Assembly: GCF_035593265.1 (NCBI RefSeq)
Contig: NZ_CP141614.1
Span: 124,001 to 188,000 of the forward strand
Source: Limnochorda sp. LNt
GTDB taxonomy: Bacteria; Bacillota; Limnochordia; Limnochordales; Geochordaceae
Direction of reading: 5' to 3'
Length of the DNA stretch: 64,000 nt
Position numbers and translations under genes: made by a program
Shown here: positions 1 to 64,000 of the stretch, piece by piece
How the letters are laid out: each line of letters opens with the position of its first letter
Numbering within the stretch: position 1 is the first letter of the stretch
The notes under the pieces: generated by a model
Seen by the model: the letters and a program-made list of their open reading frames with translations, nothing else
Told to the model about the DNA's origin: nothing
Databases searched by the model: none

Positions 1-2
1 CA

Positions 3-1247
3 ATGGGGAAGTCTCGGATGGGTGGGCGCACCCGTGGCGCGTGGGGGGTGAGGGCAGGCGTGGCCTGGCGGCGGGCCGGGTGGGCCTTGGCGATCGCTCT
101 TGCGGCGGTCCTGGCGTCCGGAGCGGCGCAGGCCGCGGAGCGCGGGATCTCGGCCGGCGAGGTCGTCATCGGCACGTCGACGCCGCTGTCGGGGCCGGCG
201 GCCCCGTGGGGGGCGACGGCCCTGGGCGCGGAGGCCTACCTGGCGCACATCAACCAACAGGGCGGCATCCATGGGCGCCGCATCCGCTTCGAGATCCGGG
301 ACGACGCCTACCTGCCTCCCCGTGCCGTGGCCAACGTGCGCGAGCTGGTGGACCGCGTGGGCGTCTTCGCCATCGTCGGCCTCATCGGGACCGCCAACAC
401 GCTGGCGGTGCGCGACTACCTGATCGCCAACCAGGTGCTCTGGATCACACCCACCGCCGACGCTCAGGTGTGGGTGGGCTACCAAGACACCCGCTACCTC
501 TTCGTCACCTACCCCAACTACCTGCAGGAGGCCATCATCCTGGGGCGATACGCCATCGAGGAGCTGGGAGCCCGGACGCTGGCGGTCTTCTACCAAAACG
601 ACGACTACGGCAAGACCGGCCTGGCCGGCGTCCAGCAAGCGGTCGAGGCCAGCGGCGGGCGGGCGCGCCTGGTGGCCGCCGTCCCCTACGAGCTGACCGA
701 GACGGACCTGAGCGGCCACGCGCTGCGGTTGCGCCAGTCGGGGGCCGAGGCGCTGGTGCTCTACGCGACGCCTCGCCACGGGGCCATGATCGCCGCGGAG
801 ATCGCCAAGATCGGCTACCAGCCCCACCGGTTGGCCACCTTCACCCTGGCGGATCCGGTGATGGCCACGCTGGCGGGGCCCGCGTGGGAGGGCACCATCG
901 TGACGGGCTTCTTCGACTTCCCCGGCACCAACCCCAGGGTGGACCAGGTGCTCTCCATCATCACCGAGCGCCGGCCGGAGCTGGCCCAGACGCCGTTCAA
1001 CGCCCTGGCGGGCGTGGCTTTCCTGGAGCCGCTGCTGGAGGGGCTGCGGCGAGCCGGCCCCGATCTGACACGCGAGCGCTTCGTGCAGGCCATGGAGACC
1101 CTGCAGGGGTGGGACGGCGAGCTGCTCCAGGACGTCACCTTCGGTCCGGGGCGCCGGCAGGGGCTGGAGGCGATCTTCCTGGCGCAGTACCGAAACGGCC
1201 AACCCGTGCGCCTGACGGACTGGATCCCGTACCCGGTGGAGTTTTGA
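3..1247 (+). CDS. Branched-chain amino-acid-type ABC transporter substrate-binding protein
   Basis: Periplasmic/extracytoplasmic binding protein of the LivK (Peripla_BP_6) type, 414 aa. It has an Arg-rich N-terminus, a hydrophobic stretch at about residues 26-42 and an AQA-A cleavage-like site near 45. The family's type-1 binding fold follows, with typical phrases VVIGTSTPLSGPAA near residue 55 and INQQGGIHGR near 90. No lipobox cysteine is visible, so it looks secreted rather than lipid-anchored. The gene begins at the window edge, so a more upstream start cannot be excluded; ATG at 18 is an alternative. The stop lies about 55 bases before the LivG-LivF fusion, suggesting co-transcription. 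No LivH or LivM permease gene is in the window; they probably lie upstream. Substrate class is inferred from family; amide or other small ligands are possible. Confidence 0.88.
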   Translation: MGKSRMGGRTRGAWGVRAGVAWRRAGWALAIALAAVLASGAAQAAERGISAGEVVIGTSTPLSGPAAPWGATALGAEAYLAHINQQGGIHGRRIRFEIRDDAYLPPRAVANVRELVDRVGVFAIVGLIGTANTLAVRDYLIANQVLWITPTADAQVWVGYQDTRYLFVTYPNYLQEAIILGRYAIEELGARTLAVFYQNDDYGKTGLAGVQQAVEASGGRARLVAAVPYELTETDLSGHALRLRQSGAEALVLYATPRHGAMIAAEIAKIGYQPHRLATFTLADPVMATLAGPAWEGTIVTGFFDFPGTNPRVDQVLSIITERRPELAQTPFNALAGVAFLEPLLEGLRRAGPDLTRERFVQAMETLQGWDGELLQDVTFGPGRRQGLEAIFLAQYRNGQPVRLTDWIPYPVEF

Positions 1248-1302
1248 GAGGGTGGAGACGGGCCCGGGCTCGCAGGGGGCCCGACGGGGGCGGAGGGGCT
1301 CG

Positions 1303-2940
1303 ATGGGATCGGGAGGCGTGGAGCGGCGTGGTGCGGCGCTGACGGTGGAGGAGGTCAGCCTGCGCTTCGGCGGGCTGCAGGCGCTGACCCGGGTCAGCCT
1401 GCACGTGGCGCCGGGCGAGCTGGTCTCCATCATCGGCCCCAACGGTGCCGGCAAGACGTCGCTGTTCAACTGCATCACCGGCCTCTACCGCCCCCAGCAG
1501 GGGCGGATCCGGCTCGACGGGCGCGATCTGGTCGGCCTCTCGCCGGACCGCATCGCCGCTCTGGGCGTGGCACGGACTTTCCAGAACGTCGAGCTCTTCC
1601 GCGGCATGACGGCGCTCGACAACCTGCTGCTGGGGCGCCACCGCCACTACCGGGCAGGTCTGGCGCGGGTGGCGCTGGCCTCGCCGGGGTGGCGGCGCGA
1701 GGAGGTGGCCCAGCGGGAGCGGGTCGAGGCCATCATGGATCTGCTGGACATCCAGGTCACGCGCCACCAGCGGGTGGCTGACCTGCCCTACGGGCTGCAG
1801 AAGCTGGTAGAGCTGGGTCGGGCGCTGGCCGGCGAGCCGCGCCTGCTCCTGCTCGATGAGCCGTCAGCCGGCATGACCGCCGAGGAGAAGGCGGAGTTTC
1901 TCTTCAAGCTGGAGGACGTGCGCTCGGAGATGGGCGTCACCGTCGTCCTGGTGGAGCACGACCTGGGCATGGTGATGCAGGTCTCGGAGCGCGTCATCGT
2001 GCTGGACCGCGGCCAGGTCATCGCCGAGGGGCCGCCCCAGGCGGTCCAGGTGCACCCCGCCGTCGTCGCCGCTTACATCGGCAGCGAAGGTGAGCCCGGC
2101 GACGGCGCCACGTCGCGCGCCCCGTCCGTGGCCGCCCCGGCGCCGGGGCCGGCCCCCTCCCGGCTGCCCGCTGCCCGGCCGTTATTGGAGCTGCGCAACG
2201 TCGAGACCGCCTACGGGGGACGGGTCACCGTGTTGCGCGGCATCTCGCTGGCGGTGCCGGCGGGTGCCATCGTGGCCGTGCTGGGCAGCAACGGCGCCGG
2301 CAAGACCACACTGTTGCGCACCATCAGCGGCCTCATCGAGGACCAGCCCGAGAAGGGCGAGGTGCGCTTCGGCGGCCGTGCCATCACCCGCTGGCAACCC
2401 GAGGACGTCGCGGCGCTCGGCATCGCTCACGTCCCCGAAGGCCGGGGGATCTTCGCGGAGCTCACCGTCGAGGAGAACCTGGACGTGGCCGAGCTGGGGC
2501 GACGGGATGCCGATCGCCGGGCCTGGGTACTGAGCCTCTTCCCGGTGCTGGCTGAGAGGCGGCGCCAGAGGGCCGGCACGCTGTCGGGGGGCGAGCAGCA
2601 GATGCTGGCCGTCGCCCGCGCCCTCCTGTCACGGCCCAAGCTGCTGATGCTCGACGAGCCATCGACGGGCCTGGCCCCTGCGGTGACCCGGGAGATCTTC
2701 AGGGTGCTGGACGAGGTGCGCCGTAACGGCACCGCGGTGCTCCTGGTCGAGCAAAACGCGCGCATGGCGCTGCAGGTCGCCGACTACGGCTACGTCCTCG
2801 AAAACGGCCGCATCGTGCTGGAGGGCACCGCTCGAGAGTTGCAGGACAACCCCCACGTCCAGGAGCTCTACCTGGGCGTCTCGATGGAGGCGACCCCCAA
2901 GGGCTGGCGCCGCTACCGCAAGCGGCGCCGATGGAACTGA
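1303..2940 (+). CDS. Fused LivG-LivF ABC transporter ATPase
   Basis: Two complete ABC ATPase domains in one chain of 545 aa that would energise a branched-chain amino-acid-type importer. Domain 1 (LivG-like, about 10-260) has Walker A GPNGAGKTS near residue 45 and Walker B LLLLDEPSAGM. Domain 2 (LivF-like, about 300-535) has GSNGAGKTT near 328, LSGGEQQM near 427 and LLMLDEPSTGL near 446. A Pro/Ala-rich linker joins them. In most bacteria livG and livF are separate adjacent genes. I chose ATG 1303 because a GGAGGGG ribosome site precedes it; GTG 1252 would add 17 residues without a well-spaced site. The 3' part from base 2290 is duplicated at 20171. Confidence 0.9.
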   Translation: MGSGGVERRGAALTVEEVSLRFGGLQALTRVSLHVAPGELVSIIGPNGAGKTSLFNCITGLYRPQQGRIRLDGRDLVGLSPDRIAALGVARTFQNVELFRGMTALDNLLLGRHRHYRAGLARVALASPGWRREEVAQRERVEAIMDLLDIQVTRHQRVADLPYGLQKLVELGRALAGEPRLLLLDEPSAGMTAEEKAEFLFKLEDVRSEMGVTVVLVEHDLGMVMQVSERVIVLDRGQVIAEGPPQAVQVHPAVVAAYIGSEGEPGDGATSRAPSVAAPAPGPAPSRLPAARPLLELRNVETAYGGRVTVLRGISLAVPAGAIVAVLGSNGAGKTTLLRTISGLIEDQPEKGEVRFGGRAITRWQPEDVAALGIAHVPEGRGIFAELTVEENLDVAELGRRDADRRAWVLSLFPVLAERRRQRAGTLSGGEQQMLAVARALLSRPKLLMLDEPSTGLAPAVTREIFRVLDEVRRNGTAVLLVEQNARMALQVADYGYVLENGRIVLEGTARELQDNPHVQELYLGVSMEATPKGWRRYRKRRRWN

Positions 2941-3968
2941 CGGCCCGCCCCGGCGCCGGGCGCCGAAGGGGCTTGCCCGCGCTCGACGAACCTGGCCACG
3001 CAGGAGAGGGGGCATGGACTCGATGCCAGCATCACGTCGCGTGCCCCAGGTCGCGACCTTCTCCATCGTGGCGTTCGATGCGCCGACGGGCAGCCTGGGG
3101 GTGGCGGTGCAGTCCAAGTTCCTCGCGGTGGGAGCGGTGGTGCCGTGGGCCCGCGCAGGCGTGGGGGCCATCGCGACCCAGGCGCTGGCCAACACCGCCT
3201 ACGGGCCCCGAGGGCTCGAGCTGCTGGCCGAGGGCTTGGAGCCCGAGGAGGTGGCGCGGCGGCTGGTGGCCGACGACGAGGGGCGGGAGGATCGCCAGTT
3301 CGGCATCGTCGACGCCCGCGGTCGCAGCGCGGCCTTCACCGGGAGCCGGTGCTTCGAGTGGGCGGGGCACGTGACGGGGCCCGGCTTCGCCGCACAGGGC
3401 AACATCCTGGCAGGGCCGGCCGTCGTCGAGGCCATGGCCGACGCCTACTTGCGTACGACGGGGGACCTGGCCGCGCGCCTCGTTGCCGCACTCCACGCCG
3501 GTCAGAGGGCAGGCGGTGACCGCCGCGGCCGGCAGTCGGCTGCCATCCTCATCGTCCGGGAGCGGGGCGGCTACGGGGGCTTCAACGACCGCTACATGGA
3601 TCTGCGGGTCGACGACCACCCCGACCCCATCGGCGAGCTGGAGCGGCTGGTGGGGCTCTTCCGCCTCTACTTCGAGCGGGAGCCCGAGCCGGAGCTGGTG
3701 CCGCTAGAGGGGCCGGTGCTGGCCGAGGTGCAGCAGGCGCTGGCGGCACTGGGGTACCTCTCCCACGCCACGGGCCGCCTCGATGAGGCGACCCGCGAGG
3801 CCCTGGCGGCCTGGCACGGCATGGAGAACTTCGAGCAGCGCCAGCACCCGGGCGACGTCATCGAGCGGGTGGTGCTGGAGTACCTGCGCCGGCAAGCAGA
3901 GTCGACCAGGGGGAAAGACCACGCCGGCTAGGAGCGACGTCCGGTCCCAAAGCGGGGTAAAGGCGGGT
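2290..3968. repeat. Long direct repeat, copy 1 (livF end plus DUF1028 gene)
   Basis: About 1.68 kb covering the second ABC domain of the LivG-LivF fusion, the 73-base spacer and the whole DUF1028 gene recurs in the same orientation at 20171-23760. Identity is near complete over most of the length. Clusters of changes lie around 2480-2580 and 3630-3720. Homology starts abruptly inside the second Walker A motif and ends at AAAGGCGGGT. This copy is uninterrupted and its genes are intact, so it is probably the parental one. Confidence 0.93.
3014..3931 (+). CDS. DUF1028 family protein with C-terminal helical extension (copy 1)
   Basis: A 305-aa protein whose first ~220 residues match the DUF1028 family, thought to adopt an Ntn-hydrolase-like fold; function unproven. 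Recognisable stretches are FSIVAFD at the start, LGVAVQSKFLAVGAVVPWA near 30-50, and GFAAQGNILAGPAVVEAMA near 120. The last ~75 residues (from PLEGPVLAEVQQALAALGY) resemble a peptidoglycan-binding-like or pilus-assembly-like helical module, as seen in longer DUF1028 proteins. The ATG at 3014 follows an AGGAGAGGGGG ribosome site. It sits directly behind the transporter ATPase and is probably in the same operon, hinting at processing of an imported amide or peptide, which is inference. An almost identical paralogue is at 22806. Confidence 0.85.
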   Translation: MDSMPASRRVPQVATFSIVAFDAPTGSLGVAVQSKFLAVGAVVPWARAGVGAIATQALANTAYGPRGLELLAEGLEPEEVARRLVADDEGREDRQFGIVDARGRSAAFTGSRCFEWAGHVTGPGFAAQGNILAGPAVVEAMADAYLRTTGDLAARLVAALHAGQRAGGDRRGRQSAAILIVRERGGYGGFNDRYMDLRVDDHPDPIGELERLVGLFRLYFEREPEPELVPLEGPVLAEVQQALAALGYLSHATGRLDEATREALAAWHGMENFEQRQHPGDVIERVVLEYLRRQAESTRGKDHAG

Positions 3969-4137
3969 TCGAGCAGCCGAAGGATCGGTTGCCTCCCAGT
4001 ACGTATTACCAGTGTGCCAGAGGTGCCAGAGGACAAATCGCGCCCTGGCGGGGCCCCCTGCTGCTGGACCGGAAACTCGACACAAACCGGATTGGTGGCC
4101 ACCACAGCACTGACCCGATTTTGCAGGGAGCTGAAAG

Positions 4138-4599
4138 GTGGAGAAGGCCGAACAGGACCGCGGCATGGGCCACTGTTGCTTATTTCCATCGGATTTCCTC
4201 GACGCACATACGCGGTACTGGGAAGATGGGGAGGAACTGTTCGAGCACGGTCGGTTGGCCACGGCCGATCACCTCTTCGGCCTGTGCGCGGAGTGTGGGC
4301 TCAAGGCTCTAATGGTGGTGGCCGGTATGACCACGGACCCGCTTGGGGTCCCTTCTCAAGAGTATAAGACGCATATCAACCGGCTTTGGGACAAGTTCGT
4401 GAGCTTTGCGCAAGGACGCACGATTGAGAGATATGCCATGGAACTCCCTGTCACCAACCCGTTTGGCGATTGGTATGCGAGTAACCGCTATGCACACCGG
4501 AGACACTTTAGCAGAGGCATTGTCGAAGTTCATCGCGACGGGGCAAGCCTGATTCGCCGAATCGTGAACGCGCCTCAGAGGGATGGCGTGCTGCAATGA
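4138..4599 (+). CDS. Putative HEPN-like protein, first gene of three-gene conflict-type operon
   Basis: 153-aa protein of unproven function. The N-terminal half (ARY-type helix, GRLATADHLFGLCAECGLKA at 36-55) resembles HEPN-type all-helical proteins. Near residue 120 there is NRYAHRRH, which contains an Arg-x5-His spacing compatible with the R-x4-6-H signature of HEPN ribonucleases. GTG 4138 is preceded by AGGGAG at good spacing. The stop overlaps the ATG of the next gene by four bases (ATGA), so translation is probably coupled. The DNA is visibly less GC-rich than the flanking transporter genes, consistent with horizontal acquisition. No signal peptide or membrane segment is seen. The HEPN assignment is from pattern recognition and needs a profile search. 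Confidence 0.6.
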   Translation: MEKAEQDRGMGHCCLFPSDFLDAHTRYWEDGEELFEHGRLATADHLFGLCAECGLKALMVVAGMTTDPLGVPSQEYKTHINRLWDKFVSFAQGRTIERYAMELPVTNPFGDWYASNRYAHRRHFSRGIVEVHRDGASLIRRIVNAPQRDGVLQ

Positions 4600-5921
4600 A
4601 CGACTTCGTTCCATTCGACCAGGTATGGCCTCGCATCCACGATGTGTTGTCGGCCTCGCGTTTGGGGGAGGTGGGGCTGCCCGAGTTATGGGTGATTCGG
4701 GACCTAAGAAGCCGCATTCGTCTCGCGGTACCCGACGGTCTGGTGCTATCGAGTGCTCTGGAATCTCTCTTGGCGGATACTGCACGGCAACTCTCCGATC
4801 GACTCGGAGCACACGCCTATCCGCCTGGTCGAATGGTGCTTCGAGCAGAAGGAGCTGAGCTCGATGCCTTGCGCGCGGATGCGGTGACGACGCAGATGGG
4901 GTCCCTCTCGGTCTACCTTGTAGACCGGCTCTTAACGGGGATGGGATGGGGGAAAGTCCCAGAAGGCTTGTCCGCGAGAACCAGGCGGTACACGCTCTTT
5001 TCTCTCAAGGGGGGCGTGGGCCGAAGCACCACCGCTGCCGTGCTGGCCACCCACCTTGCCGGACGAGGGCTGCGGGTGCTCGTCGTGGACCTTGACCTCG
5101 AGTCTCCTGGCCTCTCATCTATGCTGCTTGCACCTGGGGAGCACCCGGACTATGGGGTGGTCGATTGGTTTGTGGAGGACTTGGTGGGGCAATCTGATCC
5201 GGTGTTGGCCCACATGGTGGGTCGGCCGAGATGGTGTCAGGACCTCCAGGGGGACATCCTGGTGGCTCCCGCCTACGGGTCTGACCCAGGAGAGTACATC
5301 TCGAAGCTAGGGCGAGTCTATCTCGATCTCCCGGCGGATGGGCCCGACGCCGTGGTGGAGCCGTGGAGCGCGCGTCTGGTGCGCATGCTTGTCGAGTTGG
5401 AGAACCGGCATAAGCCGGACGTGGTCCTGCTGGACAGCCGTAGCGGCCTACACGACTTGGCAGCTGCCACGGTTACTGACCTGCAAGCCCAAGTGTTTCT
5501 CTTCGCGGTAGATTCAGAGGCCACCTGGGCGGGCTACAGACTGCTGTTCGATTACTGGCGTGCGCATGGGGCCGCAACGGTCATCAGGCAGAGGTTGTCG
5601 CTGGTCGCTTCCTTGGTCCCGCAGGAGCGGGCATCGGTGTTACTGAAACGGATGCGGGAGCGGGCGTGGGATCTATTCAGGGAGTACTTATACGATACAG
5701 TCCCCGCCGACCCTGAGGAAGAGGCGCGAACTGAACCATTCTCCTTCGACCTTATGGATGATGAGGCGCCCCACAGTCCGTGGCCCATCTACTGGAACAC
5801 GGGTCTTAGTTGGGTCCCTTCGATCCGGGGGCTCGAGGAGCCAGCCGTATTCGCCGCATACCAAGGATTCCTCGAACGGTTCGACGAGCTCTCGATGGCC
5901 GCTCAGGAGGGGCAGCCATGA
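4596..5921 (+). CDS. KGGVGR-motif ParA/MinD-like ATPase of putative conflict system
   Basis: 441 aa. An N-terminal domain of about 125 residues, not recognised by me, precedes a SIMIBI-class ParA/MinD-like ATPase. Its deviant Walker A is SLKGGVGRSTTAA near residue 137, with Arg where ParA/MinD proteins usually have Lys before the final Ser/Thr. Next come VVDLDLESPGLSS near 165 and a Walker B-like VVLLDSRSGLHDLAAA near 277. The extra acidic DLDLESPG stretch and the KGGVGR variant are what I recall for a subfamily found in predicted conflict operons. The gene overlaps its neighbours by four bases at both ends (ATGA junctions), so the three proteins are likely made together and may form a complex. 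No partitioning partner (ParB) or cell-division context is present, arguing against a plasmid-segregation role. Confidence 0.75.
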   Translation: MNDFVPFDQVWPRIHDVLSASRLGEVGLPELWVIRDLRSRIRLAVPDGLVLSSALESLLADTARQLSDRLGAHAYPPGRMVLRAEGAELDALRADAVTTQMGSLSVYLVDRLLTGMGWGKVPEGLSARTRRYTLFSLKGGVGRSTTAAVLATHLAGRGLRVLVVDLDLESPGLSSMLLAPGEHPDYGVVDWFVEDLVGQSDPVLAHMVGRPRWCQDLQGDILVAPAYGSDPGEYISKLGRVYLDLPADGPDAVVEPWSARLVRMLVELENRHKPDVVLLDSRSGLHDLAAATVTDLQAQVFLFAVDSEATWAGYRLLFDYWRAHGAATVIRQRLSLVASLVPQERASVLLKRMRERAWDLFREYLYDTVPADPEEEARTEPFSFDLMDDEAPHSPWPIYWNTGLSWVPSIRGLEEPAVFAAYQGFLERFDELSMAAQEGQP

Positions 5922-6850
5922 GAGAGCACGGTGGATCTCGGGGCTGGAATCCGGAAGTCCTGAGGGAGCTCCTGGTTAGTGCGCTGCCGGTGGAGACATC
6001 CCTTCACGGTGGCGCCCCGGACCCTCGTTTCGTCTACCTGCCCCCTTCACATGTCAAAGCTCTCCAACCGGATACGATGGTAGTGGTCGGCATGCGTGGA
6101 GCCGGCAAGAGCTTCTGGTGGGCGGCGCTTCAGAATCCTGTGATCCGAGGGCTTGTGGCTCGCGTTCGTCCTGATGTGGAAGTGCAAAGGCAGACTCAGG
6201 TCGCGGTTGGATTTGGAGAGAGGCCGAGTCCCGACGAGTACCCTAGCCGCGACATCCTTTTACGGATGCTCCGGGAGGCGCGCCAACCAAGGGTCGTGTG
6301 GAAGACGATCGTCTTCACGAAACTGGCCGGAGCAGGCACGCCTCTGGGGGCGACGAGGGACTGGATGGCGCGACTGGCCTGGGTGCGAGAGAACCCGGAA
6401 TCTGTGGAGCGACACCTCGAAGCACGGGATCGAGAGTGCGAACGGGAACAACGATGGTCCTTGGTGCTTTTCGATGCCCTGGACCGGAGCGCAGACGACT
6501 GGCAGGACATGTATCGCCTGATCCGCGGCCTCCTGGAGACAGCCCTTGAGTTTCGGCCTTACAGGCGCCTTCGCGTAAAGTGCTTTCTCCGCTCGGACCA
6601 GCTTGACGAGAGCAGGGTGGCCAACTTTCCCGACGCATCGAAGGTGCTCAGCGCCAGAGTTGAGTTGAGCTGGTCTCGCCCTGATCTATATGGTCTTCTT
6701 TGGCAGTACTTGGCCAACGCACCCCAACCGGGAGCCGAGGTATTCCGCAAGGAGGCAGAGGAAAGGCGTGGCGTCAAGTGGTCGGTGGAGGAGTTGTGTT
6801 GCGTTGATCGCTATTTGACCAGGGTCGTCGCGCGCTCGATGAGCGGGAAA
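5918..6850 (+). pseudogene. P-loop NTPase, third gene of the operon, C-terminus lost to a transposon
   Basis: Starts at ATG 5918, overlapping the ATPase gene stop. It encodes a P-loop NTPase with Walker A VGMRGAGKSFWW near residue 57 and Walker B-like LVLFDALDRS near 182, then a sensor-like KCFLRSDQLDES near 222 and a DLYGLLWQYL stretch near 255. The pattern is STAND/AAA-like. About 305 residues look native. Beyond roughly 6840 the frame runs into transposon DNA (terminator hairpin and antisense of the transposon genes) and stays open to 7141 only by chance. Families with this arrangement that I recall are longer, so the C-terminal part is inferred to be deleted. No matching C-terminal fragment appears on the far side of the mobile elements. 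Boundary uncertain by tens of bases. Confidence 0.65.
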
Positions 6851-6890
6851 GGGCGTGGCTCGCCGGATGTCCCGGGCGGCCACGCCCTTT
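6848..6890 (-). terminator. Hairpin closing the transposon operon
   Basis: Perfect 12-bp inverted repeat: AAAGGGCGTGGC at 6848-6859 and its complement at 6879-6890, with a 19-base loop that is itself GC-rich. It lies five bases beyond the stop of the last leftward transposon gene and is followed on that strand by TTTCCC. Terminator-like, although the T-run is short. Confidence 0.55.
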
Positions 6891-6895
6891 GGATG

Positions 6896-7117
6896 TCAGG
6901 GCAGCCGATGACGGCTGGCCCTGCCGTCGGCCTCCTGGGCCTCCGCCCAAAGCAGCGCCAGGCGGACGGCCAGCTCGTAGATGGCGCGGCGGGAGGTAAA
7001 GGCCAGCACCACCTCCCGCGGGCCGTCCACCAGGCGCAGCCGAGCCAGAGGGCCGGCCCGGCGGGTGCAGCGCCACTCGACGGTGATGGGCGTATTCCCT
7101 CGCAGCCACAGCCGCAT
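6896..7117 (-). CDS. Small transposon-encoded protein, unknown function
   Basis: 73 aa, starting at ATG 7117 behind a strong GGAGGTGA ribosome site that overlaps the ATPase stop codon; the two coding regions are only five bases apart. The N-terminal half (MRLWLRGNTPITVEW) looks like a beta-rich segment and the second half is helical. I do not recognise the family. Its position as last gene of the transposase-ATPase operon and its ribosome site indicate a real accessory gene of the element. Confidence 0.6.
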   Translation of the reverse strand: MRLWLRGNTPITVEWRCTRRAGPLARLRLVDGPREVVLAFTSRRAIYELAVRLALLWAEAQEADGRASRHRLP

Positions 7118-7122
7118 GGCGC

Positions 7123-7944
7123 TCACCTCCCAGCCGCCTGAGGCGCCTGCCATTCGGCGGCGATGACCGCCTCGACCAGCTCATGATCGACCACGCGCTC
7201 CTGCCGAGCGGCCGCCGCCATGAGGCACAGGTGGGCGAGCTGGTTGATGGGCCGCGGTAGCCCGTTGCAAGCCCGGTGGATGTGGTCGAGGGCCTTGGCG
7301 GTGAACAGCTCCTGATTGGCCCCGGCCAGCTTCAGGTGATGGCGGATGTAGGCGGCCGTCTCCTGGGGCGAAAAGCCGCTGAGGTGGTAGCGGAGATCGA
7401 TGCGCTGGGAAAGCGCCTCGGCGGAGCGAAGGGCCAGCCGCTCCGCAAGCGCCCGGGTGCCGCAGAGCACCAGGGCGAAGGGCGCAAAGGCGTCGCAGTC
7501 GTAATTGAGCAGGCTCCGGACCTCCTCCAGCATGGCCGGGCTCAAGAACTGCGCCTCGTCCACCAGCAGGACCGGCGTGCGATGCTGCGTACGCCAGCGC
7601 TCGGCCAGGGCCTCCCGGGCGACCTTCTTGAGCTTGGGCAAAGCGTGCGGCGCATCGAGCCGCAGGGCGTCGAGCAGGCTCTGGAAGAAGCTACGGGGGG
7701 TGAAGGCGACGTCGGCCAGGTAGACCACCTCGTAGCGGGTGGCGTCGAGCTCGGCCTTGAGCCGCCGAAGCGCGGTGGACTTCCCGGCGCCCACCTCCCC
7801 CGTCAGCACCATCACGCGCCGACGCTCGGCGACGTAGTGGAGCCTCGCCAAGGCCTCCCGGTGGGCCTGGGAGACAAACAGATGCTCGACGGGGATCTCC
7901 CGGGCAAAGGGCGTGGCCGTCAGGCCGAAGTGGGTTTCAAACAT
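7123..7944 (-). CDS. Transposon AAA ATPase, TniB/ExeA-like
   Basis: 273-aa AAA+ ATPase, intact, of the type that accompanies DDE transposases (TniB, MuB, IstB) and shares its fold with ExeA. Walker A is LTGEVGAGKSTAL near residue 48 and Walker B is PVLLVDEAQFL near 120; an arginine-finger-like region follows (LRSAEALSQRIDLRYHL). The start MFETHFGLTATPF is characteristic of ExeA-like proteins. ATG 7944 has GGAGG nine bases upstream and overlaps the end of the transposase gene by eight bases, indicating translational coupling. Role by family knowledge: ATP-dependent target-site capture and activation of the transposase. No frameshift or missing motif seen. Confidence 0.87.
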   Translation of the reverse strand: MFETHFGLTATPFAREIPVEHLFVSQAHREALARLHYVAERRRVMVLTGEVGAGKSTALRRLKAELDATRYEVVYLADVAFTPRSFFQSLLDALRLDAPHALPKLKKVAREALAERWRTQHRTPVLLVDEAQFLSPAMLEEVRSLLNYDCDAFAPFALVLCGTRALAERLALRSAEALSQRIDLRYHLSGFSPQETAAYIRHHLKLAGANQELFTAKALDHIHRACNGLPRPINQLAHLCLMAAAARQERVVDHELVEAVIAAEWQAPQAAGR

Positions 7945-9310
7945 CGGGCATCGCCTCCGGATCCTCAAGCAGACTCAGGCGCAGGGGGGACATGGCCCGG
8001 GCCTGGCGCTGTCGCCGGCGCTGGACCAAAAGCTCCAGGTAGGGGATCGCGGGCTCGACCGGGCGGCTCGGCTCCGGGTGGTGGACCCGGTCGAGGCCGC
8101 GGTAGACGGGATGGGCGAGATCGAGGGCGACGGCGTCGCCCACGTGGCGGCCCTCGATGAACAGGCTGAGACGCTCCAGGTGCAGGGGATGGAAGCGCAC
8201 CTCGACCTTGCGGCCTTCCAGCCCGGGCGGCGCTTCGTAGCGGTTGCCGTCGAAACGAAGACACCCGGTCTTGTCCACCCGGCGCACCCGCCGCCACAAA
8301 AAGACGTGGGCGAGCTTTTCGGCCGAGACGGTCCGGCGCGCCTGCAGGCGAGCAAATCGAACGGCCGGCGCCTCGCCCGTCTCGCTGTGGACCTGCACGT
8401 GGTAGGCCTCCTCGATCCAGGCCGCAAGCCTTTCGTTGAGCGCCGCCAGGTGCTGGACAGGGTGATGGGTCAGCTCCCGCAGGAACTGATCCTGCAAGGT
8501 TTCAAAGAAGCGCTCGATCTTGCCGCGGCCCTCGGGATGGCCAGGGGTGCCGGAGATGTGGCGGATGCCGAGCTCGGCACAGGCCCGGGTGAACACCTCG
8601 GCCTGGAAGATGAGGCCCCGGTCGACGTAGACCCGCCAGGGAAGGCCCCGGCGCAACAGCGCCTGCTGAAAGCACAGCTCCAACGCATAGAGGTCCTCGG
8701 CCCAGAAAAACTCCGCATGGGCCACCAACCGGGAGTGGTCGTCGAGGAAGGCCAGAAGATAGGTGCGCCGCATGCGGCCCGGCTGGAAGGGGTCCGGCAG
8801 CGCCGGACCCGGCGTGGCATCGCCCTGCCACAGGTCGTTGGGGGCCTTGGCCTCGAAGCGGCGCAGGCCTGGCTTGGGGGGAAGGACCCGCTGGCTCAGG
8901 CCTTCCCGGTGCAGGTGGCGCCAGAGGGTGTTGGGCTTGAGGGTCTGCGGAGCTACCAGGCCCGCCGCCTCCAACAGCCGCACCACCTGGGGCAGGCTGC
9001 GGGTCGGGTCCTGACGCTTGAGGGCCTTGGCCTGCTCCAGAAGCTCGGGGGTGACGACCCGCACCGATCCCCGGTCCCGCCGCAGGGCCAGCCGCAACGC
9101 TTCGAAGCCACCGAGTCGGTAGCGGCGGACCCACCGGCGCAAGGTTGGGGCGCTCACGTGCAGGCGTCTTCCGTCCGGGAGCAGGTGGGGGCGGCCCACC
9201 ACCTCGGCTCGCCAGCGCCGCTTCTCCTCCGCATCGGCCAGGGGATCCAACAGCGGGGCGATCAGCGAATAGCGAAACAACGCCAGCGTGTCGTCGGGCC
9301 AGGAAGCCAT
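7937..9310 (-). CDS. DDE integrase-type transposase with Mu-like C-terminal domain
   Basis: 457 aa. Helix-turn-helix region at about 45-130 (SAPTLRRWVRRYRLGGF), then an rve/DDE catalytic core: first Asp in LWQGDATPG near 163, second in VYVDRGLIF near 230, and Glu in GHPEGRGKIERFFE near 262. A C-terminal beta-barrel-like Mu domain (NRYEAPPGLEGRKVEVRF) follows. All three catalytic acidic residues appear present, so the protein could be active. ATG 9310 is preceded by GGGAGGG. Partner of the downstream overlapping ATPase gene. Family assignment between IS481-like, Tn5053/TniA-like and IS21-like cannot be settled by eye. Confidence 0.88.
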   Translation of the reverse strand: MASWPDDTLALFRYSLIAPLLDPLADAEEKRRWRAEVVGRPHLLPDGRRLHVSAPTLRRWVRRYRLGGFEALRLALRRDRGSVRVVTPELLEQAKALKRQDPTRSLPQVVRLLEAAGLVAPQTLKPNTLWRHLHREGLSQRVLPPKPGLRRFEAKAPNDLWQGDATPGPALPDPFQPGRMRRTYLLAFLDDHSRLVAHAEFFWAEDLYALELCFQQALLRRGLPWRVYVDRGLIFQAEVFTRACAELGIRHISGTPGHPEGRGKIERFFETLQDQFLRELTHHPVQHLAALNERLAAWIEEAYHVQVHSETGEAPAVRFARLQARRTVSAEKLAHVFLWRRVRRVDKTGCLRFDGNRYEAPPGLEGRKVEVRFHPLHLERLSLFIEGRHVGDAVALDLAHPVYRGLDRVHHPEPSRPVEPAIPYLELLVQRRRQRQARAMSPLRLSLLEDPEAMPDV

Positions 9311-9471
9311 GGAAGCACCCTCCCTGCCGTAGGGTTTGCTTCCAGTCTCCGGCAACCGGGCGCTCTCCGAGAAGGCGCCAGGGTTTGGGGGGTCCGGCAG
9401 CCCCGCGGAAGGCGAACGGATGATCGATTTGAGCGGGGCGCAGATGCCTCCTCTCCCGGCCCCTGACGCTT

Positions 9472-10076
9472 TCAAAGCCAGGCCGGGTCGCCCTGGAGCA
9501 GGAGGTTGACGATGTCCAGAAGGCCGGTTGCTGTCGGCCCAGGATGCGCCTGCCTCACTCCCTGGCGCAGCGTCTCGGCGAAGTCCAGGCACGCCCCCAA
9601 CGGGTCATCCTCCGGCGGCTGCAGGACCGGCGGGCCGGTCGGAAGGCCCCCGCCGAGCTCCCCCCACCACTCCTGCAGCCGGGCCAAGACCCCCGGCGCC
9701 TCGGCCCACGCCCTTCGCACCAGCCGGCGCACGGTGGCCACCGAACGCCCTATTGACTCGGCCAACGCCCGCCACGACATCCCCGCCGGCGCCCCTCGTA
9801 CAGGCGCTGGCGGACGGCGCTGACCAGGCTCTGGTAGGGGCGCAGGAAGCTGGGCAAAAACGAGACCGTCCGGCCGCAGCGCGAGCAGCGCCGGCGGCGC
9901 ACCGGAATCCGCTGATAGCCACCCGGCCCCGTCTCGTCGGCGCCGCGCTCGTAGCACCCGTGTCCCCACAGCCGACCGCCGCAGGCCGGGCAGAGCCGGG
10001 GAAGCCGCAACCGGCCTGACTTTTCGGCGGCCAGGTAGGAGCGAACGTCTGGGCCGGCGAAGATCGGGATCACCAA
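9472..10076 (-). pseudogene. Zinc-ribbon/HTH transposon protein (DUF6431-like), frameshifted
   Basis: Reading left from TTG 10076 (or GTG 10073), the first ~95 residues contain two zinc-knuckle pairs, CPACG and CSRCG, and run to PYQSLVSAVRQRLYEG. The frame then has to change near 9790-9810 to continue as MSWRALAESIGRSVATVRRLV, a helix-turn-helix, down to the stop at 9472. Together they give about 200 aa resembling the DUF6431 zinc-ribbon proteins often found beside transposases. The frame break suggests a decayed gene, or possibly an error in the sequence. The ribosome site (GGGGAGGGAG) is inside a small hairpin at 10086-10100. Confidence 0.6.
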
Positions 10077-10080
10077 ACCG

Positions 10081-10378
10081 GCTCCCTCCCCTCAGGGGAG
10101 GCTCCCGATCCGGGAGAGCAGCCGGGGGCGGTGTTGGGGGAGCATCCCGGGCGTGGCGACCGCGGTGGGGATGCTCCCGCTGTTTTCCCTCCCTCACCGC
10201 CCCGCTTTCGCTGCCGGGACCGGGCGGCATCGGCGCACGGGCCTCCCCATGCCCCCACGATTCGGCTCCCCGGCCGCTCTGCCTTCCAAAAAGCCCCAGC
10301 CCCCCGGCTAGCCGGGGGGCTGGGAGGGTCCTCCGGGAGACCCGACGCTCAAGCTACGCGCGAGATCCACCCTCTGAA
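10081..10378. other. Hairpin-rich intergenic block between two mobile elements
   Basis: No gene is seen in these ~300 bases. Four inverted repeats stand in a row: CTCCCC/GGGGAG at 10086-10100, CTCCCG/CGGGAG at 10102-10116, GGGAGCATCCC with GGGATGCTCCC at 10138-10178, and a perfect 30-bp palindrome (arms CCCAGCCCCCCGGC) at 10295-10324. The last is followed on the minus strand by a short T-run and so is terminator-like in that direction. They may insulate the transposase genes from outside transcription or mark element ends. Confidence 0.7.
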
Positions 10379-11477
10379 GTGCTCAAAGAGCGGGAGGCGC
10401 GACAGGACTGCCTTCGGGACTGGGCCATGGCCGCCGACGTGGCCTCGGCGTGGGCGATCAACGACGCCATCCTGACCACGGCCCGCAAGAACAAGACCTT
10501 CCAGGGCGGCAGCGTGCACGGCTGGCATGTGGTGGCGCTGGATGGGACCGAGGTGCTGCGCACCCAGGCCCGCTGCTGTGCGGCTTGCCAGGTCTACCGG
10601 CATCGGGACGGGCGGGTGGAGTACGTGCACCGGGTCGTGGCGGCCCAGACGGTGCGCTGGCCGTCCGGGGAGGAGGGGGGCTACCCGAGTCGGCGCAAGG
10701 CCCGGGGAGTACCGGCCGTGGTGTGGGGCATCGAACCCCAGCGGCCCCAGGAAGGGGAGGTCGATGCAGGGCTACGGCTGCTGCGGCGCCTGCAGGGAAA
10801 AGCACGGGCATTTCTGCGACGTGGTCACGGTGGATGCCCTGTATGCGCAGGCTCCCTTCCTCGAGGCGGTGCGCGCCCTGGGACTTCACGTCGTGGTGTG
10901 CCTGAAGGACGAGCGCTACGCGGTCGTCCAGGACGCAGAGGGGCTACGGCGGGGCCGCCGCTACGACGAGGCCTTTGTGTCCCGCATCGGCTCCTTTCAG
11001 GTGGAGGTGCGGGCGTGGGACAGCCCGGAGCTGACCAGCTGGGAGGGACTCAAGCGGCCCATCCGGGTCGTGTATGCCGAAGAGGAGCTGAGCTGGACGG
11101 AGCACCAGGGGACTGCCGTCTGGCACTGCAAAGCGCTTCGCATCCTGGAGGTGGCCACCACGCTGAGCCCGGCCGAGGCCAGCGGCCGGGTGGTGTGGGA
11201 GATCGCCCGGGCCCGATGGGGGGTTGACAACGAGGGATTTCGGCAGCTCAAGCACGAATGGCACCTGGACCACCGCTTCCTCCACCACCCGACCGGCATG
11301 CAGGTGCTGTGGGCGTTGTTGGCGGCGGGCTACAACCTCTTTCAGCTGTTTTTGGCCCGCCGCATCCGCCGCCGCGGTCCCTGGGAGCAGACCGACCGGG
11401 GCGTGGCCGAGCGGCTGCGGGCGGAGCTTCTGGTCGGGGAGGCACCCCCGGACTCGTACCTCTTCAACACGAGCTGA
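10379..11477 (+). pseudogene. IS4-superfamily-like DDE transposase, frameshifted and probably N-terminally truncated
   Basis: Two overlapping frames together give one transposase. The first (from GTG 10379) carries ADVASAWAINDAI and the first catalytic Asp in VVALDGTEV. The second carries [13 protein letters not shown] (second Asp), the Glu region [18 protein letters not shown] and an aromatic C-terminus. The switch needs a +1 shift at GGAAAAG near 10801-10807, probably a one-base insertion in an A-run. The reading begins without the N-terminal domain usual for such enzymes, and no strong ribosome site is seen. Inactive as read. Flanked by the 30-bp palindrome on the left and a T-run hairpin on the right. 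Confidence 0.75.
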
Positions 11478-11532
11478 CGCGAGGGCCGGCGGGTCGAGGA
11501 ACCCGACCAGCCAAGCCGACCCTTTCCCAACC

Positions 11533-11572
11533 AGCCGGATCATCGGACGGGGGCAGCGTACCCGGCTTTTTT
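11533..11572 (+). terminator. Possible terminator after the IS4-like transposase
   Basis: AGCCGG at 11533-11538 pairs with CCGGCT at 11562-11567, and six T residues follow. The stem is short with a long loop, so this is a weak call. The remaining bases 11478-11658 hold no gene that I can support. Confidence 0.35.
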
Positions 11573-11658
11573 CGCCCCTCCTGGCACCTCGAAACGGAGG
11601 GCTAGCAATATCTTACTGGTAAACACTGGCGCGAGCTCTGGTGGGTGATCGCGCGGTC

Positions 11659-11724
11659 TTGACATTTTCGGTGCTGGGTGGTACAAGTTGGGGTGGTGGG
11701 GAAACTTGCTGCAAAAACTTGCAA
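11659..11724 (+). promoter_or_regulatory. Promoter and possible operator of the sugar operon
   Basis: TTGACA at 11659-11664 and TACAAG at 11682-11687 are separated by exactly 17 bases, a good sigma-A-type pair. Just downstream, AAACTTGC occurs twice in direct orientation (11702-11709 and 11715-11722), within the imperfect palindrome TTGC..GCAA at 11706-11724. That position over the transcript start would suit autorepression by the SorC-type regulator encoded next. Operator function is inference. Confidence 0.55.
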
Positions 11725-12692
11725 CGACCCCCCTTGAGCCACCGAGCCCTGAGCGCGTCGCGCGGGCATTGCGGGTCGGTGAAATGTACTACAGTGAGGG
11801 CAGGAGCCAGCAAGCGATAGCCCGATCCCTCGGGTGCTCCGTCTCCACCGTCTCGCGGCTTCTGAGGGATGCGCTCGAATACGGCATCGTCACCATAGCC
11901 GTGCGCAATCCTTTCGCCGTCGCGGACCGCCTGGCCAAGGAGCTTGAGAGCCGGTTCGGTGTGACGCGAGCGGTGGTGGTGGGGGTCCAAACCAAAGACG
12001 AGAGTGCCCTTGCTATCGCTATAGGGCGAGCCGCAGCCAGCCTTGCTGTTGAAATCCTACGGGAAGGGGCACGCGTTGGCCTATCATGGGGCAGGACGAT
12101 GCTAGCACTTGTCGACTTTGCCTCGAGCAGCGCCCCCCAGCGCGCGATTACGGTTGTTCCACTGCTCGGAGGCATCGCCCAGGTAAAGCCGGAGCTCCAG
12201 GTTGACGAATTGAGCGTGCGCCTGGCCCGAGCGTTTGGCGGCGAAGTGGTCCTGTTTCACGCGCCTGCGGTGCTCAACCGCCTGGAAGCGAAAAGAGAGC
12301 TTTTGCAAGAGCCTTCGATCCAGCATGCTATCCGCCTTTGGCGAGAGCTCGATGTGGCGTTTTTCGGGATTGGGGCGGAGATCCCGCATTCTCCCATGCT
12401 GTCGACGGGCCTGTACGATGACGAAGAAGTGGGAGAGCTCATCCGCCTGGGTGCCGTGGGCGACATTGCCGGTAACTTCTTCGATGAGCGAGGGGTCCCG
12501 CTCGACTGCGCCGCGAATCGCAAGCTGCTGGCCATCGACTTTGCAACCCTGAAGCGGATTCCGGTTCGCATCGCTGCGGCAGGAGGCCCGGCCAAGGTCC
12601 GAGCCATCTGCGGCGCGGTCCGGGGTGGGATGGTGACCCACCTAGTAACCGACGAGTCCACAGCCGAAGCACTATTGCAGACGAAGGGCTGA
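11688..12692 (+). CDS. SorC/DeoR-family sugar-binding transcriptional regulator
   Basis: Up to 334 aa. N-terminal helix-turn-helix at MYYSEGRSQQAIARSLG to VSTVSRLLRDA (about 33-65), then the SorC sugar-phosphate-binding domain (about 75-330), with the family's VGLSWGRTM, VVPLLGG and GVPLDCAANRKLLAIDF stretches. Such regulators (SorC, LsrR, CggR) respond to phosphorylated sugars, which fits the following transport, kinase and aldolase genes. The start is unclear. TTG 11688 has a weak GGGTGG site but overlaps the predicted -10 box; TTG 11769 and ATG 11784 are possible shorter starts just before the HTH. It lies eight bases upstream of the dehydrogenase gene, so it is probably the first gene of the operon. 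Confidence 0.88.
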   Translation: MGWWGNLLQKLATTPLEPPSPERVARALRVGEMYYSEGRSQQAIARSLGCSVSTVSRLLRDALEYGIVTIAVRNPFAVADRLAKELESRFGVTRAVVVGVQTKDESALAIAIGRAAASLAVEILREGARVGLSWGRTMLALVDFASSSAPQRAITVVPLLGGIAQVKPELQVDELSVRLARAFGGEVVLFHAPAVLNRLEAKRELLQEPSIQHAIRLWRELDVAFFGIGAEIPHSPMLSTGLYDDEEVGELIRLGAVGDIAGNFFDERGVPLDCAANRKLLAIDFATLKRIPVRIAAAGGPAKVRAICGAVRGGMVTHLVTDESTAEALLQTKG

Positions 12693-12699
12693 TGGGCGC

Positions 12700-13731
12700 A
12701 TGAAGGCAGCGGTGTATGGCGGGCCTGGCAAGCTTGATCTGATGGATGTTCCGCGGCCACAGGTGGCTGCCCACGAAATCCTCGTGCGCGTTCGCGTGGC
12801 CCTCATATGCGGAACCGACGTCAAAACCTTTCTGCGCGGCCACCATTCGTTCAAGCCCGGGGACATCCTGGGGCACGAATTCACGGGAGTCGTAGAGGAG
12901 GTGGGCCGCGACGTGACCGTCTGCAAGCCCGGCGACCGAGTTACCGTCGCTCCGTACGTGAACTGCGGCTATTGCTTTTACTGCCGCCAGGGGCTCGCGG
13001 ACCTATGCGTCGACAAGAGCTATGTATCGAATGGGGCATTCGCCGAATATGTCAAGCTGACCGAATTCCATGCACGAAAAGGCCTGTACGTGCTGCCACC
13101 GGCCACCTCTCTCGTGCGCGGTGCCTTCACAGAACCGCTCGCCTGCGTCCTTAACGGGGTAGGCGACACCGGAATCGAGCCCGCAGACGTGGTCCTGATC
13201 ATGGGAGCAGGGCCGATGGGGCTTTTGCACTTGCTCGTGGCGCGCTTGCGGGGTGCCACGAGGCTGGTCGTCAGCGAACCCCAGGCCCACCGCCGTGCCA
13301 TGGCCTCCTCGTTCGGCGCCCATGCGATTCACCCCGAGGAGGTCTACGAAGTCATCATGGCATACACGGAAGGCCGCGGGGCGGACCGGGTCATCGTCGC
13401 CAACGCGGTGCCTGAACTGGTAGCGGCAGCTATGCAGCTTGTCAGACCCGGGGGTCGCGTGACGCTGTTCGGCGGATTTGCCCCGGGAACGACCGTCAGC
13501 ATCGACCCCAACCGGATCCACTATGGCCGTGTGGTCCTCGTGGGAGAGTCGGGATTTGCCCCGATCCATTTCCACCGAGCCGCCGACCTTCTGGCCACGG
13601 GGCACGATGCGCTTCCGGTAGAGCGCCTGGTGACGCACCGCTTCACCTTGGACGACATCGGGCAGGCGTTTGAGGTGGCGGCTTCGCAGCAGGCAGTCAA
13701 AGTCGAAATCGACGTCGAAGGAGGAGAATAA
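12700..13731 (+). CDS. Zinc-dependent alcohol dehydrogenase (sorbitol/threonine dehydrogenase type)
   Basis: 343-aa medium-chain dehydrogenase. Catalytic zinc ligands are visible as ICGTD near 37 and GHEFTG near 62; EPLAC near 145 fits the third ligand region. Structural zinc is bound by the cysteine cluster CGYCFYC..C at 89-106. A Rossmann motif MGAGPMGLL lies near 167, with Glu at the end of the second strand (VSEPQ), favouring NAD over NADP. ATG 12700 is eight bases after the regulator stop. It probably oxidises a sugar alcohol or sugar hydroxyl before or after uptake by the following ABC transporter. The exact substrate cannot be told from sequence. Confidence 0.9.
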   Translation: MKAAVYGGPGKLDLMDVPRPQVAAHEILVRVRVALICGTDVKTFLRGHHSFKPGDILGHEFTGVVEEVGRDVTVCKPGDRVTVAPYVNCGYCFYCRQGLADLCVDKSYVSNGAFAEYVKLTEFHARKGLYVLPPATSLVRGAFTEPLACVLNGVGDTGIEPADVVLIMGAGPMGLLHLLVARLRGATRLVVSEPQAHRRAMASSFGAHAIHPEEVYEVIMAYTEGRGADRVIVANAVPELVAAAMQLVRPGGRVTLFGGFAPGTTVSIDPNRIHYGRVVLVGESGFAPIHFHRAADLLATGHDALPVERLVTHRFTLDDIGQAFEVAASQQAVKVEIDVEGGE

Positions 13732-13733
13732 CC

Positions 13734-15212
13734 ATCGCAGCCGTTCTCCGAGGCCTGGGGCTGACGAAGCACTACCCTGGACACACCGCTCTTCGAAGCG
13801 TGGACTTCGAGCTTCAGCCGGGCGAGATCCACGCCATCGTAGGGGAAAACGGAGCGGGCAAGTCCACGCTGGTCAAGATCTTGTCCGGCGCGATCCAGCC
13901 CAGCGCGGGCACGCTCGAACTGTATGGCCAACCAGTTCGTCTCGTCACGCCATGGCACGCGCTCCGTCTCGGCATTGCGTCGGTGTACCAGGAGCGCGAC
14001 CTAGTTCCGCAACTGACAGCCGCCGAGAACATCCTGCTGGGGATTGAGCCGCGGCGGCTGGGTTTAATCCAGGGACGCCTTCTCCTGGAGCAGGTTAACG
14101 CTCTGCTACAGGAGGTTGGGGTGGACATCTCCCTCAACGTCCCCGTTTGGCAGCTTGGCGCCTCCGAGCAGCAACTGGTAGAGATTGTGAAAGCGTTTGC
14201 GCACCAGCCGCGAATTCTTCTCCTTGACGAGCCGACCGCGAGCCTGTCCCGACAGGAGACCGACAGGCTCTTCCTCCTGCTGCGGCAGTGGAAGAGCCGC
14301 TCGTCGATCGTGTTCATCTCCCACCGGCTGGAGGAAGTCCTGGAGGTGGCCGACCGCATCACCGTGCTGAGGGATGGCCAGAAGGTGGCAACTGTTCCTC
14401 GCGACCAAGCGTCCGTTGACCACCTCGTTTCCCTGATGATAGCCAGACAGATCGAGAATCGGTTTCCGAAGATTCCCATCGCAGCTGGCCGACCAGTGCT
14501 GGAGGTCAGGCACCTGACCACGACAAAGCTTCGGGATGTCAGCCTCACGGTCCGTCAAGGCGAGATCGTCGGCATCGCAGGCCTGGTAGGGTCCGGCCGC
14601 TCCAGCCTGCTCGAGACCATCTTCGGCATCTACACGACTGGGCGAAGCGCGGTCCTCCTCGCGGGCCGCCCCATCGGACATCTGCCGCCCCACGAGCGAA
14701 TCCGGCTAGGCCTGTACCTCGTCCCGGAGAATCGTCGCTTGAAGGGTCTCGTCACGAGTGCCTCGGTGAAGGAAAACCTCAGCATGGTCCATCTCCGCGA
14801 GACCTGCCGCTTCGGGTTCGTCAATTTCCGCAGGGAGCACGCCATGGCGCGCGAACTCGTCGACCGCTTCGATGTCCGCATTCGCAGCCTGAACCAGCCT
14901 GTCGCAACCCTGAGCGGCGGGAACCAGCAGAAGGTGTCCATTGCGCGGTGGTTTGCCCGAAGCGGGTCGGTGCTTCTCCTGGACGAACCGACTCAAGGAG
15001 TGGATGTGGGAGCCAAAGAGGAAATCTACCGCCTCATGGTCGACTTGGCTCGGCAAGGTCTTGGCATCCTGCTCGTATCCTCCGAGCTACCCGAACTCCT
15101 CGGGATGAGCGACCGCATCTACGTCATGCGGGACGGACGTATCACCGCGGAATTTGAGCGACGGCACTTTTCGCAGGAAGCCATCCTGAAGAGCGCCTTG
15201 GGGGGACGCTAG
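13734..15212 (+). CDS. Rbs-type sugar ABC transporter ATPase with apparent ATC start codon
   Basis: 492 aa with two ABC domains as in RbsA/XylG/MglA. Domain 1 has GENGAGKST near 38. Domain 2 has the degenerate GLVGSGRSS near 283, LSGGNQQKV near 393 and LLLDEPTQGVD. The conserved N-terminal strand (LTKHYPGHTALRSVDFEL) lies upstream of the first in-frame GTG (13800). A strong AAGGAGGAG ribosome site at 13718-13726 is spaced seven bases from ATC 13734. No ATG, GTG or TTG exists in this frame between that site and 13800, so I call ATC as the start. A start at 13800 would give 470 aa lacking the first strand. The site overlaps the dehydrogenase stop. Confidence 0.85.
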   Translation: MAAVLRGLGLTKHYPGHTALRSVDFELQPGEIHAIVGENGAGKSTLVKILSGAIQPSAGTLELYGQPVRLVTPWHALRLGIASVYQERDLVPQLTAAENILLGIEPRRLGLIQGRLLLEQVNALLQEVGVDISLNVPVWQLGASEQQLVEIVKAFAHQPRILLLDEPTASLSRQETDRLFLLLRQWKSRSSIVFISHRLEEVLEVADRITVLRDGQKVATVPRDQASVDHLVSLMIARQIENRFPKIPIAAGRPVLEVRHLTTTKLRDVSLTVRQGEIVGIAGLVGSGRSSLLETIFGIYTTGRSAVLLAGRPIGHLPPHERIRLGLYLVPENRRLKGLVTSASVKENLSMVHLRETCRFGFVNFRREHAMARELVDRFDVRIRSLNQPVATLSGGNQQKVSIARWFARSGSVLLLDEPTQGVDVGAKEEIYRLMVDLARQGLGILLVSSELPELLGMSDRIYVMRDGRITAEFERRHFSQEAILKSALGGR

Positions 15213-15214
15213 GG

Positions 15215-16207
15215 TTGGGTGACGTCGGTCTAAAGCAACACACGCCCACTGCTGTGCACGGCGCCTTTATCGACCTACATGCCCTACTGCGCCGTTACGG
15301 CGTGCTGTTCGCGCTCATGGGCCTCGCGATCCTGTTCGGGGTTCTCCGAAGGGAGTTTCTTGACCCTCGCAACCTCGTGAACCTGCTGCGGCAGGTGTCT
15401 ATGCTCACCATCGCCGCAACAGGCCTGACGTTTGCCATGATTGTGGGCGAGTTCGACCTCTCTTTCGGCGAGGTTTGCGGCCTTGCCGGAGTCGCCGTGA
15501 CATCACTTCTGCTGGCCGGATATGGCTTTTCGACCGCGTTGGCCTGCGGTCTGCTTCTGGGCGCGGGGTTTGGACTGCTGAACGGGGTCATGACTGTCAA
15601 GGTGGGGATTCCGTCTTTCATCACCACTCTCGGCAGCATGTCCCTGGCCATCGGCTTCAACTTCTTTCTCACTCGAGGGCAGCCGGTTTACGGCAGCTTC
15701 CCGCCGGAGTTCAGCGCGCTGGGACGGGGCTTCGTGGGGGCAATCCCGATCCCTGTCCTGGTCGCTGCGGGGGTGGTGGTTGTCAGCTTCGTCGTGGCGG
15801 AGCGGATGGCCATCGGGCGCTACATGTACGCGACCGGAGGCAACATTGTAGCGGCCATGCACTCCGGCATCCGAGTCGCTCGCTATCGAATCCTGGGCTT
15901 GGTTTTGTCGGGAACTTACGCCGCGCTCGCCGGCGTCATCCTGTCCTCACGGCTGGGATCCGGCCAGCCGACGGCCGGAAGCGGGTTTCTGCTGGATGGG
16001 TTTGCAGCTGCGTTCCTGGGTACCACGGTGATGAAAGACGGGCTGCCAAACGTCATCGGCACTCTGGTCGGCGTGGCCGTGCTTGGCGTTCTCAGCAACG
16101 GCATGACGTTACTCGGGCTCCCCTACTACGCGGAGAACATCGTCAAGGGTGCCGTGCTTCTGGGGGCCGTGACAGTTTCACGGGTGGCGGCGCGGGCGGG
16201 GAGGTGA
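15215..16207 (+). CDS. Rbs-type sugar ABC transporter permease
   Basis: 330-aa polytopic membrane protein of the BPD_transp_2 (RbsC/XylH) family, about eight to ten hydrophobic segments. Family stretches visible are IVGEFDLSFGEVCGLAGV near 70-90, GLLNGVMTVKVGIPSFITTL near 115-135, and GSGQPTAGSGFLLDGFAAAF near 250. TTG 15215, three bases after the ATPase stop, is the longest start; GTG 15254 is an alternative just before the first hydrophobic segment. A single permease gene implies a homodimeric channel, unlike the LsrC/LsrD pair. Confidence 0.88.
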   Translation: MGDVGLKQHTPTAVHGAFIDLHALLRRYGVLFALMGLAILFGVLRREFLDPRNLVNLLRQVSMLTIAATGLTFAMIVGEFDLSFGEVCGLAGVAVTSLLLAGYGFSTALACGLLLGAGFGLLNGVMTVKVGIPSFITTLGSMSLAIGFNFFLTRGQPVYGSFPPEFSALGRGFVGAIPIPVLVAAGVVVVSFVVAERMAIGRYMYATGGNIVAAMHSGIRVARYRILGLVLSGTYAALAGVILSSRLGSGQPTAGSGFLLDGFAAAFLGTTVMKDGLPNVIGTLVGVAVLGVLSNGMTLLGLPYYAENIVKGAVLLGAVTVSRVAARAGR

Positions 16208-16291
16208 TGCACAGCGACCGATCTCGTGGCCGAACGGCTCACATGGCGGGAGTGCTGAGGAAAGGGTCTGAAGAGGGGGCTCCGTATCATC

Positions 16292-17242
16292 ATGAGACAA
16301 GGGCGAGCGATCTGGGCGATGCTTCTGCTGGCAGCAATCCTGGCTCTGGCCTTCCCTGGCTTCGTCGCGATCGCCGCCGGGGTGGAAGTCGGCCTGGCGG
16401 TTGCCAATCTCGGTGCGACGTCGCAGGCTCGCGTGGCCGTCGAGTTCGAGAAGGTCGCCTCATCCAAGGGGTGGACCGTGATCACGACGAATGCAGCCGG
16501 ATCGTGGAGCACTTTCACCAGCCAGATGGAGAACCTCGTCTCCCGGCGCGTGCGGGCGATCGTGGTGGCGATGGCCGACCTGCCCAGCATCCAGCCAGCC
16601 ATCGACTCGGCTCTCAGGGCCAACATCCCCGTGGTGGCCATCGACTCGGGGTACGTCCCAGGCATCGTCGTAAACATCACGATGAACAACTTCGTCGCCG
16701 GTGCAAAAGTCGCGCAATACCTGGTCGATCGCTTGGGTGGGGAGGGGAATGTCATCCTTTTCAAGTTCCAGCAGCACTTCGGCACCCGCCAGCGCGGTAA
16801 GATCATGGATACCGTGCTCACCGAGTACCCGCGAATCAAGGTACTCGCGCAGCACGAGCTTCCACCGGCGGGCTTCGTTCAGGATGCTCAGGCGGCCATG
16901 GAGAATTTCCTGGCGAGGTACGGAGACCGCATCGATGCCGTCTTTGCACCATGGGACGACCCTGCGGCAGCCATCGCGCAGGCTATCATGGCAGCCGGAT
17001 ACAAGCGGGATCACATGTTCGTGGTGGGAATCGACGGGACCCGGCAGGCTTACGACATGATACGCGCGGGCACGCCCTTCGTCGCCACCATTGCTCAACC
17101 CCTCGAAGCGTACGCGGACGAAGCTGTTCGCATCGTGGAGGAACTGGTCGTGCACGGAAAGACCAAAGAACAGGTAACGGGTGGAGTGCCCACCATCTAC
17201 CTGGATGCGCCCCTGATCACTCCGGCCAACGTACCCCGCTGA
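16292..17242 (+). CDS. Rbs-type sugar ABC transporter substrate-binding protein
   Basis: 316-aa exported binding protein of the Peripla_BP_4 (RbsB) type. Signal peptide: basic start MRQGR, hydrophobic core at 8-27, cleavage-like AIAAG near 28. The body shows the ribose-binding-protein phrasing AIVVAMADLPSIQPAIDSAL, NIPVVAIDSG and VFAPWDDPAAAIAQAI near 225, and VVGIDGTRQAYDMI near 245. No lipobox cysteine, so it is predicted soluble or retained in a periplasm-like space. About 85 bases separate it from the permease. Ligand not predictable; a pentose, polyol or AI-2-like molecule are candidates from context. Confidence 0.88.
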   Translation: MRQGRAIWAMLLLAAILALAFPGFVAIAAGVEVGLAVANLGATSQARVAVEFEKVASSKGWTVITTNAAGSWSTFTSQMENLVSRRVRAIVVAMADLPSIQPAIDSALRANIPVVAIDSGYVPGIVVNITMNNFVAGAKVAQYLVDRLGGEGNVILFKFQQHFGTRQRGKIMDTVLTEYPRIKVLAQHELPPAGFVQDAQAAMENFLARYGDRIDAVFAPWDDPAAAIAQAIMAAGYKRDHMFVVGIDGTRQAYDMIRAGTPFVATIAQPLEAYADEAVRIVEELVVHGKTKEQVTGGVPTIYLDAPLITPANVPR

Positions 17243-17260
17243 TCTAGGTCTCGGCAAGGA

Positions 17261-17304
17261 GCGCTGGGAGGTCGGCCACCACACAAGGCTCCGGCCCCCA
17301 GCGC
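17261..17304 (+). promoter_or_regulatory. Intercistronic hairpin between binding-protein and aldolase genes
   Basis: GCGCTGGG at 17261-17268 pairs with CCCAGCGC at 17297-17304 across a GC-rich loop, in the 86-base gap between the two genes. No T-run follows, so it is more likely an mRNA-stabilising or attenuating hairpin that sets binding-protein excess over the catabolic enzymes. Inference only. Confidence 0.4.
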
Positions 17305-17328
17305 CCTCAGGAAGGGGCAGACGAGGCC

Positions 17329-18069
17329 ATGCCAGGTCTTGAACCGATCACCGGACCCGACGGTCGAACCCTCATCATCGCTATCGACCATGGAGGTACC
17401 TTCGGTCCTATGGAGGGCCTCGAGGACCCGCTGTCAGTGGCCAAAGCCGCCCTCGAAAGCGGCGCCGACGCTCTCATCGTGACACTGGGCTTTGCGAAAC
17501 GATACCACAGTGCCCTGGCCGGCGCGCCACTCATCGTCCGCGTCGATGGAGGCACCTCCTCCATCGGGCCGGACTGGCGCCGCATGCGCCGGCTGTTCTC
17601 TGTAGAGCAGGCGCTCGAAGTAGGGGCCAGGGCCGTCATCGCCATGGGCTTCGTGGGATACGAGGGGGAGGCCGAGTCACTCGGACAACTGGCTGAGGTC
17701 TGCGCGGAGTGCATGAAGCTACGCGTGCCCCTGGTTGCCGAGATGCTGCCGGCTGGAAAAGAGGGGGAGACGGATCCCGATAGGCTTGCGCTCGCTGCCC
17801 GCATCGGTGCCGAAATCGGAGCCGACCTTGTTAAGACGGGCTATACGGGGTCTCCGGACACCTTCGAAAAGACCGTGCGGGGCTGCTTCGTGCCGGTTGT
17901 GGTCCGGGGCGGCCCCAGGATGGCAGACGAGGAGCAGGTCATAGAGACAGCGCGCGGCGCCGTGGCAGCGGGCGCCATCGGGGTTGCGTTTGGCCGCAAC
18001 GTCTGGCAGAGCTCCGACATGCGCGCCATGATTCGACGGGTGGCGCAGGTCGTCCACTCCCGCCCATGA
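17329..18069 (+). CDS. Class I aldolase of the DeoC/FbaB (LsrF-like) family
   Basis: 246-aa TIM-barrel aldolase. The N-terminal IIAIDHGG motif (18-25) and the Schiff-base lysine region DLVKTGYTG (Lys near 168) match the LsrF/archaeal FbaB group, as does the C-terminal phosphate-binding GGPRMADEEQV and IGVAFGRNVWQ. The family cleaves or transfers acyl groups on phosphorylated ketoses; LsrF acts on phospho-AI-2. Length is shorter than LsrF (about 290 aa), mostly at the N-terminus. It lies between the transporter and the kinase, so it likely acts on the kinase product. ATG 17329 follows GAAGGGG at about ten bases. Confidence 0.82.
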   Translation: MPGLEPITGPDGRTLIIAIDHGGTFGPMEGLEDPLSVAKAALESGADALIVTLGFAKRYHSALAGAPLIVRVDGGTSSIGPDWRRMRRLFSVEQALEVGARAVIAMGFVGYEGEAESLGQLAEVCAECMKLRVPLVAEMLPAGKEGETDPDRLALAARIGAEIGADLVKTGYTGSPDTFEKTVRGCFVPVVVRGGPRMADEEQVIETARGAVAAGAIGVAFGRNVWQSSDMRAMIRRVAQVVHSRP

Positions 18070-18081
18070 GGAGGCGCTGCG

Positions 18082-19569
18082 GTGGGTGATTTCCTGCTGG
18101 GCATTGACCTCGGAACCAGCAGCGTGAAGGTCGGCCTGGTCACGGAAGACGGCCGGATCGTGGCCTTCGCCGCGCGCACGTACGAGACCTCTCATCCGTA
18201 TCCGGGGTGGTCGGAGCAGCAGCCGGAGGAGTGGTGGGCGGCCACCGCCAGCGCCGCTGCATCGGTCATGGAGGCCCTCCCAGCGGACGGACACGTGGTC
18301 GGCGTCGGTCTAAGCGGCCAGTCACCGGGTCACGTCGTGGTGGCAGAAGACGGCACGCCTCTGGGCCCGGCCATTATCTGGTCCGATCGGCGAGCAGGTG
18401 ACGAAGCCAGGCTCATATCGAGCCTGGTGAGCCCCGAGGAAATGCGGCGGTACACGGGGTTCGGTTTCCCTCTCGATGCCTCCAACCCGTTGGCCCGGCT
18501 ACTTTGGCTGGTGCGTCATCGGGCCAGCTGGATCGCCCGGGCGGCGGCCGTCCTTCAGCCGAAGGATTACATCGCCCTGCGGCTCACAGACAGGATGGCC
18601 ACGGATCAGTTCAGCGCGTTTTCGGTGGCGCACGTGATCGAGCGCCGTTACCATCCGGACCTCTTTGACCGCCTTGGCCTCCCCATGGGCCTGCTGCCCC
18701 CGCTCCTTTCCCCGGAAGAGACTGTGGGGCAGGTGACCTCGGCGGCTTCCGCCGAGACGCGTATTCCGGAGGGCACCCCGGTTAAAATCGGAACCATTGA
18801 CGCTTGGTGCAGCATGTTCGGTGCTGGCGCCTTGATGCCTGGAGTCGCCGTTGATATTGCGGGCACGTCGGAGGTCATCGCACTGGTAACTGATCGAGCG
18901 CCCTACCCCGGCGACGGCGGGCTCATGCCTCTGTGGCCGGGCCTGTTCTTCGCGGGCGGCCCGACTCAGGTGGGAGCGTCCGCACTGGATTGGGTCTGGG
19001 GAGCCCTTCTCACGGAGCGGCGGTTGTTCGATCCCGTGGTTCTCGAGCGGACGGCCCAGGGTTCGGAGCCTGGGGCCGGGGGACTGGTTTTTCTACCGTA
19101 TCTGAGGGGCGAACGTGCCCCGATATGGAATACGCACGCGCGCGGCGTGCTGTTCAATCTGACTGAACGGCACCGGGCCGCTCCCCTGGTTCGGGCCGTC
19201 TACGAAGGGGTGGCTTATAGCGTCCGGCATGTGCTGGAAGTCGCTTCGGAGGCCACAGGTCAGGCAGTGTGTGAAGTCCGCGTAACGGGCGGCGGTTCTC
19301 GAAGTGCCTTCTGGAATCAAGTCAAGGCAGACGTTCTGGGAGTACCGGTCATTCAGCTGGAATCGCACGAGGGTGCCACTCTGGGCGCGGCCATCCTTGC
19401 GGCTTGTCCGGATGGGCGTCCGCAGATGCTGTCCCGCTTGGTACAGCGCATGGTGCGGCCCGCGCGCAGCTACCTGCCGGATATCCGGCACAAAGCCCGT
19501 TACGACCGGCTTTTCGAAACCTACAAAGCGCTGTATGCGGCGGTGAAGGACTTATACGAGCCCATCTGA
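18082..19569 (+). CDS. FGGY-family carbohydrate kinase (xylulokinase/LsrK-like)
   Basis: 495 aa with both FGGY domains. N-terminal ATP-binding start GIDLGTSSVKVGL at 6-18, substrate-side GLSGQSPGHVV near 75-85, C-terminal phosphate-binding GTSEVIAL near 265 and GGGSRSAFWNQVKADV near 405-420 with LGAAILAA near 435. Length fits xylulokinase-type enzymes. GTG 18082 has GGAGG eight bases upstream and starts 12 bases after the aldolase stop. Last gene of the sugar operon. Phosphorylates a ketose or ketose-like substrate with ATP; specificity not deducible by eye. Confidence 0.88.
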   Translation: MGDFLLGIDLGTSSVKVGLVTEDGRIVAFAARTYETSHPYPGWSEQQPEEWWAATASAAASVMEALPADGHVVGVGLSGQSPGHVVVAEDGTPLGPAIIWSDRRAGDEARLISSLVSPEEMRRYTGFGFPLDASNPLARLLWLVRHRASWIARAAAVLQPKDYIALRLTDRMATDQFSAFSVAHVIERRYHPDLFDRLGLPMGLLPPLLSPEETVGQVTSAASAETRIPEGTPVKIGTIDAWCSMFGAGALMPGVAVDIAGTSEVIALVTDRAPYPGDGGLMPLWPGLFFAGGPTQVGASALDWVWGALLTERRLFDPVVLERTAQGSEPGAGGLVFLPYLRGERAPIWNTHARGVLFNLTERHRAAPLVRAVYEGVAYSVRHVLEVASEATGQAVCEVRVTGGGSRSAFWNQVKADVLGVPVIQLESHEGATLGAAILAACPDGRPQMLSRLVQRMVRPARSYLPDIRHKARYDRLFETYKALYAAVKDLYEPI

Positions 19570-20170
19570 GTGTCGCTTGACAGGCAGAACCGCTTTACCA
19601 AAGGGAGTGAAGGGTGCACTCGGGAACGGAACGGGAAAGGAAGGGCGAGATGCGTGGACCAACACGGTCCAGGTACAGCGAAACAGCAGCAGGGCACAAC
19701 CGGATGATCCTGCGCGATCCATGAGCGCCGGGCTACCGTCCGCCTCATTCCACGGACAGGACACGCGGGTTTCGCCGTACCCGCTCTTCGGAAACAAGTC
19801 CCTCAGGACCTTGACTGGAGGATGTCCCGTAGTCCGTGCTGGTATGCTTGAGCTGTCGAAACGGCGGCGCCTCGGAGGAGCCTTCAGAAGGTGAGCGCCA
19901 CGGTGTAGCATAAGGTTTTCGCCCACGAGACGGGCGGGGGCGGTGCGAGCGCAGGGGGAGGGTGAGCCGGGCTTTTTCGTGGGCCTGTAGCCCGTGTCTC
20001 TGTTTGGCCGGTCCCCTCCTGCGAGCACCCGTGGGGGTCTCGGCTGCGTCGACCGGGCCCCCGGCCGGTGGATGCACGCTTACGTGGCCTTGCCGGACGC
20101 CCTGCGCGCGGAGCTGAGTACGTGAGTCGTGTTGAGGTGGAGGTCAGTTGCGTATTGCAACCTAGGTCTC
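19570..20170. other. Long non-coding stretch with small hairpins, no gene recognised
   Basis: About 600 bases between the kinase stop and the duplicated livF fragment with no recognisable protein. Small inverted repeats include GCGGGT/ACCCGC at 19765-19784, a CAAGTCC..GGACCTTG pairing near 19795-19813, and GTTGC/GCAAC around 20148-20162 right before the duplication joint. Short open frames exist but have no ribosome site or family resemblance. It could be a remnant of a mobile element, a group II intron fragment, or scar DNA of the duplication. Confidence 0.55.
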
Positions 20171-20821
20171 AACGGCGCCGGCAAGACCACACTGTTGCGC
20201 ACCATCAGCGGCCTCATCGAGGGCCAGCCCGAGAAGGGCGAGGTGCGCTTCGACGGCCGTGCCATCACCCGCTGGCAACCCGAGGACGTCGCGGCGCTCG
20301 GCATCGCTCACGTCCCCGAAGGCCGGGGGATCTTCGCGGAGCTCACCGTCGAGGAGAACCTGGAGGTGGCCGAGCGGGGGCGACGGGATGCCGATGGCTG
20401 CGCTTGGGTACTGAGCCTCTTCCCGGTGCTGGCTGCGAGGCGGCGCCAGAGGGCCGGCACGCTGTCGGGGGGCGAGCAGCAGATGCTGGCCGTCGCCCGC
20501 GCCCTCCTGTCACGGCCCAAGCTGCTGATGCTCGACGAGCCATCGACGGGCCTGGCCCCTGCGGTGACCCGGGAGATCTTCAGGGTGCTGGACGAGGTGC
20601 GCCGTAACGGCACCGCGGTGCTCCTGGTCGAGCAAAACGCGCGCATGGCGCTGCAGGTCGCCGACTACGGCTACGTCCTCGAAAACGGCCGCATCGTGCT
20701 GGAGGGCACCGCTCGAGAGTTGCAGGACAACCCCCACGTCCAGGAGCTCTACCTGGGCGTCTCGATGGAGGCGACCCCCAAGGGCTGGCGCCGCTACCGC
20801 AAGCGGCGCCGGTGGAACTGA
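20171..20821 (+). pseudogene. Duplicated livF-domain fragment, 5' truncated
   Basis: Copy of the second ABC domain of the LivG-LivF fusion. It begins inside Walker A (NGAGKTTLLRT) because the duplication starts at base 2290 of the parental copy. LSGGEQQM, LLMLDEPSTGL and the C-terminus are preserved, with substitutions such as ELGRRDADRRAW to ERGRRDADGCAW. An open frame extends back to GTG 20129, giving 230 aa, but the first strands and part of the P-loop are replaced by unrelated residues (YCNLGL), so a working ATPase is unlikely. The remaining frame is intact to the stop, meaning the duplication is recent or the copy is conserved by conversion with its parent. Confidence 0.8.
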
Positions 20822-20956
20822 CGGCCCGCCCCGGCTGGCGTTGTACAGTAAGTGGCCACAACCCGCCCCCACCCGCACGGTGCGAAGCGGGTTTGCGGGC
20901 CATTCCCCGTAGAAAAACGCGGATGCGCGTAGACACAACCACAAAAGATGTAGCTA

Positions 20957-20985
20957 TTGACACAGCGTGGTAAACGAGTTACGAT
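20957..20985 (+). promoter_or_regulatory. Promoter inside the IS1634-like element
   Basis: TTGACA at 20957-20962, 17-base spacer, TACGAT at 20980-20985. The expected transcript start near 20992 is only a few bases from ATG 20995, and no ribosome site precedes that ATG. The transposase message may be leaderless, which would limit expression. Confidence 0.55.
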
Positions 20986-20994
20986 GTAGGCACG

Positions 20995-22649
20995 ATGTAC
21001 GTGCGCACCGTCACTTCCAAGGGCATCCAATACGCCCAGCTTGCCCATAACGTCCGGGACCCCAAGACTGGACAGCCCCGGGCCCAGGTGCTGTACACCT
21101 TCGGCCGGGTCGACCAGCTCGACCTGGACGCGCTGCGCCGCCTGGTGCGCAGCATCGCCCGGTTCCTGCCCCCCGACGAGCAGGCCCAACTGCAGAAGGA
21201 TCTCGGCATGGAGTGGCCCTTTCGGTACCTGGGCTCCCTGAAGCTGGGCGGGACGTGGCTTTTGGACGGGCTGTGGCGGCGGCTGGGCATCCAGAAGACC
21301 TTGCAGCGCCTGCTCAAGCGCTGCCACTACCAGACCCCCATCGAGCGGCTCCTCTTCGCCATGGTGGCCAACCGGGCCCTGGCGCCGTCCAGCAAGCTCG
21401 GCCATCGAGAAGTGGGTGGCGCAGGACGTCTACATCGACCAGCTGCCCGCGGTGGAAGTCCACCAGCTCTACCGGGCCATGGACTTTCTGCTGGAGGCTG
21501 CCGAGGCGATCCAGCGCGAGGTCTTCTGGACGCTGGCCAACCTCTTCAACCTCGAAGTGGACGTCATCTTCTTCGATACGACGACGGCGTACTTCGAAAT
21601 CGAGGGCGAGGACGCCGACGGGTTGCGCCGCTGGGGGCACAGCGCCGATGATCATCCGAAGATGGCCCAGGTGGTCATCGGCTTGCCGTGACCCGGGACG
21701 GCATCCCGGTCCGCTGCCGGGTCTGGCCCGGCAACACCGGCGACCAGAACGTCGTGGCCGAGGTCAAACGGGATCTCAACGGCTGGAAGCTCAACCGGGT
21801 GGTCGTGGCGTTGGACACGGGCTTCAACTCCGAGGCGAACCGCCGCATCCTGCAGGGCGCCGGCGATCACTACATCATCGGGGAGAAGTTGCGGGTGGGC
21901 CCCCAGGGGTGCCCGCGGAGGCGCTGCGCCGGGCGGCAAGTACCGCAGGCTTCCCGACGGGCTGGAGATCAAGGAGGTCGTGGTCGGAGGGGATAGCGCC
22001 GCCCGCCGGCGCTTCGTCATCGTCCGCAACCCCGAGGAGGCCGAGCGGGACCGCCAGAAGCGGGAGTCCATCCTGGCCGAGCTTCGCCAGCGGCTCGAAG
22101 CGCTCAAACAGAAGCAGGGCGAGGCGCATACCAAGGCAGCCTGCGAGCTGCGGGCCCACGAGACCTTCGGCCGCTACCTGCGCCAGACGTGGGCGCGCGA
22201 CTGGTCATCGACGCGGCCAAGGTTCGCCGAGAAGCCGCCCTCGACGGGAAGTTCGTGATCAGCAGCTCCGACGACTTTTGCCCGCCGAAGACCTGGTCTA
22301 CGGCTACAAGCAACTCTGGCAGGTGGAACGGGTGCACCGGCACCTGAAGCACACGGTCGACGTCCGGCCGATGTACCACCGGCTCGACGACCGCATCCGG
22401 TCCCACGTGCTGCTGTGCTGGCTGGCCCTCCTCATGATCCGGGTGGCCGAGAACGAGACGGGCCAGACCTGGCGACAGATGCGGGATCTGGTCGCCCCCA
22501 TCGACGTGGGCCGCCACGCCACCGCCCACGGCGAGGTCTGGCAGGTCCGCCCCCTCACCGAAGAGCAGAAGGCGCTGTTTCAGGCCCTGAAGGTCGACCG
22601 ACCGCCCCACTACCTGAAGATTGTGACGCCCACCCGAAAAACGGCGTAG
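20995..22649 (+). pseudogene. IS1634-family-like transposase, multiply frameshifted
   Basis: The protein can be followed through at least four frame changes (near 21405, 21690, 21905 and 22190-22270). N-terminal part TFGRVDQLDLDALRRLV; first catalytic Asp in VIFFDTTTAYFEIEG; second in VVVALDTGFNSEANRRIL; C-terminal Glu region YKQLWQVERVHRHLKHTVDV, with the Y..R..E..K pattern of the IS4 superfamily. Total would be about 550 aa, matching the IS1634 group. The repeated frame breaks make it inactive. The element could only move with a transposase supplied from another copy. Confidence 0.85.
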
Positions 22650-22805
22650 ATACAACCGCTTTGTCCACCTCAGCCCTTATAGATCCCGTCATGTCGCTCT
22701 TTGTCACCTTGAATTGTCGCTACGAGCTGTTCAACGCCAGCCCGGCGCCGGGCGCCGAAGGGGCGTGCCCGCGCTCGACGAACCTGGCCACGCAGGAGAG
22801 GGGGC

Positions 22806-23723
22806 ATGGACTCGATGCCAGCATCACGTCGCGTGCCCCAGGTCGCGACCTTCTCCATCGTGGCGTTGGATGCGCCGACGCGCAGCCTGGGGGTGGCGGT
22901 GCAGTCCAAGTTCCTCGCGGTGGGAGCGGTGGTGCCGTGGGCCCGCGCAGGCGTGGGGGCCATCGCGACCCAGGCGCTGGCCAACACCGCCTACGGGCCC
23001 CGAGGGCTCGAGCTGCTGGCCGAGGGCTTGGAGCCCGAGGAGGTGGCGCGGCGGCTGGTGGCCGACGACGAGGGGCGGGAGGATCGCCAGTTCGGCATCG
23101 TCGACGCCCGCGGTCGCAGCGCGGCCTTCACCGGGAGCCGGTGCTTCGAGTGGGCGGGGCACGTGACGGGGCCCGGCTTCGCCGCACAGGGCAACATCCT
23201 GGCAGGGCCGGCCGTCGTCGAGGCCATGGCCGACGCCTACTTGCGTACGACGGGGGACCTGGCCGCGCGCCTCGTTGCCGCACTCCACGCCGGTCAGAGG
23301 GCAGGCGGTGACCGCCGCGGCCGGCAGTCGGCCGCCATCCTCATCGTCCGGGAGCGGGGCGGCTACGGGGGCTTCAACGACCGCTACATGGATCTGCGGG
23401 TCGACGACCACCCCGACCCCATCGGCGAGTTGGAGCGGCTGGTGGGGCTTTATCGCCTCTACTTCGAAAAGGCGCCCGAGCCTGAGTTGGTGCCATTGGA
23501 AGGGCCGGTGCTGGCCGAGGTGCAGCAGGCGCTGGCGGCACTGGGGTACCTCTCCCACGCCACGGGCCGCCTCGATGAGGCGACCCGCGAGGCCCTGGCG
23601 GCCTGGCACGGCATGGAGAACTTCGAGGAGCGCCAGCACCCGGGCGACGTCGTCGAGCGGGTGGTGTTGGAGTATCTGCGCCGGCAAGCAGAGTCGACCA
23701 GGGGGAAAGACCACGCCGGCTAG
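22806..23723 (+). CDS. DUF1028 family protein with C-terminal helical extension (copy 2)
   Basis: 305 aa, the second copy of the gene at 3014, in the same direction, with only about ten amino-acid differences. These include FDAPTGSLG to LDAPTRSLG, LFRLYFEREPE to LYRLYFEKAPE, and EQRQHPGDVIE to EERQHPGDVVE. All differences are conservative and the frame is intact, with an identical AGGAGAGGGGG ribosome site. Silent changes cluster around 23430-23510, more than elsewhere, as if this patch had diverged longer or been converted. Its upstream operon promoter is gone, since the IS1634-like element separates it from the livF fragment, so expression would need a new promoter. Function unknown, as for copy 1. 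Confidence 0.83.
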   Translation: MDSMPASRRVPQVATFSIVALDAPTRSLGVAVQSKFLAVGAVVPWARAGVGAIATQALANTAYGPRGLELLAEGLEPEEVARRLVADDEGREDRQFGIVDARGRSAAFTGSRCFEWAGHVTGPGFAAQGNILAGPAVVEAMADAYLRTTGDLAARLVAALHAGQRAGGDRRGRQSAAILIVRERGGYGGFNDRYMDLRVDDHPDPIGELERLVGLYRLYFEKAPEPELVPLEGPVLAEVQQALAALGYLSHATGRLDEATREALAAWHGMENFEERQHPGDVVERVVLEYLRRQAESTRGKDHAG

Positions 23724-23923
23724 GAGCGACGTCCAGTCCCTGAGCTGGGTAAAGGCGGGTCGGCGCAGGATGAGTCCGTGCCCCGTGCGCTGATGCACGC
23801 GTTGTCTGGGGGTTGGATACTCGGGACCGGTACCCCGACCACGCGCTGGCGCTCCACTGCGAGAGCATCAAACGCGGTGGAGTGAAACCCATTCGCCCTG
23901 AGGAGTCTGCTTGGACTGCAAGC

Positions 23924-23944
23924 GGTCGGGCCAGAGCGCCGACC
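23924..23944 (-). terminator. Hairpin after the acyl-CoA ligase gene
   Basis: GGTCGG at 23924-23929 pairs with CCGACC at 23939-23944, immediately beyond the stop codon on the leftward strand. There is no T-run, so termination is possible but unproven. The rest of 23761-23945 shows nothing I can name. Confidence 0.35.
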
Positions 23945-23945
23945 C

Positions 23946-25913
23946 TTACCGGTACAGCGCCTCGATCTCCTCCCGGAACCTGGCCATGACGGCCGCCCGT
24001 TTCACCTTGAGGGTGGGCGTCACCTCGCCATCCTCGTGGTAGAGGCGCTTGGGCAGGATGGCGAAGCGCTTCACCTGCTCCGGGGTCGAGAGGGTGCGGT
24101 TGACCCTGTCCACCTCCTGCTGGATGAGGCGATGGACCTCGGGGCGGGCCGCCAGGTCGCTGTAGGTGGTGAAGGGGATGCGCTGGTCCCGGGCGAAGCG
24201 GGTGACGTTCTCCTCGTCGATGACGATGAGGGCCACCAGGTAGCGGCGCCCGTCGCCGATGACCACGGCGTCGTGGATGTAGGGGCTGGCCTTCAGCTTG
24301 TTCTCGATCAACTGGGGCGCGACGTTCTTGCCGCCCGCCGTGATGAACAGATCCTTCTTGCGGTCCGTGATGCGAAGGAACCCGTCCTCATCGAACTCGC
24401 CCACGTCGCCCGAGTGCAGCCAGCCGTCTCGCAGGGTGGCAGCCGTCGCCTCCGGGTCCTTGAAGTAGCCGACGAAGACGTTGGGGCCCCGCACCAGGAT
24501 CTCGCCGTCCTCGGCCAGCCTCACCTCGACGCCCGGCAGGGGCCGGCCTACCGTGCCCAGTCGGATCTCGTCGCCCTGGTGGATGGTGGTGGGGCCGCTG
24601 CCCTCGGTCTGGCCGTAGACCTCGCGGATGGGGACGCCGATGGCGTGGAAGTACGCCAGTACCTCGGGGGCGATGGGGGCGGCCCCCGAGATGGCCAGCC
24701 GTACCCGGTCGAGGCCGAGGCGGCGCTTGAGAGGATGGAGCACCAGGGCATGGCCCACCGCGTAGGCCGCGCTCGCCGCGCCGCGGGCGAGGGACGCCTT
24801 CCAGGCGGGCACCGCGTGGACGGCCCGACGGGGCTCGAGCCGGAGGCGGGCGCGGACCCGACCGATGCGGACGGCCAGGCGATAGGCCAGGCGTTTGAAA
24901 GGGTCGGCCTCGCGCATGTGCAGCTCCAACTGCGAGTGGATCTTCTCCCAGATGCGGGGCACCGCGAAGAGGATGGTGGGAGAGACCTCGCGCAGATTGG
25001 ACAGCACGGTGTCGGTGTTCTCCACGAAATGGACGGTGATGCCCCACCGAATGGCGAGGTAGACCGAGACCATCCGCTCGGCGATGTGCGACAGCGGCAG
25101 GAAGCTCAGCACCTCGTCGGCCTCGGCCACGGGGTTGGCGCGTGCCAGGGCCTCCGCGGTCCAGAGCAGGTTGCGGTGGGTGAGCATGGCGCCCTTGGGA
25201 GGGCCCGTCGTGCCCGACGTGTAGATGATGAGGGCTACGTCGTCGAGCCCGATGCGGCTCGTCCGGCCCTCGACCCACGCGGGCTCGGCCCGCTCGGCCT
25301 CCTGCCCCATGCGGAGCAACTCGTCCCAGAAGAGGACCCGGGGATGGCTGAACCGCCGCAGCCCCTTGCGGTCCATGACGACGACCCACTGGAGGTGGGG
25401 CAGCCGGTCCCACACCTCCAGCACCTTGTCGAGCTGCTCCTCCCCCTCCACCACGTAGACACGGGCCTCGCTGTGGCCGAGCACGTAGCCCACCTGCTCG
25501 GCGCTGGAGGTGGGGTAGACGCCGACGCTGATGCCGCCGCAGGCCAGCACGCCGAGATCGGTGTAGAGCCACTCGGGCCGGTTTTCGCCCACGATACCGA
25601 CACGGTCTCGCCTCTCCACCCCGAGTCGCCCGAGCCCGCAGGCCACGTGGCGCACGGTCCGGGAGTACTGCGCCCAGCTCGTCTCTTGCCAGATGCCGAG
25701 GCGCTTGTGGCGCAGGGCGACACGGCGCCCGAGCCGACCCGCCTGATGGAAGAGGAGGGCAGGCACGCTCGAGAAGGACATCTCGGCTGTGTGGCCGTCG
25801 GCGGATGCGTCTCTCGTCGGCGGCGCGCCGGGACCGGTCCGAGCGGCGAGCTCGGCTCGCGAGGATGGGACCCTCCTGGCCGTCGCGGTCCTGCCGTCGG
25901 TCTCGAGGGGCAT
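23946..25913 (-). CDS. Long-chain fatty-acid--CoA ligase (AMP-binding enzyme)
   Basis: 655-aa member of the ANL superfamily (FadD15/long-chain acyl-CoA synthetase type) that activates fatty acids through acyl-AMP to acyl-CoA. Seen are the P-loop-like IIYTSGTTGPPKGAMLTH near 217, the A5 motif YGQTEGSG near 435, the A7/A8 region GWLHSGDVGEFDEDGFLRITDRKKDLF near 500-530, and the A10 lysine region DGEVTPTLKVKRA near 630. The first ~45 residues are low-complexity; MSFSSVPALLFHQAG (from 25781) may be the true start, but neither start has a good ribosome site. Monocistronic by spacing. Confidence 0.9.
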   Translation of the reverse strand: MPLETDGRTATARRVPSSRAELAARTGPGAPPTRDASADGHTAEMSFSSVPALLFHQAGRLGRRVALRHKRLGIWQETSWAQYSRTVRHVACGLGRLGVERRDRVGIVGENRPEWLYTDLGVLACGGISVGVYPTSSAEQVGYVLGHSEARVYVVEGEEQLDKVLEVWDRLPHLQWVVVMDRKGLRRFSHPRVLFWDELLRMGQEAERAEPAWVEGRTSRIGLDDVALIIYTSGTTGPPKGAMLTHRNLLWTAEALARANPVAEADEVLSFLPLSHIAERMVSVYLAIRWGITVHFVENTDTVLSNLREVSPTILFAVPRIWEKIHSQLELHMREADPFKRLAYRLAVRIGRVRARLRLEPRRAVHAVPAWKASLARGAASAAYAVGHALVLHPLKRRLGLDRVRLAISGAAPIAPEVLAYFHAIGVPIREVYGQTEGSGPTTIHQGDEIRLGTVGRPLPGVEVRLAEDGEILVRGPNVFVGYFKDPEATAATLRDGWLHSGDVGEFDEDGFLRITDRKKDLFITAGGKNVAPQLIENKLKASPYIHDAVVIGDGRRYLVALIVIDEENVTRFARDQRIPFTTYSDLAARPEVHRLIQQEVDRVNRTLSTPEQVKRFAILPKRLYHEDGEVTPTLKVKRAAVMARFREEIEALYR

Positions 25914-25991
25914 GTGGGTCGCTGCTCCCCCTGCCCCTCATGATACCCGTAAGCGATTACATCATGCAATCGGCACCGAAGGCCGGTTCAC

Positions 25992-26978
25992 TCAGAACAT
26001 CCCCCTGCGGGCCAGCCACCAGGCCACGCCGCCCATGAGGCCGCCGGTCATCAGCAGGATGATGAGGAAGGCCAGGGGGCTGCCCTGCAGCGGCAGGGCC
26101 ACGTTCATCCCGTAGAAGCTGGCGATGATGGTGGGCAGTGCCAGCACGATGGTGACCGACGTGAGGAACTTCATCACGATGTTGAGGTTGTTGGAGATGA
26201 TGGAGGCGAAGGCGTCCATGGTCGTGGTGAGGATGGTCGTGTAGATGTCCGCCATCTCCATGGCCTGGCGGTTTTCCGTGATGACGTCCTCCAGCAGGTC
26301 GCGGTCCTCGTCGTACAGCCTCAGGACCGCCGGGGCGACGACGTCCCCGTTGAGGGTGGCCTGCGGGCTGGCTTCCTTGCGCAGGTGGAGGCGCATCAGC
26401 TTATCCATCACGATCTGGTTGGCCCGGAGGGCCGTCGTGAAGTAGGTGAGGCTCTTGCTGAGCTCCAGGAGCCGGAAGAGCTCCTCGTTGCGCATCGAGC
26501 GGAGGAGCTTGCGCTCGATCTCGTCGGTGAGCCGATCGATCTGGCGGAGGTAGCGCAGGAAGAGCACCGCGGTGTGGTACAGCACCTGCAGCAAGAACAT
26601 GGTCCGCTTGGCGGTGTGGATCCGGGGCGGCTGCAGCAGGGACTGGAAGACCTCGTTGGGCTCGAGGCAGACGGTCACGAGGTGAGCGGTCGTGACGATG
26701 ACGGCGACGGGCAGGGTCTCGAAGTGGGTGAAGGCGTCGTGATGCCGGAGCACGGGGCAGCGCAACAGGATGAGCACCCGCTGGCCCTCGACCTCCAGGC
26801 GGGGCTGCTCCTCGGCGTCGAGCGCGGCGCGCAGGAAGTCCTCCGGGACGTCCAGCGCCCCCGAGACACGCGCGAGCTCCTGATCGCTGGGAGCCACCAG
26901 GTGCACCCACGAGTTGCGCTCGGCGATGTCATCGGTCGAGTGCAGCACCCCTTCTCGGGTGACGTGGGCCTGGATCAT
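25992..26978 (-). CDS. corA: CorA-family magnesium/divalent cation transporter
   Basis: 328 aa. The N-terminal cytoplasmic domain (1-255) ends in a long helix. Two C-terminal transmembrane segments (about 265-285 and 297-320) flank the hallmark selectivity-filter motif YGMNVA. The EMADIYTTIL and FASIISNNLN stretches before the first membrane segment are typical. CorA forms a homopentameric Mg2+ channel gated by cytoplasmic Mg2+. A basic C-terminal tail (LARRGMF) is present. ATG 26978 precedes QAHVTREG. It stands alone between the acyl-CoA ligase and a secreted unknown protein. Confidence 0.93.
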   Translation of the reverse strand: MIQAHVTREGVLHSTDDIAERNSWVHLVAPSDQELARVSGALDVPEDFLRAALDAEEQPRLEVEGQRVLILLRCPVLRHHDAFTHFETLPVAVIVTTAHLVTVCLEPNEVFQSLLQPPRIHTAKRTMFLLQVLYHTAVLFLRYLRQIDRLTDEIERKLLRSMRNEELFRLLELSKSLTYFTTALRANQIVMDKLMRLHLRKEASPQATLNGDVVAPAVLRLYDEDRDLLEDVITENRQAMEMADIYTTILTTTMDAFASIISNNLNIVMKFLTSVTIVLALPTIIASFYGMNVALPLQGSPLAFLIILLMTGGLMGGVAWWLARRGMF

Positions 26979-27081
26979 TCATGTCCACCACCGCCTTCGC
27001 GAAGCGTGCGCCCCCTGCTCGGGGCTCATGCCGGCCCTGCATGGTTCGGCTCACCCGGGAGCCTCCCCTTGTCCGTGGGCG

Positions 27082-27762
27082 TCATGAGCGCTGCCGCAGA
27101 TCCCGGATGCGCCCTTGGGAGCGGACCAGGAGATCCCGCAGTTGCGCCAAGCCCCGGTCGGCTCGCAGGGCGACCGACTCGCCCTGGATGTACAGCTCGG
27201 CGCGCTGCGCCCCACCCGGCCGGCGGGAGAGGCTGACGATAAGGTCGGGGACCGGGCTGTAGAGCATCGTCACCTGGTCGCGGCCGTCGCCCTCGGCCCG
27301 TCGCGGCAGCTGCGCCATGCTGGCCAGGGCCTGGACGAGCCCGTCCAGCTCCGACTCGGGCACCAATGCCACGGCCTCGAAGCCGTCCGGTGTCGCGGGC
27401 GGCAACCGCAGCTCCACGCTGAACTGCGCCGGCTCGCCCTCCACCTGAAGCCTCAGCAGGCGCACCGAGACGGCCCGGCCCGCCTCCTCGAGGCTCACCT
27501 CGCCGATGGCCCAGTAGTCGGCCACGGCCAGCGCTCCGATCGGCACCTCGTAGGGAGGCAGCGACAGCCCCTGCGCCGAGGCCGGCGGAGCTGGACTCGC
27601 CACCCCGAGCGCGCCCCACAAGAGCCCGAATGCCACCAGGCCCCGCCAGGCAAGGGAGGTGGCACGCCTCGCCAAGCACGACCGTACCCAGGTCCCCATG
27701 CCCCTCGCCACCCTCCGCCCCCCGTGACGCTCACCATGGCCAACCGGGGCCTCCCCGGCCAC
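27082..27762 (-). CDS. Predicted exported protein of unknown function
   Basis: Up to 226 aa. The start at 27762 gives an Arg/Gly-rich leader; ATG 27699 (MGTWVRSCLARR) yields 205 aa with a more normal signal peptide. Its hydrophobic core is LVAFGLLWGALGVA and the ASAQG cleavage-like site lies near residue 43 of the shorter form. The mature part looks beta-rich with alternating hydrophobic residues (AVSVRLLRLQVEG, FSVELRLPP) and ends in a basic tail. I recognise no domain. It is divergent from the copper-chaperone gene and convergent with nothing. Location is probably outside the cytoplasmic membrane. Confidence 0.6.
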   Translation of the reverse strand: MAGEAPVGHGERHGGRRVARGMGTWVRSCLARRATSLAWRGLVAFGLLWGALGVASPAPPASAQGLSLPPYEVPIGALAVADYWAIGEVSLEEAGRAVSVRLLRLQVEGEPAQFSVELRLPPATPDGFEAVALVPESELDGLVQALASMAQLPRRAEGDGRDQVTMLYSPVPDLIVSLSRRPGGAQRAELYIQGESVALRADRGLAQLRDLLVRSQGRIRDLRQRS

Positions 27763-27895
27763 TTTAGCACGTCCCCCCGAGGTTGCAAGGGGGTGGGGAC
27801 CGGCACCGCCGGCGCGGCGGCGCCGCGGTCTGCCGCCGTGACGGAGACCGGTGCGCTATCATGTCCCGGGAAAGGATGCCGAAGGGGAGCGTACG

Positions 27896-28897
27896 ATGTC
27901 GACCTCTCACAAGCGGTGGCGCATCGCCCTCGTCGCGGCCATCATCGCGGTCGGGCTGGCGGGGGCGGCGGTCTGGGGCTATGGCCGGTGGCAAACCCCT
28001 ACGTTTCGGGGGCTGGCGATCTCTCCCCCCTACCCCGCGCCTGACTTCGTGCTGACCGATCAGCACGGCCAGCCCTTCCAGCTGGCAGCCCTGCGCGGGC
28101 GCCCGGTGCTGGTCTTCTTCGGGTACACCTTCTGTCCCGACGTCTGTCCGGGCACCATGGTGCAGTACAGAGCCGTGCGGCAGGCGCTCGGCGCGGACGC
28201 CGACCGGGTGGGGCTGCTCTTCGTGACGGTCGATCCGGAGCGAGACACGCCGGAGCGCCTGGCGGAGTACGTGGGTCACTTCGATGCGGCCATCGTCGGG
28301 CTGACAGGCTCGCCGGCCACCGTCGAGCACGTGATGCACCGGTGGGGCGTCTTTGCCGAGAAGGTGCCGGTGCCCGGATCGGCGACGGGCTACCTGATCA
28401 ACCACACCGCGGCGCTGTACCTCGTCGGCCCCGACGGCATGGTGAGGGTCATGCACCCGTACGGCACCCCCACAGCCGACATCGTCCACGACGTACGGGG
28501 CCTGCTTCGCCAGTCGGCGGGCTCCGCCCCGGCCCGGGTGCTGGTGCGGGACGCCTGGGCCCGACCGGCCGCCTCCGGTGACACCAGCGCCGTCTACCTG
28601 ACGCTCGTCAACCCCACGCAGAGCCCCGACCGGCTCCTCGAGGTGAGGACGGACGTGGCGCGGGCAACGGAGATCCACGAGACGCGCATGGAGGGCGACG
28701 TCATGCGCATGGAGCCCGTGCACGCCGTGGAGGTGCCTGCCCGGGGAGAGGCGGTGTTGCGACCGGGCGGGCTGCACATCATGCTGGTCGGCCTGGAGAG
28801 GAACCTGCGGCAAGGGGACCGGGTCTCGGTCGTGCTGCGCTTCGAGAGGGCCGGCGAGGTGCCAGCAGACGTGCCGGTGCGCCAGCAGACATCCTGA
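27896..28897 (+). CDS. SCO1/SenC - PCu(A)C fusion, copper chaperone for cytochrome oxidase
   Basis: 333 aa. N-terminal membrane anchor (ALVAAIIAVGLAGAAVWGY, about 10-30), then a SCO domain (about 45-200) with copper ligands CPDVC near 83 and the distal His in GYLINHTAALYLV near 172. A C-terminal PCu(A)C domain (about 215-325) follows, with its H..M..H.M ligands visible in IHETRMEGDVMRM and LHIMLV. SCO and PCu(A)C normally act as separate partners delivering Cu(I)/Cu(II) to the CuA site of cytochrome c oxidase; here they are one chain. ATG 27896 has AAGGGGAGC upstream. Implies an aerobic, copper-dependent respiratory chain. Confidence 0.9.
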   Translation: MSTSHKRWRIALVAAIIAVGLAGAAVWGYGRWQTPTFRGLAISPPYPAPDFVLTDQHGQPFQLAALRGRPVLVFFGYTFCPDVCPGTMVQYRAVRQALGADADRVGLLFVTVDPERDTPERLAEYVGHFDAAIVGLTGSPATVEHVMHRWGVFAEKVPVPGSATGYLINHTAALYLVGPDGMVRVMHPYGTPTADIVHDVRGLLRQSAGSAPARVLVRDAWARPAASGDTSAVYLTLVNPTQSPDRLLEVRTDVARATEIHETRMEGDVMRMEPVHAVEVPARGEAVLRPGGLHIMLVGLERNLRQGDRVSVVLRFERAGEVPADVPVRQQTS

Positions 28898-28964
28898 GGC
28901 GGTCACCCCGGGGGTGCCGTCGGCCTCGCGCGGGACCGGTCCACCGAGGGACTTGAGGAGGCAC

Positions 28965-28985
28965 CTATATTCCCCTAGAATATAG
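28965..28985. promoter_or_regulatory. AT-rich perfect palindrome, likely PadR operator
   Basis: CTATATTC at 28965-28972 and GAATATAG at 28978-28985 are perfect 8-bp arms around CCCTA. It is strikingly AT-rich in a GC-rich setting and sits 115 bases before the PadR-family gene, the usual place and form (ATAT-containing dyad) of a PadR autoregulatory operator. The rest of 28898-29099 shows no gene. Confidence 0.6.
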
Positions 28986-29099
28986 TTGCACCACGAAGCG
29001 TCACTCGGGGGCGAGCAGGCAGCGGTGGAGGGGCAGCCAGGCGCCGACGGGCCCGGGTACGGTCGGAGGGGACGGCACGGGAGGCACCGGGGCGGACCG

Positions 29100-29498
29100 A
29101 TGAGGGGCGGTGGGGCGTTGCTGCCCTGGATCCTGCTCTGGCTGGCGGAGTCGCCGTCCCACGGGTACGAGCTGCTCGAGCGCAGCGCCCGCGAGGGCCC
29201 CGCCCCACGACCCCCCCTGCCGGGCAGCCTCTACCGGTGGCTGCGAGGACTCGAGGGCCAGGGGCTCGTGCGCTCCCGCTGGGAGGCCGGCGAGACGGGG
29301 CCGGCGCGTCGGCGCTACGTCCTGACCGACGCGGGGTGGGTGCTCCTGGACCGGGTGGCCCTACGCCTCGCCCAAGAGCGTCGCTGCCTGGACGAGTGGC
29401 TGGAGCGTTATCAGCATCTCCGGGCGGATCGCCCGGCAGGAGACGGCCAGCCGCCACCCTTTCCCCCCGCACCCGAGCGCTTCACGCAGGAGGGGTGA
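29100..29498 (+). CDS. PadR-family transcriptional regulator
   Basis: 132 aa with a winged helix-turn-helix of the PadR type: LLPWILLWLAESPSHGYELL at 7-26, then GSLYRWLRGLEGQGLV near 43-58 and RRRYVLTDAGW wing near 70-80. A short helical C-terminus provides the dimerisation helix. ATG 29100 is chosen because the conserved fold starts right after it; the upstream reading is low-complexity. First gene of a small operon with two small proteins and an S9 peptidase (gaps of 6, 91 and 1 bases). Probably represses its own operon at the palindrome upstream. Confidence 0.85.
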   Translation: MRGGGALLPWILLWLAESPSHGYELLERSAREGPAPRPPLPGSLYRWLRGLEGQGLVRSRWEAGETGPARRRYVLTDAGWVLLDRVALRLAQERRCLDEWLERYQHLRADRPAGDGQPPPFPPAPERFTQEG

Positions 29499-29504
29499 GC
29501 CCAG

Positions 29505-29762
29505 ATGGACGGTTGGCGCTGGATGAGGCCCGGACCATGGGCCAAGGGCGGCTGGGGGCCCCTGCCGTGGATGCACGGGGCTGGTCCCGGGCCGGCAGGG
29601 CCACGGGGATGGTGGCGGCGCTTCGCGACCCGCCAGGAGCAGCTCGAGTGGCTCCGGGCCTACCTGGACGATCTCCGGCAGGAGGTCCAGGCGGTGGAGG
29701 AGCGTATCGAGGAGCTCGAGCGTCGCCAGCGGCCGGACCAGCCGCCGGCGACGCCTGCCTGA
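29505..29762 (+). CDS. Small Gly/Trp-rich protein with C-terminal coiled coil
   Basis: 85 aa. The N-terminal 38 residues are rich in Gly, Pro and Trp (WAKGGWGPLPWMHG). The second half is a strongly predicted heptad helix (LRAYLDDLRQEVQAVEERIE). This two-part layout is reminiscent of DUF5320-type proteins that often accompany PadR regulators, though without the usual N-terminal motif, so the link is tentative. GGAGGGGTGAG ribosome site overlapping the padR stop argues for a real, co-translated gene. Confidence 0.65.
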   Translation: MDGWRWMRPGPWAKGGWGPLPWMHGAGPGPAGPRGWWRRFATRQEQLEWLRAYLDDLRQEVQAVEERIEELERRQRPDQPPATPA

Positions 29763-29853
29763 GGGAGGGCCTGCGGGCGGCGTCGGGCAGGAGGCGGGGC
29801 GCGACGCGCCTAACAGGCTTGCTCGGCTGCGGGACCCGAAGGGAGCAGGGCGG

Positions 29854-30213
29854 ATGATCCTGGTCTTGCGCATCCTGTTCTACGTGCAGCTGCTGCTGGG
29901 AGCGGGGCGCTTCATGGGGCTGATCCGCAACGAGCGGGTCTGGGAGACGCACTTCACCCTGGCTCTCGTCATCGCTGTCCTGGCGTTGGTCGCCTTCCGG
30001 GGGCGTGCCCAAGAGCAGGCGCCCGGCCTGGTGACGGCCGCCCGCCTCACGCCGCTGCTCCCCCTGGCGACGGGCCTGGCCATCTTTGCAGGGGCTGCAG
30101 GCGGACGCGCCTTCGTCTTGCTGCACATCCTCCTGGCCCTGACGGCTCTCTCCCTCATCGAGATGGCGTCGGCCCGGCTGCGCAAGGCGGGGGCCGGCAC
30201 CAAGGCGGGGTGA
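29854..30213 (+). CDS. Small integral membrane protein, unknown function
   Basis: 119 aa with four hydrophobic segments (about 3-20, 34-52, 65-84 and 88-104) and a positively charged C-terminus (ARLRKAGAGTKAG). No domain recognised. ATG 29854 is preceded by GGGAGCAGGG. It ends one base before the peptidase start, so the two are probably co-expressed. Part of the PadR-headed operon. Confidence 0.7.
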   Translation: MILVLRILFYVQLLLGAGRFMGLIRNERVWETHFTLALVIAVLALVAFRGRAQEQAPGLVTAARLTPLLPLATGLAIFAGAAGGRAFVLLHILLALTALSLIEMASARLRKAGAGTKAG

Positions 30214-30214
30214 G

Positions 30215-32347
30215 ATGGTGACATCGCCCCAGACGCCACCCAGGCGCCTGCTGACCTCCCGGGATCTGCTGGCGATGCGCTTCGCCGGCGACGTGCAGAT
30301 CTCGCCCGACGGGCGACGCGTCGCCTGGGTGGAGCGCTGGATCGATCCGGAGCAAGACACGTACCGCTCGCGCATCATGGTGGCGCCGCTGGATGGGTCC
30401 TCCCCGCCGATGGCCTTCACGGCCGGGACGGCCCAGGACCGGGCGCCGCGCTGGTCTCCTGACGGACGATGGCTGGCCTTCTTGTCCAACCGGGCCAGCG
30501 CTGCGGGGGCAGGGGCGATGCGGGCGGACCACGCCCCTGGCGCAGCCGGAGCAGCGCCGCCCTTCCAGCTCTACGTGATGCCGGCCTTCGGCGGCGAGGC
30601 GCGACCCCTCACCCAGTTGAAGCATGGTGCCGGCACGCCGCTGTGGTCGCCCGACAGCCGGCGGATCGCCTTCATCGCGCCCATGGACCCGGCTCGGGGG
30701 ATCGAGCGGCTCGGCGACGAGGACCCCACCGACAAGGACCCCTATTTCCGGCACAATCGGGACGTCAAGGTGATCACCCGCCTCCACCACAAGGAGGACG
30801 GCACCGGCTTCCTCGACAATCGGCGATGGCACCTGCTGCTGGTGGCCGTCGAGCCGGAGGGCAACGAGAGCCCTGCCGTGGTGGCCCTGACCAGCGGCGC
30901 CTTCGACATCCACTCCGCCGACTGGGCGCCTGACGGGCGGCACCTGGGGGTCGTGACCAACCCGGATCCCGAGGCGGACTACCAGCGCTGGACCGACGTC
31001 TACCTGGTGCCGACCGACGTCTCGTCACCCGTGACGCCGTCGGTGCGATTGACGGCGTCGGACCTGCGGATCACGGCAGTGCGCTTCTCGCCCGACGGGC
31101 AGCGCATCGCCTACACCGCCCACGACCTGGTCGACGACTTCTACAGCAACCACCACCTCTTCGTGCAGGAGGCCGGTCCGGGCGGCCAGCGGGTCTGCCT
31201 GACCCGGACCGACGACCTGACCGTGGGCAACGAGGTGCTGCACGACGTGGCGGGCGACGCGGGGCGCGCCTTCGTCTGGAGCGGTGACGCCTCGGTCATC
31301 TACGCCACGGTCAGCCGCCGCGGGGCGGTGGACCTCTTCCGGTTGGAGGCGTCGGGTGACGCTCCCGCTGCCCGCCCGCTGACGGAGGGGCCCCACGTGG
31401 TGCACGACTTCGATGTGCACGGCCCGACGGGCCGGGTGGCGCTGCTGCTCATCGACGAGGTCTCGCCCGGCGACGTGTGGGCCGGGCACCTGGACGGGGC
31501 GCGGGTCGCCCACCTGCGCCGCCTGTCGGCCACCAACGACGGATGGCTCAAGGGCGTGCAGCTGGTGCGGCCCGAGCGGTTCGAGTTCCGGTCCGACGAC
31601 GGCACGCCCCTCGAGGGGTGGGTGATGCGGCCGGCCTCCTTCGAGCCCGGACGGCGCTACCCCGCCGTGCTGCAGATCCACGGCGGCCCCATGGCGATGT
31701 ATGGGTACGCCTTCTTCTTCGAGTTCCAGCTGCTGGCCGCTAACGGCTACGCCGTCTTCTACACCAACCCCCGGGGCAGCCAGGGCTATGGTCAGGCCTT
31801 CTGCGCGGCCATCCGGGGCCAGTGGGGCGACAAGGACTACCGCGACGTCATGGCCCTGGTCGACGAGGTGGTACGGCGGTTCGACTTCATCGACCCCGAC
31901 CGGCTGGGGGTGGCCGGCGGCAGCTACGGTGGCTTCATGACCAACTGGATCATCGGCCACACCGACCGCTTCAAGGCCGCGGTGACGATGCGGAGCGTCA
32001 CCAACGAGTACAGCTTCTTCGGCACCAGCGACATCGGCTACCTGGACCTCTACGACCTGCGGGCCGCACCCTGGCAGCGCCCCGAGGCCTATCTGGGCAT
32101 GTCGCCCATCCACTTCGCCGACCGCATCCGGACGCCGACCCTCATCATCCACTCGGAGCAGGACCTGCGCTGCCCCATCGAGCAGGCCGAGCAGCTCTTC
32201 GTGGCGCTCAAGGTGCGCAAGGTGCCGACGGAGTTCGTACGGTTCGCGGGGGAGAGCCACGGTCTCAGTCGCAACGGCAAGCCGTGGCACCGGGTCTTCC
32301 GACTGGACCGCATCGTCGACTGGTTGGACCGGTACCTCAAGGGCTGA
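30215..32347 (+). CDS. S9-family serine peptidase (acylaminoacyl-peptidase type)
   Basis: 710 aa. An N-terminal beta-propeller (about 20-430) shows TolB/PD40-like repeats with SPDG and WSPDSRRIAF phrases. It is followed by a prolyl-oligopeptidase alpha/beta-hydrolase domain. Catalytic Ser lies in GVAGGSYGGFMTNW (Ser near 570), Asp in HSEQDLRCP (near 648), and His in GESHGLSRNG (near 682). The oxyanion-side motif IHGGPMAMYGYAF is near 490. No signal peptide, so cytoplasmic. The family removes N-acylated or small N-terminal residues from peptides. ATG follows the previous stop by one base. Confidence 0.93.
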   Translation: MVTSPQTPPRRLLTSRDLLAMRFAGDVQISPDGRRVAWVERWIDPEQDTYRSRIMVAPLDGSSPPMAFTAGTAQDRAPRWSPDGRWLAFLSNRASAAGAGAMRADHAPGAAGAAPPFQLYVMPAFGGEARPLTQLKHGAGTPLWSPDSRRIAFIAPMDPARGIERLGDEDPTDKDPYFRHNRDVKVITRLHHKEDGTGFLDNRRWHLLLVAVEPEGNESPAVVALTSGAFDIHSADWAPDGRHLGVVTNPDPEADYQRWTDVYLVPTDVSSPVTPSVRLTASDLRITAVRFSPDGQRIAYTAHDLVDDFYSNHHLFVQEAGPGGQRVCLTRTDDLTVGNEVLHDVAGDAGRAFVWSGDASVIYATVSRRGAVDLFRLEASGDAPAARPLTEGPHVVHDFDVHGPTGRVALLLIDEVSPGDVWAGHLDGARVAHLRRLSATNDGWLKGVQLVRPERFEFRSDDGTPLEGWVMRPASFEPGRRYPAVLQIHGGPMAMYGYAFFFEFQLLAANGYAVFYTNPRGSQGYGQAFCAAIRGQWGDKDYRDVMALVDEVVRRFDFIDPDRLGVAGGSYGGFMTNWIIGHTDRFKAAVTMRSVTNEYSFFGTSDIGYLDLYDLRAAPWQRPEAYLGMSPIHFADRIRTPTLIIHSEQDLRCPIEQAEQLFVALKVRKVPTEFVRFAGESHGLSRNGKPWHRVFRLDRIVDWLDRYLKG

Positions 32348-32434
32348 TGCATACCGACCGGCGGCCGCCCGTACAGTGGGAGGGGCGAGCCCTCGGGACC
32401 TTGTACCGTCACTCGCCTCGACGGAGGGATGGCT

Positions 32435-33013
32435 GTGGCCGGTCGGGCCCTCCTCATCGGCGCCGTACGCCTGCGCGCGCTGGTGCTGGCGGCACTGGCC
32501 GTCGCCGGGGTGGTGGTGGCGCTCACGCTGATGCGCCACACGCCTGCGACGCTGCCTCAGGCCGTGGCGAGGGTGCAGGGCGGGCCGCTGGCGCCTCAAC
32601 TGCATGCCCTGGTGGCCTTCCGGGCCGTGCCGGGAGGCGTCGAGGTGAGTGTCGAGGCCGAGGGTCTGCCGCCGTACCTGGCCGGAGATCCCCCGATCGG
32701 ACCCCACGGTTTTCACCTCCACGAGGTCGGCGACTGCACGGTGGGCGACCCGGCCGAGCCCTTCCTGGCAGCGGGCGGCCACTACAATCCCGACGGCCAG
32801 CGCCACGGCAACCACGCCGGCGACTTCCCCGTGCTCTTCTCCAACGCCGGCGTCGCCCGGATGCGCTTCTTCACGGACCGCCTCCGCATCGACGACGTCG
32901 TCGGCCGCGCCGTCATCATCCACGAAAACCCCGACGACTACCGCACCGATCCAGCCGGCAACTCGGGGCGCCGCCTGGGCTGCGGCGTCGTGACGCGAGC
33001 GGGACCGCAGTAG
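32435..33013 (+). CDS. sodC: Cu-Zn superoxide dismutase family protein
   Basis: 192 aa from GTG 32435 (ATG 32429 would put GGAGGG directly against the start, so GTG with six-base spacing is preferred). A hydrophobic N-terminal anchor or signal (LVLAALAVAGVVVALTL) precedes the SodC beta-barrel. Metal ligands are visible: GFHLHEVGDC (two His), GGHYNPDGQRHGNHAGD (bridging and zinc His, zinc Asp) and VIIHENPDDY (last copper His). The disulfide cysteines GDCT and LGCGVV are present. It acts outside the cytoplasmic membrane against superoxide. SodC is less common in Bacillota than SodA. Confidence 0.92.
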   Translation: MAGRALLIGAVRLRALVLAALAVAGVVVALTLMRHTPATLPQAVARVQGGPLAPQLHALVAFRAVPGGVEVSVEAEGLPPYLAGDPPIGPHGFHLHEVGDCTVGDPAEPFLAAGGHYNPDGQRHGNHAGDFPVLFSNAGVARMRFFTDRLRIDDVVGRAVIIHENPDDYRTDPAGNSGRRLGCGVVTRAGPQ

Positions 33014-33021
33014 CAGGGCTG

Positions 33022-33072
33022 CCCTGCCTTCCATATGGATGAGGCATCGATGGACCGTCTCGGAAGGCAGGG
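33022..33072 (+). promoter_or_regulatory. Inverted repeat around the cysH start
   Basis: CCCTGCCTTCC at 33022-33032 and GGAAGGCAGGG at 33062-33072 form a perfect 11-bp stem whose loop contains ATG 33039. In mRNA this would bury the purine-rich stretch before GTG 33081, giving either translational control of sulfate reduction or termination of sodC transcription. Inference from sequence only. Confidence 0.5.
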
Positions 33073-33794
33073 TGTGCAGCGTGGCCGAAGGACCCTTCGC
33101 GACCCGGGCCGAGCTGGCAGAGGTGGCGGATCGCTTGGAGTCGGCCTCTCCCGAGGCGATCCTGGCCTGGGCCCTGGAGGCCTACGGGCCGGGGATATGC
33201 CTGGCTTGCGGCTTCGGCGCCGAGGACATGGTGTTGCTGGACATGGTGGCCGGCATCCGCCCCGGAGTGGACGTCTTCTACCTCGACACGGGGCTCTTGT
33301 TTGACGAGACCTACCGGCTCATCCAGCGTGTGGCCGAGACCTACCCCGTGCGGATCATCCGGGTGGAGCCGGTCGTGAGCCTGGAAGAGCAGACGGCCGA
33401 GTACGGCCCCGAGCTGTGGAGCCGCGACCCCGACCGATGCTGTGCCCTGCGCAAGGTGGAGCCGCTGCAGCGGTTCTTGCAGGGGTACCGTGCCTGGATC
33501 ACCGGCTTGAGGCGACAGCAGTCGCCCACCCGGGCCGGCATCAGGCCGGTGGAATGGGACCGGCGCTTCGGGCTCGTCAAGGTCAACCCGCTGTTTCGCT
33601 GGACCCGTGACGAGGTCTGGGGGTACATCCGCGAGCGTGGCGTCCCTTACAACCCCCTGCACGACCGCGGCTACCCCAGCATCGGATGCTGGCCCTGCAC
33701 CACCGCCGTGGCACCGGGGGAGGACGAGCGGGCCGGGCGATGGCGTGGCCACCAAAAGACCGAGTGCGGGCTGCATGGGGCGCGGGGGGGCTGA
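33039..33794 (+). CDS. cysH: APS/PAPS reductase, iron-sulfur type
   Basis: 251 aa, or 237 from GTG 33081. PP-loop ATPase-fold reductase with substrate-binding CGFGAEDMVLLDM near 57 and FYLDTGLLFDETY near 80. A paired-cysteine [4Fe-4S] set is present: DRCCALRKVEPL near 132 and GCWPCTT near 213. The catalytic Cys lies in the C-terminal TECGLH. The CC..CxxC pattern marks the adenosine-5'-phosphosulfate reductase group, which makes sulfite directly from APS. The stop is three bases before the sat gene, and no APS kinase gene is present, both consistent with APS as substrate. Start uncertain because of the inverted repeat described above. Confidence 0.9.
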   Translation: MRHRWTVSEGRVCSVAEGPFATRAELAEVADRLESASPEAILAWALEAYGPGICLACGFGAEDMVLLDMVAGIRPGVDVFYLDTGLLFDETYRLIQRVAETYPVRIIRVEPVVSLEEQTAEYGPELWSRDPDRCCALRKVEPLQRFLQGYRAWITGLRRQQSPTRAGIRPVEWDRRFGLVKVNPLFRWTRDEVWGYIRERGVPYNPLHDRGYPSIGCWPCTTAVAPGEDERAGRWRGHQKTECGLHGARGG

Positions 33795-33797
33795 GCC

Positions 33798-34997
33798 GTG
33801 TCGCTCGTCACCCCGTACGGAGGGCGGCTCGTGGACCGCACGGTCTCGGGCGTGACGGCCGCCTCGCTGCGGGACGCGGCCCGCCACCTGCCGCGGCTGC
33901 CCCTCTCCGGCGTCGAAGAGGCCGACCTCCGGCTCATCGCGTGCGGCGCCTACAGCCCGCTGGAGGGCTTCATGGACCGGGAGACGTATGCCTGCGTGCT
34001 GAGCCGGATGACGCTCCCGTCGGGCCTGCCGTGGACCGTGCCGGTCGTGCTGCGCGTCGACCCCGCGCGGGCCCGCCGGCTCGCTCCTGGCGACCGGGTA
34101 TCGCTCTGTGCGGCCGGGCCGGGCCCGACCGGGGACGGGCGCGAGGACAGCCGGCGCGGGACGGGCACCGGGGCCCTCGGCGTGCTGGAGGTGCGCGACG
34201 TCTTCCCCGCCGACCCGCTGGCGGAGGCCCGGGCCGTCTACGGCACCGAGTCGCCCCAGCATCCCGCCGTCGCCCGGCTCCTCGCCTCGCCCGGCTGGTG
34301 CGTCGGCGGGCCGGTCAGGGTGTGGGCGACGCCGCTGTTGCCGCCCTGGGCGCTGACGCCGGCGGAGACCCGCGCCTACTTCGAGACCATGGGTTGGAGC
34401 CGCGTGGTGGGCTTCCAGACCCGCAACCCGGTGCACCGCGCCCACGAGCACCTGCAGAAGTGCGCGCTGGAGATGGTGGATGGCCTCTTGCTCCATCCGC
34501 TGGTGGGGCCGACCCGGGAGGAGGACCTGCCGGCGGAGATCCGGTGGCGGGCCTGCGAAATCCTGGTGCACCACTACTACCCGCCCGACCGGGTCCTCCT
34601 GTCCGGCTTCGCGGCCGCCATGCGCTACGCCGGGCCCCGGGAGGCCGTCTTCCACGCGGTGGTGCGCCGCAACTTCGGGTGCAGTCACTTCGTGGTGGGC
34701 CGGGATCACGCCGGGGTCGGCTCGTTTTACGGGCCGCTCGACGCACAGCGCATCTTCGACCGTTTGGACCCGGCCCTGCTGGGCGTCGAGGTCCTGCGAT
34801 TCGGGGCTGCGTCTTATTGCCGGCGCTGCCGCTCGATGGTCACCGACAAGAGCTGCCCTCACCCGCCGGCGATTCGGGTCTCGTTGAGCGGCACCGAGCT
34901 CCGCCGCCGCCTGCGGGAGGGCCGGGGCCTGCCCTCCGAACTGGCGCGGCCGGAGGTGGCCGCCTTCCTTCTCCGCCTCGCGCAAAAGAGGGCTTGA
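33798..34997 (+). CDS. sat: Sulfate adenylyltransferase (ATP sulfurylase)
   Basis: 399 aa. Homo-oligomeric ATP sulfurylase that makes APS from sulfate and ATP. Active-site motif QTRNPVHRAHEHL near 212-224 (HxxH), GRDHAGVGSFYG near 300, and C-terminal ISG-like RVSLSGTELRRRLREG near 360. A four-cysteine zinc-like cluster is present near 335-355 (YCRRCRSMVTDKSCPH), as in some bacterial and archaeal forms. GTG 33798 directly follows the reductase gene; together they form a minimal sulfate-to-sulfite unit. Transporter and sulfite reductase genes are not in the window. Confidence 0.94.
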   Translation: MSLVTPYGGRLVDRTVSGVTAASLRDAARHLPRLPLSGVEEADLRLIACGAYSPLEGFMDRETYACVLSRMTLPSGLPWTVPVVLRVDPARARRLAPGDRVSLCAAGPGPTGDGREDSRRGTGTGALGVLEVRDVFPADPLAEARAVYGTESPQHPAVARLLASPGWCVGGPVRVWATPLLPPWALTPAETRAYFETMGWSRVVGFQTRNPVHRAHEHLQKCALEMVDGLLLHPLVGPTREEDLPAEIRWRACEILVHHYYPPDRVLLSGFAAAMRYAGPREAVFHAVVRRNFGCSHFVVGRDHAGVGSFYGPLDAQRIFDRLDPALLGVEVLRFGAASYCRRCRSMVTDKSCPHPPAIRVSLSGTELRRRLREGRGLPSELARPEVAAFLLRLAQKRA

Positions 34998-35082
34998 CCG
35001 ATTAGGGGCCGAATGAAAGGATCCCGGGTCGGGAAGCTTCAACGGGCATCCGACAATTCCGAAGGCGGGGAAGGGGTGCATC

Positions 35083-36120
35083 ATGCCCGTGAGAGGGGTC
35101 GTTCGCGCGCTCGCCCTGGTGGCCGTGGCCGCCCTGCTGGCCTCGACACCGGTCGCGGCCGGCACCATCCGGGTGGGCCAGATCACCGACGTCGGCGGGA
35201 TCGATGACAAGAGCTTCAACGCGACCGCGTGGCGGGGCATCCAGCAGGCCATCGAGGAGCTCGGTATCGAGGGCCGCTACCTGGAGTCCCAGCAGCAGAC
35301 CGACTACATCAAGAACATCCAGGAGTTCGTCACCCAGCGCTACGACCTGATCGTGACGGTCGGCTTCCTGCTCGGCGATGCGACCAAGGAGATGGCTGAG
35401 CGGCATCCCGACCGCAAGTTCGCCATCCTGGACTTCAGCTACGAGCCGCCGCTTCCCAACGTCCTGGGCATGGTCTTCGCGACCGACGAGGCCGCCTTCC
35501 TGGCGGGCTACGTGGCCGCGGCCATGACCAAGACCGGTACGGTCGCCACCTTCGGTGGCCTTCCCATCCCGCCGGTCACCATCTTCATGGAGGGCTTCGA
35601 GGCCGGTATCAAGTACTACAACCAGGTCAAGGGGACCCGAGTCCGCCTCCTCGGGTGGAATAGCCAGACCCAGCGCGGCGTCTTCGCCGGCAACTTCGAG
35701 AGCACCGACGACGGGCGGCGGATCGCCGAGTCCTTCTTCGACGAGGGCGCGGACATCGTCATGCCCGTGGCGGGGCCCGTGGGGCTCGGCTCGGCAGCAG
35801 CCGCCCGCGACCGCGGCGCCATGATCATCGGCGTCGACACCGACTGGTACGTCAGCGCCCCCGAGTTCGCCGGCACCTACCTGACGAGCGTGGTCAAGCG
35901 GATGGACGTGGCGGTCTATGACGCGGTCAAGATGGTACTGGAGGGCCGGTTCGAGGGCGGCACCTACGTAGGGACCCTGGCCAACGGCGGCGTCGACATC
36001 GCCCCGTACCACGAGTACGAGGAGAAGGTGCCCGCCTGGCTCAAGGCCGAGGTCGAGCAGGTCCGCCAGAAGATCATCGACGGCGAGATCGACATCCGCG
36101 CCATCCTCGCCGGGCGCTGA
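35083..36120 (+). CDS. BMP-family nucleoside-type ABC transporter binding protein
   Basis: 345 aa. Signal peptide MPVRGVVRALALVAVAALLA with cleavage-like VAAG near 26. No lipobox Cys, unusual because BMP/PnrA/Med proteins are mostly lipoproteins. Family phrasing includes ITDVGGIDDKSFNATAWRG near 33, LIVTVGFLLGDATKEMA near 90, and VFATDEAAFLAGYVAAAMTKTG near 130. GGAAGGGG ribosome site. First gene of a four-gene operon with a double ATPase and two permeases, the arrangement known for purine/nucleoside uptake (Bacillus YufNOPQ/NupNOPQ). Ligand inferred as a nucleoside. No purine riboswitch is visible upstream. Confidence 0.9.
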   Translation: MPVRGVVRALALVAVAALLASTPVAAGTIRVGQITDVGGIDDKSFNATAWRGIQQAIEELGIEGRYLESQQQTDYIKNIQEFVTQRYDLIVTVGFLLGDATKEMAERHPDRKFAILDFSYEPPLPNVLGMVFATDEAAFLAGYVAAAMTKTGTVATFGGLPIPPVTIFMEGFEAGIKYYNQVKGTRVRLLGWNSQTQRGVFAGNFESTDDGRRIAESFFDEGADIVMPVAGPVGLGSAAAARDRGAMIIGVDTDWYVSAPEFAGTYLTSVVKRMDVAVYDAVKMVLEGRFEGGTYVGTLANGGVDIAPYHEYEEKVPAWLKAEVEQVRQKIIDGEIDIRAILAGR

Positions 36121-36217
36121 TGACCCAGAGCAGGGAGGCCGGCTTCGGGAGACGAGCGCCCGAGCCGGCTCTCCCGCGTCCGAGGCGGATGCGAGCCGTG
36201 CAGGACGGAGCAGCTTC

Positions 36218-37732
36218 GTGAGCAGACCGTTGTTGCAGCTGCGGGGCATCGTCAAGCGCTTCCCCGGCGTCGTGGCCAACGACGGCGTGGATCTGGAGCT
36301 GTACCCGGGCGAGATCCTGGCCCTGCTGGGCGAAAACGGCGCCGGCAAGACGACCTTGATGAACCTCGCCTACGGGCTGCTCCAGCCCGACGCCGGCGAG
36401 ATCCGGGTGGATGGGCGGCCGGTCGTCTTCCGCAGTCCGGCGGACGCCATGGCCGCCGGGATCGGGATGGTGCACCAGCACTTCATGCTGGTGCCGGTCA
36501 TGACGGTGGCCGAAAACGTCGTGCTCGGCGCGGAGCCCGTGCGGGCCCGCTTCGTGGTGGACCTCGCCCGGGCGGCACGAGACGTGGAGGCCATCTCCCG
36601 CCGGTTTCGCTTCGAGGTGGATCCGACGGCTCGGGTCGGGGATCTGCCCGTCGGCGTCCAGCAGCGGGTCGAGATCATCAAGGTGCTGTACCGACGCGCC
36701 CGCGTCCTCATCCTGGACGAGCCCACCGCGGTCCTGACCCCCCAGGAGGTCGACGAGCTCTTCCACATCCTGCGGGGTCTGACCCAGGCGGGGCATGCCG
36801 TGGTCTTCATCACCCACAAGCTCAAGGAGGCCCTCGCGATCGCCGACCGCATCATGGTGTTGCGGCAGGGGCGCGTGGTGGGCGCCACGACCCCCGCCCA
36901 GACCGATGAAGCCGAGCTGGCCGCCATGATGGTGGGGCATGGGGTGTCGCTGGAGCTCGACAAGGCGCCGCCCCGGCCCCAGGAGCCGGCACTCGAGGTG
37001 GAGGGGCTGTGGGTCGTCGACGACCGGGGCCTGCCGGCGGTGCGAGGGGTGGATCTCCAGGTCCGGGCCGGGGAGATCGTCGGCATCGCAGGGGTGCAGG
37101 GCAACGGCCAGACCGAGTTGATGGAGGCCCTGATGGGGCTGCGGCCCATCGCTGCCGGGCACGTGCGGGTGCTGGGGCAGTCCCTGACGCGCATGAGCGT
37201 GCGTCGGCTCACCGAGATGGGGGTCGCCTACATCCCGGAGGACCGGCAGCGCGACGGCCTCATCCTGCCGTTTCCCGTCTATGAGAATCTCTTCCTCAAC
37301 GGATACCACCGGCCCCCCGCGGCCCGGCGGGGGACGTTGCGGCTCGACGTCCTGCGTCGCAAGGCCGAGGAGCTGGTGCGGGCCTTCGACATCCGAGCGG
37401 CTTCGGTGGACGTCCCGGTGCGCACCCTCTCGGGCGGCAACCAGCAAAAGGTGATCATCGCCCGGGAGTTCTCGCGCCCGCTGAGACTCCTGCTGGCCTC
37501 GCAGCCGACGAGGGGACTCGACGTCGCTTCGGTGGAGTACATCCACCGGCGCATCCTCGAGCGGCGCGACGAGGGTGCAGCCGTCGTCGTGGTCTCGACC
37601 GAGCTGGAGGAGATCCTGGCCCTGAGCGATCGAATCGCGGTCATGTACAGGGGTCGTATCGTGGCGCTGGAGGAGCGGGAGCGCTTCGATCGGCACCGCC
37701 TGGGCCTCTTGATGGCAGGGAGCGCGGCATGA
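36218..37732 (+). CDS. Nucleoside-type ABC transporter ATPase with two ABC domains
   Basis: 504 aa, RbsA-like tandem ABC protein of the YufO/NupO group. Domain 1: GENGAGKTT near 38, LPVGVQQRVEIIKVLYRRA near 145, LILDEPTAVLTPQE near 165. Domain 2: degenerate Walker A GVQGNGQTE near 292, LSGGNQQKV near 407, and LLLASQPTRGLD where the Walker B acidic residue is replaced, as is common in this family. Q-loop/H-motif elements are otherwise typical. GTG 36218 follows GGAGCAGC. The stop overlaps the first permease start by four bases. Confidence 0.93.
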   Translation: MSRPLLQLRGIVKRFPGVVANDGVDLELYPGEILALLGENGAGKTTLMNLAYGLLQPDAGEIRVDGRPVVFRSPADAMAAGIGMVHQHFMLVPVMTVAENVVLGAEPVRARFVVDLARAARDVEAISRRFRFEVDPTARVGDLPVGVQQRVEIIKVLYRRARVLILDEPTAVLTPQEVDELFHILRGLTQAGHAVVFITHKLKEALAIADRIMVLRQGRVVGATTPAQTDEAELAAMMVGHGVSLELDKAPPRPQEPALEVEGLWVVDDRGLPAVRGVDLQVRAGEIVGIAGVQGNGQTELMEALMGLRPIAAGHVRVLGQSLTRMSVRRLTEMGVAYIPEDRQRDGLILPFPVYENLFLNGYHRPPAARRGTLRLDVLRRKAEELVRAFDIRAASVDVPVRTLSGGNQQKVIIAREFSRPLRLLLASQPTRGLDVASVEYIHRRILERRDEGAAVVVVSTELEEILALSDRIAVMYRGRIVALEERERFDRHRLGLLMAGSAA

Positions 37733-38895
37733 GCGAGCGGATCCGGGCCATGGCGCGAGCCGCGGCCATCCCCCTGCTGGCGGTCGCCACGGGGCTGGTG
37801 GCCGGCGCGCTCATCGTGGTGGTCACCGACGTGGAGGTCATCCGGGCCTGGGGGCGGGTGGTGCAGGATCCAGGCCATGCGCTGGCCGCCACGTGGCGCA
37901 GCATCGCCACGGCGTACGGCGCCCTCTTCGAGGGGTCGCTGGGTTCGGCCTACGCCATCTCCGAGAGCCTGGTCACCACCACCCCGTACATCTTCGCCGG
38001 TCTGGCGGTGGCGCTGGGCTTCCGGGCAGGACTCTTCAACATCGGGGTCGAGGGCCAGCTCTTCATGGGTGCCCTGGCTTCGGTGTGGATCGGCTACTCG
38101 GTCAAGGGGCTCGGTGCCTGGCTCCACCTGCCCCTGGCCCTGCTGGCGGGGGCCGCGGCCGGTGCGGCCTGGGCGGCCATCCCAGGCTACCTCAAGGCCC
38201 GCACGGGAGCCCACGAGGTCGTCAACACCATCATGATGAACTACATCGCCTTTCGTCTCAGCGACTGGCTGCTCAACGGCCCCATGAAGCGCCCCGGTCC
38301 CGGTGGCATGCCCGGCTTCGTCCCCATCAGTCCGGAGGTGCTGCCGAGCGCCTACCTGCCGCGCCTGTTCGAGCCGCCCCTGCGATTTCACGTCGGCTTC
38401 TTCCTCGCGCTGGCCCTGGCGGTGGGGGTATGGTGGCTGCTGTGGCGCACGCCGCTGGGCTTCGAGATGCGCAGCGTCGGCGCCAACCCCGACGCTGCCC
38501 GGACGGCCGGCATGGCCGTGGGCCGCACCTACGTGGTCGCCATGGCCCTGAGCGGTGCGCTGGCGGGCCTGGCGGGGGCCAACCAGGTGCTGGGCGTCGA
38601 CCGCTGGCTCGGGCAGGGCTTCTCGCCTGGCTACGGCTTCGACAGCATCGCCCTCGCCCTGCTGGGAGGCAGCCACCCCGGTGGGGTCGTACTGGCCTCG
38701 CTGCTCTTCGGCACGTTGCGCAGCGGAGCCACCCGCATGCAGTCGGTGGCCGGCATCCCCATCGACATCATCACCATCCTGCAGGCCCTGATCCTGGCCT
38801 TCGTCGCCGCACCGGCCCTGGTGCGGGCACTGTACCGGATCCGAGGCGAGACGGCGGCCGGGCCGGTACTGACGAGGGGATGGGGCAGGGGATGA
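37729..38895 (+). CDS. Nucleoside-type ABC transporter permease (YufP-like)
   Basis: 388-aa membrane protein of the BPD_transp_2 family with about nine hydrophobic segments. Characteristic stretches are GLAVALGFRAGLFNIGVEGQ near 90-109, GAHEVVNTIMMNYIAFRL near 160, and RTAGMAVGRTYVVAMALSG near 260. It pairs with the next gene as heterodimeric channel. Overlaps both neighbours by four bases (ATGA), indicating tight translational coupling within the operon. Confidence 0.92.
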   Translation: MSERIRAMARAAAIPLLAVATGLVAGALIVVVTDVEVIRAWGRVVQDPGHALAATWRSIATAYGALFEGSLGSAYAISESLVTTTPYIFAGLAVALGFRAGLFNIGVEGQLFMGALASVWIGYSVKGLGAWLHLPLALLAGAAAGAAWAAIPGYLKARTGAHEVVNTIMMNYIAFRLSDWLLNGPMKRPGPGGMPGFVPISPEVLPSAYLPRLFEPPLRFHVGFFLALALAVGVWWLLWRTPLGFEMRSVGANPDAARTAGMAVGRTYVVAMALSGALAGLAGANQVLGVDRWLGQGFSPGYGFDSIALALLGGSHPGGVVLASLLFGTLRSGATRMQSVAGIPIDIITILQALILAFVAAPALVRALYRIRGETAAGPVLTRGWGRG

Positions 38896-40202
38896 GCGGG
38901 TTGCGGCGACGGCCTCAGACGGGGGCAGGCGCGGGGGCGGCGGCTACTGCGGCCCGGGCGCAGGCCCTGGTCGTGCCCACCGGCCGGCGCAGCGTCGCGC
39001 CTGCCGTGGTAGGTCTCGGGCTGGCGCTGGCCATCGTCGTCTTGTTTGGGCTTGGCACGCCGTGGGGGGAGGTCTCGGTCTTCGGGCTCAACGCCGGCCT
39101 CCGGGCGGCCTGGCAGCTGCCGGACCTGGTGGTGCCCTCGGCCCTGGGGATCTACCTGGCGGCCCTGGTGGCAGCGGCGGTAGGCGCCGCTTACCTGCGG
39201 TGGCCCCGTCTCAAGGGCGGCACCACCGTTGCGCTCGCCGTCACGGCTCTGGTCGTGGCCTTCCTGGTCTGGGCGGTGCAGGGGCAGTCGCTCAACCTGG
39301 TGGGCATGCTGCGCAGCACGCTCCTGCGGGCGACTCCCATCGCCCTGGCCGCCTTGAGCGGAGTGCTGTGCGAGCGGGCCGGGGTCATCAACATCGCCAT
39401 CGAGGGCATGATGCTGACCAGTGCCCTGACCGCCGTGGTCAGTGCCAGCGTGACCGGGAGCCTCGTGACCGGCATGCTGGTGGCCGTGTTGACGGGCGGT
39501 CTGCTGGCCCTGGTGCACGGGGCGCTCTCCATCCGCTACCGGGTCGACCAGATCGTCAGCGGCACCGTCATCAACATCTTCGCCACGGGCCTCACCAGCT
39601 ACCTGTCGGCCCGCTTCCTCGAGCGGTTCGCGCACCTCAACCGCTCCGGCACCCTGCCGGTGGTGGCCATCCCAGGCCTGGCCGATATCCCCATCATCGG
39701 GCCGGTCCTCTTCCAGCAGAGCGTCATCGTCTACGTGATGCTGGCCCTGGTCATCGCCGTACACGTGCTGCTCTTCAAGTCCCGCTTCGGGCTGCGGATG
39801 CGGGCGGTGGGCGAGCACCCCCGCGCGGCCGACACGCTGGGTATCGACGTCTGGCGCACCCGCTACCTCAGCGTGCTGTTGGGCGGCATGGCGGCCGGCG
39901 TCGGCGGCGCCTACTTCACCATCGGCTCGGTCGGGCGCTTCGACGAGGTGATGACGGGCGGGCGGGGGTTCATCGGATTGGCCGCCATGATCTTCGGCAA
40001 CTGGACGCCCGGTGGTGCCTTCGCCTCGTCGCTCATCTTCGGCTTCGCCGACTCCCTGCAGATCCGCATGCAGATCCTGCAGACGCCCATCCCATCCGAG
40101 TTCTTGCTGATGGCGCCCTACGTGGCCACCATCGTGGCGCTGTCGGGAGTCGTGGGGCGGGTGTCGCCGCCGGCGGCCGACGGTCAGCCTTACGAGAAGT
40201 AG
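38892..40202 (+). CDS. Nucleoside-type ABC transporter permease (YufQ-like)
   Basis: 436 aa; second permease of the BMP operon. Family motif LSGVLCERAGVINIAIEGMM near 160-180, SIRYRVDQIVSGTVINIFA near 215-235, and GLAAMIFGNWTPGGAFASS near 360. The first ~35 residues are Ala/Gly/Arg-rich and extra hydrophobic segments follow, making it about 100 aa longer than typical YufQ proteins. ATG 38892 overlaps the previous stop (ATGA). The frame is also open far upstream, but that reading is antisense-like noise inside the first permease gene. Confidence 0.92.
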   Translation: MSGLRRRPQTGAGAGAAATAARAQALVVPTGRRSVAPAVVGLGLALAIVVLFGLGTPWGEVSVFGLNAGLRAAWQLPDLVVPSALGIYLAALVAAAVGAAYLRWPRLKGGTTVALAVTALVVAFLVWAVQGQSLNLVGMLRSTLLRATPIALAALSGVLCERAGVINIAIEGMMLTSALTAVVSASVTGSLVTGMLVAVLTGGLLALVHGALSIRYRVDQIVSGTVINIFATGLTSYLSARFLERFAHLNRSGTLPVVAIPGLADIPIIGPVLFQQSVIVYVMLALVIAVHVLLFKSRFGLRMRAVGEHPRAADTLGIDVWRTRYLSVLLGGMAAGVGGAYFTIGSVGRFDEVMTGGRGFIGLAAMIFGNWTPGGAFASSLIFGFADSLQIRMQILQTPIPSEFLLMAPYVATIVALSGVVGRVSPPAADGQPYEK

Positions 40203-40246
40203 CGGGGCCGCCCGGTCGGCTGGCAGGCACGGAAACAACTCACCGC

Positions 40247-40253
40247 CATACTC
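40247..40253 (+). promoter_or_regulatory. Possible forespore (sigma-G-type) -10 element of the SASP gene
   Basis: CATACTC matches the sigma-G -10 consensus CATACTA in six of seven positions, 51 bases before the SASP start. A convincing -35 (TGAATA-like) is not seen 17-18 bases upstream. SASP genes are sigma-G-controlled in characterised spore formers. Confidence 0.4.
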
Positions 40254-40303
40254 GCCTCCGGCCCGGCCCAAGACTAGAGCCGGGTGAAGGAGGTGACGAG
40301 CCC

Positions 40304-40612
40304 GTGGCCCTGGGGCAGAAGCGCAACCGCCCGCTGGTGCTGGACGCGGCCCGCAGCCTGCAGCAGTTCAAGTACGAGGTGGCCAACGATCTGGGCGTCC
40401 AGGTGCCTCAGTCCGACTACTGGGGCGACATGCCGTCCCGGGTGACCGGCGCGGTCGGGGGGCACATGGTCCGCCGGATGATCGCCGCAGCCGAGCAGGC
40501 CCTGATCGAGCAGGCGGCGGCCGGCGTGCGAGCCGGGTTCCAGCAGGCCCTGCAGGTTCCCAACCCCCTCAACGTCCAGAATCCGGCGCAACCCACCCAG
40601 ACCACCCGCTGA
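40304..40612 (+). CDS. Alpha/beta-type small acid-soluble spore protein
   Basis: 102 aa. The two SASP signatures are present: FKYEVANDLGVQVPQSDYWG near 21-40, holding the germination-protease cleavage region (KYEVANDLGV), and the DNA-binding segment VTGAVGGHMVRRMIAAAEQA near 46-65. A Gln/Asn/Pro-rich tail after residue 85 makes it longer than the usual 60-75 aa. GTG 40304 follows a perfect AAGGAGGTGA ribosome site at seven bases. In spores these proteins coat DNA and protect it from UV, heat and oxidation. Strong evidence that the organism sporulates. Confidence 0.92.
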   Translation: MALGQKRNRPLVLDAARSLQQFKYEVANDLGVQVPQSDYWGDMPSRVTGAVGGHMVRRMIAAAEQALIEQAAAGVRAGFQQALQVPNPLNVQNPAQPTQTTR

Positions 40613-40642
40613 GGTCGCGCCGGCTCTCGATGCCGTGCTAGA

Positions 40643-40681
40643 GCGCAGCCCCCGCCGGGTCTGACGGCGGGGTGGCTGCGC
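40643..40681. terminator. Shared hairpin between SASP and Hsp20 genes
   Basis: GCGCAGCC plus CCCGCC (40643-40656) pairs with GGCGGG and GGCTGCGC (40666-40681) with a one-base bulge and an eight-base loop. Very stable stem between two convergent genes. No T-run on either strand. Confidence 0.5.
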
Positions 40682-40699
40682 GTCGGAGCAGGGGAGCGC

Positions 40700-41185
40700 T
40701 CAGGGCTCGCGGCGGATGGGAAGTCGACGGCGTCGCCCGGCCTTCCTGGGCAGGCGAAGTTGCAGGACCCCTCCTCGGAAGGTGGCGTCGGCCCGATCGA
40801 GATCGACCTCCGCCGGCAACGGTACCGTTCGCACGAAGGAGCCGAAGTGGCGCTCCTGTCGGTAGATGCCGCCATCGTGGTGCTCCCGGGTCCGTCGCAC
40901 CTCTCCCTGGATGACCAGGTGGTGGTCGGTCAGCTCCACCCTGACGTCGTCAGGGTCGACCCCCGGCAGCTCGGCCTCGACGACGACCTCGTCGCCCTCC
41001 TCGTACAGGTCCACCGGCGGGTAGGCGGCCTCCCAGCGGTCCGACATGGCCCCCTCCCAGAGCGGCCGCCAGACAGCAGGCCACGACGAGGCCCAGGGCG
41101 ACGAGGGCACCAGCTCCCAGGGCAGTAAGGGTCTACGTCGGCCATCCACGCGGGCCTCACCTCCTCGACCAACGACTCTATCCAT
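40700..41185 (-). CDS. Hsp20/alpha-crystallin small heat-shock protein
   Basis: 161 aa from ATG 41185 (GGGGAG at good spacing), or 115 aa from ATG 41047 (GGGAGGGG); both have ribosome sites. The longer form gives the usual Hsp20 length and N-terminal WELVPSSPWASSWPAVWRPL aromatic region. The alpha-crystallin domain spans about 55-150 (AELPGVDPDDVRVELTD, LVIQGEVRR, YRQERHFGSFVRTVPLP), closing with FRGGVLQLRLPRK. A basic tail (RRRRLPIRREP) replaces the usual IXI motif. ATP-independent holdase chaperone in the cytoplasm or spore. Confidence 0.88.
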   Translation of the reverse strand: MDRVVGRGGEARVDGRRRPLLPWELVPSSPWASSWPAVWRPLWEGAMSDRWEAAYPPVDLYEEGDEVVVEAELPGVDPDDVRVELTDHHLVIQGEVRRTREHHDGGIYRQERHFGSFVRTVPLPAEVDLDRADATFRGGVLQLRLPRKAGRRRRLPIRREP

Positions 41186-41314
41186 AGCTTCTCCCCAGGT
41201 ATGGAGAGGAGGATGCGCCCGAGCGGCGAACCATCCAGGGCACCCCCACGACAGCGGAGGAGCCGGTGACGTGGAGGACCCTGGTGCAGGGACCAGGGGC
41301 GAGAGGTCGCCGAC

Positions 41315-42487
41315 ATGACGGCATGGGACGACGTGTCGCCGCCGGGAGGGCCTTCCGTCGCCCCGCCGGGTCGCGTGGTGTCCCACGCGGGCACGGCATG
41401 GGTGGTCCTGGCGGCCGGCATGGGCACGCGCATGCGATCCAGCCATCCCAAGGTACTTCACCACCTTTGCGGCCGGCCCATGGGCGCGTTCTTCCTCCAG
41501 GAGGCGCGGCGCTGGCAGCCCGGTCAGCTGGTGGTCGTCACGGGGCACCAGGCGGCCCGGGTCGAGCAGGAGCTGGGCGCATGGGCCCAACGGCTCGGGG
41601 TAGCGGTCCGCTTCGTCCGCCAGGAGCCCCAGCGGGGCACCGGTGATGCGGTGCGGCGGGCGATGAGGGCGCTGGACCCCCGGGTGGACGAGGTGGCGGT
41701 CTCCTATGCGGACGTGCCGATGCTGTCGGCGGGGACCGTGGTCGAGCTGGTGTCGCAGAGGCGCCGGCGGGACGCGGCGCTGGCCATCCTGACGGCGATG
41801 CTCGACGACCCGACGGGGTACGGCCGGGTGTTGCGCGCCCCGGACGAGCCCGATCGCGTGACGGGCGTCGTGGAGGAACGGGATGCCTCCCCCGAGCAGC
41901 GGGCCATCCGGGAGACCAACGCGGGGGTCTACGCCTTTCGCCGCGACGCCCTCGAGGCCGCGCTGGAGGCGCTGCGCCCCGACAACGCGCAAGGCGAGTA
42001 CTACCTGACGGATACCGTGGGCTGGCTCGCCTCCAGGGGCGAGCGGGTGGTGGCCGTGCCGGTTGCCGATCCCCTGGAGATCACGGGAGTCAACGACCGG
42101 CGCCAGTTGCGCGAGCTGGAGCGGACCCTGTGCCACCGGGTGGGTGAACGGCTGCTGGCGTCGGGAGTCACGCTGCGGGGTGGGGCCGATCCTCTGCTGG
42201 ATCCGTGGGTGGAGGTGGGGCCGGACAGCGTGGTCGACGCCACTGCATCGCTCTTGGGCACGACTCGGGTCGGGCGAGGCTGCGAGATTGGGCCGGGGGC
42301 CGTCCTGGTAGACTGTCAACTGGGAGACGACGTGAGCGTCGAAGGCGTGCGCCTCGTGGCGTGCAGAGTGGGCAACGGGGCCACCATCGGCCCTGGCGCG
42401 TGGATTCCCCCTGGCAGTGTCATCGCGGCGGGTGCCCGCATCGGGAGCGTGGCGCCCCGTGCGACCTATCGTAGAGGGGGCGTTTGA
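41315..42487 (+). CDS. glmU: GlmU-like UDP-GlcNAc pyrophosphorylase lacking most of the acetyltransferase domain
   Basis: 390 aa. The uridylyltransferase half is complete: VVLAAGMGTRMRSSHPKVLH near 30-49 (G-x-G-T-R-M and Lys), QRGTGDAVRRA near 108 and YADVPMLS near 131. A short left-handed beta-helix of hexapeptide repeats follows (VGRGCEIGPGAVLVDCQLG, ATIGPGAWIPPGSVIAAGAR) and stops at residue 390. Bifunctional GlmU is about 450 aa; the region with the RPGT, GNFVE and catalytic His/Lys of the acetyltransferase is absent. It should still make UDP-GlcNAc from GlcNAc-1-P, with acetylation supplied elsewhere. It precedes prs, as glmU does in Bacillus. Confidence 0.88.
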   Translation: MTAWDDVSPPGGPSVAPPGRVVSHAGTAWVVLAAGMGTRMRSSHPKVLHHLCGRPMGAFFLQEARRWQPGQLVVVTGHQAARVEQELGAWAQRLGVAVRFVRQEPQRGTGDAVRRAMRALDPRVDEVAVSYADVPMLSAGTVVELVSQRRRRDAALAILTAMLDDPTGYGRVLRAPDEPDRVTGVVEERDASPEQRAIRETNAGVYAFRRDALEAALEALRPDNAQGEYYLTDTVGWLASRGERVVAVPVADPLEITGVNDRRQLRELERTLCHRVGERLLASGVTLRGGADPLLDPWVEVGPDSVVDATASLLGTTRVGRGCEIGPGAVLVDCQLGDDVSVEGVRLVACRVGNGATIGPGAWIPPGSVIAAGARIGSVAPRATYRRGGV

Positions 42488-42491
42488 GGGC

Positions 42492-43502
42492 ATGTTGGAG
42501 AATGCCAGCCTGGTGCCCCGGTTGGACCACCATCACAAGCGCCTTCGCATCTTCACGGGCAACGCCAATCCTCAACTGGCGCGGGACGTGGCGGCCTGCC
42601 TGGGCGTCGACCTGGGGGCGGCGCACATCGGACGCTTCCGCGACGGCGAGGTCAACGTCCGGATCCTGGAGAGCGTGCGAGGGGCCCACGTCTTCATCAT
42701 CCAGCCCACGTTTCCCCCTGCCGACAACCTGATGGAGCTTTTGGTGATGGTGGACGCGATGCGGCGGGCCTCCGCCGCCGAGGTGGCCGCGGTCATCCCC
42801 TACTACGGCTACGCCCGCCAGGACCGCAAGATGCAGGCACGGGACCCCATCTCGGCCAAGTTGGTCGCCAACCTGCTGGTAGCCGCTGGCGCGGACCGCG
42901 TCCTGACCATCGACCTCCATGCTGGCCAGATTCAGGGCTTCTTCGACATCCCGGTGGACAACCTCAAGGCCCTGCCCATCCTGGCCGACTACTTCGCCTC
43001 GTTGCACTTGCCGTCGCCCGTGGTGGTGGCGCCCGACGTGGGCGGCGTGGTGCGAGCCCGGGAGCTGGCCGAGAGGCTGGGCTGCGGGCTGGCCATCTGC
43101 GACAAGCGACGCCCCGAGCCCAACGTCGCCGAGGTGATGCACGTCATCGGCGACGTGGAGGGGCACACGGCCATCCTCGTGGATGATATCATCGACACCG
43201 GCGGTACCCTCGCGCAGGCAGCTGCGGCCCTGATGGAGGAGGGGGCGCAGGCGGTCTACGCGTGCTCGACGCATGGTGTCTTCTCGCCCGGCGCGGCCGA
43301 GCGGCTGGCCCGCGCGCCCATCGTCGAGCTGGTGGTGACCGACACCATACCGGTGGCGGGCCGGTTCGCCTTCGATCGGCTGCGGGTCCTCTCCGTGGCC
43401 CCCTTGCTGGCCGAGGCGATCCGCAGCATCTTCACCGAGGAGTCCGTGAGCCGGCTCTTTGCCAATCCGGCCCCTGCAGGAGAGCGAGCGGAGGTGCGAT
43501 AG
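42492..43502 (+). CDS. prs: Ribose-phosphate pyrophosphokinase
   Basis: 336 aa, class I PRPP synthetase, making PRPP from ribose-5-P and ATP for nucleotide, His and Trp synthesis. Motifs: FTGNANPQLARDVA near 19, the flexible-loop region VIPYYGYARQDRKMQARDP near 102-120, DLHAGQIQGFFDIPVDNL near 143, and the PRPP loop VDDIIDTGGTL near 232. ATG 42492 lies four bases after the glmU stop. The extra upstream reading frame is not needed. Operon glmU-prs-ctc-pth-mfd is inferred from spacing (4, 0, 12 and about 130 bases). Confidence 0.95.
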   Translation: MLENASLVPRLDHHHKRLRIFTGNANPQLARDVAACLGVDLGAAHIGRFRDGEVNVRILESVRGAHVFIIQPTFPPADNLMELLVMVDAMRRASAAEVAAVIPYYGYARQDRKMQARDPISAKLVANLLVAAGADRVLTIDLHAGQIQGFFDIPVDNLKALPILADYFASLHLPSPVVVAPDVGGVVRARELAERLGCGLAICDKRRPEPNVAEVMHVIGDVEGHTAILVDDIIDTGGTLAQAAAALMEEGAQAVYACSTHGVFSPGAAERLARAPIVELVVTDTIPVAGRFAFDRLRVLSVAPLLAEAIRSIFTEESVSRLFANPAPAGERAEVR

Positions 43503-44171
43503 GTGGCGGACGAACTCCAGATCGCTGTAGCGGCTCGTAAGACGACCGGCAAGGGCGCCGCGCGCCAGCTCCGTCGCCAGGGCTGGGTACCCGGCAGCCT
43601 CTACGGGCCGTCGGTCTCCCGGACGGTGCAGGTGCGTCGCAGCGAGCTCGAGCGACTGCTCAAGGTGCCCGGCGCCCGTACCCGTCTGGTGCGGCTGGTG
43701 GTGCAGGACGGCCAGCCGGCAGGCGAGAGCTACTCGGTCTTGATCAAAGAGGTCCAGCGGGATCCGGTGGCACTGGATCCCCTGCACGTGGACTTCTACG
43801 CGGTGCCGATGGATCGCCCGGTGCGGGCCACGGTGCCGGTCCTGCTGGAGGGCGTCGAGACGCTCGAGCGGAGGGGCCTGGTGCCCGCCGTCGGGGAGCG
43901 GGAGGTGGAGGTGGAGTGCCTGCCCACCGCCATCCCGCGCTACTTCACGGTCGACGTCGCTGCGCTCGAGGACGGCGACTCGCTCACGGTGGCCGATCTC
44001 CAGGTGCCCGAGGGCGTGCAGGTCCTGACCGACCCGGAGACCATACTGGTCTCCGCCGTGGCCACCCGGGAGCAGGCCGGGGAGACGGCGGCGCCCGCTG
44101 CCACCCCGGCGGAGCCGGAGCGCATCACCCGGGCCCGCAAGGCCGCTGAAGAGGAAGAGGAGGCGCAGTAG
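43503..44171 (+). CDS. rplY: Ribosomal protein bL25 (Ctc/TL5 type)
   Basis: 222 aa. N-terminal 5S rRNA-binding L25 domain (1-92: VAARKTTGKGAARQLRRQG, VPGSLYG) plus the C-terminal beta domain of the long Ctc/TL5 form (about 95-190), ending in an acidic Glu/Ala-rich tail (AAEEEEEAQ). GTG 43503 starts immediately after the prs stop. In Bacillus the homologue Ctc is stress-induced, and the gene order prs-ctc-pth is the same. No anomaly. Confidence 0.93.
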   Translation: MADELQIAVAARKTTGKGAARQLRRQGWVPGSLYGPSVSRTVQVRRSELERLLKVPGARTRLVRLVVQDGQPAGESYSVLIKEVQRDPVALDPLHVDFYAVPMDRPVRATVPVLLEGVETLERRGLVPAVGEREVEVECLPTAIPRYFTVDVAALEDGDSLTVADLQVPEGVQVLTDPETILVSAVATREQAGETAAPAATPAEPERITRARKAAEEEEEAQ

Positions 44172-44183
44172 GCGCCTGCCCCG

Positions 44184-44822
44184 ATGGTGGGCGACTCGAC
44201 GCGACGCCAGGGTGCCAGCGCGTATCGCCTGGTGGTGGGGCTCGGCAACCCGGGGGAGCGCTACCGGGCGACGCGGCATAACGCGGGCTTCCGCGCGCTG
44301 GACCATCTGGTGCGGCGGCTCGATGGGTACGGGCCGGTCGAGATGTGCCGTGCCCGGGTGCTTCGCGCCCGCAGCGACGACATCGAGTGGATCCTGGCCT
44401 ACCCGCTCACGTACATGAACGCGAGCGGCGAGGCCGTGGCCTGCCTGGTGCGCCGGCTGTCGCTGCAGCTCGATGAGATCCTCGTCATCTACGACGACAT
44501 GGCCCTTCCCCCCGGCCGCATACGGGTACGGGGCAAGGGGTCCAGCGGCGCGCACAAGGGCATGCAGTCCATCATCGATCACCTGGGCACCGATCGCATC
44601 GCGCGGGTGCGCATCGGCATCGGCGAGCCGCCGCCGGGCGTGGCCGGGGCCGAGTGGGTCCTGCAGGTACCGGACCCGGAGGAGGCGGCGCGGCTCGCCG
44701 AGGCGGCGCGGCTCGCCGCCGAGGCCGCGGAGGTGTGGGGGCGGCTGGGCGTCCAAGCCGCCATGAACCGGTATAATGCCACGACGGCCGCAGCGGACGG
44801 AGGGCGGCCGCAGACGACTTGA
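44184..44822 (+). CDS. pth: Peptidyl-tRNA hydrolase
   Basis: 212 aa. Releases peptidyl-tRNAs that drop off ribosomes. Motifs VVGLGNPGERYRATRHNAGF at 17-36 with catalytic His in RHNAGF, TYMNASGEAV near 76, VIYDDMALPPGRIRVRGKG near 99-117 with catalytic Asp, and GAHKGMQSIIDHLGT near 122. A short extra N-terminus (MVGDSTRRQGASAYR) has no equivalent in most Pth proteins, and the C-terminus carries an Ala-rich repeat (EAARLAEAARLAAEAAE). ATG 44184 has only a weak ribosome site. Equivalent of Bacillus spoVC. Confidence 0.93.
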   Translation: MVGDSTRRQGASAYRLVVGLGNPGERYRATRHNAGFRALDHLVRRLDGYGPVEMCRARVLRARSDDIEWILAYPLTYMNASGEAVACLVRRLSLQLDEILVIYDDMALPPGRIRVRGKGSSGAHKGMQSIIDHLGTDRIARVRIGIGEPPPGVAGAEWVLQVPDPEEAARLAEAARLAAEAAEVWGRLGVQAAMNRYNATTAAADGGRPQTT

Positions 44823-44954
44823 GACGGATCACGGCCCGGCGGACGCCTCGTGCCATCCGACGGGTCCGAGCCCGAGGAGCGAGGGAGATCGACGGCCGAC
44901 CGTGCCCCCGGGGGCGGGGGCCGGCCGGCTTGGAGCGCGTCGAGGGGTGACCGC

Positions 44955-47900
44955 ATGCAGCTGACCGGACTCGTGGAGCTGGTGAGAGGCCTCGATGCCG
45001 TCCAGGAGCTGGCCCAGGCCATCGCCCGTGGCCCGGCGCAGCGGATGATCGTGGGAGCCGAGGGTTCCCAGCGCAGCGCCCTGGTGGCCGCGCTCTTCGC
45101 CGAGCTGGCCAGCCGACCCGAGGGGCCGAGGCCCATCCTGATCGTGGCCCCTCACCGGCAAGCGGCGGAGCGGTGGTACGAGGACCTGCATCCCATGCTG
45201 GGGGAGGAGCGGGTCGGGTACTTCCCGTCGCTGGAGACGCTGCCCCACGAGGAGGTCACGCCGTCGGTCGAGCTCCTGGGGCGACGGATCGACGCGCTGA
45301 TGCGCCTCGCCGGCGCCGGCCGTCCGCCCTCCGTGGTCGTCGCCGAGGCGGTGGCCGTCGTCGAGCGGACCATCCCGGCGGAGGTGTGGCGGGAGTTCGT
45401 CCGGCCTCTCTCGGTGGGGCAGCAGGTCGACCTCCAGGTCGTGGCGCGTCGCCTCACCGCAGCCGGTTACGAGCGGCGAGCCAGGGTGGAGGGACCGGGC
45501 CAGATGAGCGTCAGGGGGGACATCCTCGACGTCTTTCCCCCCGACCGCGAGCAGGCCCTGCGGATCGAGTGGTTCGGGGACGAGGTCGAGTCGATCCGGA
45601 CGCTCGACGTCGACAGCCAGCGCTCCTTCGGGCAGCTGGAGCAGGTCACCATCGCCCCCGCGCGCGAGCTGCTCCTGACGGACGAGGCCCTGCTGCGAGG
45701 CGTGGAGGCCATCGAGTCCAGCGCCCGCCGTCAAGCCGACCGGCTGCGCTCGGCGGGGCGCCGGCAAGAGGCGCGGCGTCTCGAGGAGCGCATCGCCGCT
45801 CACCTGGAACGCCTGTCGCAGACGGGCCACGCGGAGGGAGCCGACCAGTATCGCCCTCTCTTCTATCCGGACTCTCCTCTGCTACCGGCCTTCATGACGT
45901 CCGGGGTGGTCGTCCTCGACGAGCCGGCCCGCCTCAAGGAGCGGATCCAGACGGCCTGGACGGAGTGGGCCGCGCTCTTCGAGGGCCTGCTCGAGCGCGG
46001 GCGCGTGCTGCCGGAGGAGGCGGGATGCTTCGGCTGGTGGGAGGAGCTGTTGCAGGCGAGCCGCCGTCACCCTCTGCTCCTGCTCTCCCTGCTGGCGCGG
46101 CGGGTGGAGGGCGTGGAGCCCGATGGCATCCACCCGATCCAGGGCCGCTCCGCCGATCCGTTTCACGGTAACTGGCAGCTGCTGGCCGACGAGCTGAGGG
46201 CCCGTCAGAAGCTGCGCTACCGCATCCTGCTGGCGTTGCAGAGCGAGAGCCGGGCGGAGCGAGCGCGCGAGGCGCTGCTCAACGAGTCGGTCCTGGCGGT
46301 GGTGGCCCCGCGGGTCGACGGCCAGCTCAAACCTGGCAACGTGGTGGTGGTGCCGGCGCGGCTGACCTCGGGCTTCGAGTGGGACGACCTGCGCCTGGTG
46401 GTCCTCACCGACACGGAGGTCTTCGGCAAGCAGGCCCGACCGCGGCGTGCCCGCACCGCCCCGCGCCCGGAGGCCGGTGCTCGCATCTCGGACTACCTGG
46501 AGCTGCGCGAAGGCGACTACGTGGTGCACGTCAACCACGGTATCGGCCGCTACCGCGGCGTCAAGACCATGGAGGTGGGCGGCGTCCGCCGGGACTACCT
46601 GGTGGTGGAGTACGCCGGGGAGGACCGGCTCTACGTCCCCACGGACCAGGTGCACCTGCTCCAGCGCTACATCGGCAGCGACGACGCCCCGCCCAGGCTC
46701 AACAAGCTGGGTGGGGTCGAGTGGGCCCGGGTCAAGAGGCGCGTCCGCGAGTCGGTGCGCGAGATGGCGGAGTCGCTGCTGCAGCTCTACGCGGAGCGCC
46801 AGGCCCAGCCGGGCCACGCCTTCTCCCCCGACACACCGTGGCAGCAGGAGTTCGAGGACGCCTTCCCCTTCGAGGAGACGCCCGATCAACTGCGCGCCGC
46901 CGAGGAGGTCAAGGCCGACATGGAGCGGCCCCGGCCCATGGACCGGCTCCTGGTCGGCGACGTGGGCTACGGCAAGACCGAGGTGGCCATGCGGGCGGCC
47001 TTCAAGGCGGTGGCCGACGGACGGCAGGTCGCGGTGCTGGTGCCCACCACCATCCTGGCCCAGCAGCACCACCGGACCTTCTCGGAGCGCATGGCGCGCT
47101 ACCCGATCCGCATCGAGATGCTGTCGCGCTTCCAGACGTCGGCCGAACAGGCGAGGGTGCTGGACGGGCTCCGCACCGGCGCCGTCGACATCGTCATCGG
47201 TACCCACCGACTGCTCTCCAAGGACGTGCAGTTCAAGAGCCTGGGCCTGGTCATCGTCGATGAGGAGCAGCGCTTCGGGGTGGTGCAGAAGGAGAGGCTC
47301 AAGGAGTTGCGCCGCACGGTGGACGTGCTGACCATGACCGCCACGCCCATCCCCCGCACCCTCCACATGGCCCTGTCGGGGCTGCGTGACATGAGCGTCA
47401 TCGAGACCCCCCCAGAAGGGCGCTACCCCGTGCGAACCTATGTCGTAGAGTACCAGGACGACCTGATCCGGGATGCCATCGCCCGGGAGATGGGGCGGGG
47501 CGGGCAGGTCTACTTCGTCTACAACCGTGTCCAGAGCATCGACCGGATGGCCGCCCACCTGGGGCAGCTGGTGCCCGACGCCCGCATCGCCGTGGCTCAT
47601 GGCCAGATGGACGAGGAACACCTGGAGAAGGTGATGCTGGAGTTCTTGAACCGTGAGCACGACGTGCTGGTCTGCACCACCATCATCGAGGCGGGCATGG
47701 ACATCGGCAACGTCAACACCCTCATCGTCTACGACGCGGACCGCTTCGGCCTGGCCCAGCTGTATCAGCTGCGGGGGCGTGTCGGCCGCAGCAACCGGGT
47801 GGCGTACGCGTACTTCACCTATCGGCGGGAGAAGGTGTTGAGCGAGGACGCCGAGCGGCGCCTGCAGGCCATCAAGGAGTTCACCGAGCTGGGTTCGGGT

Positions 47901-48557
47901 TTCAAGATCGCCCTGCGGGATCTGGAGATCCGGGGAGCCGGCAACCTCCTGGGGCCCGAGCAGCACGGGCACATCGCGGCGGTCGGCTTTCAACTCTACT
48001 GCCGGTTGCTGGAGGAGGCGGTCAACGAGGTCAAGGGGCAGGTGGTGCAGAAGCCGCCGGAGCCCGCGCTGGACCTGCCGGTCGACGCCTACCTGCCCGA
48101 CGACTACGTGCCCGACACGGCCCAGAAGGTGGAGCTGTACCGTCGGATCGCCGTCGCCTCGTCGCCCGAGGAGCTGGAGTCGCTGGCCGTGGAGATGGAG
48201 GACCGCTTCGGGAGGATGCCGCCCGCCGTCCACAACCTGCTGCAGGTGGCACGCCTGAAGCTGGTGGCTCAGGAGGCAGGGGTGGGCTCCATCGGCATGG
48301 AGCGGGATCGGGTGGTGGTCAAGGCGTGGCCCGGGCTCTACCTCCCGGCCGATGGGCTGGCCCGAGCGGCGGCGGAGTTGCGTGGGCGAGTCGTGTACCG
48401 TCCGGGACGGACCGATACGGTATGGATGCGTCGAATGGGATTGAGTGACGGGCAATTGCTGGAGGCGCTGCGTCAGCTGCTCCAACGCATCCGGGATGCG
48501 TGGGCGGGTACGCCCGGGCCCCGGCAAGAGGTAGCGGGTGCACGAAGGAGCCAGTAG
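44955..48557 (+). CDS. mfd: Transcription-repair coupling factor Mfd
   Basis: 1200 aa, full length. It displaces RNA polymerase stalled at lesions and recruits UvrA. Order: UvrB-homologous module (about 20-340), RNA-polymerase-interacting domain ([19 protein letters not shown] near 515-535), and a RecG-like translocase with Walker [20 protein letters not shown] near 662 and DEEQRFG (DExQ box) near 768. [16 protein letters not shown] and [11 protein letters not shown] near 940 follow, then the C-terminal TRCF domain ([12 protein letters not shown] near 1040). ATG 44955 follows GAGGGGTGA; the frame extends upstream to 44850 without a ribosome site. Gene order pth-mfd-spoVT is as in Bacillus, without fin. 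Confidence 0.96.
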
Positions 48558-48559
48558 CG

Positions 48560-48579
48560 CCCGGCGGCGTCAAGCCGGG
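48560..48579 (+). terminator. Hairpin after mfd
   Basis: CCCGGC at 48560-48565 pairs with GCCGGG at 48574-48579, two bases past the mfd stop. No T-run, so weak terminator evidence. It precedes the separate spoVT promoter. Confidence 0.35.
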
Positions 48580-48600
48580 GCTGGCGAGCCTGGCGCCGTT

Positions 48601-48631
48601 CGTATAGGCGAGATCTCGCCGCCGTATACTA
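48601..48631 (+). promoter_or_regulatory. Candidate sigma-G/F-type promoter of spoVT
   Basis: CGTATA (48601-48606, containing the GYATA core of forespore -35 elements) and TATACTA (48625-48631, six of seven matches to CATACTA) are 18 bases apart. In Bacillus spoVT is transcribed by sigma-G. Start of transcription would be near 48638, about 100 bases before the GTG start. Confidence 0.5.
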
Positions 48632-48737
48632 CGGCCGGGCAGGGAAAGAAACTCGAGGCAGCATCCTCGATTCGTCGACCATGCCGGGATCGGGCCCTGC
48701 GGCGGAGCCGGACGGGCTCGATGTGGAGGGGTGCTAA

Positions 48738-49292
48738 GTGAAGGCAACGGGGATCGTCCGGCGCATCGACGACCTCGGACGTGTGGTGATTCCCAAGGAG
48801 ATCCGTCGCACCCTGCGCATCCGCGAGGGAGACCCGCTGGAGATCTTCGTCGACCGTGAGGGCGAGGTCATCCTCAAGAAGTACTCGCCCATCGGCGAGC
48901 TGGGGGAGTTCGCCCAGGAGTACGCCGACTCTCTCTACGAGACCACGGGCCACGTGGCCATCATCACCGATCGGGACGCGGTCGTCGCGGTGGCCGGCGC
49001 CCCCAAGAAGCAATGGATGGACAAGCCCGTCACCCCTGCCGTCGAGCGGGTCATGGAGGGACGCAAGCCGGTGCTCTTCCCCCGGCCGGGCGAGACCCGC
49101 ATCACCCCCGAGGGAGAAGAGGAGGAGCGCTGGGACTTCACCTCGATGGTGGTCGCCCCCATCGTGGCCGAGGGAGACCCCATCGGGGCCGTCATCCTGG
49201 GCACCCGAGAGCCCGACAAGAAGGTCGGCGAGCTGGAGTTGAAGCTGGCCGAGACGGCGGCTGGTTTCCTGGCCAAGCAGATGGAGCAGTGA
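48738..49292 (+). CDS. spoVT: Stage V sporulation protein T, AbrB/GAF regulator
   Basis: 184 aa. The N-terminal AbrB-type swapped-hairpin DNA-binding domain (MKATGIVRRIDDLGRVVIPK, EIRRTLRIREGDPLEIFVD) is typical of SpoVT and AbrB. A C-terminal GAF-like domain (about 60-180) has TGHVAIITDRDAVVAVAG and SMVVAPIVAEGDPIGAVIL. SpoVT tunes sigma-G-dependent gene expression in the forespore, including SASP genes such as the one at 40304. GTG 48738 is seven bases after GGAGGGG. Well separated from mfd, with its own candidate forespore promoter. Confidence 0.95.
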   Translation: MKATGIVRRIDDLGRVVIPKEIRRTLRIREGDPLEIFVDREGEVILKKYSPIGELGEFAQEYADSLYETTGHVAIITDRDAVVAVAGAPKKQWMDKPVTPAVERVMEGRKPVLFPRPGETRITPEGEEEERWDFTSMVVAPIVAEGDPIGAVILGTREPDKKVGELELKLAETAAGFLAKQMEQ

Positions 49293-49317
49293 GCGGGCGG
49301 CCGCCGAGGCCGCCCGC
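49293..49317. terminator. Bidirectional hairpin between spoVT and divIC
   Basis: GCGGGCGGCC at 49293-49302 and GGCCGCCCGC at 49308-49317 form a perfect 10-bp stem with a five-base loop, between two convergent genes. No T-run on either side. Confidence 0.55.
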
Positions 49318-49324
49318 CGGCATC

Positions 49325-49660
49325 CTAGCGGCGGGGCACCCGGTAAGGGTCGCCGGGTGAGACGGGGATGGCCACCTCCACCAGCTCCTCGCCCGGCTTG
49401 ACCAATCCCAGCACCGCACGGGCCCTCGACTCGATGGCCTCCGGCGTGGAGGCCCGGCCGAGGGCCTCTTCGATGGCACGATTGGCTCGTCGCTGGGCCT
49501 CCAGGGCCGCCTCCAGCGCGCGGATCTCCTGGTGGATCCGAAACGTCTTCCATGCGACGCCGCCGAACGAGGCCAGCGCGCCGAGCAGCACCAGCACGAG
49601 GATGCGCCGCAGAGCCGTGGGTGTCAGCCGATAGCGCCGGCCTCTCAAGTCGATGACCAA
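49325..49660 (-). CDS. divIC: DivIC/FtsB-type septum formation initiator
   Basis: 111 aa. Short basic N-terminus, one transmembrane segment (RILVLVLLGALASFGGVAW, about 18-37), then a coiled coil (IRALEAALEAQRRANRAIEE) and a C-terminal region ending AIPVSPGDPYRVPRR. Length and layout match FtsB/DivIC, which bridges FtsL and FtsQ/DivIB in the divisome. TTG 49660 is preceded by GGGAGG at eight bases. Last gene of the leftward spoIID-yabP-yabQ-divIC set. In Bacillus, divIC also directly follows yabQ. Confidence 0.85.
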   Translation of the reverse strand: MVIDLRGRRYRLTPTALRRILVLVLLGALASFGGVAWKTFRIHQEIRALEAALEAQRRANRAIEEALGRASTPEAIESRARAVLGLVKPGEELVEVAIPVSPGDPYRVPRR

Positions 49661-49766
49661 CGCGAAGGCCTCCCTACCTCGCGAGGCCCGGACGCAGCGG
49701 CCGGTACGCCCGGAGTGAAGGCTCCCTTCGAGTCGGGGCCGGCCATTCCCTGCTGGACGGCCTCGG

Positions 49767-50195
49767 CTAGCGCGCCCCCCACGGGCGGCTGCGGCGCGCC
49801 AGCCACCACCACGTCCCGGCCAGCGCTCGCAGCACGGCTCCGATTCCCGTCCCGGTCATCCAGACCAGGCGCACCACACGCGGGCTCAGGGTGAGCCGGT
49901 AACCTGCCACGCCCGCTATCAATCCCACCAGGGTGCTGGCGTGCAGCTGGGCTCCGTCCGCGACCAGCAGCAGGGCGAAGGCGATGGGCCCCAGCATCGA
50001 GACGAACAGCAGGTCCGACACCAGGAGAAACTCGTAGCGCCGCAGTCCGACCACGGCCCGGCCGGCCGCGTAGAGATCCCACAGGAACGCCAGGGCCAGG
50101 CCGACCAGCGCGACGCGGCCGGCCGCGGCCAGCTGGCTCGCCACCGAGAGCAGCACGGCTGCATACGACCCCCAATCCCGCGAGACGCTCCCCAT
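49767..50195 (-). CDS. yabQ: Spore cortex protein YabQ
   Basis: 142-aa membrane protein with four hydrophobic segments (about 10-42, 57-80, 85-102 and 110-130). The family's first-segment phrase LALAFLWDLYAAGR and following FLLVSDLLFVSMLGPIAFALLL match YabQ of spore formers, needed for cortex assembly in the mother-cell-derived outer forespore membrane. It lies between yabP and divIC as in Bacillus. ATG 50195 lacks an obvious ribosome site; translation may couple to yabP, whose stop is 30 bases away. About 105 bases between yabQ and divIC hold nothing evident. Confidence 0.85.
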   Translation of the reverse strand: MGSVSRDWGSYAAVLLSVASQLAAAGRVALVGLALAFLWDLYAAGRAVVGLRRYEFLLVSDLLFVSMLGPIAFALLLVADGAQLHASTLVGLIAGVAGYRLTLSPRVVRLVWMTGTGIGAVLRALAGTWWWLARRSRPWGAR

Positions 50196-50225
50196 GCTAT
50201 GGGAGGCCGGGGCGGGGGGTGACGG

Positions 50226-50528
50226 TCAGCGGACCAGGCGGCTCAGGAAACCCCGTGCCTTGCGGGCCGGTGACTCCTGGGCATACTCCAGGCTGTGGAT
50301 GGTCCCGTTGATGCCCATGGTGCCCGCCTCGACGTCGAGGGCCATTATCTGCATCCCCTCGCCTCGCACCACCAGGACCCCGGCGTCGGTGTGGAGCACC
50401 ATCAGGCTCTCGTCGAAGCTCTCGACGCTGACGATGCCCTGCAGCTCCAGCTGCTGGCGTCCCCGGAGGGCCAGCTGATGGCGGACGACCTGGGCCGGCG
50501 TCTGCCCCCGTTCGGCCCGTTCGGCCAC
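50226..50528 (-). CDS. yabP: Sporulation protein YabP
   Basis: 100 aa, YabP/YqfC family: beta-rich small protein (LELQGIVSVESFDESLMVLH, GEGMQIMALDVEAGTMGING, IHSLEYAQ). YabP is a mother-cell sporulation protein of unclear mechanism, associated with coat and cortex formation. GTG 50528 is preceded by GGAGG. It is the second gene after the spoIID-like gene with 37 bases between. The preceding small gene of Bacillus, rqcP (yabO), is not found here. Confidence 0.9.
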   Translation of the reverse strand: MAERAERGQTPAQVVRHQLALRGRQQLELQGIVSVESFDESLMVLHTDAGVLVVRGEGMQIMALDVEAGTMGINGTIHSLEYAQESPARKARGFLSRLVR

Positions 50529-50565
50529 CGGTGCGCACCTCCGGGGGCATGTATATGCGGGGACG

Positions 50566-51549
50566 TCACCAGAGTTTTTCGATGCGGGTGCCGGGGTAGA
50601 AGGTCTGGACGATGGCCTGGGGCGTGCGCCCCTGGCGCGCCATGAGCAGTGCGTCCCATTGACTGAGTCCTACGCCGTGGCCGGAGCCCGTGCCCGCCAC
50701 CACCAGCCGCCTGCCGCCGAACTCGAACGTGGAGGCCAGGGTGGAGCGCATCCGGTCCGCTCCCACCGCCAGCCGGAACTGGTTGCCCGTCAGCGTCCGC
50801 CGCCCCGACTCCCCGATCACCTCCACCTCGGTGATCCGTTGGGTGGGGCCACGTGCGGCGACGCGCACCTGCTGGATGGTGCCCACGTCGACACCGGCCG
50901 AGGCCAGCGCCTGGCGCAGCTCCGGCTCGGTCAACTCGACTCTCCACGACTTGAACTGGTCCGGCACCAGGGGATTGTCGGGCAGCTTGACGGGCCGCAG
51001 GTACGGCTCGTCGACCTCCTGCAACCCCAGCCCCTCCCGGGGCGTGGTGGTCTGTCCCCCGCTGTACGCATGGAACCACGCGCGCACGTATCGGCCGTCG
51101 TAGGTCAGCACCTGGCCGCGCGTGGCGTCGACCGCCCGGCGGATGGCGTCGCTGATCTTGCTGGGGTTGTAGGCCTGGGCCTCTTCGGGGTCGGTGGAAA
51201 GGTCCGTGCCGTGCAGCGACCGGGTCCCTCCCCTGGCCATGAACTCCAGGGTGAAGGTGCGCGCCAGGATGGCCTGCGCGGCGTAGGCTCTCTCCGGCCA
51301 GTTCTCCCACATCTCGCCGGCCACGACGCCAGCCACGTACTCCTCGATGGGCAGCTCCTTGCGCTCGCCGGTCTCCTTGACGAAGAGAGAGACGGTGGGC
51401 TCCCGCTCGAACCGCTGGACCCTGGAAGCGGGTGGCAACGACCCGGAGTCGGACCGCTCCCCGGGAAAGCCCGACAGGTAGAAGACGAGACCCGCGGCGA
51501 CGAGCAGGCCGAGGGTCGTCAGCACGGCGGCGCGTCGTCTCGACGTCAT
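50566..51549 (-). CDS. spoIID: SpoIID/LytB-domain sporulation protein
   Basis: 327 aa. N-terminal membrane anchor (AAVLTTLGLLVAAGLVFYLSG, about 7-27), then a SpoIID domain of lytic transglycosylase type. The catalytic Glu region is EYVAGVVAGEMWENWPERAY near 69-88, with AQAILARTFTL next, DATRGQVLTYDGRYVRAWFHAYSGG near 142-166, and C-terminal GHGVGLSQWDALLMARQG near 293-310. SpoIID degrades septal peptidoglycan during engulfment with SpoIIP and SpoIIM. First gene of the leftward operon, divergent from mazG. It could be the true spoIID or a SpoIID-like paralogue, since spoIID usually sits near murA. Confidence 0.88.
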   Translation of the reverse strand: MTSRRRAAVLTTLGLLVAAGLVFYLSGFPGERSDSGSLPPASRVQRFEREPTVSLFVKETGERKELPIEEYVAGVVAGEMWENWPERAYAAQAILARTFTLEFMARGGTRSLHGTDLSTDPEEAQAYNPSKISDAIRRAVDATRGQVLTYDGRYVRAWFHAYSGGQTTTPREGLGLQEVDEPYLRPVKLPDNPLVPDQFKSWRVELTEPELRQALASAGVDVGTIQQVRVAARGPTQRITEVEVIGESGRRTLTGNQFRLAVGADRMRSTLASTFEFGGRRLVVAGTGSGHGVGLSQWDALLMARQGRTPQAIVQTFYPGTRIEKLW

Positions 51550-51703
51550 CGACGGCGGTGCTCCTCTCCAGCCCGGTGAGCCTGGAAGGCTCTCTTGCGG
51601 CCCTTAGTCTGGCGTGGCGACGGGGGCGTTACTCGCCCGCGGGGAGCCTTGTAGACGGGCGGCGCCAGGACTAAGATGACCAGGACGGGAGGAAGGCCAG
51701 GCG

Positions 51704-53302
51704 ATGCGGATCGTCGTGGTCGGGCTCGGCCCCGGGCCGGCGGACCTGTTGACGGTGCGGGCGGAGCGGATCCTGCGGGAGGCCAGGCGCCTGTTCTTGC
51801 GCACGCGGCACCACCCCATGGCCGAGACCCTGCGCGCGTGGGGGGTGTCGTTCGACACCTTCGATGCGTACTACGAGAGCTACCCCACCTTCGAGGAGGT
51901 CTACCGGGCCATGGCGACGCGGCTGCTGGAGGAGGCGAGGCAGGTGGCCGCCGATCCTGTCGTCTACGCCGTGCCAGGCCACCCGACCGTCGCCGAGCGC
52001 AGCGTCACCTGCCTGGTGGAGATGGCCCGGCGGCAGGGCGAGGAGATCGACCTCGAGCTGGTGCCCAGCCCGAGCGGCGTGGAGGCCGTCTGGTCGGTGC
52101 TGGGGATGGACCCGATGACGGCGGGTGTGGCCCTGCTCGATGCGCACCAGCTGGCCGCCTCCGCGGGGGTGGACGCGGAGCTGCCGCCGCCGTCTGGCGC
52201 GGCCTGGGAGCGCCGGCGCGGGTATCTGGTGCTCCAGCTCGACTCCAAGCTCGTGGCGGCCCAGGTCAAGGCGGTGCTGGGTCGCAGCCGGGGCGACGAG
52301 CAGCCCGTGGTTCTGGTGCGGGCTGCCGGCACGGAGCGGGCCGAGGTGCGATGGCTGCCCCTGCACGCCATCGACCGCCTCCCGAGCTACGACCATGAGA
52401 CCAGCCTCTACGTCCCACCGGCCGAGGCCCCCGAGGCGGCGGGTGCGGGCGAGGGCATCGAGGTGCTGGCGCGCATCATGGCACGCTTGAGGGCGCCGGA
52501 CGGCTGTCCGTGGGACCGCCGCCAGACTCCCGAGAGCTTGCGTCGCTACATCGTCGAGGAGGCCTACGAGGTCTGCGAGGCCATCGAGTCGGGCGACGCC
52601 GAGGCGCTGCGGGAGGAGCTGGGCGACCTCCTGCTGCAGGTGCTCTTCCAGGCGCAGATCGCCGACGAGGAGGGGCGGTTCGACCTGGCCGGGGTCGAGC
52701 GGGCGCTGCACGACAAGCTGGTGCGCCGCCATCCCCACGTCTTCGGCGAGGCTCGCGTCAAGGACGCAGCCGAGGTATTGCAGCGCTGGGAGGCCATCAA
52801 ACAGGAGGAACGGCGCCAGGATCAGCAGGCGGGGGGCACGGCCAAGGGAGAGGATCGCTCCAGCCTGATGGCCGGGGTGACGACGGGGCTGCCGTCGCTG
52901 GCCTTCGCCGAGACGGTCCAGCGGCGGGCGGCCACGGTGGGGTTCGAGTGGCCCGACATCGCCGGCGCGGGGCGCAAGGCGGTGGAGGAGGCCCGTGAGC
53001 TCCGCGAGGCCTGGAGCGAGCAGGACCGTGAGGCGGTGCACCGCGAGATGGGGGACCTACTCTTCGCCATCGTCAACGTGGCGCGCTACATGCGGGTGGA
53101 CCCGGAGCTGGCGTTGCGAGACGCCACGCGCCGGTTCATGGCCCGGTTCCGGCGCATCGAGAGCCTGGCCCGGCAGGAGGGCCGAGCCCTCTCGCAGATG
53201 AGCCTGGAGGAGATGGATGCCCTGTGGGAGAAGGCCAAGGCGCAGGATCAAGGGGGGTCGACGCGAGCCGTCTCGAACGACGGCGGAATACGCAGCAGTT
53301 AA
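51704..53302 (+). CDS. mazG: MazG NTP pyrophosphohydrolase with N-terminal tetrapyrrole methylase domain (YabN type)
   Basis: 532 aa. N-terminal SAM-dependent methylase-like domain (1-235; IVVVGLGPGPADLLTVRA, YAVPGHPTVAERSV), then two MazG modules. The first spans about 250-370 (DGCPWDRRQTPESLRRYIVE, EELGDLLLQVLFQAQIA) and the second about 395-510 (REMGDLLFAIVNVARYMRV). The domain order equals Bacillus YabN. MazG hydrolyses non-canonical or excess NTPs; the methylase part has no assigned substrate. ATG 51704 follows GGGAGGAAGG. In Bacillus the gene lies between spoVT and yabP, close to the order here. Confidence 0.94.
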   Translation: MRIVVVGLGPGPADLLTVRAERILREARRLFLRTRHHPMAETLRAWGVSFDTFDAYYESYPTFEEVYRAMATRLLEEARQVAADPVVYAVPGHPTVAERSVTCLVEMARRQGEEIDLELVPSPSGVEAVWSVLGMDPMTAGVALLDAHQLAASAGVDAELPPPSGAAWERRRGYLVLQLDSKLVAAQVKAVLGRSRGDEQPVVLVRAAGTERAEVRWLPLHAIDRLPSYDHETSLYVPPAEAPEAAGAGEGIEVLARIMARLRAPDGCPWDRRQTPESLRRYIVEEAYEVCEAIESGDAEALREELGDLLLQVLFQAQIADEEGRFDLAGVERALHDKLVRRHPHVFGEARVKDAAEVLQRWEAIKQEERRQDQQAGGTAKGEDRSSLMAGVTTGLPSLAFAETVQRRAATVGFEWPDIAGAGRKAVEEARELREAWSEQDREAVHREMGDLLFAIVNVARYMRVDPELALRDATRRFMARFRRIESLARQEGRALSQMSLEEMDALWEKAKAQDQGGSTRAVSNDGGIRSS

Positions 53303-53329
53303 TCGATTCCATACGGCGCAGAGCCCGTA

Positions 53330-53358
53330 TTGACAGGCATTTTGGCCTCTCATATAAT
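53330..53358 (+). promoter_or_regulatory. Perfect consensus sigma-A promoter of the S1-domain gene
   Basis: TTGACA at 53330-53335 and TATAAT at 53353-53358 with exactly 17 bases between. This is a full match to both consensus hexamers, exceptional in such GC-rich DNA. Transcription would begin near 53365, giving a leader of about 55 bases before ATG 53420. Confidence 0.9.
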
Positions 53359-53419
53359 CGGTTTGCCCGTGCAGACCCTTGCGGGCGATGTCAAACGACG
53401 GGGAGGATCAGCCTCGCGC

Positions 53420-53806
53420 ATGGCCGTTGAGGTCGGCAGCATCGTCGAGGGGAAGGTCACCGGGATTACCCATTTCGGTGCGTTCGTGGAGCTGCCTGGC
53501 GGTCAGACTGGACTCGTTCACATCTCGGAGATCGCGGACACCTACGTACGGGATGTACGGGACTACCTGACGGAAAACCAGGTGGTCAAGGTCAAGGTCA
53601 TCAACGTGGCCAACGGGAGGATCGGGCTCTCCATCCGGCAGGTCTACGGACCTCCGCAGCGCTCCGGCGGTCGGCCACCCCGCGGACGCAACACCTCCTT
53701 CGAGGAGAAGCTGGCGCGGTTTTTGAAGGAGAGCGAGCAGCGGCAACAGGATCTCAAGCGCAGCGTCGAGTCCAAGCGGGGGGGTCGCGGCAGCCGCCGG
53801 TCGTGA
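53420..53806 (+). CDS. yabR: S1-domain RNA-binding protein (YabR-like)
   Basis: 128 aa. One S1 OB-fold domain at 4-75: VGSIVEGKVTGITHFGAFVE, GLVHISEIADTYVRDVRDYL, VVKVKVINVANGRIGLSI. A basic, Gly/Arg-rich tail with a helical stretch (FEEKLARFLKESEQRQ) follows. Matches Bacillus YabR/GSP13-type proteins in length. ATG 53420 is about 55 bases below a perfect consensus promoter, so strong constitutive expression is expected. RNA partner unknown. Confidence 0.9.
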   Translation: MAVEVGSIVEGKVTGITHFGAFVELPGGQTGLVHISEIADTYVRDVRDYLTENQVVKVKVINVANGRIGLSIRQVYGPPQRSGGRPPRGRNTSFEEKLARFLKESEQRQQDLKRSVESKRGGRGSRRS

Positions 53807-53861
53807 GTCGCGTACCGGCGAGAGATCGGTGAGCTGAGCATCGAGATCGTCATGCGAGACG

Positions 53862-53892
53862 GAGGCGGTCGGGCGATCCACCCGACCGCCTC
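53862..53892 (+). terminator. Hairpin terminator after yabR-like gene
   Basis: GAGGCGGTCGGG at 53862-53873 and CCCGACCGCCTC at 53881-53892 form a perfect 12-bp stem with a seven-base loop, followed by TTG. The T-run is short, but the stem is very stable and falls right between two genes. Confidence 0.65.
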
Positions 53893-53949
53893 TTGCGTCG
53901 CGCGAGCGCCGCCCCCACGCAGCCGGGAATGCTGAGGAGGGGAGCGAGC

Positions 53950-54624
53950 ATGGTCGCGACGGGCCCGTGGCCGCCCTGGTGGGAGTCTCCCAGCGACTCG
54001 GACCTGGCGGCCGTCCAGGCCCAGCTGGGCCGCCATCCGCAGGGCATGGTGGCGGTGGCGGCCCGATGTCGGTTCGGGCGGCCGACGGTGGTGGTGACGG
54101 CCCCGGTCGTCGATGGGCGGGCAGGTCGGCCGGAGCCCTTTCCCACCACGTTTTGGCTGACCTGTCCCTACCTGGTCGAGGCCGTCAGCCGCCTCGAGTC
54201 GACGGGCTGGATCGCCCGGATCTCCCAGGCGATCAAGGCGGACCCCGCGGCCCGGCAGGCGTTGCGAGCCGCCCACGAGGGGGCGGCCCGGCTGCGATCG
54301 TCACTGCTCACCCGGGAGATGACACGACGGCTCGAGAGGCTCTCCCCGGCTGCCGTCCAGCGGCTGGCCCAGGTGGGGGTGGCTGGCAGCCGCCAGCGGG
54401 AGGCGGTCAAGTGCCTGCACGCGCATCTGGCCGACCACCTGGGGCGTTCCGGCAATCCGGTGGGTCGGCGCGTGGCGGCCTTGCTGGCGGAGAGGGGAGT
54501 ATGGTTGAGCGGCTCGCCGGCGTGCGCCAGCGAATACGCGCGGCTATCGGCCGAGGGCCGTTGCTTGCAGGTCGATGCGCCTGCTCCTTACAATCGAGGT
54601 GACCTCTCCGACGCTCGATCGTGA
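53950..54624 (+). CDS. DUF501 family protein
   Basis: 224 aa. The first ~170 residues match DUF501: GRHPQGMVAVAARCRFGRPT near 27-46, FPTTFWLTCPYLVEAVSRLE near 70-90, with conserved Cys in TCPYL and HEGAARLR. Near 160 comes GVAGSRQREAVKCLHAHLADHLGRSGNPVG, a conserved Cys/His stretch where metal binding is conceivable. Members are mostly in actinobacteria and GC-rich Bacillota, often by eno or divIC/ftsB genes; function unknown. ATG 53950 follows GGAGGGGAG. The last codons abut the tRNA-Leu gene by 10 bases. Confidence 0.85.
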   Translation: MVATGPWPPWWESPSDSDLAAVQAQLGRHPQGMVAVAARCRFGRPTVVVTAPVVDGRAGRPEPFPTTFWLTCPYLVEAVSRLESTGWIARISQAIKADPAARQALRAAHEGAARLRSSLLTREMTRRLERLSPAAVQRLAQVGVAGSRQREAVKCLHAHLADHLGRSGNPVGRRVAALLAERGVWLSGSPACASEYARLSAEGRCLQVDAPAPYNRGDLSDARS

Positions 54625-54634
54625 CGCTGGCTGT

Positions 54635-54723
54635 GCCGGGGTGGCGAAACGGCAGACGCGGGGGACTTAAACTCCTCTGGGCCGGCGAGGCCCGTGCGGG
54701 TTCGAATCCCGCCCCCGGCACCA
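54635..54723 (+). tRNA. tRNA-Leu (anticodon TAA)
   Basis: 89 nt including encoded CCA. Acceptor GCCGGGG pairs with CCCCGGC, discriminator A. Anticodon loop CTTAAAC within stem GGGGA/TCCTC, a long class II variable arm (around GGGCCGGCGAGGCCC), and T-loop TTCGAAT. Confidence 0.96.
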
Positions 54724-54765
54724 CCGACCGACGGCAATCGGCGCTCGCCTCTCGGGGGGACGGCG

Positions 54766-55425
54766 GTGCTCTCGCAGTCCAAGGAGGATTACCTGGCCGC
54801 CATTTACCGCACCCAGCAGGACGGCGAGAAGGGCTCGACCGGCGCCATCGCGGCCAGGCTCGGGGTGTCGGCGGCCTCGGCGACGGCGATGTTTCAGCGC
54901 CTGGCCGCCGAAGGCCTGGTGGAGTACCGGGAGTACGCCGGGGTGACCCTCACTCCCGAGGGAGAGCGTCTGGCCCTTGACGTCATCCGCCGCCATCGCC
55001 TGGCCGAGCGCTTCTTGACGGACGTGCTCGAGATCCCTTGGGACAGGGTGGACGCCATGGCCCACCGGATGGAGCACGCGCTGCCCAAGGAGGTCATCGA
55101 GGGCTTCGACCGGCTGCTGGGAGGCCCGTCGACCTGTCCGCACGGCTACCCCATCCCCACCCCCGACGGGCGGGTCGCCGATGTGTCGGTGAGGCCCCTG
55201 GTCGAGATGCAGGCCGGGGAGGCCGCGTCGGTGGTCCGGGTGCGCGAGGACGACCCGGAGCTGCTGCGCTACCTGCGGGAGTGCGGCCTGGTACCGGGGG
55301 CGAGGGTGGAGGTGACGGCCACCCGCCCCTTCCAGGAGCCCATCCATCTGAAGGTGGACGGCGCCGAGCGGATCGTCGGGCATCAGGTCGCCCAGGCCGT
55401 CTACGTGGGTGCTGGCTCGGCTTGA
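54766..55425 (+). CDS. DtxR/MntR-family metal-dependent regulator
   Basis: 219 aa from GTG 54766 (GGGGGGA at five bases). N-terminal winged helix (LSQSKEDYLAAIYRTQQDGE, ASATAMFQRLAAEGLVEY), dimerisation/metal domain with HRLAERFLTDVLEIPWDRVD and MEHALPKEVIEGFDRLLGGP near 100-120, and a C-terminal FeoA/SH3-like domain (about 145-215). The His/Glu/Cys-type metal ligand pattern cannot be sorted into iron versus manganese by eye. Expected to repress metal uptake genes when the metal is bound. It stands alone between tRNA genes; target operon not visible here. Confidence 0.88.
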   Translation: MLSQSKEDYLAAIYRTQQDGEKGSTGAIAARLGVSAASATAMFQRLAAEGLVEYREYAGVTLTPEGERLALDVIRRHRLAERFLTDVLEIPWDRVDAMAHRMEHALPKEVIEGFDRLLGGPSTCPHGYPIPTPDGRVADVSVRPLVEMQAGEAASVVRVREDDPELLRYLRECGLVPGARVEVTATRPFQEPIHLKVDGAERIVGHQVAQAVYVGAGSA

Positions 55426-55493
55426 CGGGACGCCTGGGAGGGTGTATATGTAAGGGGTGCCTGCCGGTCTTCGACGGGCCGGGCGGCGGCTGA

Positions 55494-55570
<77 letters not shown>

Positions 55571-55574
55571 ACCT

Positions 55575-55651
55575 GGCGGCGTAGCTCAGTTGGTTAGAGC
55601 ACGCGGTTCATACCCGCGGAGTCGCTGGTTCGAGTCCAGCCGCCGCTACCA
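55575..55651 (+). tRNA. Elongator tRNA-Met (anticodon CAT)
   Basis: 77 nt with CCA. Acceptor GGCGGCG pairs with CGCCGCT (one G-T), anticodon loop TTCATAC. The sequence resembles elongator Met rather than the CAT-reading tRNA-Ile. Four bases after the initiator tRNA, so probably co-transcribed. Confidence 0.92.
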
Positions 55652-55706
55652 TCAGGATCGACGAGCCGTCCGGCCCGGTACAGGATGAGCCGGCAGGCCT
55701 GTCGGT

Positions 55707-55782
55707 GCGCCAGTAGCTCAATTGGTAGAGCAGCGGACTCTTAATCCGCGGGTTCGGGGTTCGAGTCCCTGCTGGCGCACCA
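55707..55782 (+). tRNA. tRNA-Lys (anticodon CTT)
   Basis: 76 nt with CCA. Acceptor GCGCCAG pairs with CTGGCGC; anticodon loop CTCTTAA in stem GCGGA/TCCGC; T-loop TTCGAGT. Confidence 0.95.
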
Positions 55783-55922
55783 TTTCTCTTTCGTCTCCAC
55801 CCTTCCCGGCGTACCGTCGACACCTCTCCTCGATTTCCCGTGCGTTGCGGCCGATGGCACCCCCAGGACGCGCCCGTCCCGCGTCGAAGAGGCTGGGGTG
55901 TGGGAAAGGGGGAGGACGTCGC

Positions 55923-56381
55923 GTGCTTCGCAGATGGGTGGGTGTGGCGCTGGCGAGCGCTCTGGCGCTGGCCGTGATGCCGGCACCGCAGGCAGCGGCC
56001 CAAAGTGGCGCCTGGAGCTGGCACCTGAGCGCAGGTGCCGTCTCGGCCGACCGGATCGGCTTCACGGGGGCGCTGTGGGCCGGCTCGCCCGCCTTCGAGG
56101 AGCTCTTCATCCGAGCCGGGCTGACCGCGATCGGCGAGCGCACGATCCCGGATGGCGGCATCGTCTATCTGCTGACGCCGGTCGCGCCCGACCTCGGCGC
56201 CCGCTTCCCCAACCTCGACCCCTACGTGGCGGCCATGCTGGCCCATGAGAGCGGCAGGGGCGTGGGGCTGTACGCCGCCGCCGGCGGGACCTACCGGCTG
56301 GCGCCGCGCACGTGGGGCTGGAGCGAGCTGCGCTTCGGCCGGGGGCTTGGCATCGTGGTCGGTCTCGGCTTCAGCTTCTGA
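55923..56381 (+). CDS. Small exported beta-barrel-like protein ending in Phe
   Basis: 152 aa. GTG 55923 sits behind GGGGGAGGA. Signal peptide LRRWVGVALASALALAVM with AAAQS cleavage-like site near 27. The mature part alternates hydrophobic and polar residues (WSWHLSAGAVSADRIG, GVGLYAAAGGTYRLAPR) and ends in [10 protein letters not shown]. That terminal aromatic after alternating residues is the classic C-terminal signature of outer-membrane barrels. Could be a PagL-like or OmpW-like small barrel; no family is certain. The 3' end overlaps the convergent plsY gene by 11 bases. Confidence 0.65.
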   Translation: MLRRWVGVALASALALAVMPAPQAAAQSGAWSWHLSAGAVSADRIGFTGALWAGSPAFEELFIRAGLTAIGERTIPDGGIVYLLTPVAPDLGARFPNLDPYVAAMLAHESGRGVGLYAAAGGTYRLAPRTWGWSELRFGRGLGIVVGLGFSF

Positions 56382-57000
56382 GCCGCGCCTCAGGGGGCCG
56401 GGGGCGATCCGGCCGGGCCTGCCCCGCATGGGGCGGGCCCACCCGTTGCCGGAGCCGCTGCCACAGCCATGGCAGCTGGCGCAGGGCGACGGCCATCATG
56501 ACCGCGCCGGCGGCCGCCATTCGGTCGTACGGCAGCCGGGCCCACAGCATGGCACCGAGGCCGATGGGGAAGGCCACCACCCCGACCAAAGGCACCCACC
56601 GCCCCGCCAGCGCGGCCACCACGCCGAGTGCATAGGCGGGCAGCATCTGGGGCCAGGCCAGCCAGAGCAGGGCGCCCGTCGCCGGCGCGAGGCCGCGGCC
56701 GCCTCTGAATCGGCGGTGGAGCGGCCAGTTGTGCCCCGCCACGGGTGCCACGGCCGCCAGGGCCAGCCATCCGCCGCGCAGCCCCCACGCTTCGGCCGCC
56801 GCCACCGGGAGGGCTCCCTTGGCGATGTCCAGCAAGATGACCGGCACGGCCCAGCGGGGGCCCGCCAGCCGCCACGTGCCCGCCCCACCCGGGTTGTCAC
56901 CCAGTTCGTCGGGTGCGTGGCCCGTCCGGCGGCGCACGATCCAGTCGGCCGGCAGCACGCAGCCCAACAGATAGCCTCCGGCGACGATGAGCCACTCCAT
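56371..57000 (-). CDS. plsY: Glycerol-3-phosphate acyltransferase PlsY, divergent
   Basis: 209-aa polytopic membrane protein. PlsY motifs are visible but altered: [19 protein letters not shown] at 8-26 (motif 1), [12 protein letters not shown] near 36-47 (usual GNIGATN), [14 protein letters not shown] near 53-66, and [18 protein letters not shown] near 88-105 (usual GGKGVA). The conserved Lys of GGKGVA is Arg here. The enzyme transfers acyl from acyl-phosphate to G3P in phospholipid synthesis. ATG 57000 with AGGTG upstream. Substitutions may mean a specialised paralogue; a second PlsY elsewhere would be expected if so. Confidence 0.85.
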
Positions 57001-57067
57001 CTCGCACCTGTCGCCCCCCTCGGTCGCCAGGTTAAACTGTACCAGCCACGAGGGGAGGTCGCCCCCG

Positions 57068-59179
57068 ATGAGCGCGACGCCCGCGACGCGCCGCCCCAAC
57101 CGTCTCATCGGCAGCACGAGTCCCTATCTTCGACAACATGCCCATCAGCCGGTCGACTGGTATCCGTGGGGGCCCGAGGCCCTGCAGCGGGCCGTGCGGG
57201 AGGATCGCCCCATCTTGCTCAGCGTGGGCTACAGTGCCTGCCACTGGTGTCACGTGATGGCCCACGAGTCCTTCGAGGACCCCGAGCTGGCGCGCCGGAT
57301 GAACGACCTCTTCGTCTGCATCAAAGTGGACCGCGAGGAGCGGCCCGACATCGACCAGGTCTACCAGACGGCCTGCCAGATCCTGACGGGCCAGGGGGGC
57401 TGGCCCCTCACCGTCTTCCTGACGCCGGATCTGCTGCCCTACTACGCCGGGACCTACTTTCCGCCCCGGCCGCGCCTGGGGCGGCCGGGCTTCGGCCAGG
57501 TGCTGGAGGCCTGCGCCCGCGCCTATCGGGAGCGTCGCGAGGAGGTGCGCCAGCAGGCACAACGGCTGGCGCGGGCCGTCCAGGAGGTGCTGGACCCGAC
57601 GGCCGCCCTGGCGGAGCGGCGCGCCGGCCCCGATGCCGGGCCCGGGCCCACCAGCCAGGCGCTGGTGGCCGCGGCCGACGCCCTGCTCCATCAGGCCGAC
57701 GCGGAGGCCGGGGGCTTCGGTGGGGCCCCCAAGTTCCCCCATGCGACGGGGCTGGCGTTGCTGGAGCGGGTGGCCTGGCGGTTCGGGCATGCCGCGGCCC
57801 GGGAGCACCTGCTGCTCACCCTCGAGCGCATGGCGCTGGGCGGGCTCTTCGACCAGGTGGGGGGCGGCTTCCACCGCTACACGGTGGACCGATGGTGGCA
57901 GGTGCCCCACTTCGAGAAGATGCTCTACGACAATGCCCTGCTGGTCCCGCTCTACGTGAGGGCGGGCCGGGGGCCTCGGCCGGACCTGTTGCGGGTGGCG
58001 GCCGCCGCGTTGGACTTCATGCTGGAGACGATGCGCCTGCCGGACGGGGGCTTCGCCTGCTCCCTCGACGCCGACTCGCCGGGCCCGGACGGGCGCCCGC
58101 AGGAGGGCTACTACTATCGATGGAGTCCGGAGCAGGTGCGCGAGGCGGTCGGGGACGCCGCCCTCTCGGAGGAGGTGTGCAGGGCCTTCGGCATCGGTCC
58201 GGGAGCCGGCGACGCCTTCGAGCGACGGGCGCCGGATGGGCCGCCGGGATGGAGCGAAGAGGCCCTCACCGTCGTCGGCCACGTGCCGGGGCTGCCTCGA
58301 CCGGAATTCGGCCGTCTTCGGCACGCCCTGGCCCGCATGAAGGCCTACCGCGAGCGGAGCCGGCGGCCCCCGGCTCGTGACGACAAGGTGCTGACCGGCT
58401 GGCACGCCCTGGCCATCTCGGCCCTGGTGGCGGGCTGGCAGGGCGGGGCCGGCGGGGAGCCGGAGCGGTACCGGCAGGCGGCGGAGGCAGGGTGGGCGTT
58501 CTTGTGCGAGCGGCTACAAGACGGGTCGCATGGCCTGCTTCACGTGCCCCCGGATGGGGAGCGCGTCGTGCCGGCCTTCGCCGACGACTACGCCTTCGCC
58601 ATCCACGCGGCCCTGGACCTCTTCCGGTGCACGCAGGAGCGCCGGTACCTGGAGGAGGCCGTACAGCTGGCCGAGCAGGCCGAGCACCGGTTGGCGCGCG
58701 AGGGAGTGTACCTCACCAGCTCGGAGGCCCACGCATCGCCCCTGGCCCGCGCCGTCGACATCTGGGATCAGGCCACGCCTTCGCCCAATGCCGCCATGGC
58801 CTCCGCCCACGCCCGGCTCGCAGCTTGCCTCGACGATCCGACATACCTGGAGCGGGGCCTGCGCGTCATCGAGATGGCCTGGCCGGTCATGCGGCAGCAC
58901 GTCTCGGGCACGGCTGGGCTGTGGCGCGCCCTCGACGACCTGGACGGCGGCATGGCCTTCGTCAGCGTGCAGGCACCCCGCCTCGAGGCCGTGCGAGAGG
59001 CGTTGCGGCGGCTCCTGAGGCTGCCGCATCCGGCCCTGGACGTCCGCTGGGTGCCGGACCCCGGCGAGGTGCGCTGGCAGCTCTGCCTCGGCACCCGGTG
59101 CCTGGCGCCCGAGCGGGACAGCACCGCGCTACTGCGCTGGTTGGAGCCGCAGCAGGGCGGGGCGGGAGAGCGGCCCTAG
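57068..59179 (+). CDS. Thioredoxin-domain protein of the YyaL/DUF255 family
   Basis: 703 aa. N-terminal thioredoxin-like DUF255 domain (about 1-170) with [20 protein letters not shown], active-site-like [20 protein letters not shown] near 56-75 and [12 protein letters not shown] near 112. An (alpha/alpha)6 glycoside-hydrolase-like barrel follows ([13 protein letters not shown] near 218, [17 protein letters not shown] near 258, [28 protein letters not shown] near 440). Distributed in all domains; human homologue SPATA20; biochemical role unclear. ATG 57068 behind GGGGAGGTC. Convergent with and overlapping the next gene by four bases. Confidence 0.92.
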
Positions 59180-60390
59180 GAGCGGTGGCCCAGCGGGGGC
59201 AGGGAACGGCGATAGAGCTCGGCCAGCTCCTCCGGGGTCGACTCCCGGGGGTTGTTGGCCACCGCGCCCTGCATGGAGCGCAATGTGTCGTCGACCAACA
59301 CCGCCACGTCGGCGTCCTGCACCCCCAGCTCCTGGAGGCCCCAGGTCGCCCCGGTCTCCTGCAGCAGCTCCTCGACGGCCACGATGGCGAGCCGGGCGGC
59401 CTCCTGGACCGGGAGACCGGCGGTCTGCTGGCCCAAGAGCTCGGCGATGCGGGCGAAGCGCTCCAGCCGAGCCGGCAGGTTGAAGGCCATGACGGCCGGT
59501 GCCAGCGCGGCGAGCCCCTCGCCGTGGACGGCACCGTGCCGGCCGCTCACCGGGTGCTCCAGGCCATGGATGAGGCCCACGCCGGCCTGGTCGATGGCGA
59601 TGCCGGCCAGCGTGTCGGCCACGGCCATGCCTGCTCGGGCCTCCATGTCCGAGCCGTCTCTCACCGCCCGGACCAGGTAGCGGCGCACCAGGCGCATGCC
59701 CTCCTCGGCCAGGATGTCGCTGAAGGGCGAGGCACGCCGCCCTACGTAGGGCTCGATGCACTGAAACAGGACGTCGAGGCCGGTGGCGCGGGTGACGGCC
59801 ACGGGCATGGAGGCCAGCAGCTCCACGTCGACCACGGCCTCCTTGGGGTACATCAGCGGGTGCCAGATGCCCAGCTTCTCCCGCCCCTCGGGGTGCGTGA
59901 CGACGGCGGTGGCGTTGACGTGGCTGCCGGTGCCGGAGGTGGTCGGCACGGCCAGGACGGGCAGGGCCCCGGTCGGGCGCCGCCGCGTGGGGCCGTGGAT
60001 GGGGGCGTACTCCCAGGCGCTCCCGCCGCTACGGACCAGGACGGCGATGAGCTTGGCCGTGTCCATGGCGCTGCCGCCGCCCAGGCCGACGATCACATCG
60101 GCCCCGACCTGGCGAGCGTGGCGGGCCCCCTGGTCCACCGTGGAGGCCTCGGGATTGGGCGTGACCCCGTCCCAGACCTCGACCTCGAGGCCGGCCCGCC
60201 GCAGGGAGCCCAGCACCCGATCGAGGGCACCCGTGCGACGCGCCGCGTGCCGCCCGGTCACCACCAGGGCCCGGGCGCCGTGCGGCCGGGCCAGCTCGCC
60301 CACCCGATCCACGGCACCAGGCCCCATGTGGAGGCGGACGGGCGCGTGAAAGGAGATGGCTCGTCGCCAGTCCAGAGCCCCGTCCATCAT
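59176..60390 (-). CDS. Iron-containing (type III) alcohol dehydrogenase
   Basis: 404 aa. NAD-binding [14 protein letters not shown] near 100 and [17 protein letters not shown] near 148-165. Metal-binding region: [20 protein letters not shown] near 207, and [20 protein letters not shown] near 275-295 with two His. The second ligand position, His in FucO-like enzymes, is Gln here (DVLFQ), as in the DALTQLIEPY subgroup, so metal may differ from Fe. Oxidises or reduces a short alcohol/aldehyde in the cytoplasm. Standalone gene, convergent with the YyaL-like gene. Confidence 0.88.
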
Positions 60391-60415
60391 CTCGCCTGCG
60401 CGTACCCCCGCCCCG

Positions 60416-61642
60416 TCACAACCCCAGGCTGGCCATTACCGAGAGCCCCAGCGACCGCGCCGCGGCGCCCTTGCCGATCTCCTGGAGATTGACCGCCCGG
60501 ATGGTGAGGCCCGAGCCGCCCAGGCCCACCCCGAGGGAGGCGTAGAGCCGCCACGGCTCGCCGGCCGCAGGGCCGAGCGCCGAGTCACGGGCCGCCCCCA
60601 GCGTGGCGCGCAGCAGCCCCAGGGCGTCGAAGCTGGCTTCGGCCTGGAGCCGGTCGACCGGGGCGGCCGAGCCGATGCCGATCCGGGAGAAGTAGCCACT
60701 CAGCTCCAGCAGCCCGCTGGCCAGGGGCCGCACGTGCACCCCCACCAGGGCCACGTCGGGCAGGCGGAGGACGTCGACGCCGCCGACGGGTCGGGTTTGC
60801 CAGGGGTCCGACGGGTTGGACTCGACGGTCTCCTTGGACAGGAGGGTCTCCTCGAGGCCACTCCAGGAGATGTGGCCGCCGCCCAGGTAGGCTCCCTCCA
60901 GCGAGACCAACCGGTTGATCCGGGCCACTGCCCCCACCTCGAAGGCCGATCCGTTGCCCTGCCGGGAGCGCCGGATGGTCAACGACGCTTCGGGGTCTTC
61001 TTGGGCCGCATTCAGCGTGCCCTCGCCCTCGACGGTCACGTACGCCAGCCCGCTCAGCCAGTGGTAGCCGGCGCCCGCCGAGAAGCCCTCGATGCCCAGG
61101 AGCCGGGGGATGAAGGGCACCGGGGCGTTGACCCGGACGAAGGCATCCTGCCACGCGGCCAGGGTCAGCGCCGTGCCCTCCAGCGAGTAGGAGCGAGAGG
61201 GGTCGGCCTGGTCGCCCTCTCGCAGCAGCGTCAGCGTCTCCTCGGACAGCGAGCCCGATCCGGCCACGCTCAGGCCCCAGCCCGCCTGCAACGCGGCGAC
61301 GCTCACCATGGCGCGGCCCCGTGCGGCGAGCCGCAGGTGCTGGTCCTGGTCAGCGGCCGGGGAGGATCCCCCGTCCGAGGCCAGCGCCTGGAAGAACTGG
61401 CTCGCCTCGGCCAGCGTCCAGTCGCTGGACTCCAACTCCGCCGCCAGTGGCCCCACGCTGACGGCGACGACCCGCCACGGGAAGGCCGCCGGGTTGGCGG
61501 CGATGGGATCGCTCACCATCAGGTACGGCGACCACGTCACGCTCGTCTCCGCGGCCCATGCGCCGGTCGACCCCACCAACGCCAGGGCCGCCAGCATCGC
61601 GAGGGTCCGCCCGGTCCGTCGTCCGAGACCCATGCTCGACAA
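60416..61642 (-). CDS. Exported beta-rich protein, putative outer-membrane barrel
   Basis: 408 aa. Signal peptide (GRRTGRTLAMLAALALVGST, cleavage-like AWAAE near 31). The mature chain is dominated by alternating-pattern strands (FSAGAGYHWLSGLAYVTVEG, LVSLEGAYLGGGHISW, LYASLGVGLGGSGLTIRAVN) and few charged helices, ending SLGLSVMASLGL. This is the pattern of a large barrel, comparable to DUF5723-like proteins, though the terminus is Leu rather than Phe. No catalytic motif recognised. With the protein at 55923 it hints at an outer membrane. Confidence 0.6.
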   Translation of the reverse strand: MSSMGLGRRTGRTLAMLAALALVGSTGAWAAETSVTWSPYLMVSDPIAANPAAFPWRVVAVSVGPLAAELESSDWTLAEASQFFQALASDGGSSPAADQDQHLRLAARGRAMVSVAALQAGWGLSVAGSGSLSEETLTLLREGDQADPSRSYSLEGTALTLAAWQDAFVRVNAPVPFIPRLLGIEGFSAGAGYHWLSGLAYVTVEGEGTLNAAQEDPEASLTIRRSRQGNGSAFEVGAVARINRLVSLEGAYLGGGHISWSGLEETLLSKETVESNPSDPWQTRPVGGVDVLRLPDVALVGVHVRPLASGLLELSGYFSRIGIGSAAPVDRLQAEASFDALGLLRATLGAARDSALGPAAGEPWRLYASLGVGLGGSGLTIRAVNLQEIGKGAAARSLGLSVMASLGL

Positions 61643-61721
61643 CCCCCCGTCGATCGGCCCTCATGGTCGGCCCTGTCGCGATGGCTCCGTCACCTGCTCC
61701 ACCACGCGCGGGCTGACGCTC

Positions 61722-62576
61722 TCACAGACTCTCATCGATCGCCTTGAGGAACTCCTGAACAGCCGCCCTCACCCGCTCGCGGCCGCGCACGGCCCGCCCT
61801 CGCTCCTGCAGCACCTGGCCCAGCCGCTCGAGCACCTGATCGACCGAGACGTCGGCGGGCGGCCGGCTCTCCAGGGCGGCGATGCGGGTCTCGAGGCTTT
61901 GGAGTCGCTCGGCGACGGCCCCCAGCTGGCTGCGCGTGAGCTGCGTCAGCTCGTCGAGGGCCCGAGCGATGCCCACCAGGTCGCCGCTCGTCGTCGCGGG
62001 CGCCGCGGTCGGGGCTGCCGGTGCGGAGGCCGCCGGCTGACCCGTGGTGGTGGGGGCTCGGCGGCGCCCGCGACCCTCCGCGGCTGCACCACGCCCTGCC
62101 GGCGCTCCCGCCCGCTCTCGTCCCCGTCGGGCCGCAGCCGGTCGCTGGCCCTCGTCGGCCCGGCTCTTGCGCTGGAGGTAGTAGTAGCGCTGGTTGATGT
62201 AGTCGGGCGGCTGGCCCATCTCCGCCGAGAGCGCGGCGGCCACGTCCTTGAGGGAACGGCCCTCTCGCTTGGCCTGCTCGAAGGCCTCGACGATCCGCCG
62301 GTCCTGCTCCTCGTTGAGACGGGGCTTGCCACCCCGGCGCCGGCGGGGGGAGTTCGTTGCAGCCTCGGCGGACGCTGGCTCGCCCGCCGGCGTGGCCGCC
62401 GGCTCGCGGCTCAACGCGTCGGCACCCGCCTCGCTCATGCGATCGCCGGCGCCCTCCTCCAGCCGTGCGGGCGTCGTCTCGACCTCCGCCAGCTCCAGCC
62501 CATCCAAGGCCGGCTGCTCCGAGACATCCTCGGTGGGATCGGTCCAGTTGCCCGGACGCTCACGATCGTCGCTCAT
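61722..62576 (-). CDS. RsfA/Myb-like DNA-binding domain protein with C-terminal coiled coil
   Basis: 284 aa from ATG 62576 (AAGGGGTGCGG upstream). Acidic disordered N-terminus (1-80), then a basic patch (SPRRRRGGKPRL) leading into a three-helix domain: NEEQDRRIVEAFEQAKREGR, SLKDVAAALSAEMGQ, YINQRYYYLQRKS (about 88-140). This is Myb/SANT-like and similar in layout to prespore regulator RsfA. An Ala/Arg/Pro-rich linker follows, then a heptad coil (LTQLTRSQLGAVAERLQSLE) to the end. Possibly a sporulation or nucoid-associated regulator; function not proven. Confidence 0.65.
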   Translation of the reverse strand: MSDDRERPGNWTDPTEDVSEQPALDGLELAEVETTPARLEEGAGDRMSEAGADALSREPAATPAGEPASAEAATNSPRRRRGGKPRLNEEQDRRIVEAFEQAKREGRSLKDVAAALSAEMGQPPDYINQRYYYLQRKSRADEGQRPAAARRGRERAGAPAGRGAAAEGRGRRRAPTTTGQPAASAPAAPTAAPATTSGDLVGIARALDELTQLTRSQLGAVAERLQSLETRIAALESRPPADVSVDQVLERLGQVLQERGRAVRGRERVRAAVQEFLKAIDESL

Positions 62577-62738
62577 CCGACCGCACCCCTTCCATGGCCA
62601 CGCATCTGGCGATGGCTCCTTCAAACGATCGGGACGAAGGTCCCGGGAAATCCCAAGGCTGGCGGCACCAACCGGACGGTCTAGATTCTATTTGCCCCGG
62701 GGCCTTCCTTCCAACGCGCGATTGATTCAAGAGGACAC

Positions 62739-62767
62739 AAAAAAGGGTCGGCTGTCAAGCCGACCCT
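62739..62767 (-). terminator. Rho-independent terminator after kamA-like gene
   Basis: On the leftward strand, AGGGTCGGCT/AGCCGACCCT (62744-62753 with 62758-62767) form a perfect 10-bp stem with a four-base loop, followed by six T residues. A textbook terminator 28 bases beyond the stop. Confidence 0.9.
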
Positions 62768-62795
62768 GCCTTGGAACGACCGCTTGGTCCCGTGG

Positions 62796-64000
62796 TCAGG
62801 CGCTGGTGGGCGTCTCGGGCGGTCCCGATACCCCATACCCGTTGGAATGTGAGGTCGTCACGCCCTGCCCCTGGACCACCGGCATGGCCTCGTGAGATGG
62901 GCCATCCGGCGACGGATTGGGCACGCGCACGGTGCGCCCCTCGTAGTTGCGGAGGACCACGTACCCGTCGCCACGTTCCACCAGATTCTGGGGCATCACG
63001 GGGATCTTGCCGATGGGCGTGTCGACCACGTAGGTCGGGATACCGAAGCCCGTCGTCCATCCCTGGAGCGCCTGGATGATCTCGAGTCCCTTTTCAACGG
63101 GTGTGCGGAAGTGAGCGGTGCCTCGCAACAGGTCGCACTGGTAGAGGTAGTAGGGCCGCACCCGCATCTTCAACAGCCCGTGCACCAGCTGGCGCATCAC
63201 CTCGGGGTCGTCGTTGACCCCCTTGAGTATGACCGTCTGGTTGCCGACGGGGATGCCCGCCCGAAGGAGGCGGTCGACGGCCTGCGCGGCCTCGGGTGTC
63301 AGCTCTCGGGGATGGTTGAAATGGGTGTTGACCCAGATGGGATGGTAGCGCTGCAGCATCTGGCACAGCTCGTCCGTGATGCGCTGGGGCATCGTCACGG
63401 GCATGCGGGTGCCGATGCGGATGATGTCGACGTGCTCGATGGCCCGGATCCGCGAGATGAGCGACTCGAGCCAGGCATCCGACGCCACCAGGGGATCGCC
63501 GCCCGTGATGAGCACGTCGCGGATCTGCGGGGTCTGTCGGATGTATTCGATGGCCCGGTCCACGTCGGCCGCGGTCATCTTGCCGCCTTTGCCCACGAAC
63601 CGCTTGCGCGTGCAGTGGCGGCAGTAGATGGCGCAGTCGGCCGTCACGAGGAAGGCGACCCGGTCCGGGTACATGTGGACGAGCCCCTTGACGGGGGAGT
63701 GATCCTCCTCGTGGAGGGGATCGAGCCCGCCGAGGGGATCCTCGAGTTCGTCGGCGTTGGGGATAGCCTGGCGGCGAATGGGGTCGTCGGGGTCGGACCA
63801 GTCGATGAGGCTCAGGTAGTACGGCGTGACCGCGAAGCGAAACTCATGGGAGCATGCCTCGATGGCCTGCGCCATCTCGGGCGTGACGACGGTGTAACGG
63901 GCCAGATCCTGGGCCGATCGCACCCGGTTGCGAAACTGCCACCTCCAGTCCTTCCACGACTCCGTACGGTCCGGAGGTTCGGCCTTCTCGTCGGGGCTCT
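62796..64000 (-). CDS. kamA: KamA-family lysine 2,3-aminomutase-type radical SAM enzyme (5' end outside window)
   Basis: At least 400 codons; the frame continues to the right edge, with family-like DWRWQFRNRVRSAQDLARY just inside, so the true start lies beyond 64000. The radical-SAM cluster CAIYCRHCTRKRF and GGDPLVASD are typical. PLP-lysine region ILKGVND (GNQTVILKGVNDD), and the C-terminal IPVMPQNLVERGDGYVVLRN follows. KamA interconverts L-alpha-lysine and beta-lysine; glutamate 2,3-aminomutase and EpmB are close relatives and cannot be excluded. beta-Lysine could feed lysine degradation or osmolyte synthesis. Ends at a strong terminator. Confidence 0.9.
   Translation of the reverse strand, partial: SPDEKAEPPDRTESWKDWRWQFRNRVRSAQDLARYTVVTPEMAQAIEACSHEFRFAVTPYYLSLIDWSDPDDPIRRQAIPNADELEDPLGGLDPLHEEDHSPVKGLVHMYPDRVAFLVTADCAIYCRHCTRKRFVGKGGKMTAADVDRAIEYIRQTPQIRDVLITGGDPLVASDAWLESLISRIRAIEHVDIIRIGTRMPVTMPQRITDELCQMLQRYHPIWVNTHFNHPRELTPEAAQAVDRLLRAGIPVGNQTVILKGVNDDPEVMRQLVHGLLKMRVRPYYLYQCDLLRGTAHFRTPVEKGLEIIQALQGWTTGFGIPTYVVDTPIGKIPVMPQNLVERGDGYVVLRNYEGRTVRVPNPSPDGPSHEAMPVVQGQGVTTSHSNGYGVSGPPETPTSA

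Follow-up and report, generated by a model that had tools for sequence, protein, structure and literature searches.

A decayed copy of the candidate defence system PDC-M28 in Limnochorda sp. LNt, whose intact relatives may form an NTPase-gated HEPN system

The window analysed in this study, a stretch of 64,000 nucleotides from Limnochorda sp. LNt, contains three consecutive genes on the forward strand, referred to here as A, B, and C. Gene A (4138..4599) encodes a HEPN-fold protein (PDC-M28A) of 153 aa when read from the GTG at 4138, and an ATG at 4165 is likewise consistent with the N-termini of its homologues. Gene B (4596..5921) encodes a ParA/MinD-like ATPase of 441 aa (PDC-M28B / NF047398) with a KGGVGRST P-loop in which the lysine is replaced by arginine. 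It is followed by the 5′ part of gene C (5918..6796), which covers 293 of the ~484 codons of an AAA+/Sll1717-type P-loop ATPase (PDC-M28C). As noticed earlier from the sequence alone, the neighbouring genes overlap by 4 nt at both junctions, where the forward-strand sequence ATGA holds the stop codon of A and the start of B (4596..4599) and, again, the stop codon of B and the start of C (5918..5921). In the relatives, the stop codon of A was found in an ATGA at 60 of 89 A/B junctions and that of B at 36 B/C junctions. The trio lies in a dip of GC content, with 59–63% at about 4–7 kb versus about 71–73% upstream and 69–72% downstream, and transposases were found near it; both features had been recognized before. 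A scan for a sigma-70-type promoter upstream of the trio gave none.

The identity of the three genes was searched with sequence profiles. The sequence-only reading, which had proposed such searches, could match the trio to no named system and took it as the best candidate for an undescribed one in the window; this did not hold. The search of PADLOC-DB returned PDC-M28A (1.3e-42), PDC-M28B (1.4e-135), and PDC-M28C (3.5e-91) on adjacent genes, and protein B also matched NF047398. The trio has the same three-gene make-up as the PADLOC candidate system PDC-M28 and differs from it in that the third gene is truncated, the match of gene C spanning positions 7–280 of the 480 in the profile, short of a complete third gene. 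The locus is thus a decayed member of the catalogued candidate PDC-M28. PDC-M28 is catalogued as a candidate anti-phage system. The PDC systems are unpublished candidates ascribed to Payne et al. 2021 (PMC11811056), and a literature search on PDC-M28, KGGVGR, and Sll1717 found no paper naming them.

The operon had been read as intact from 4138 to 6850, and this was found to be incorrect because gene C is broken by a 3.6-kb transposon (6797..10408). Elsewhere in the genome, at about 1.35 Mb of G000:C1, lies a second copy of this transposon with 92–93% identity, and the match ends at the same bases on both sides. The element carries Pfam domains of an AAA_22 ATPase (7123–7968, reverse strand) and of a Mu/rve (rve/Mu-C) transposase (7937–9592, reverse strand). 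The third frame stays open to 7141 because it reads into the transposon, and position 6850 lies inside the element, so the last ~50 bases of the stretch first assigned to the operon are outside gene C. The remaining 5′ part of gene C shows 59% identity to residues 11–295 of protein C from the nearest homologue (L009), and by the length of that homologue about 190 of ~484 codons have been lost. A scrap of 21 codons corresponding to L009 C residues 362–382 was located at 23816..23878 on the forward strand, with 17 of 21 residues identical and a tblastn E-value of 1.4e-5 (window) or 1e-9 (local). When the genome was searched for the remainder of gene C elsewhere, this scrap was the only piece recovered, and a search for a second genomic copy of gene B gave short P-loop matches only. 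The scrap lies directly 3′ of the second copy of a DUF1028 gene. This gene and the end of an ABC-transporter gene are duplicated in the window, 2289–2954 corresponding to 20170–20835 (98.5%) and 2949–3968 to 22741–23760 (97.5%), and a transposase-like ORF interrupts the second copy (20170–23760), after which comes the scrap. Because gene C has here lost the ~190 conserved residues of its C-terminal part, among them the stretch to which the scrap corresponds, the system is most likely non-functional in this genome.

The recurrence of the trio was monitored in the best 80 loci from a profile scan of public genomes, 77 of which were informative. In 76 of these 77, the three genes, which had been taken as a unit, are all present and arranged in the order A-B-C. 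The sole true exception (L026) has B followed by an apparent scrap of the C terminus and is a decayed trio, and three loci (L058, L059, and L076) show no A because the contig begins there. By the record titles, the hosts belong to Bacillota, Pseudomonadota, Acidobacteriota, Nitrospirota, Chloroflexota, Chlorobi, Planctomycetota, Cyanobacteria, Spirochaetes, Synergistetes, Verrucomicrobia, and Actinomycetota. In the class of the window, the distribution is patchy, with B in 3 of 73 genomes; one of the other members (G401/L127) has all three genes, and in the nearest relative (G215/L009, L009:7747-10644), C is intact but an internal deletion has taken the last part of A together with the first part of B. 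We considered whether the A-B pair remaining in Limnochorda still works as a toxin–antitoxin-like dyad, since the ORFs of both genes are intact in this genome and a dyad of HEPN and ParA has been proposed as a toxin–antitoxin pair (PMC3710099). The MAE_18760 HEPN + ParA/Soj dyad (Anantharaman et al. 2013) resembles the present locus in that the HEPN gene adjoins a gene for a ParA/MinD-like ATPase, but its HEPN belongs to another family, contains the canonical Rx4-6H, and was described without a third gene. Identity with this dyad was rejected as the HEPN_MAE_18760 domain was not matched in 78 members of the protein A family at E up to 0.1. The near-constant presence of C among the informative relatives also speaks against a working A-B dyad, and the nearest relative lost parts of A and B yet kept C, which indicates that no two-gene subset is consistently retained. 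A functional A-B dyad therefore appears improbable.

Besides the trio, a two-gene form was found in which a HEPN gene is followed by one fused B-C protein. It occurs in two prophage contigs (L098:4135-7451 and L099:4180-7421) and two bacterial genomes (L129:6256-8966 and L130:7623-10629). All four fused proteins contain KGGVGRT, and a second Walker A is present in three of them. The HEPN gene lies directly upstream of the fused gene in each case, and its product retains the Ex3K, His, and Arg-Tyr residues described below. The PADLOC A models gave no match with the HEPN proteins of L098 and L099, and no match for the prophage two-gene form was found in the E. coli genomes searched. The two-gene form of prophages and bacterial chromosomes is a divergent variant that differs from catalogued PDC-M28 in its fused B-C and in a HEPN missed by the A models. 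The fusion of B and C in four loci argues for the two proteins acting together.

The genomic neighbourhood of the trio was compared with known defence families. The 83 upstream and 87 downstream flanking genes match 130 and 185 PADLOC families, respectively, at 1e-10, versus 21 families matched by 83 control genes from six stretches of the Limnochorda genome, a difference that is indicative only as families rather than genes were counted and the control came from one genome. The flanking families include BREX, Wadjet JetD, DarG, PARIS AriA, a Druantia methylase, and R-M. In Candidatus Thiodictyon syntrophicum (L123, NZ_CP020371.1 325851-343032), the trio is placed within a BREX-2 cluster in the order pglX, trio, “phage resistance protein” gene, pglZ. 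Visual inspection of the ORFs surrounding the trio of the window revealed no BREX core genes. The prophage loci have integrases and terminases close by, and the trio was also found on plasmids and on the chromosomes of many hosts. The trio, for which a survey of defence islands had been suggested, thus recurs in defence and mobile surroundings; some sites are not defence-like, such as that beside the urea genes of Tistrella. The occurrence on plasmids and in prophages would also fit a module that has no part in defence and instead serves the maintenance or housekeeping of mobile elements, and ParA-like proteins often function in partition. We give this explanation little credence: the trio is chromosomal in many hosts and patchy in its class, it is found near or within defence loci, and none of the three genes encodes a ParB-like partner.

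Protein B was assigned to the KGGVGR family, as proposed earlier, by an NF047398 score of 176.4 bits versus a cutoff of 90, and its sequence profile matches ParA/MinD/ArsA ATPases across the P-loop region. The deviant Walker A (KGGVGRST) and the DLDLESPG motif noticed in the sequence are both present and conserved. The P-loop lysine is arginine in 38 of 38 aligned members and in 103 of 104 matches for which the motif was read. Loss of the P-loop lysine is expected from general P-loop biochemistry to slow or prevent hydrolysis, and the replacement by arginine suggests that B is probably slow or non-hydrolysing. A search of phage records for gene B gave no match. KGGVGR ATPases of 628–682 aa were seen in three viral contigs (L101:4965-6887, L102:4456-6504, and L104:4956-6842), with neither A nor C found nearby; a similar short ORF lies upstream of the ATPase in L101 and L102.

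The third protein had been proposed as a second P-loop NTPase, and this was supported by the family profile scores and by the structure model of a full-length relative. The family conserves G40, G43, G45, and K46 of the Walker A as well as D168 and D171. With NF047389 (Sll1717 P-loop ATPase, cutoff 75), the score was 47.9 for the truncated C of the window, 62–71 for full-length relatives, and 119.8 for the fused protein of L130. The predicted structure of the full-length relative (pLDDT 94) gave BrxC (1.7e-5), Aeropyrum ORC2, and Cdc6 as its best matches. The BrxC match is partial (TM about 0.33), and the low overall TM-scores limit the comparison to the ATPase core. From this model, protein C (~484 aa) resembles the BrxC/Orc-Cdc6-like AAA+ ATPases in its predicted fold. 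In another relative (L052:9224-14596), a single frame of 1,790 aa joins M28C to a calcineurin-like phosphoesterase and a NACHT domain.

The HEPN fold suggested for protein A was corroborated by structure and by domain matches in its family. The AlphaFold2 model (pLDDT 92.7) is nearly all helix, and a Foldseek comparison placed only HEPN-type structures in the top six (1o3u, 1wol, 1ufb, 2q00 twice, and 2hsb), with probabilities of 0.94–1.0, but with E-values of 0.05 or above and TM-scores of about 0.45–0.58. Among 78 members of the family, Pfam HEPN_AbiV matched 15 (best 2.4e-4) and Pfam HEPN matched two (best 1.6e-9); for the relatives L006 and L099, the PF05168 E-values were 1.6e-9 and 0.0016, respectively. 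Protein A itself scored 16.2 bits versus the AbiV (PF18728) gathering score of 27.1. A sequence match to PvuRts1I (E 0.21 over a stretch of 57 residues) was taken as chance. The HEPN-like segment ADHLFGLCAECGLKA pointed out earlier is real and contains an invariant Ex3K. The Arg-x5-His spacing reported with it is present in this copy and is not a family feature, Rx4-6H being found in 13 of the 78 homologues. Most but not all HEPN families conserve the motif, and a canonical HEPN RNase was rejected for A on these counts. Instead, E52, K56, R117, and Y118 are present in 78 of 78 homologues and H79 in 77 of 78. The Ex3[KR] motif is also recorded in the 2013 HEPN survey, where AbiV and AF0298 keep the Arg and have lost the motif His, and an upstream His is given as a possible alternative active site (PMC3710099). 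In its residues, the set in protein A (Ex3K, upstream His, and Arg-Tyr) matches that proposed alternative site. Protein A thus resembles the AbiV/AF0298-type HEPNs in its fold, the retained Arg, the absent Rx4-6H His, the upstream His, and Ex3K, and it differs from them in falling under the Pfam AbiV cutoff and in being accompanied by two NTPases.

Because most members are without the canonical RNase motif (65 of 78), protein A may be non-catalytic. It could then serve as an adaptor that binds nucleotides or RNA, with the harm or block caused by the B-C NTPase module itself, for instance through loading onto the DNA of phages or plasmids. ParA and BrxC/Orc proteins load on DNA, and the likeness of C to the DNA-acting BrxC/Orc and of B to ParA/MinD agrees with such a role, as does the fact that C is the part fused to the extra phosphoesterase-NACHT in L052. 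However, the near-invariance of the E, K, H, R, and Y across very distant homologues goes beyond the needs of a passive adaptor, and such a residue set has been assigned to a possible alternative active site (PMC3710099). We therefore regard a non-catalytic A as rather unlikely, although it deserves more weight than the dyad or the maintenance module.

In our favoured reading, which we consider probable, the Limnochorda locus is a decayed member of PDC-M28, whose intact relatives would constitute an NTPase-gated abortive-infection system with a HEPN RNase. The two NTPases B and C would form the sensor or switch module of these relatives, in which the AAA+ ATPase C probably recognizes a nucleic-acid or phage cue and B, with its P-loop Lys replaced by Arg, serves as a ParA/MinD-like nucleotide switch that is probably slow or non-hydrolysing. 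The two may jointly restrain the HEPN protein A or set it off. Once triggered, A would cleave RNA through its putative non-canonical site (Ex3K, upstream His, and Arg-Tyr), and the cleavage would arrest growth so that phage spread is blocked. The analysis establishes the folds or families, the fixed association of the genes, the conserved residues, the B-C fusion, the defence and mobile surroundings, and the truncation in Limnochorda. That the proteins form a complex, that A acts as an RNase, which way the control runs, and that the trio acts against phages are the parts of this model that we infer. More tentatively, and with somewhat less than even confidence, we suggest that PDC-M28 and the fused B-C form belong to one defence family, in which a HEPN protein with a non-canonical RNase site of E, K, His, and Arg-Tyr would be under the joint control of a ParA-like switch without the P-loop lysine and a BrxC/Orc-like AAA+ sensor, the two-gene form being an undescribed variant.

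PDC-M28 is a widespread candidate for which no mechanism was found in the literature searched. Taken together, the domain assignments, the residues kept almost without exception, and the B-C fusion make it a directly testable model; the broken copy in the window is unsuited to such a test. The system bears on the possibility, raised in PMC3710099, that AbiV-type HEPNs lacking Rx4-6H act as RNases.
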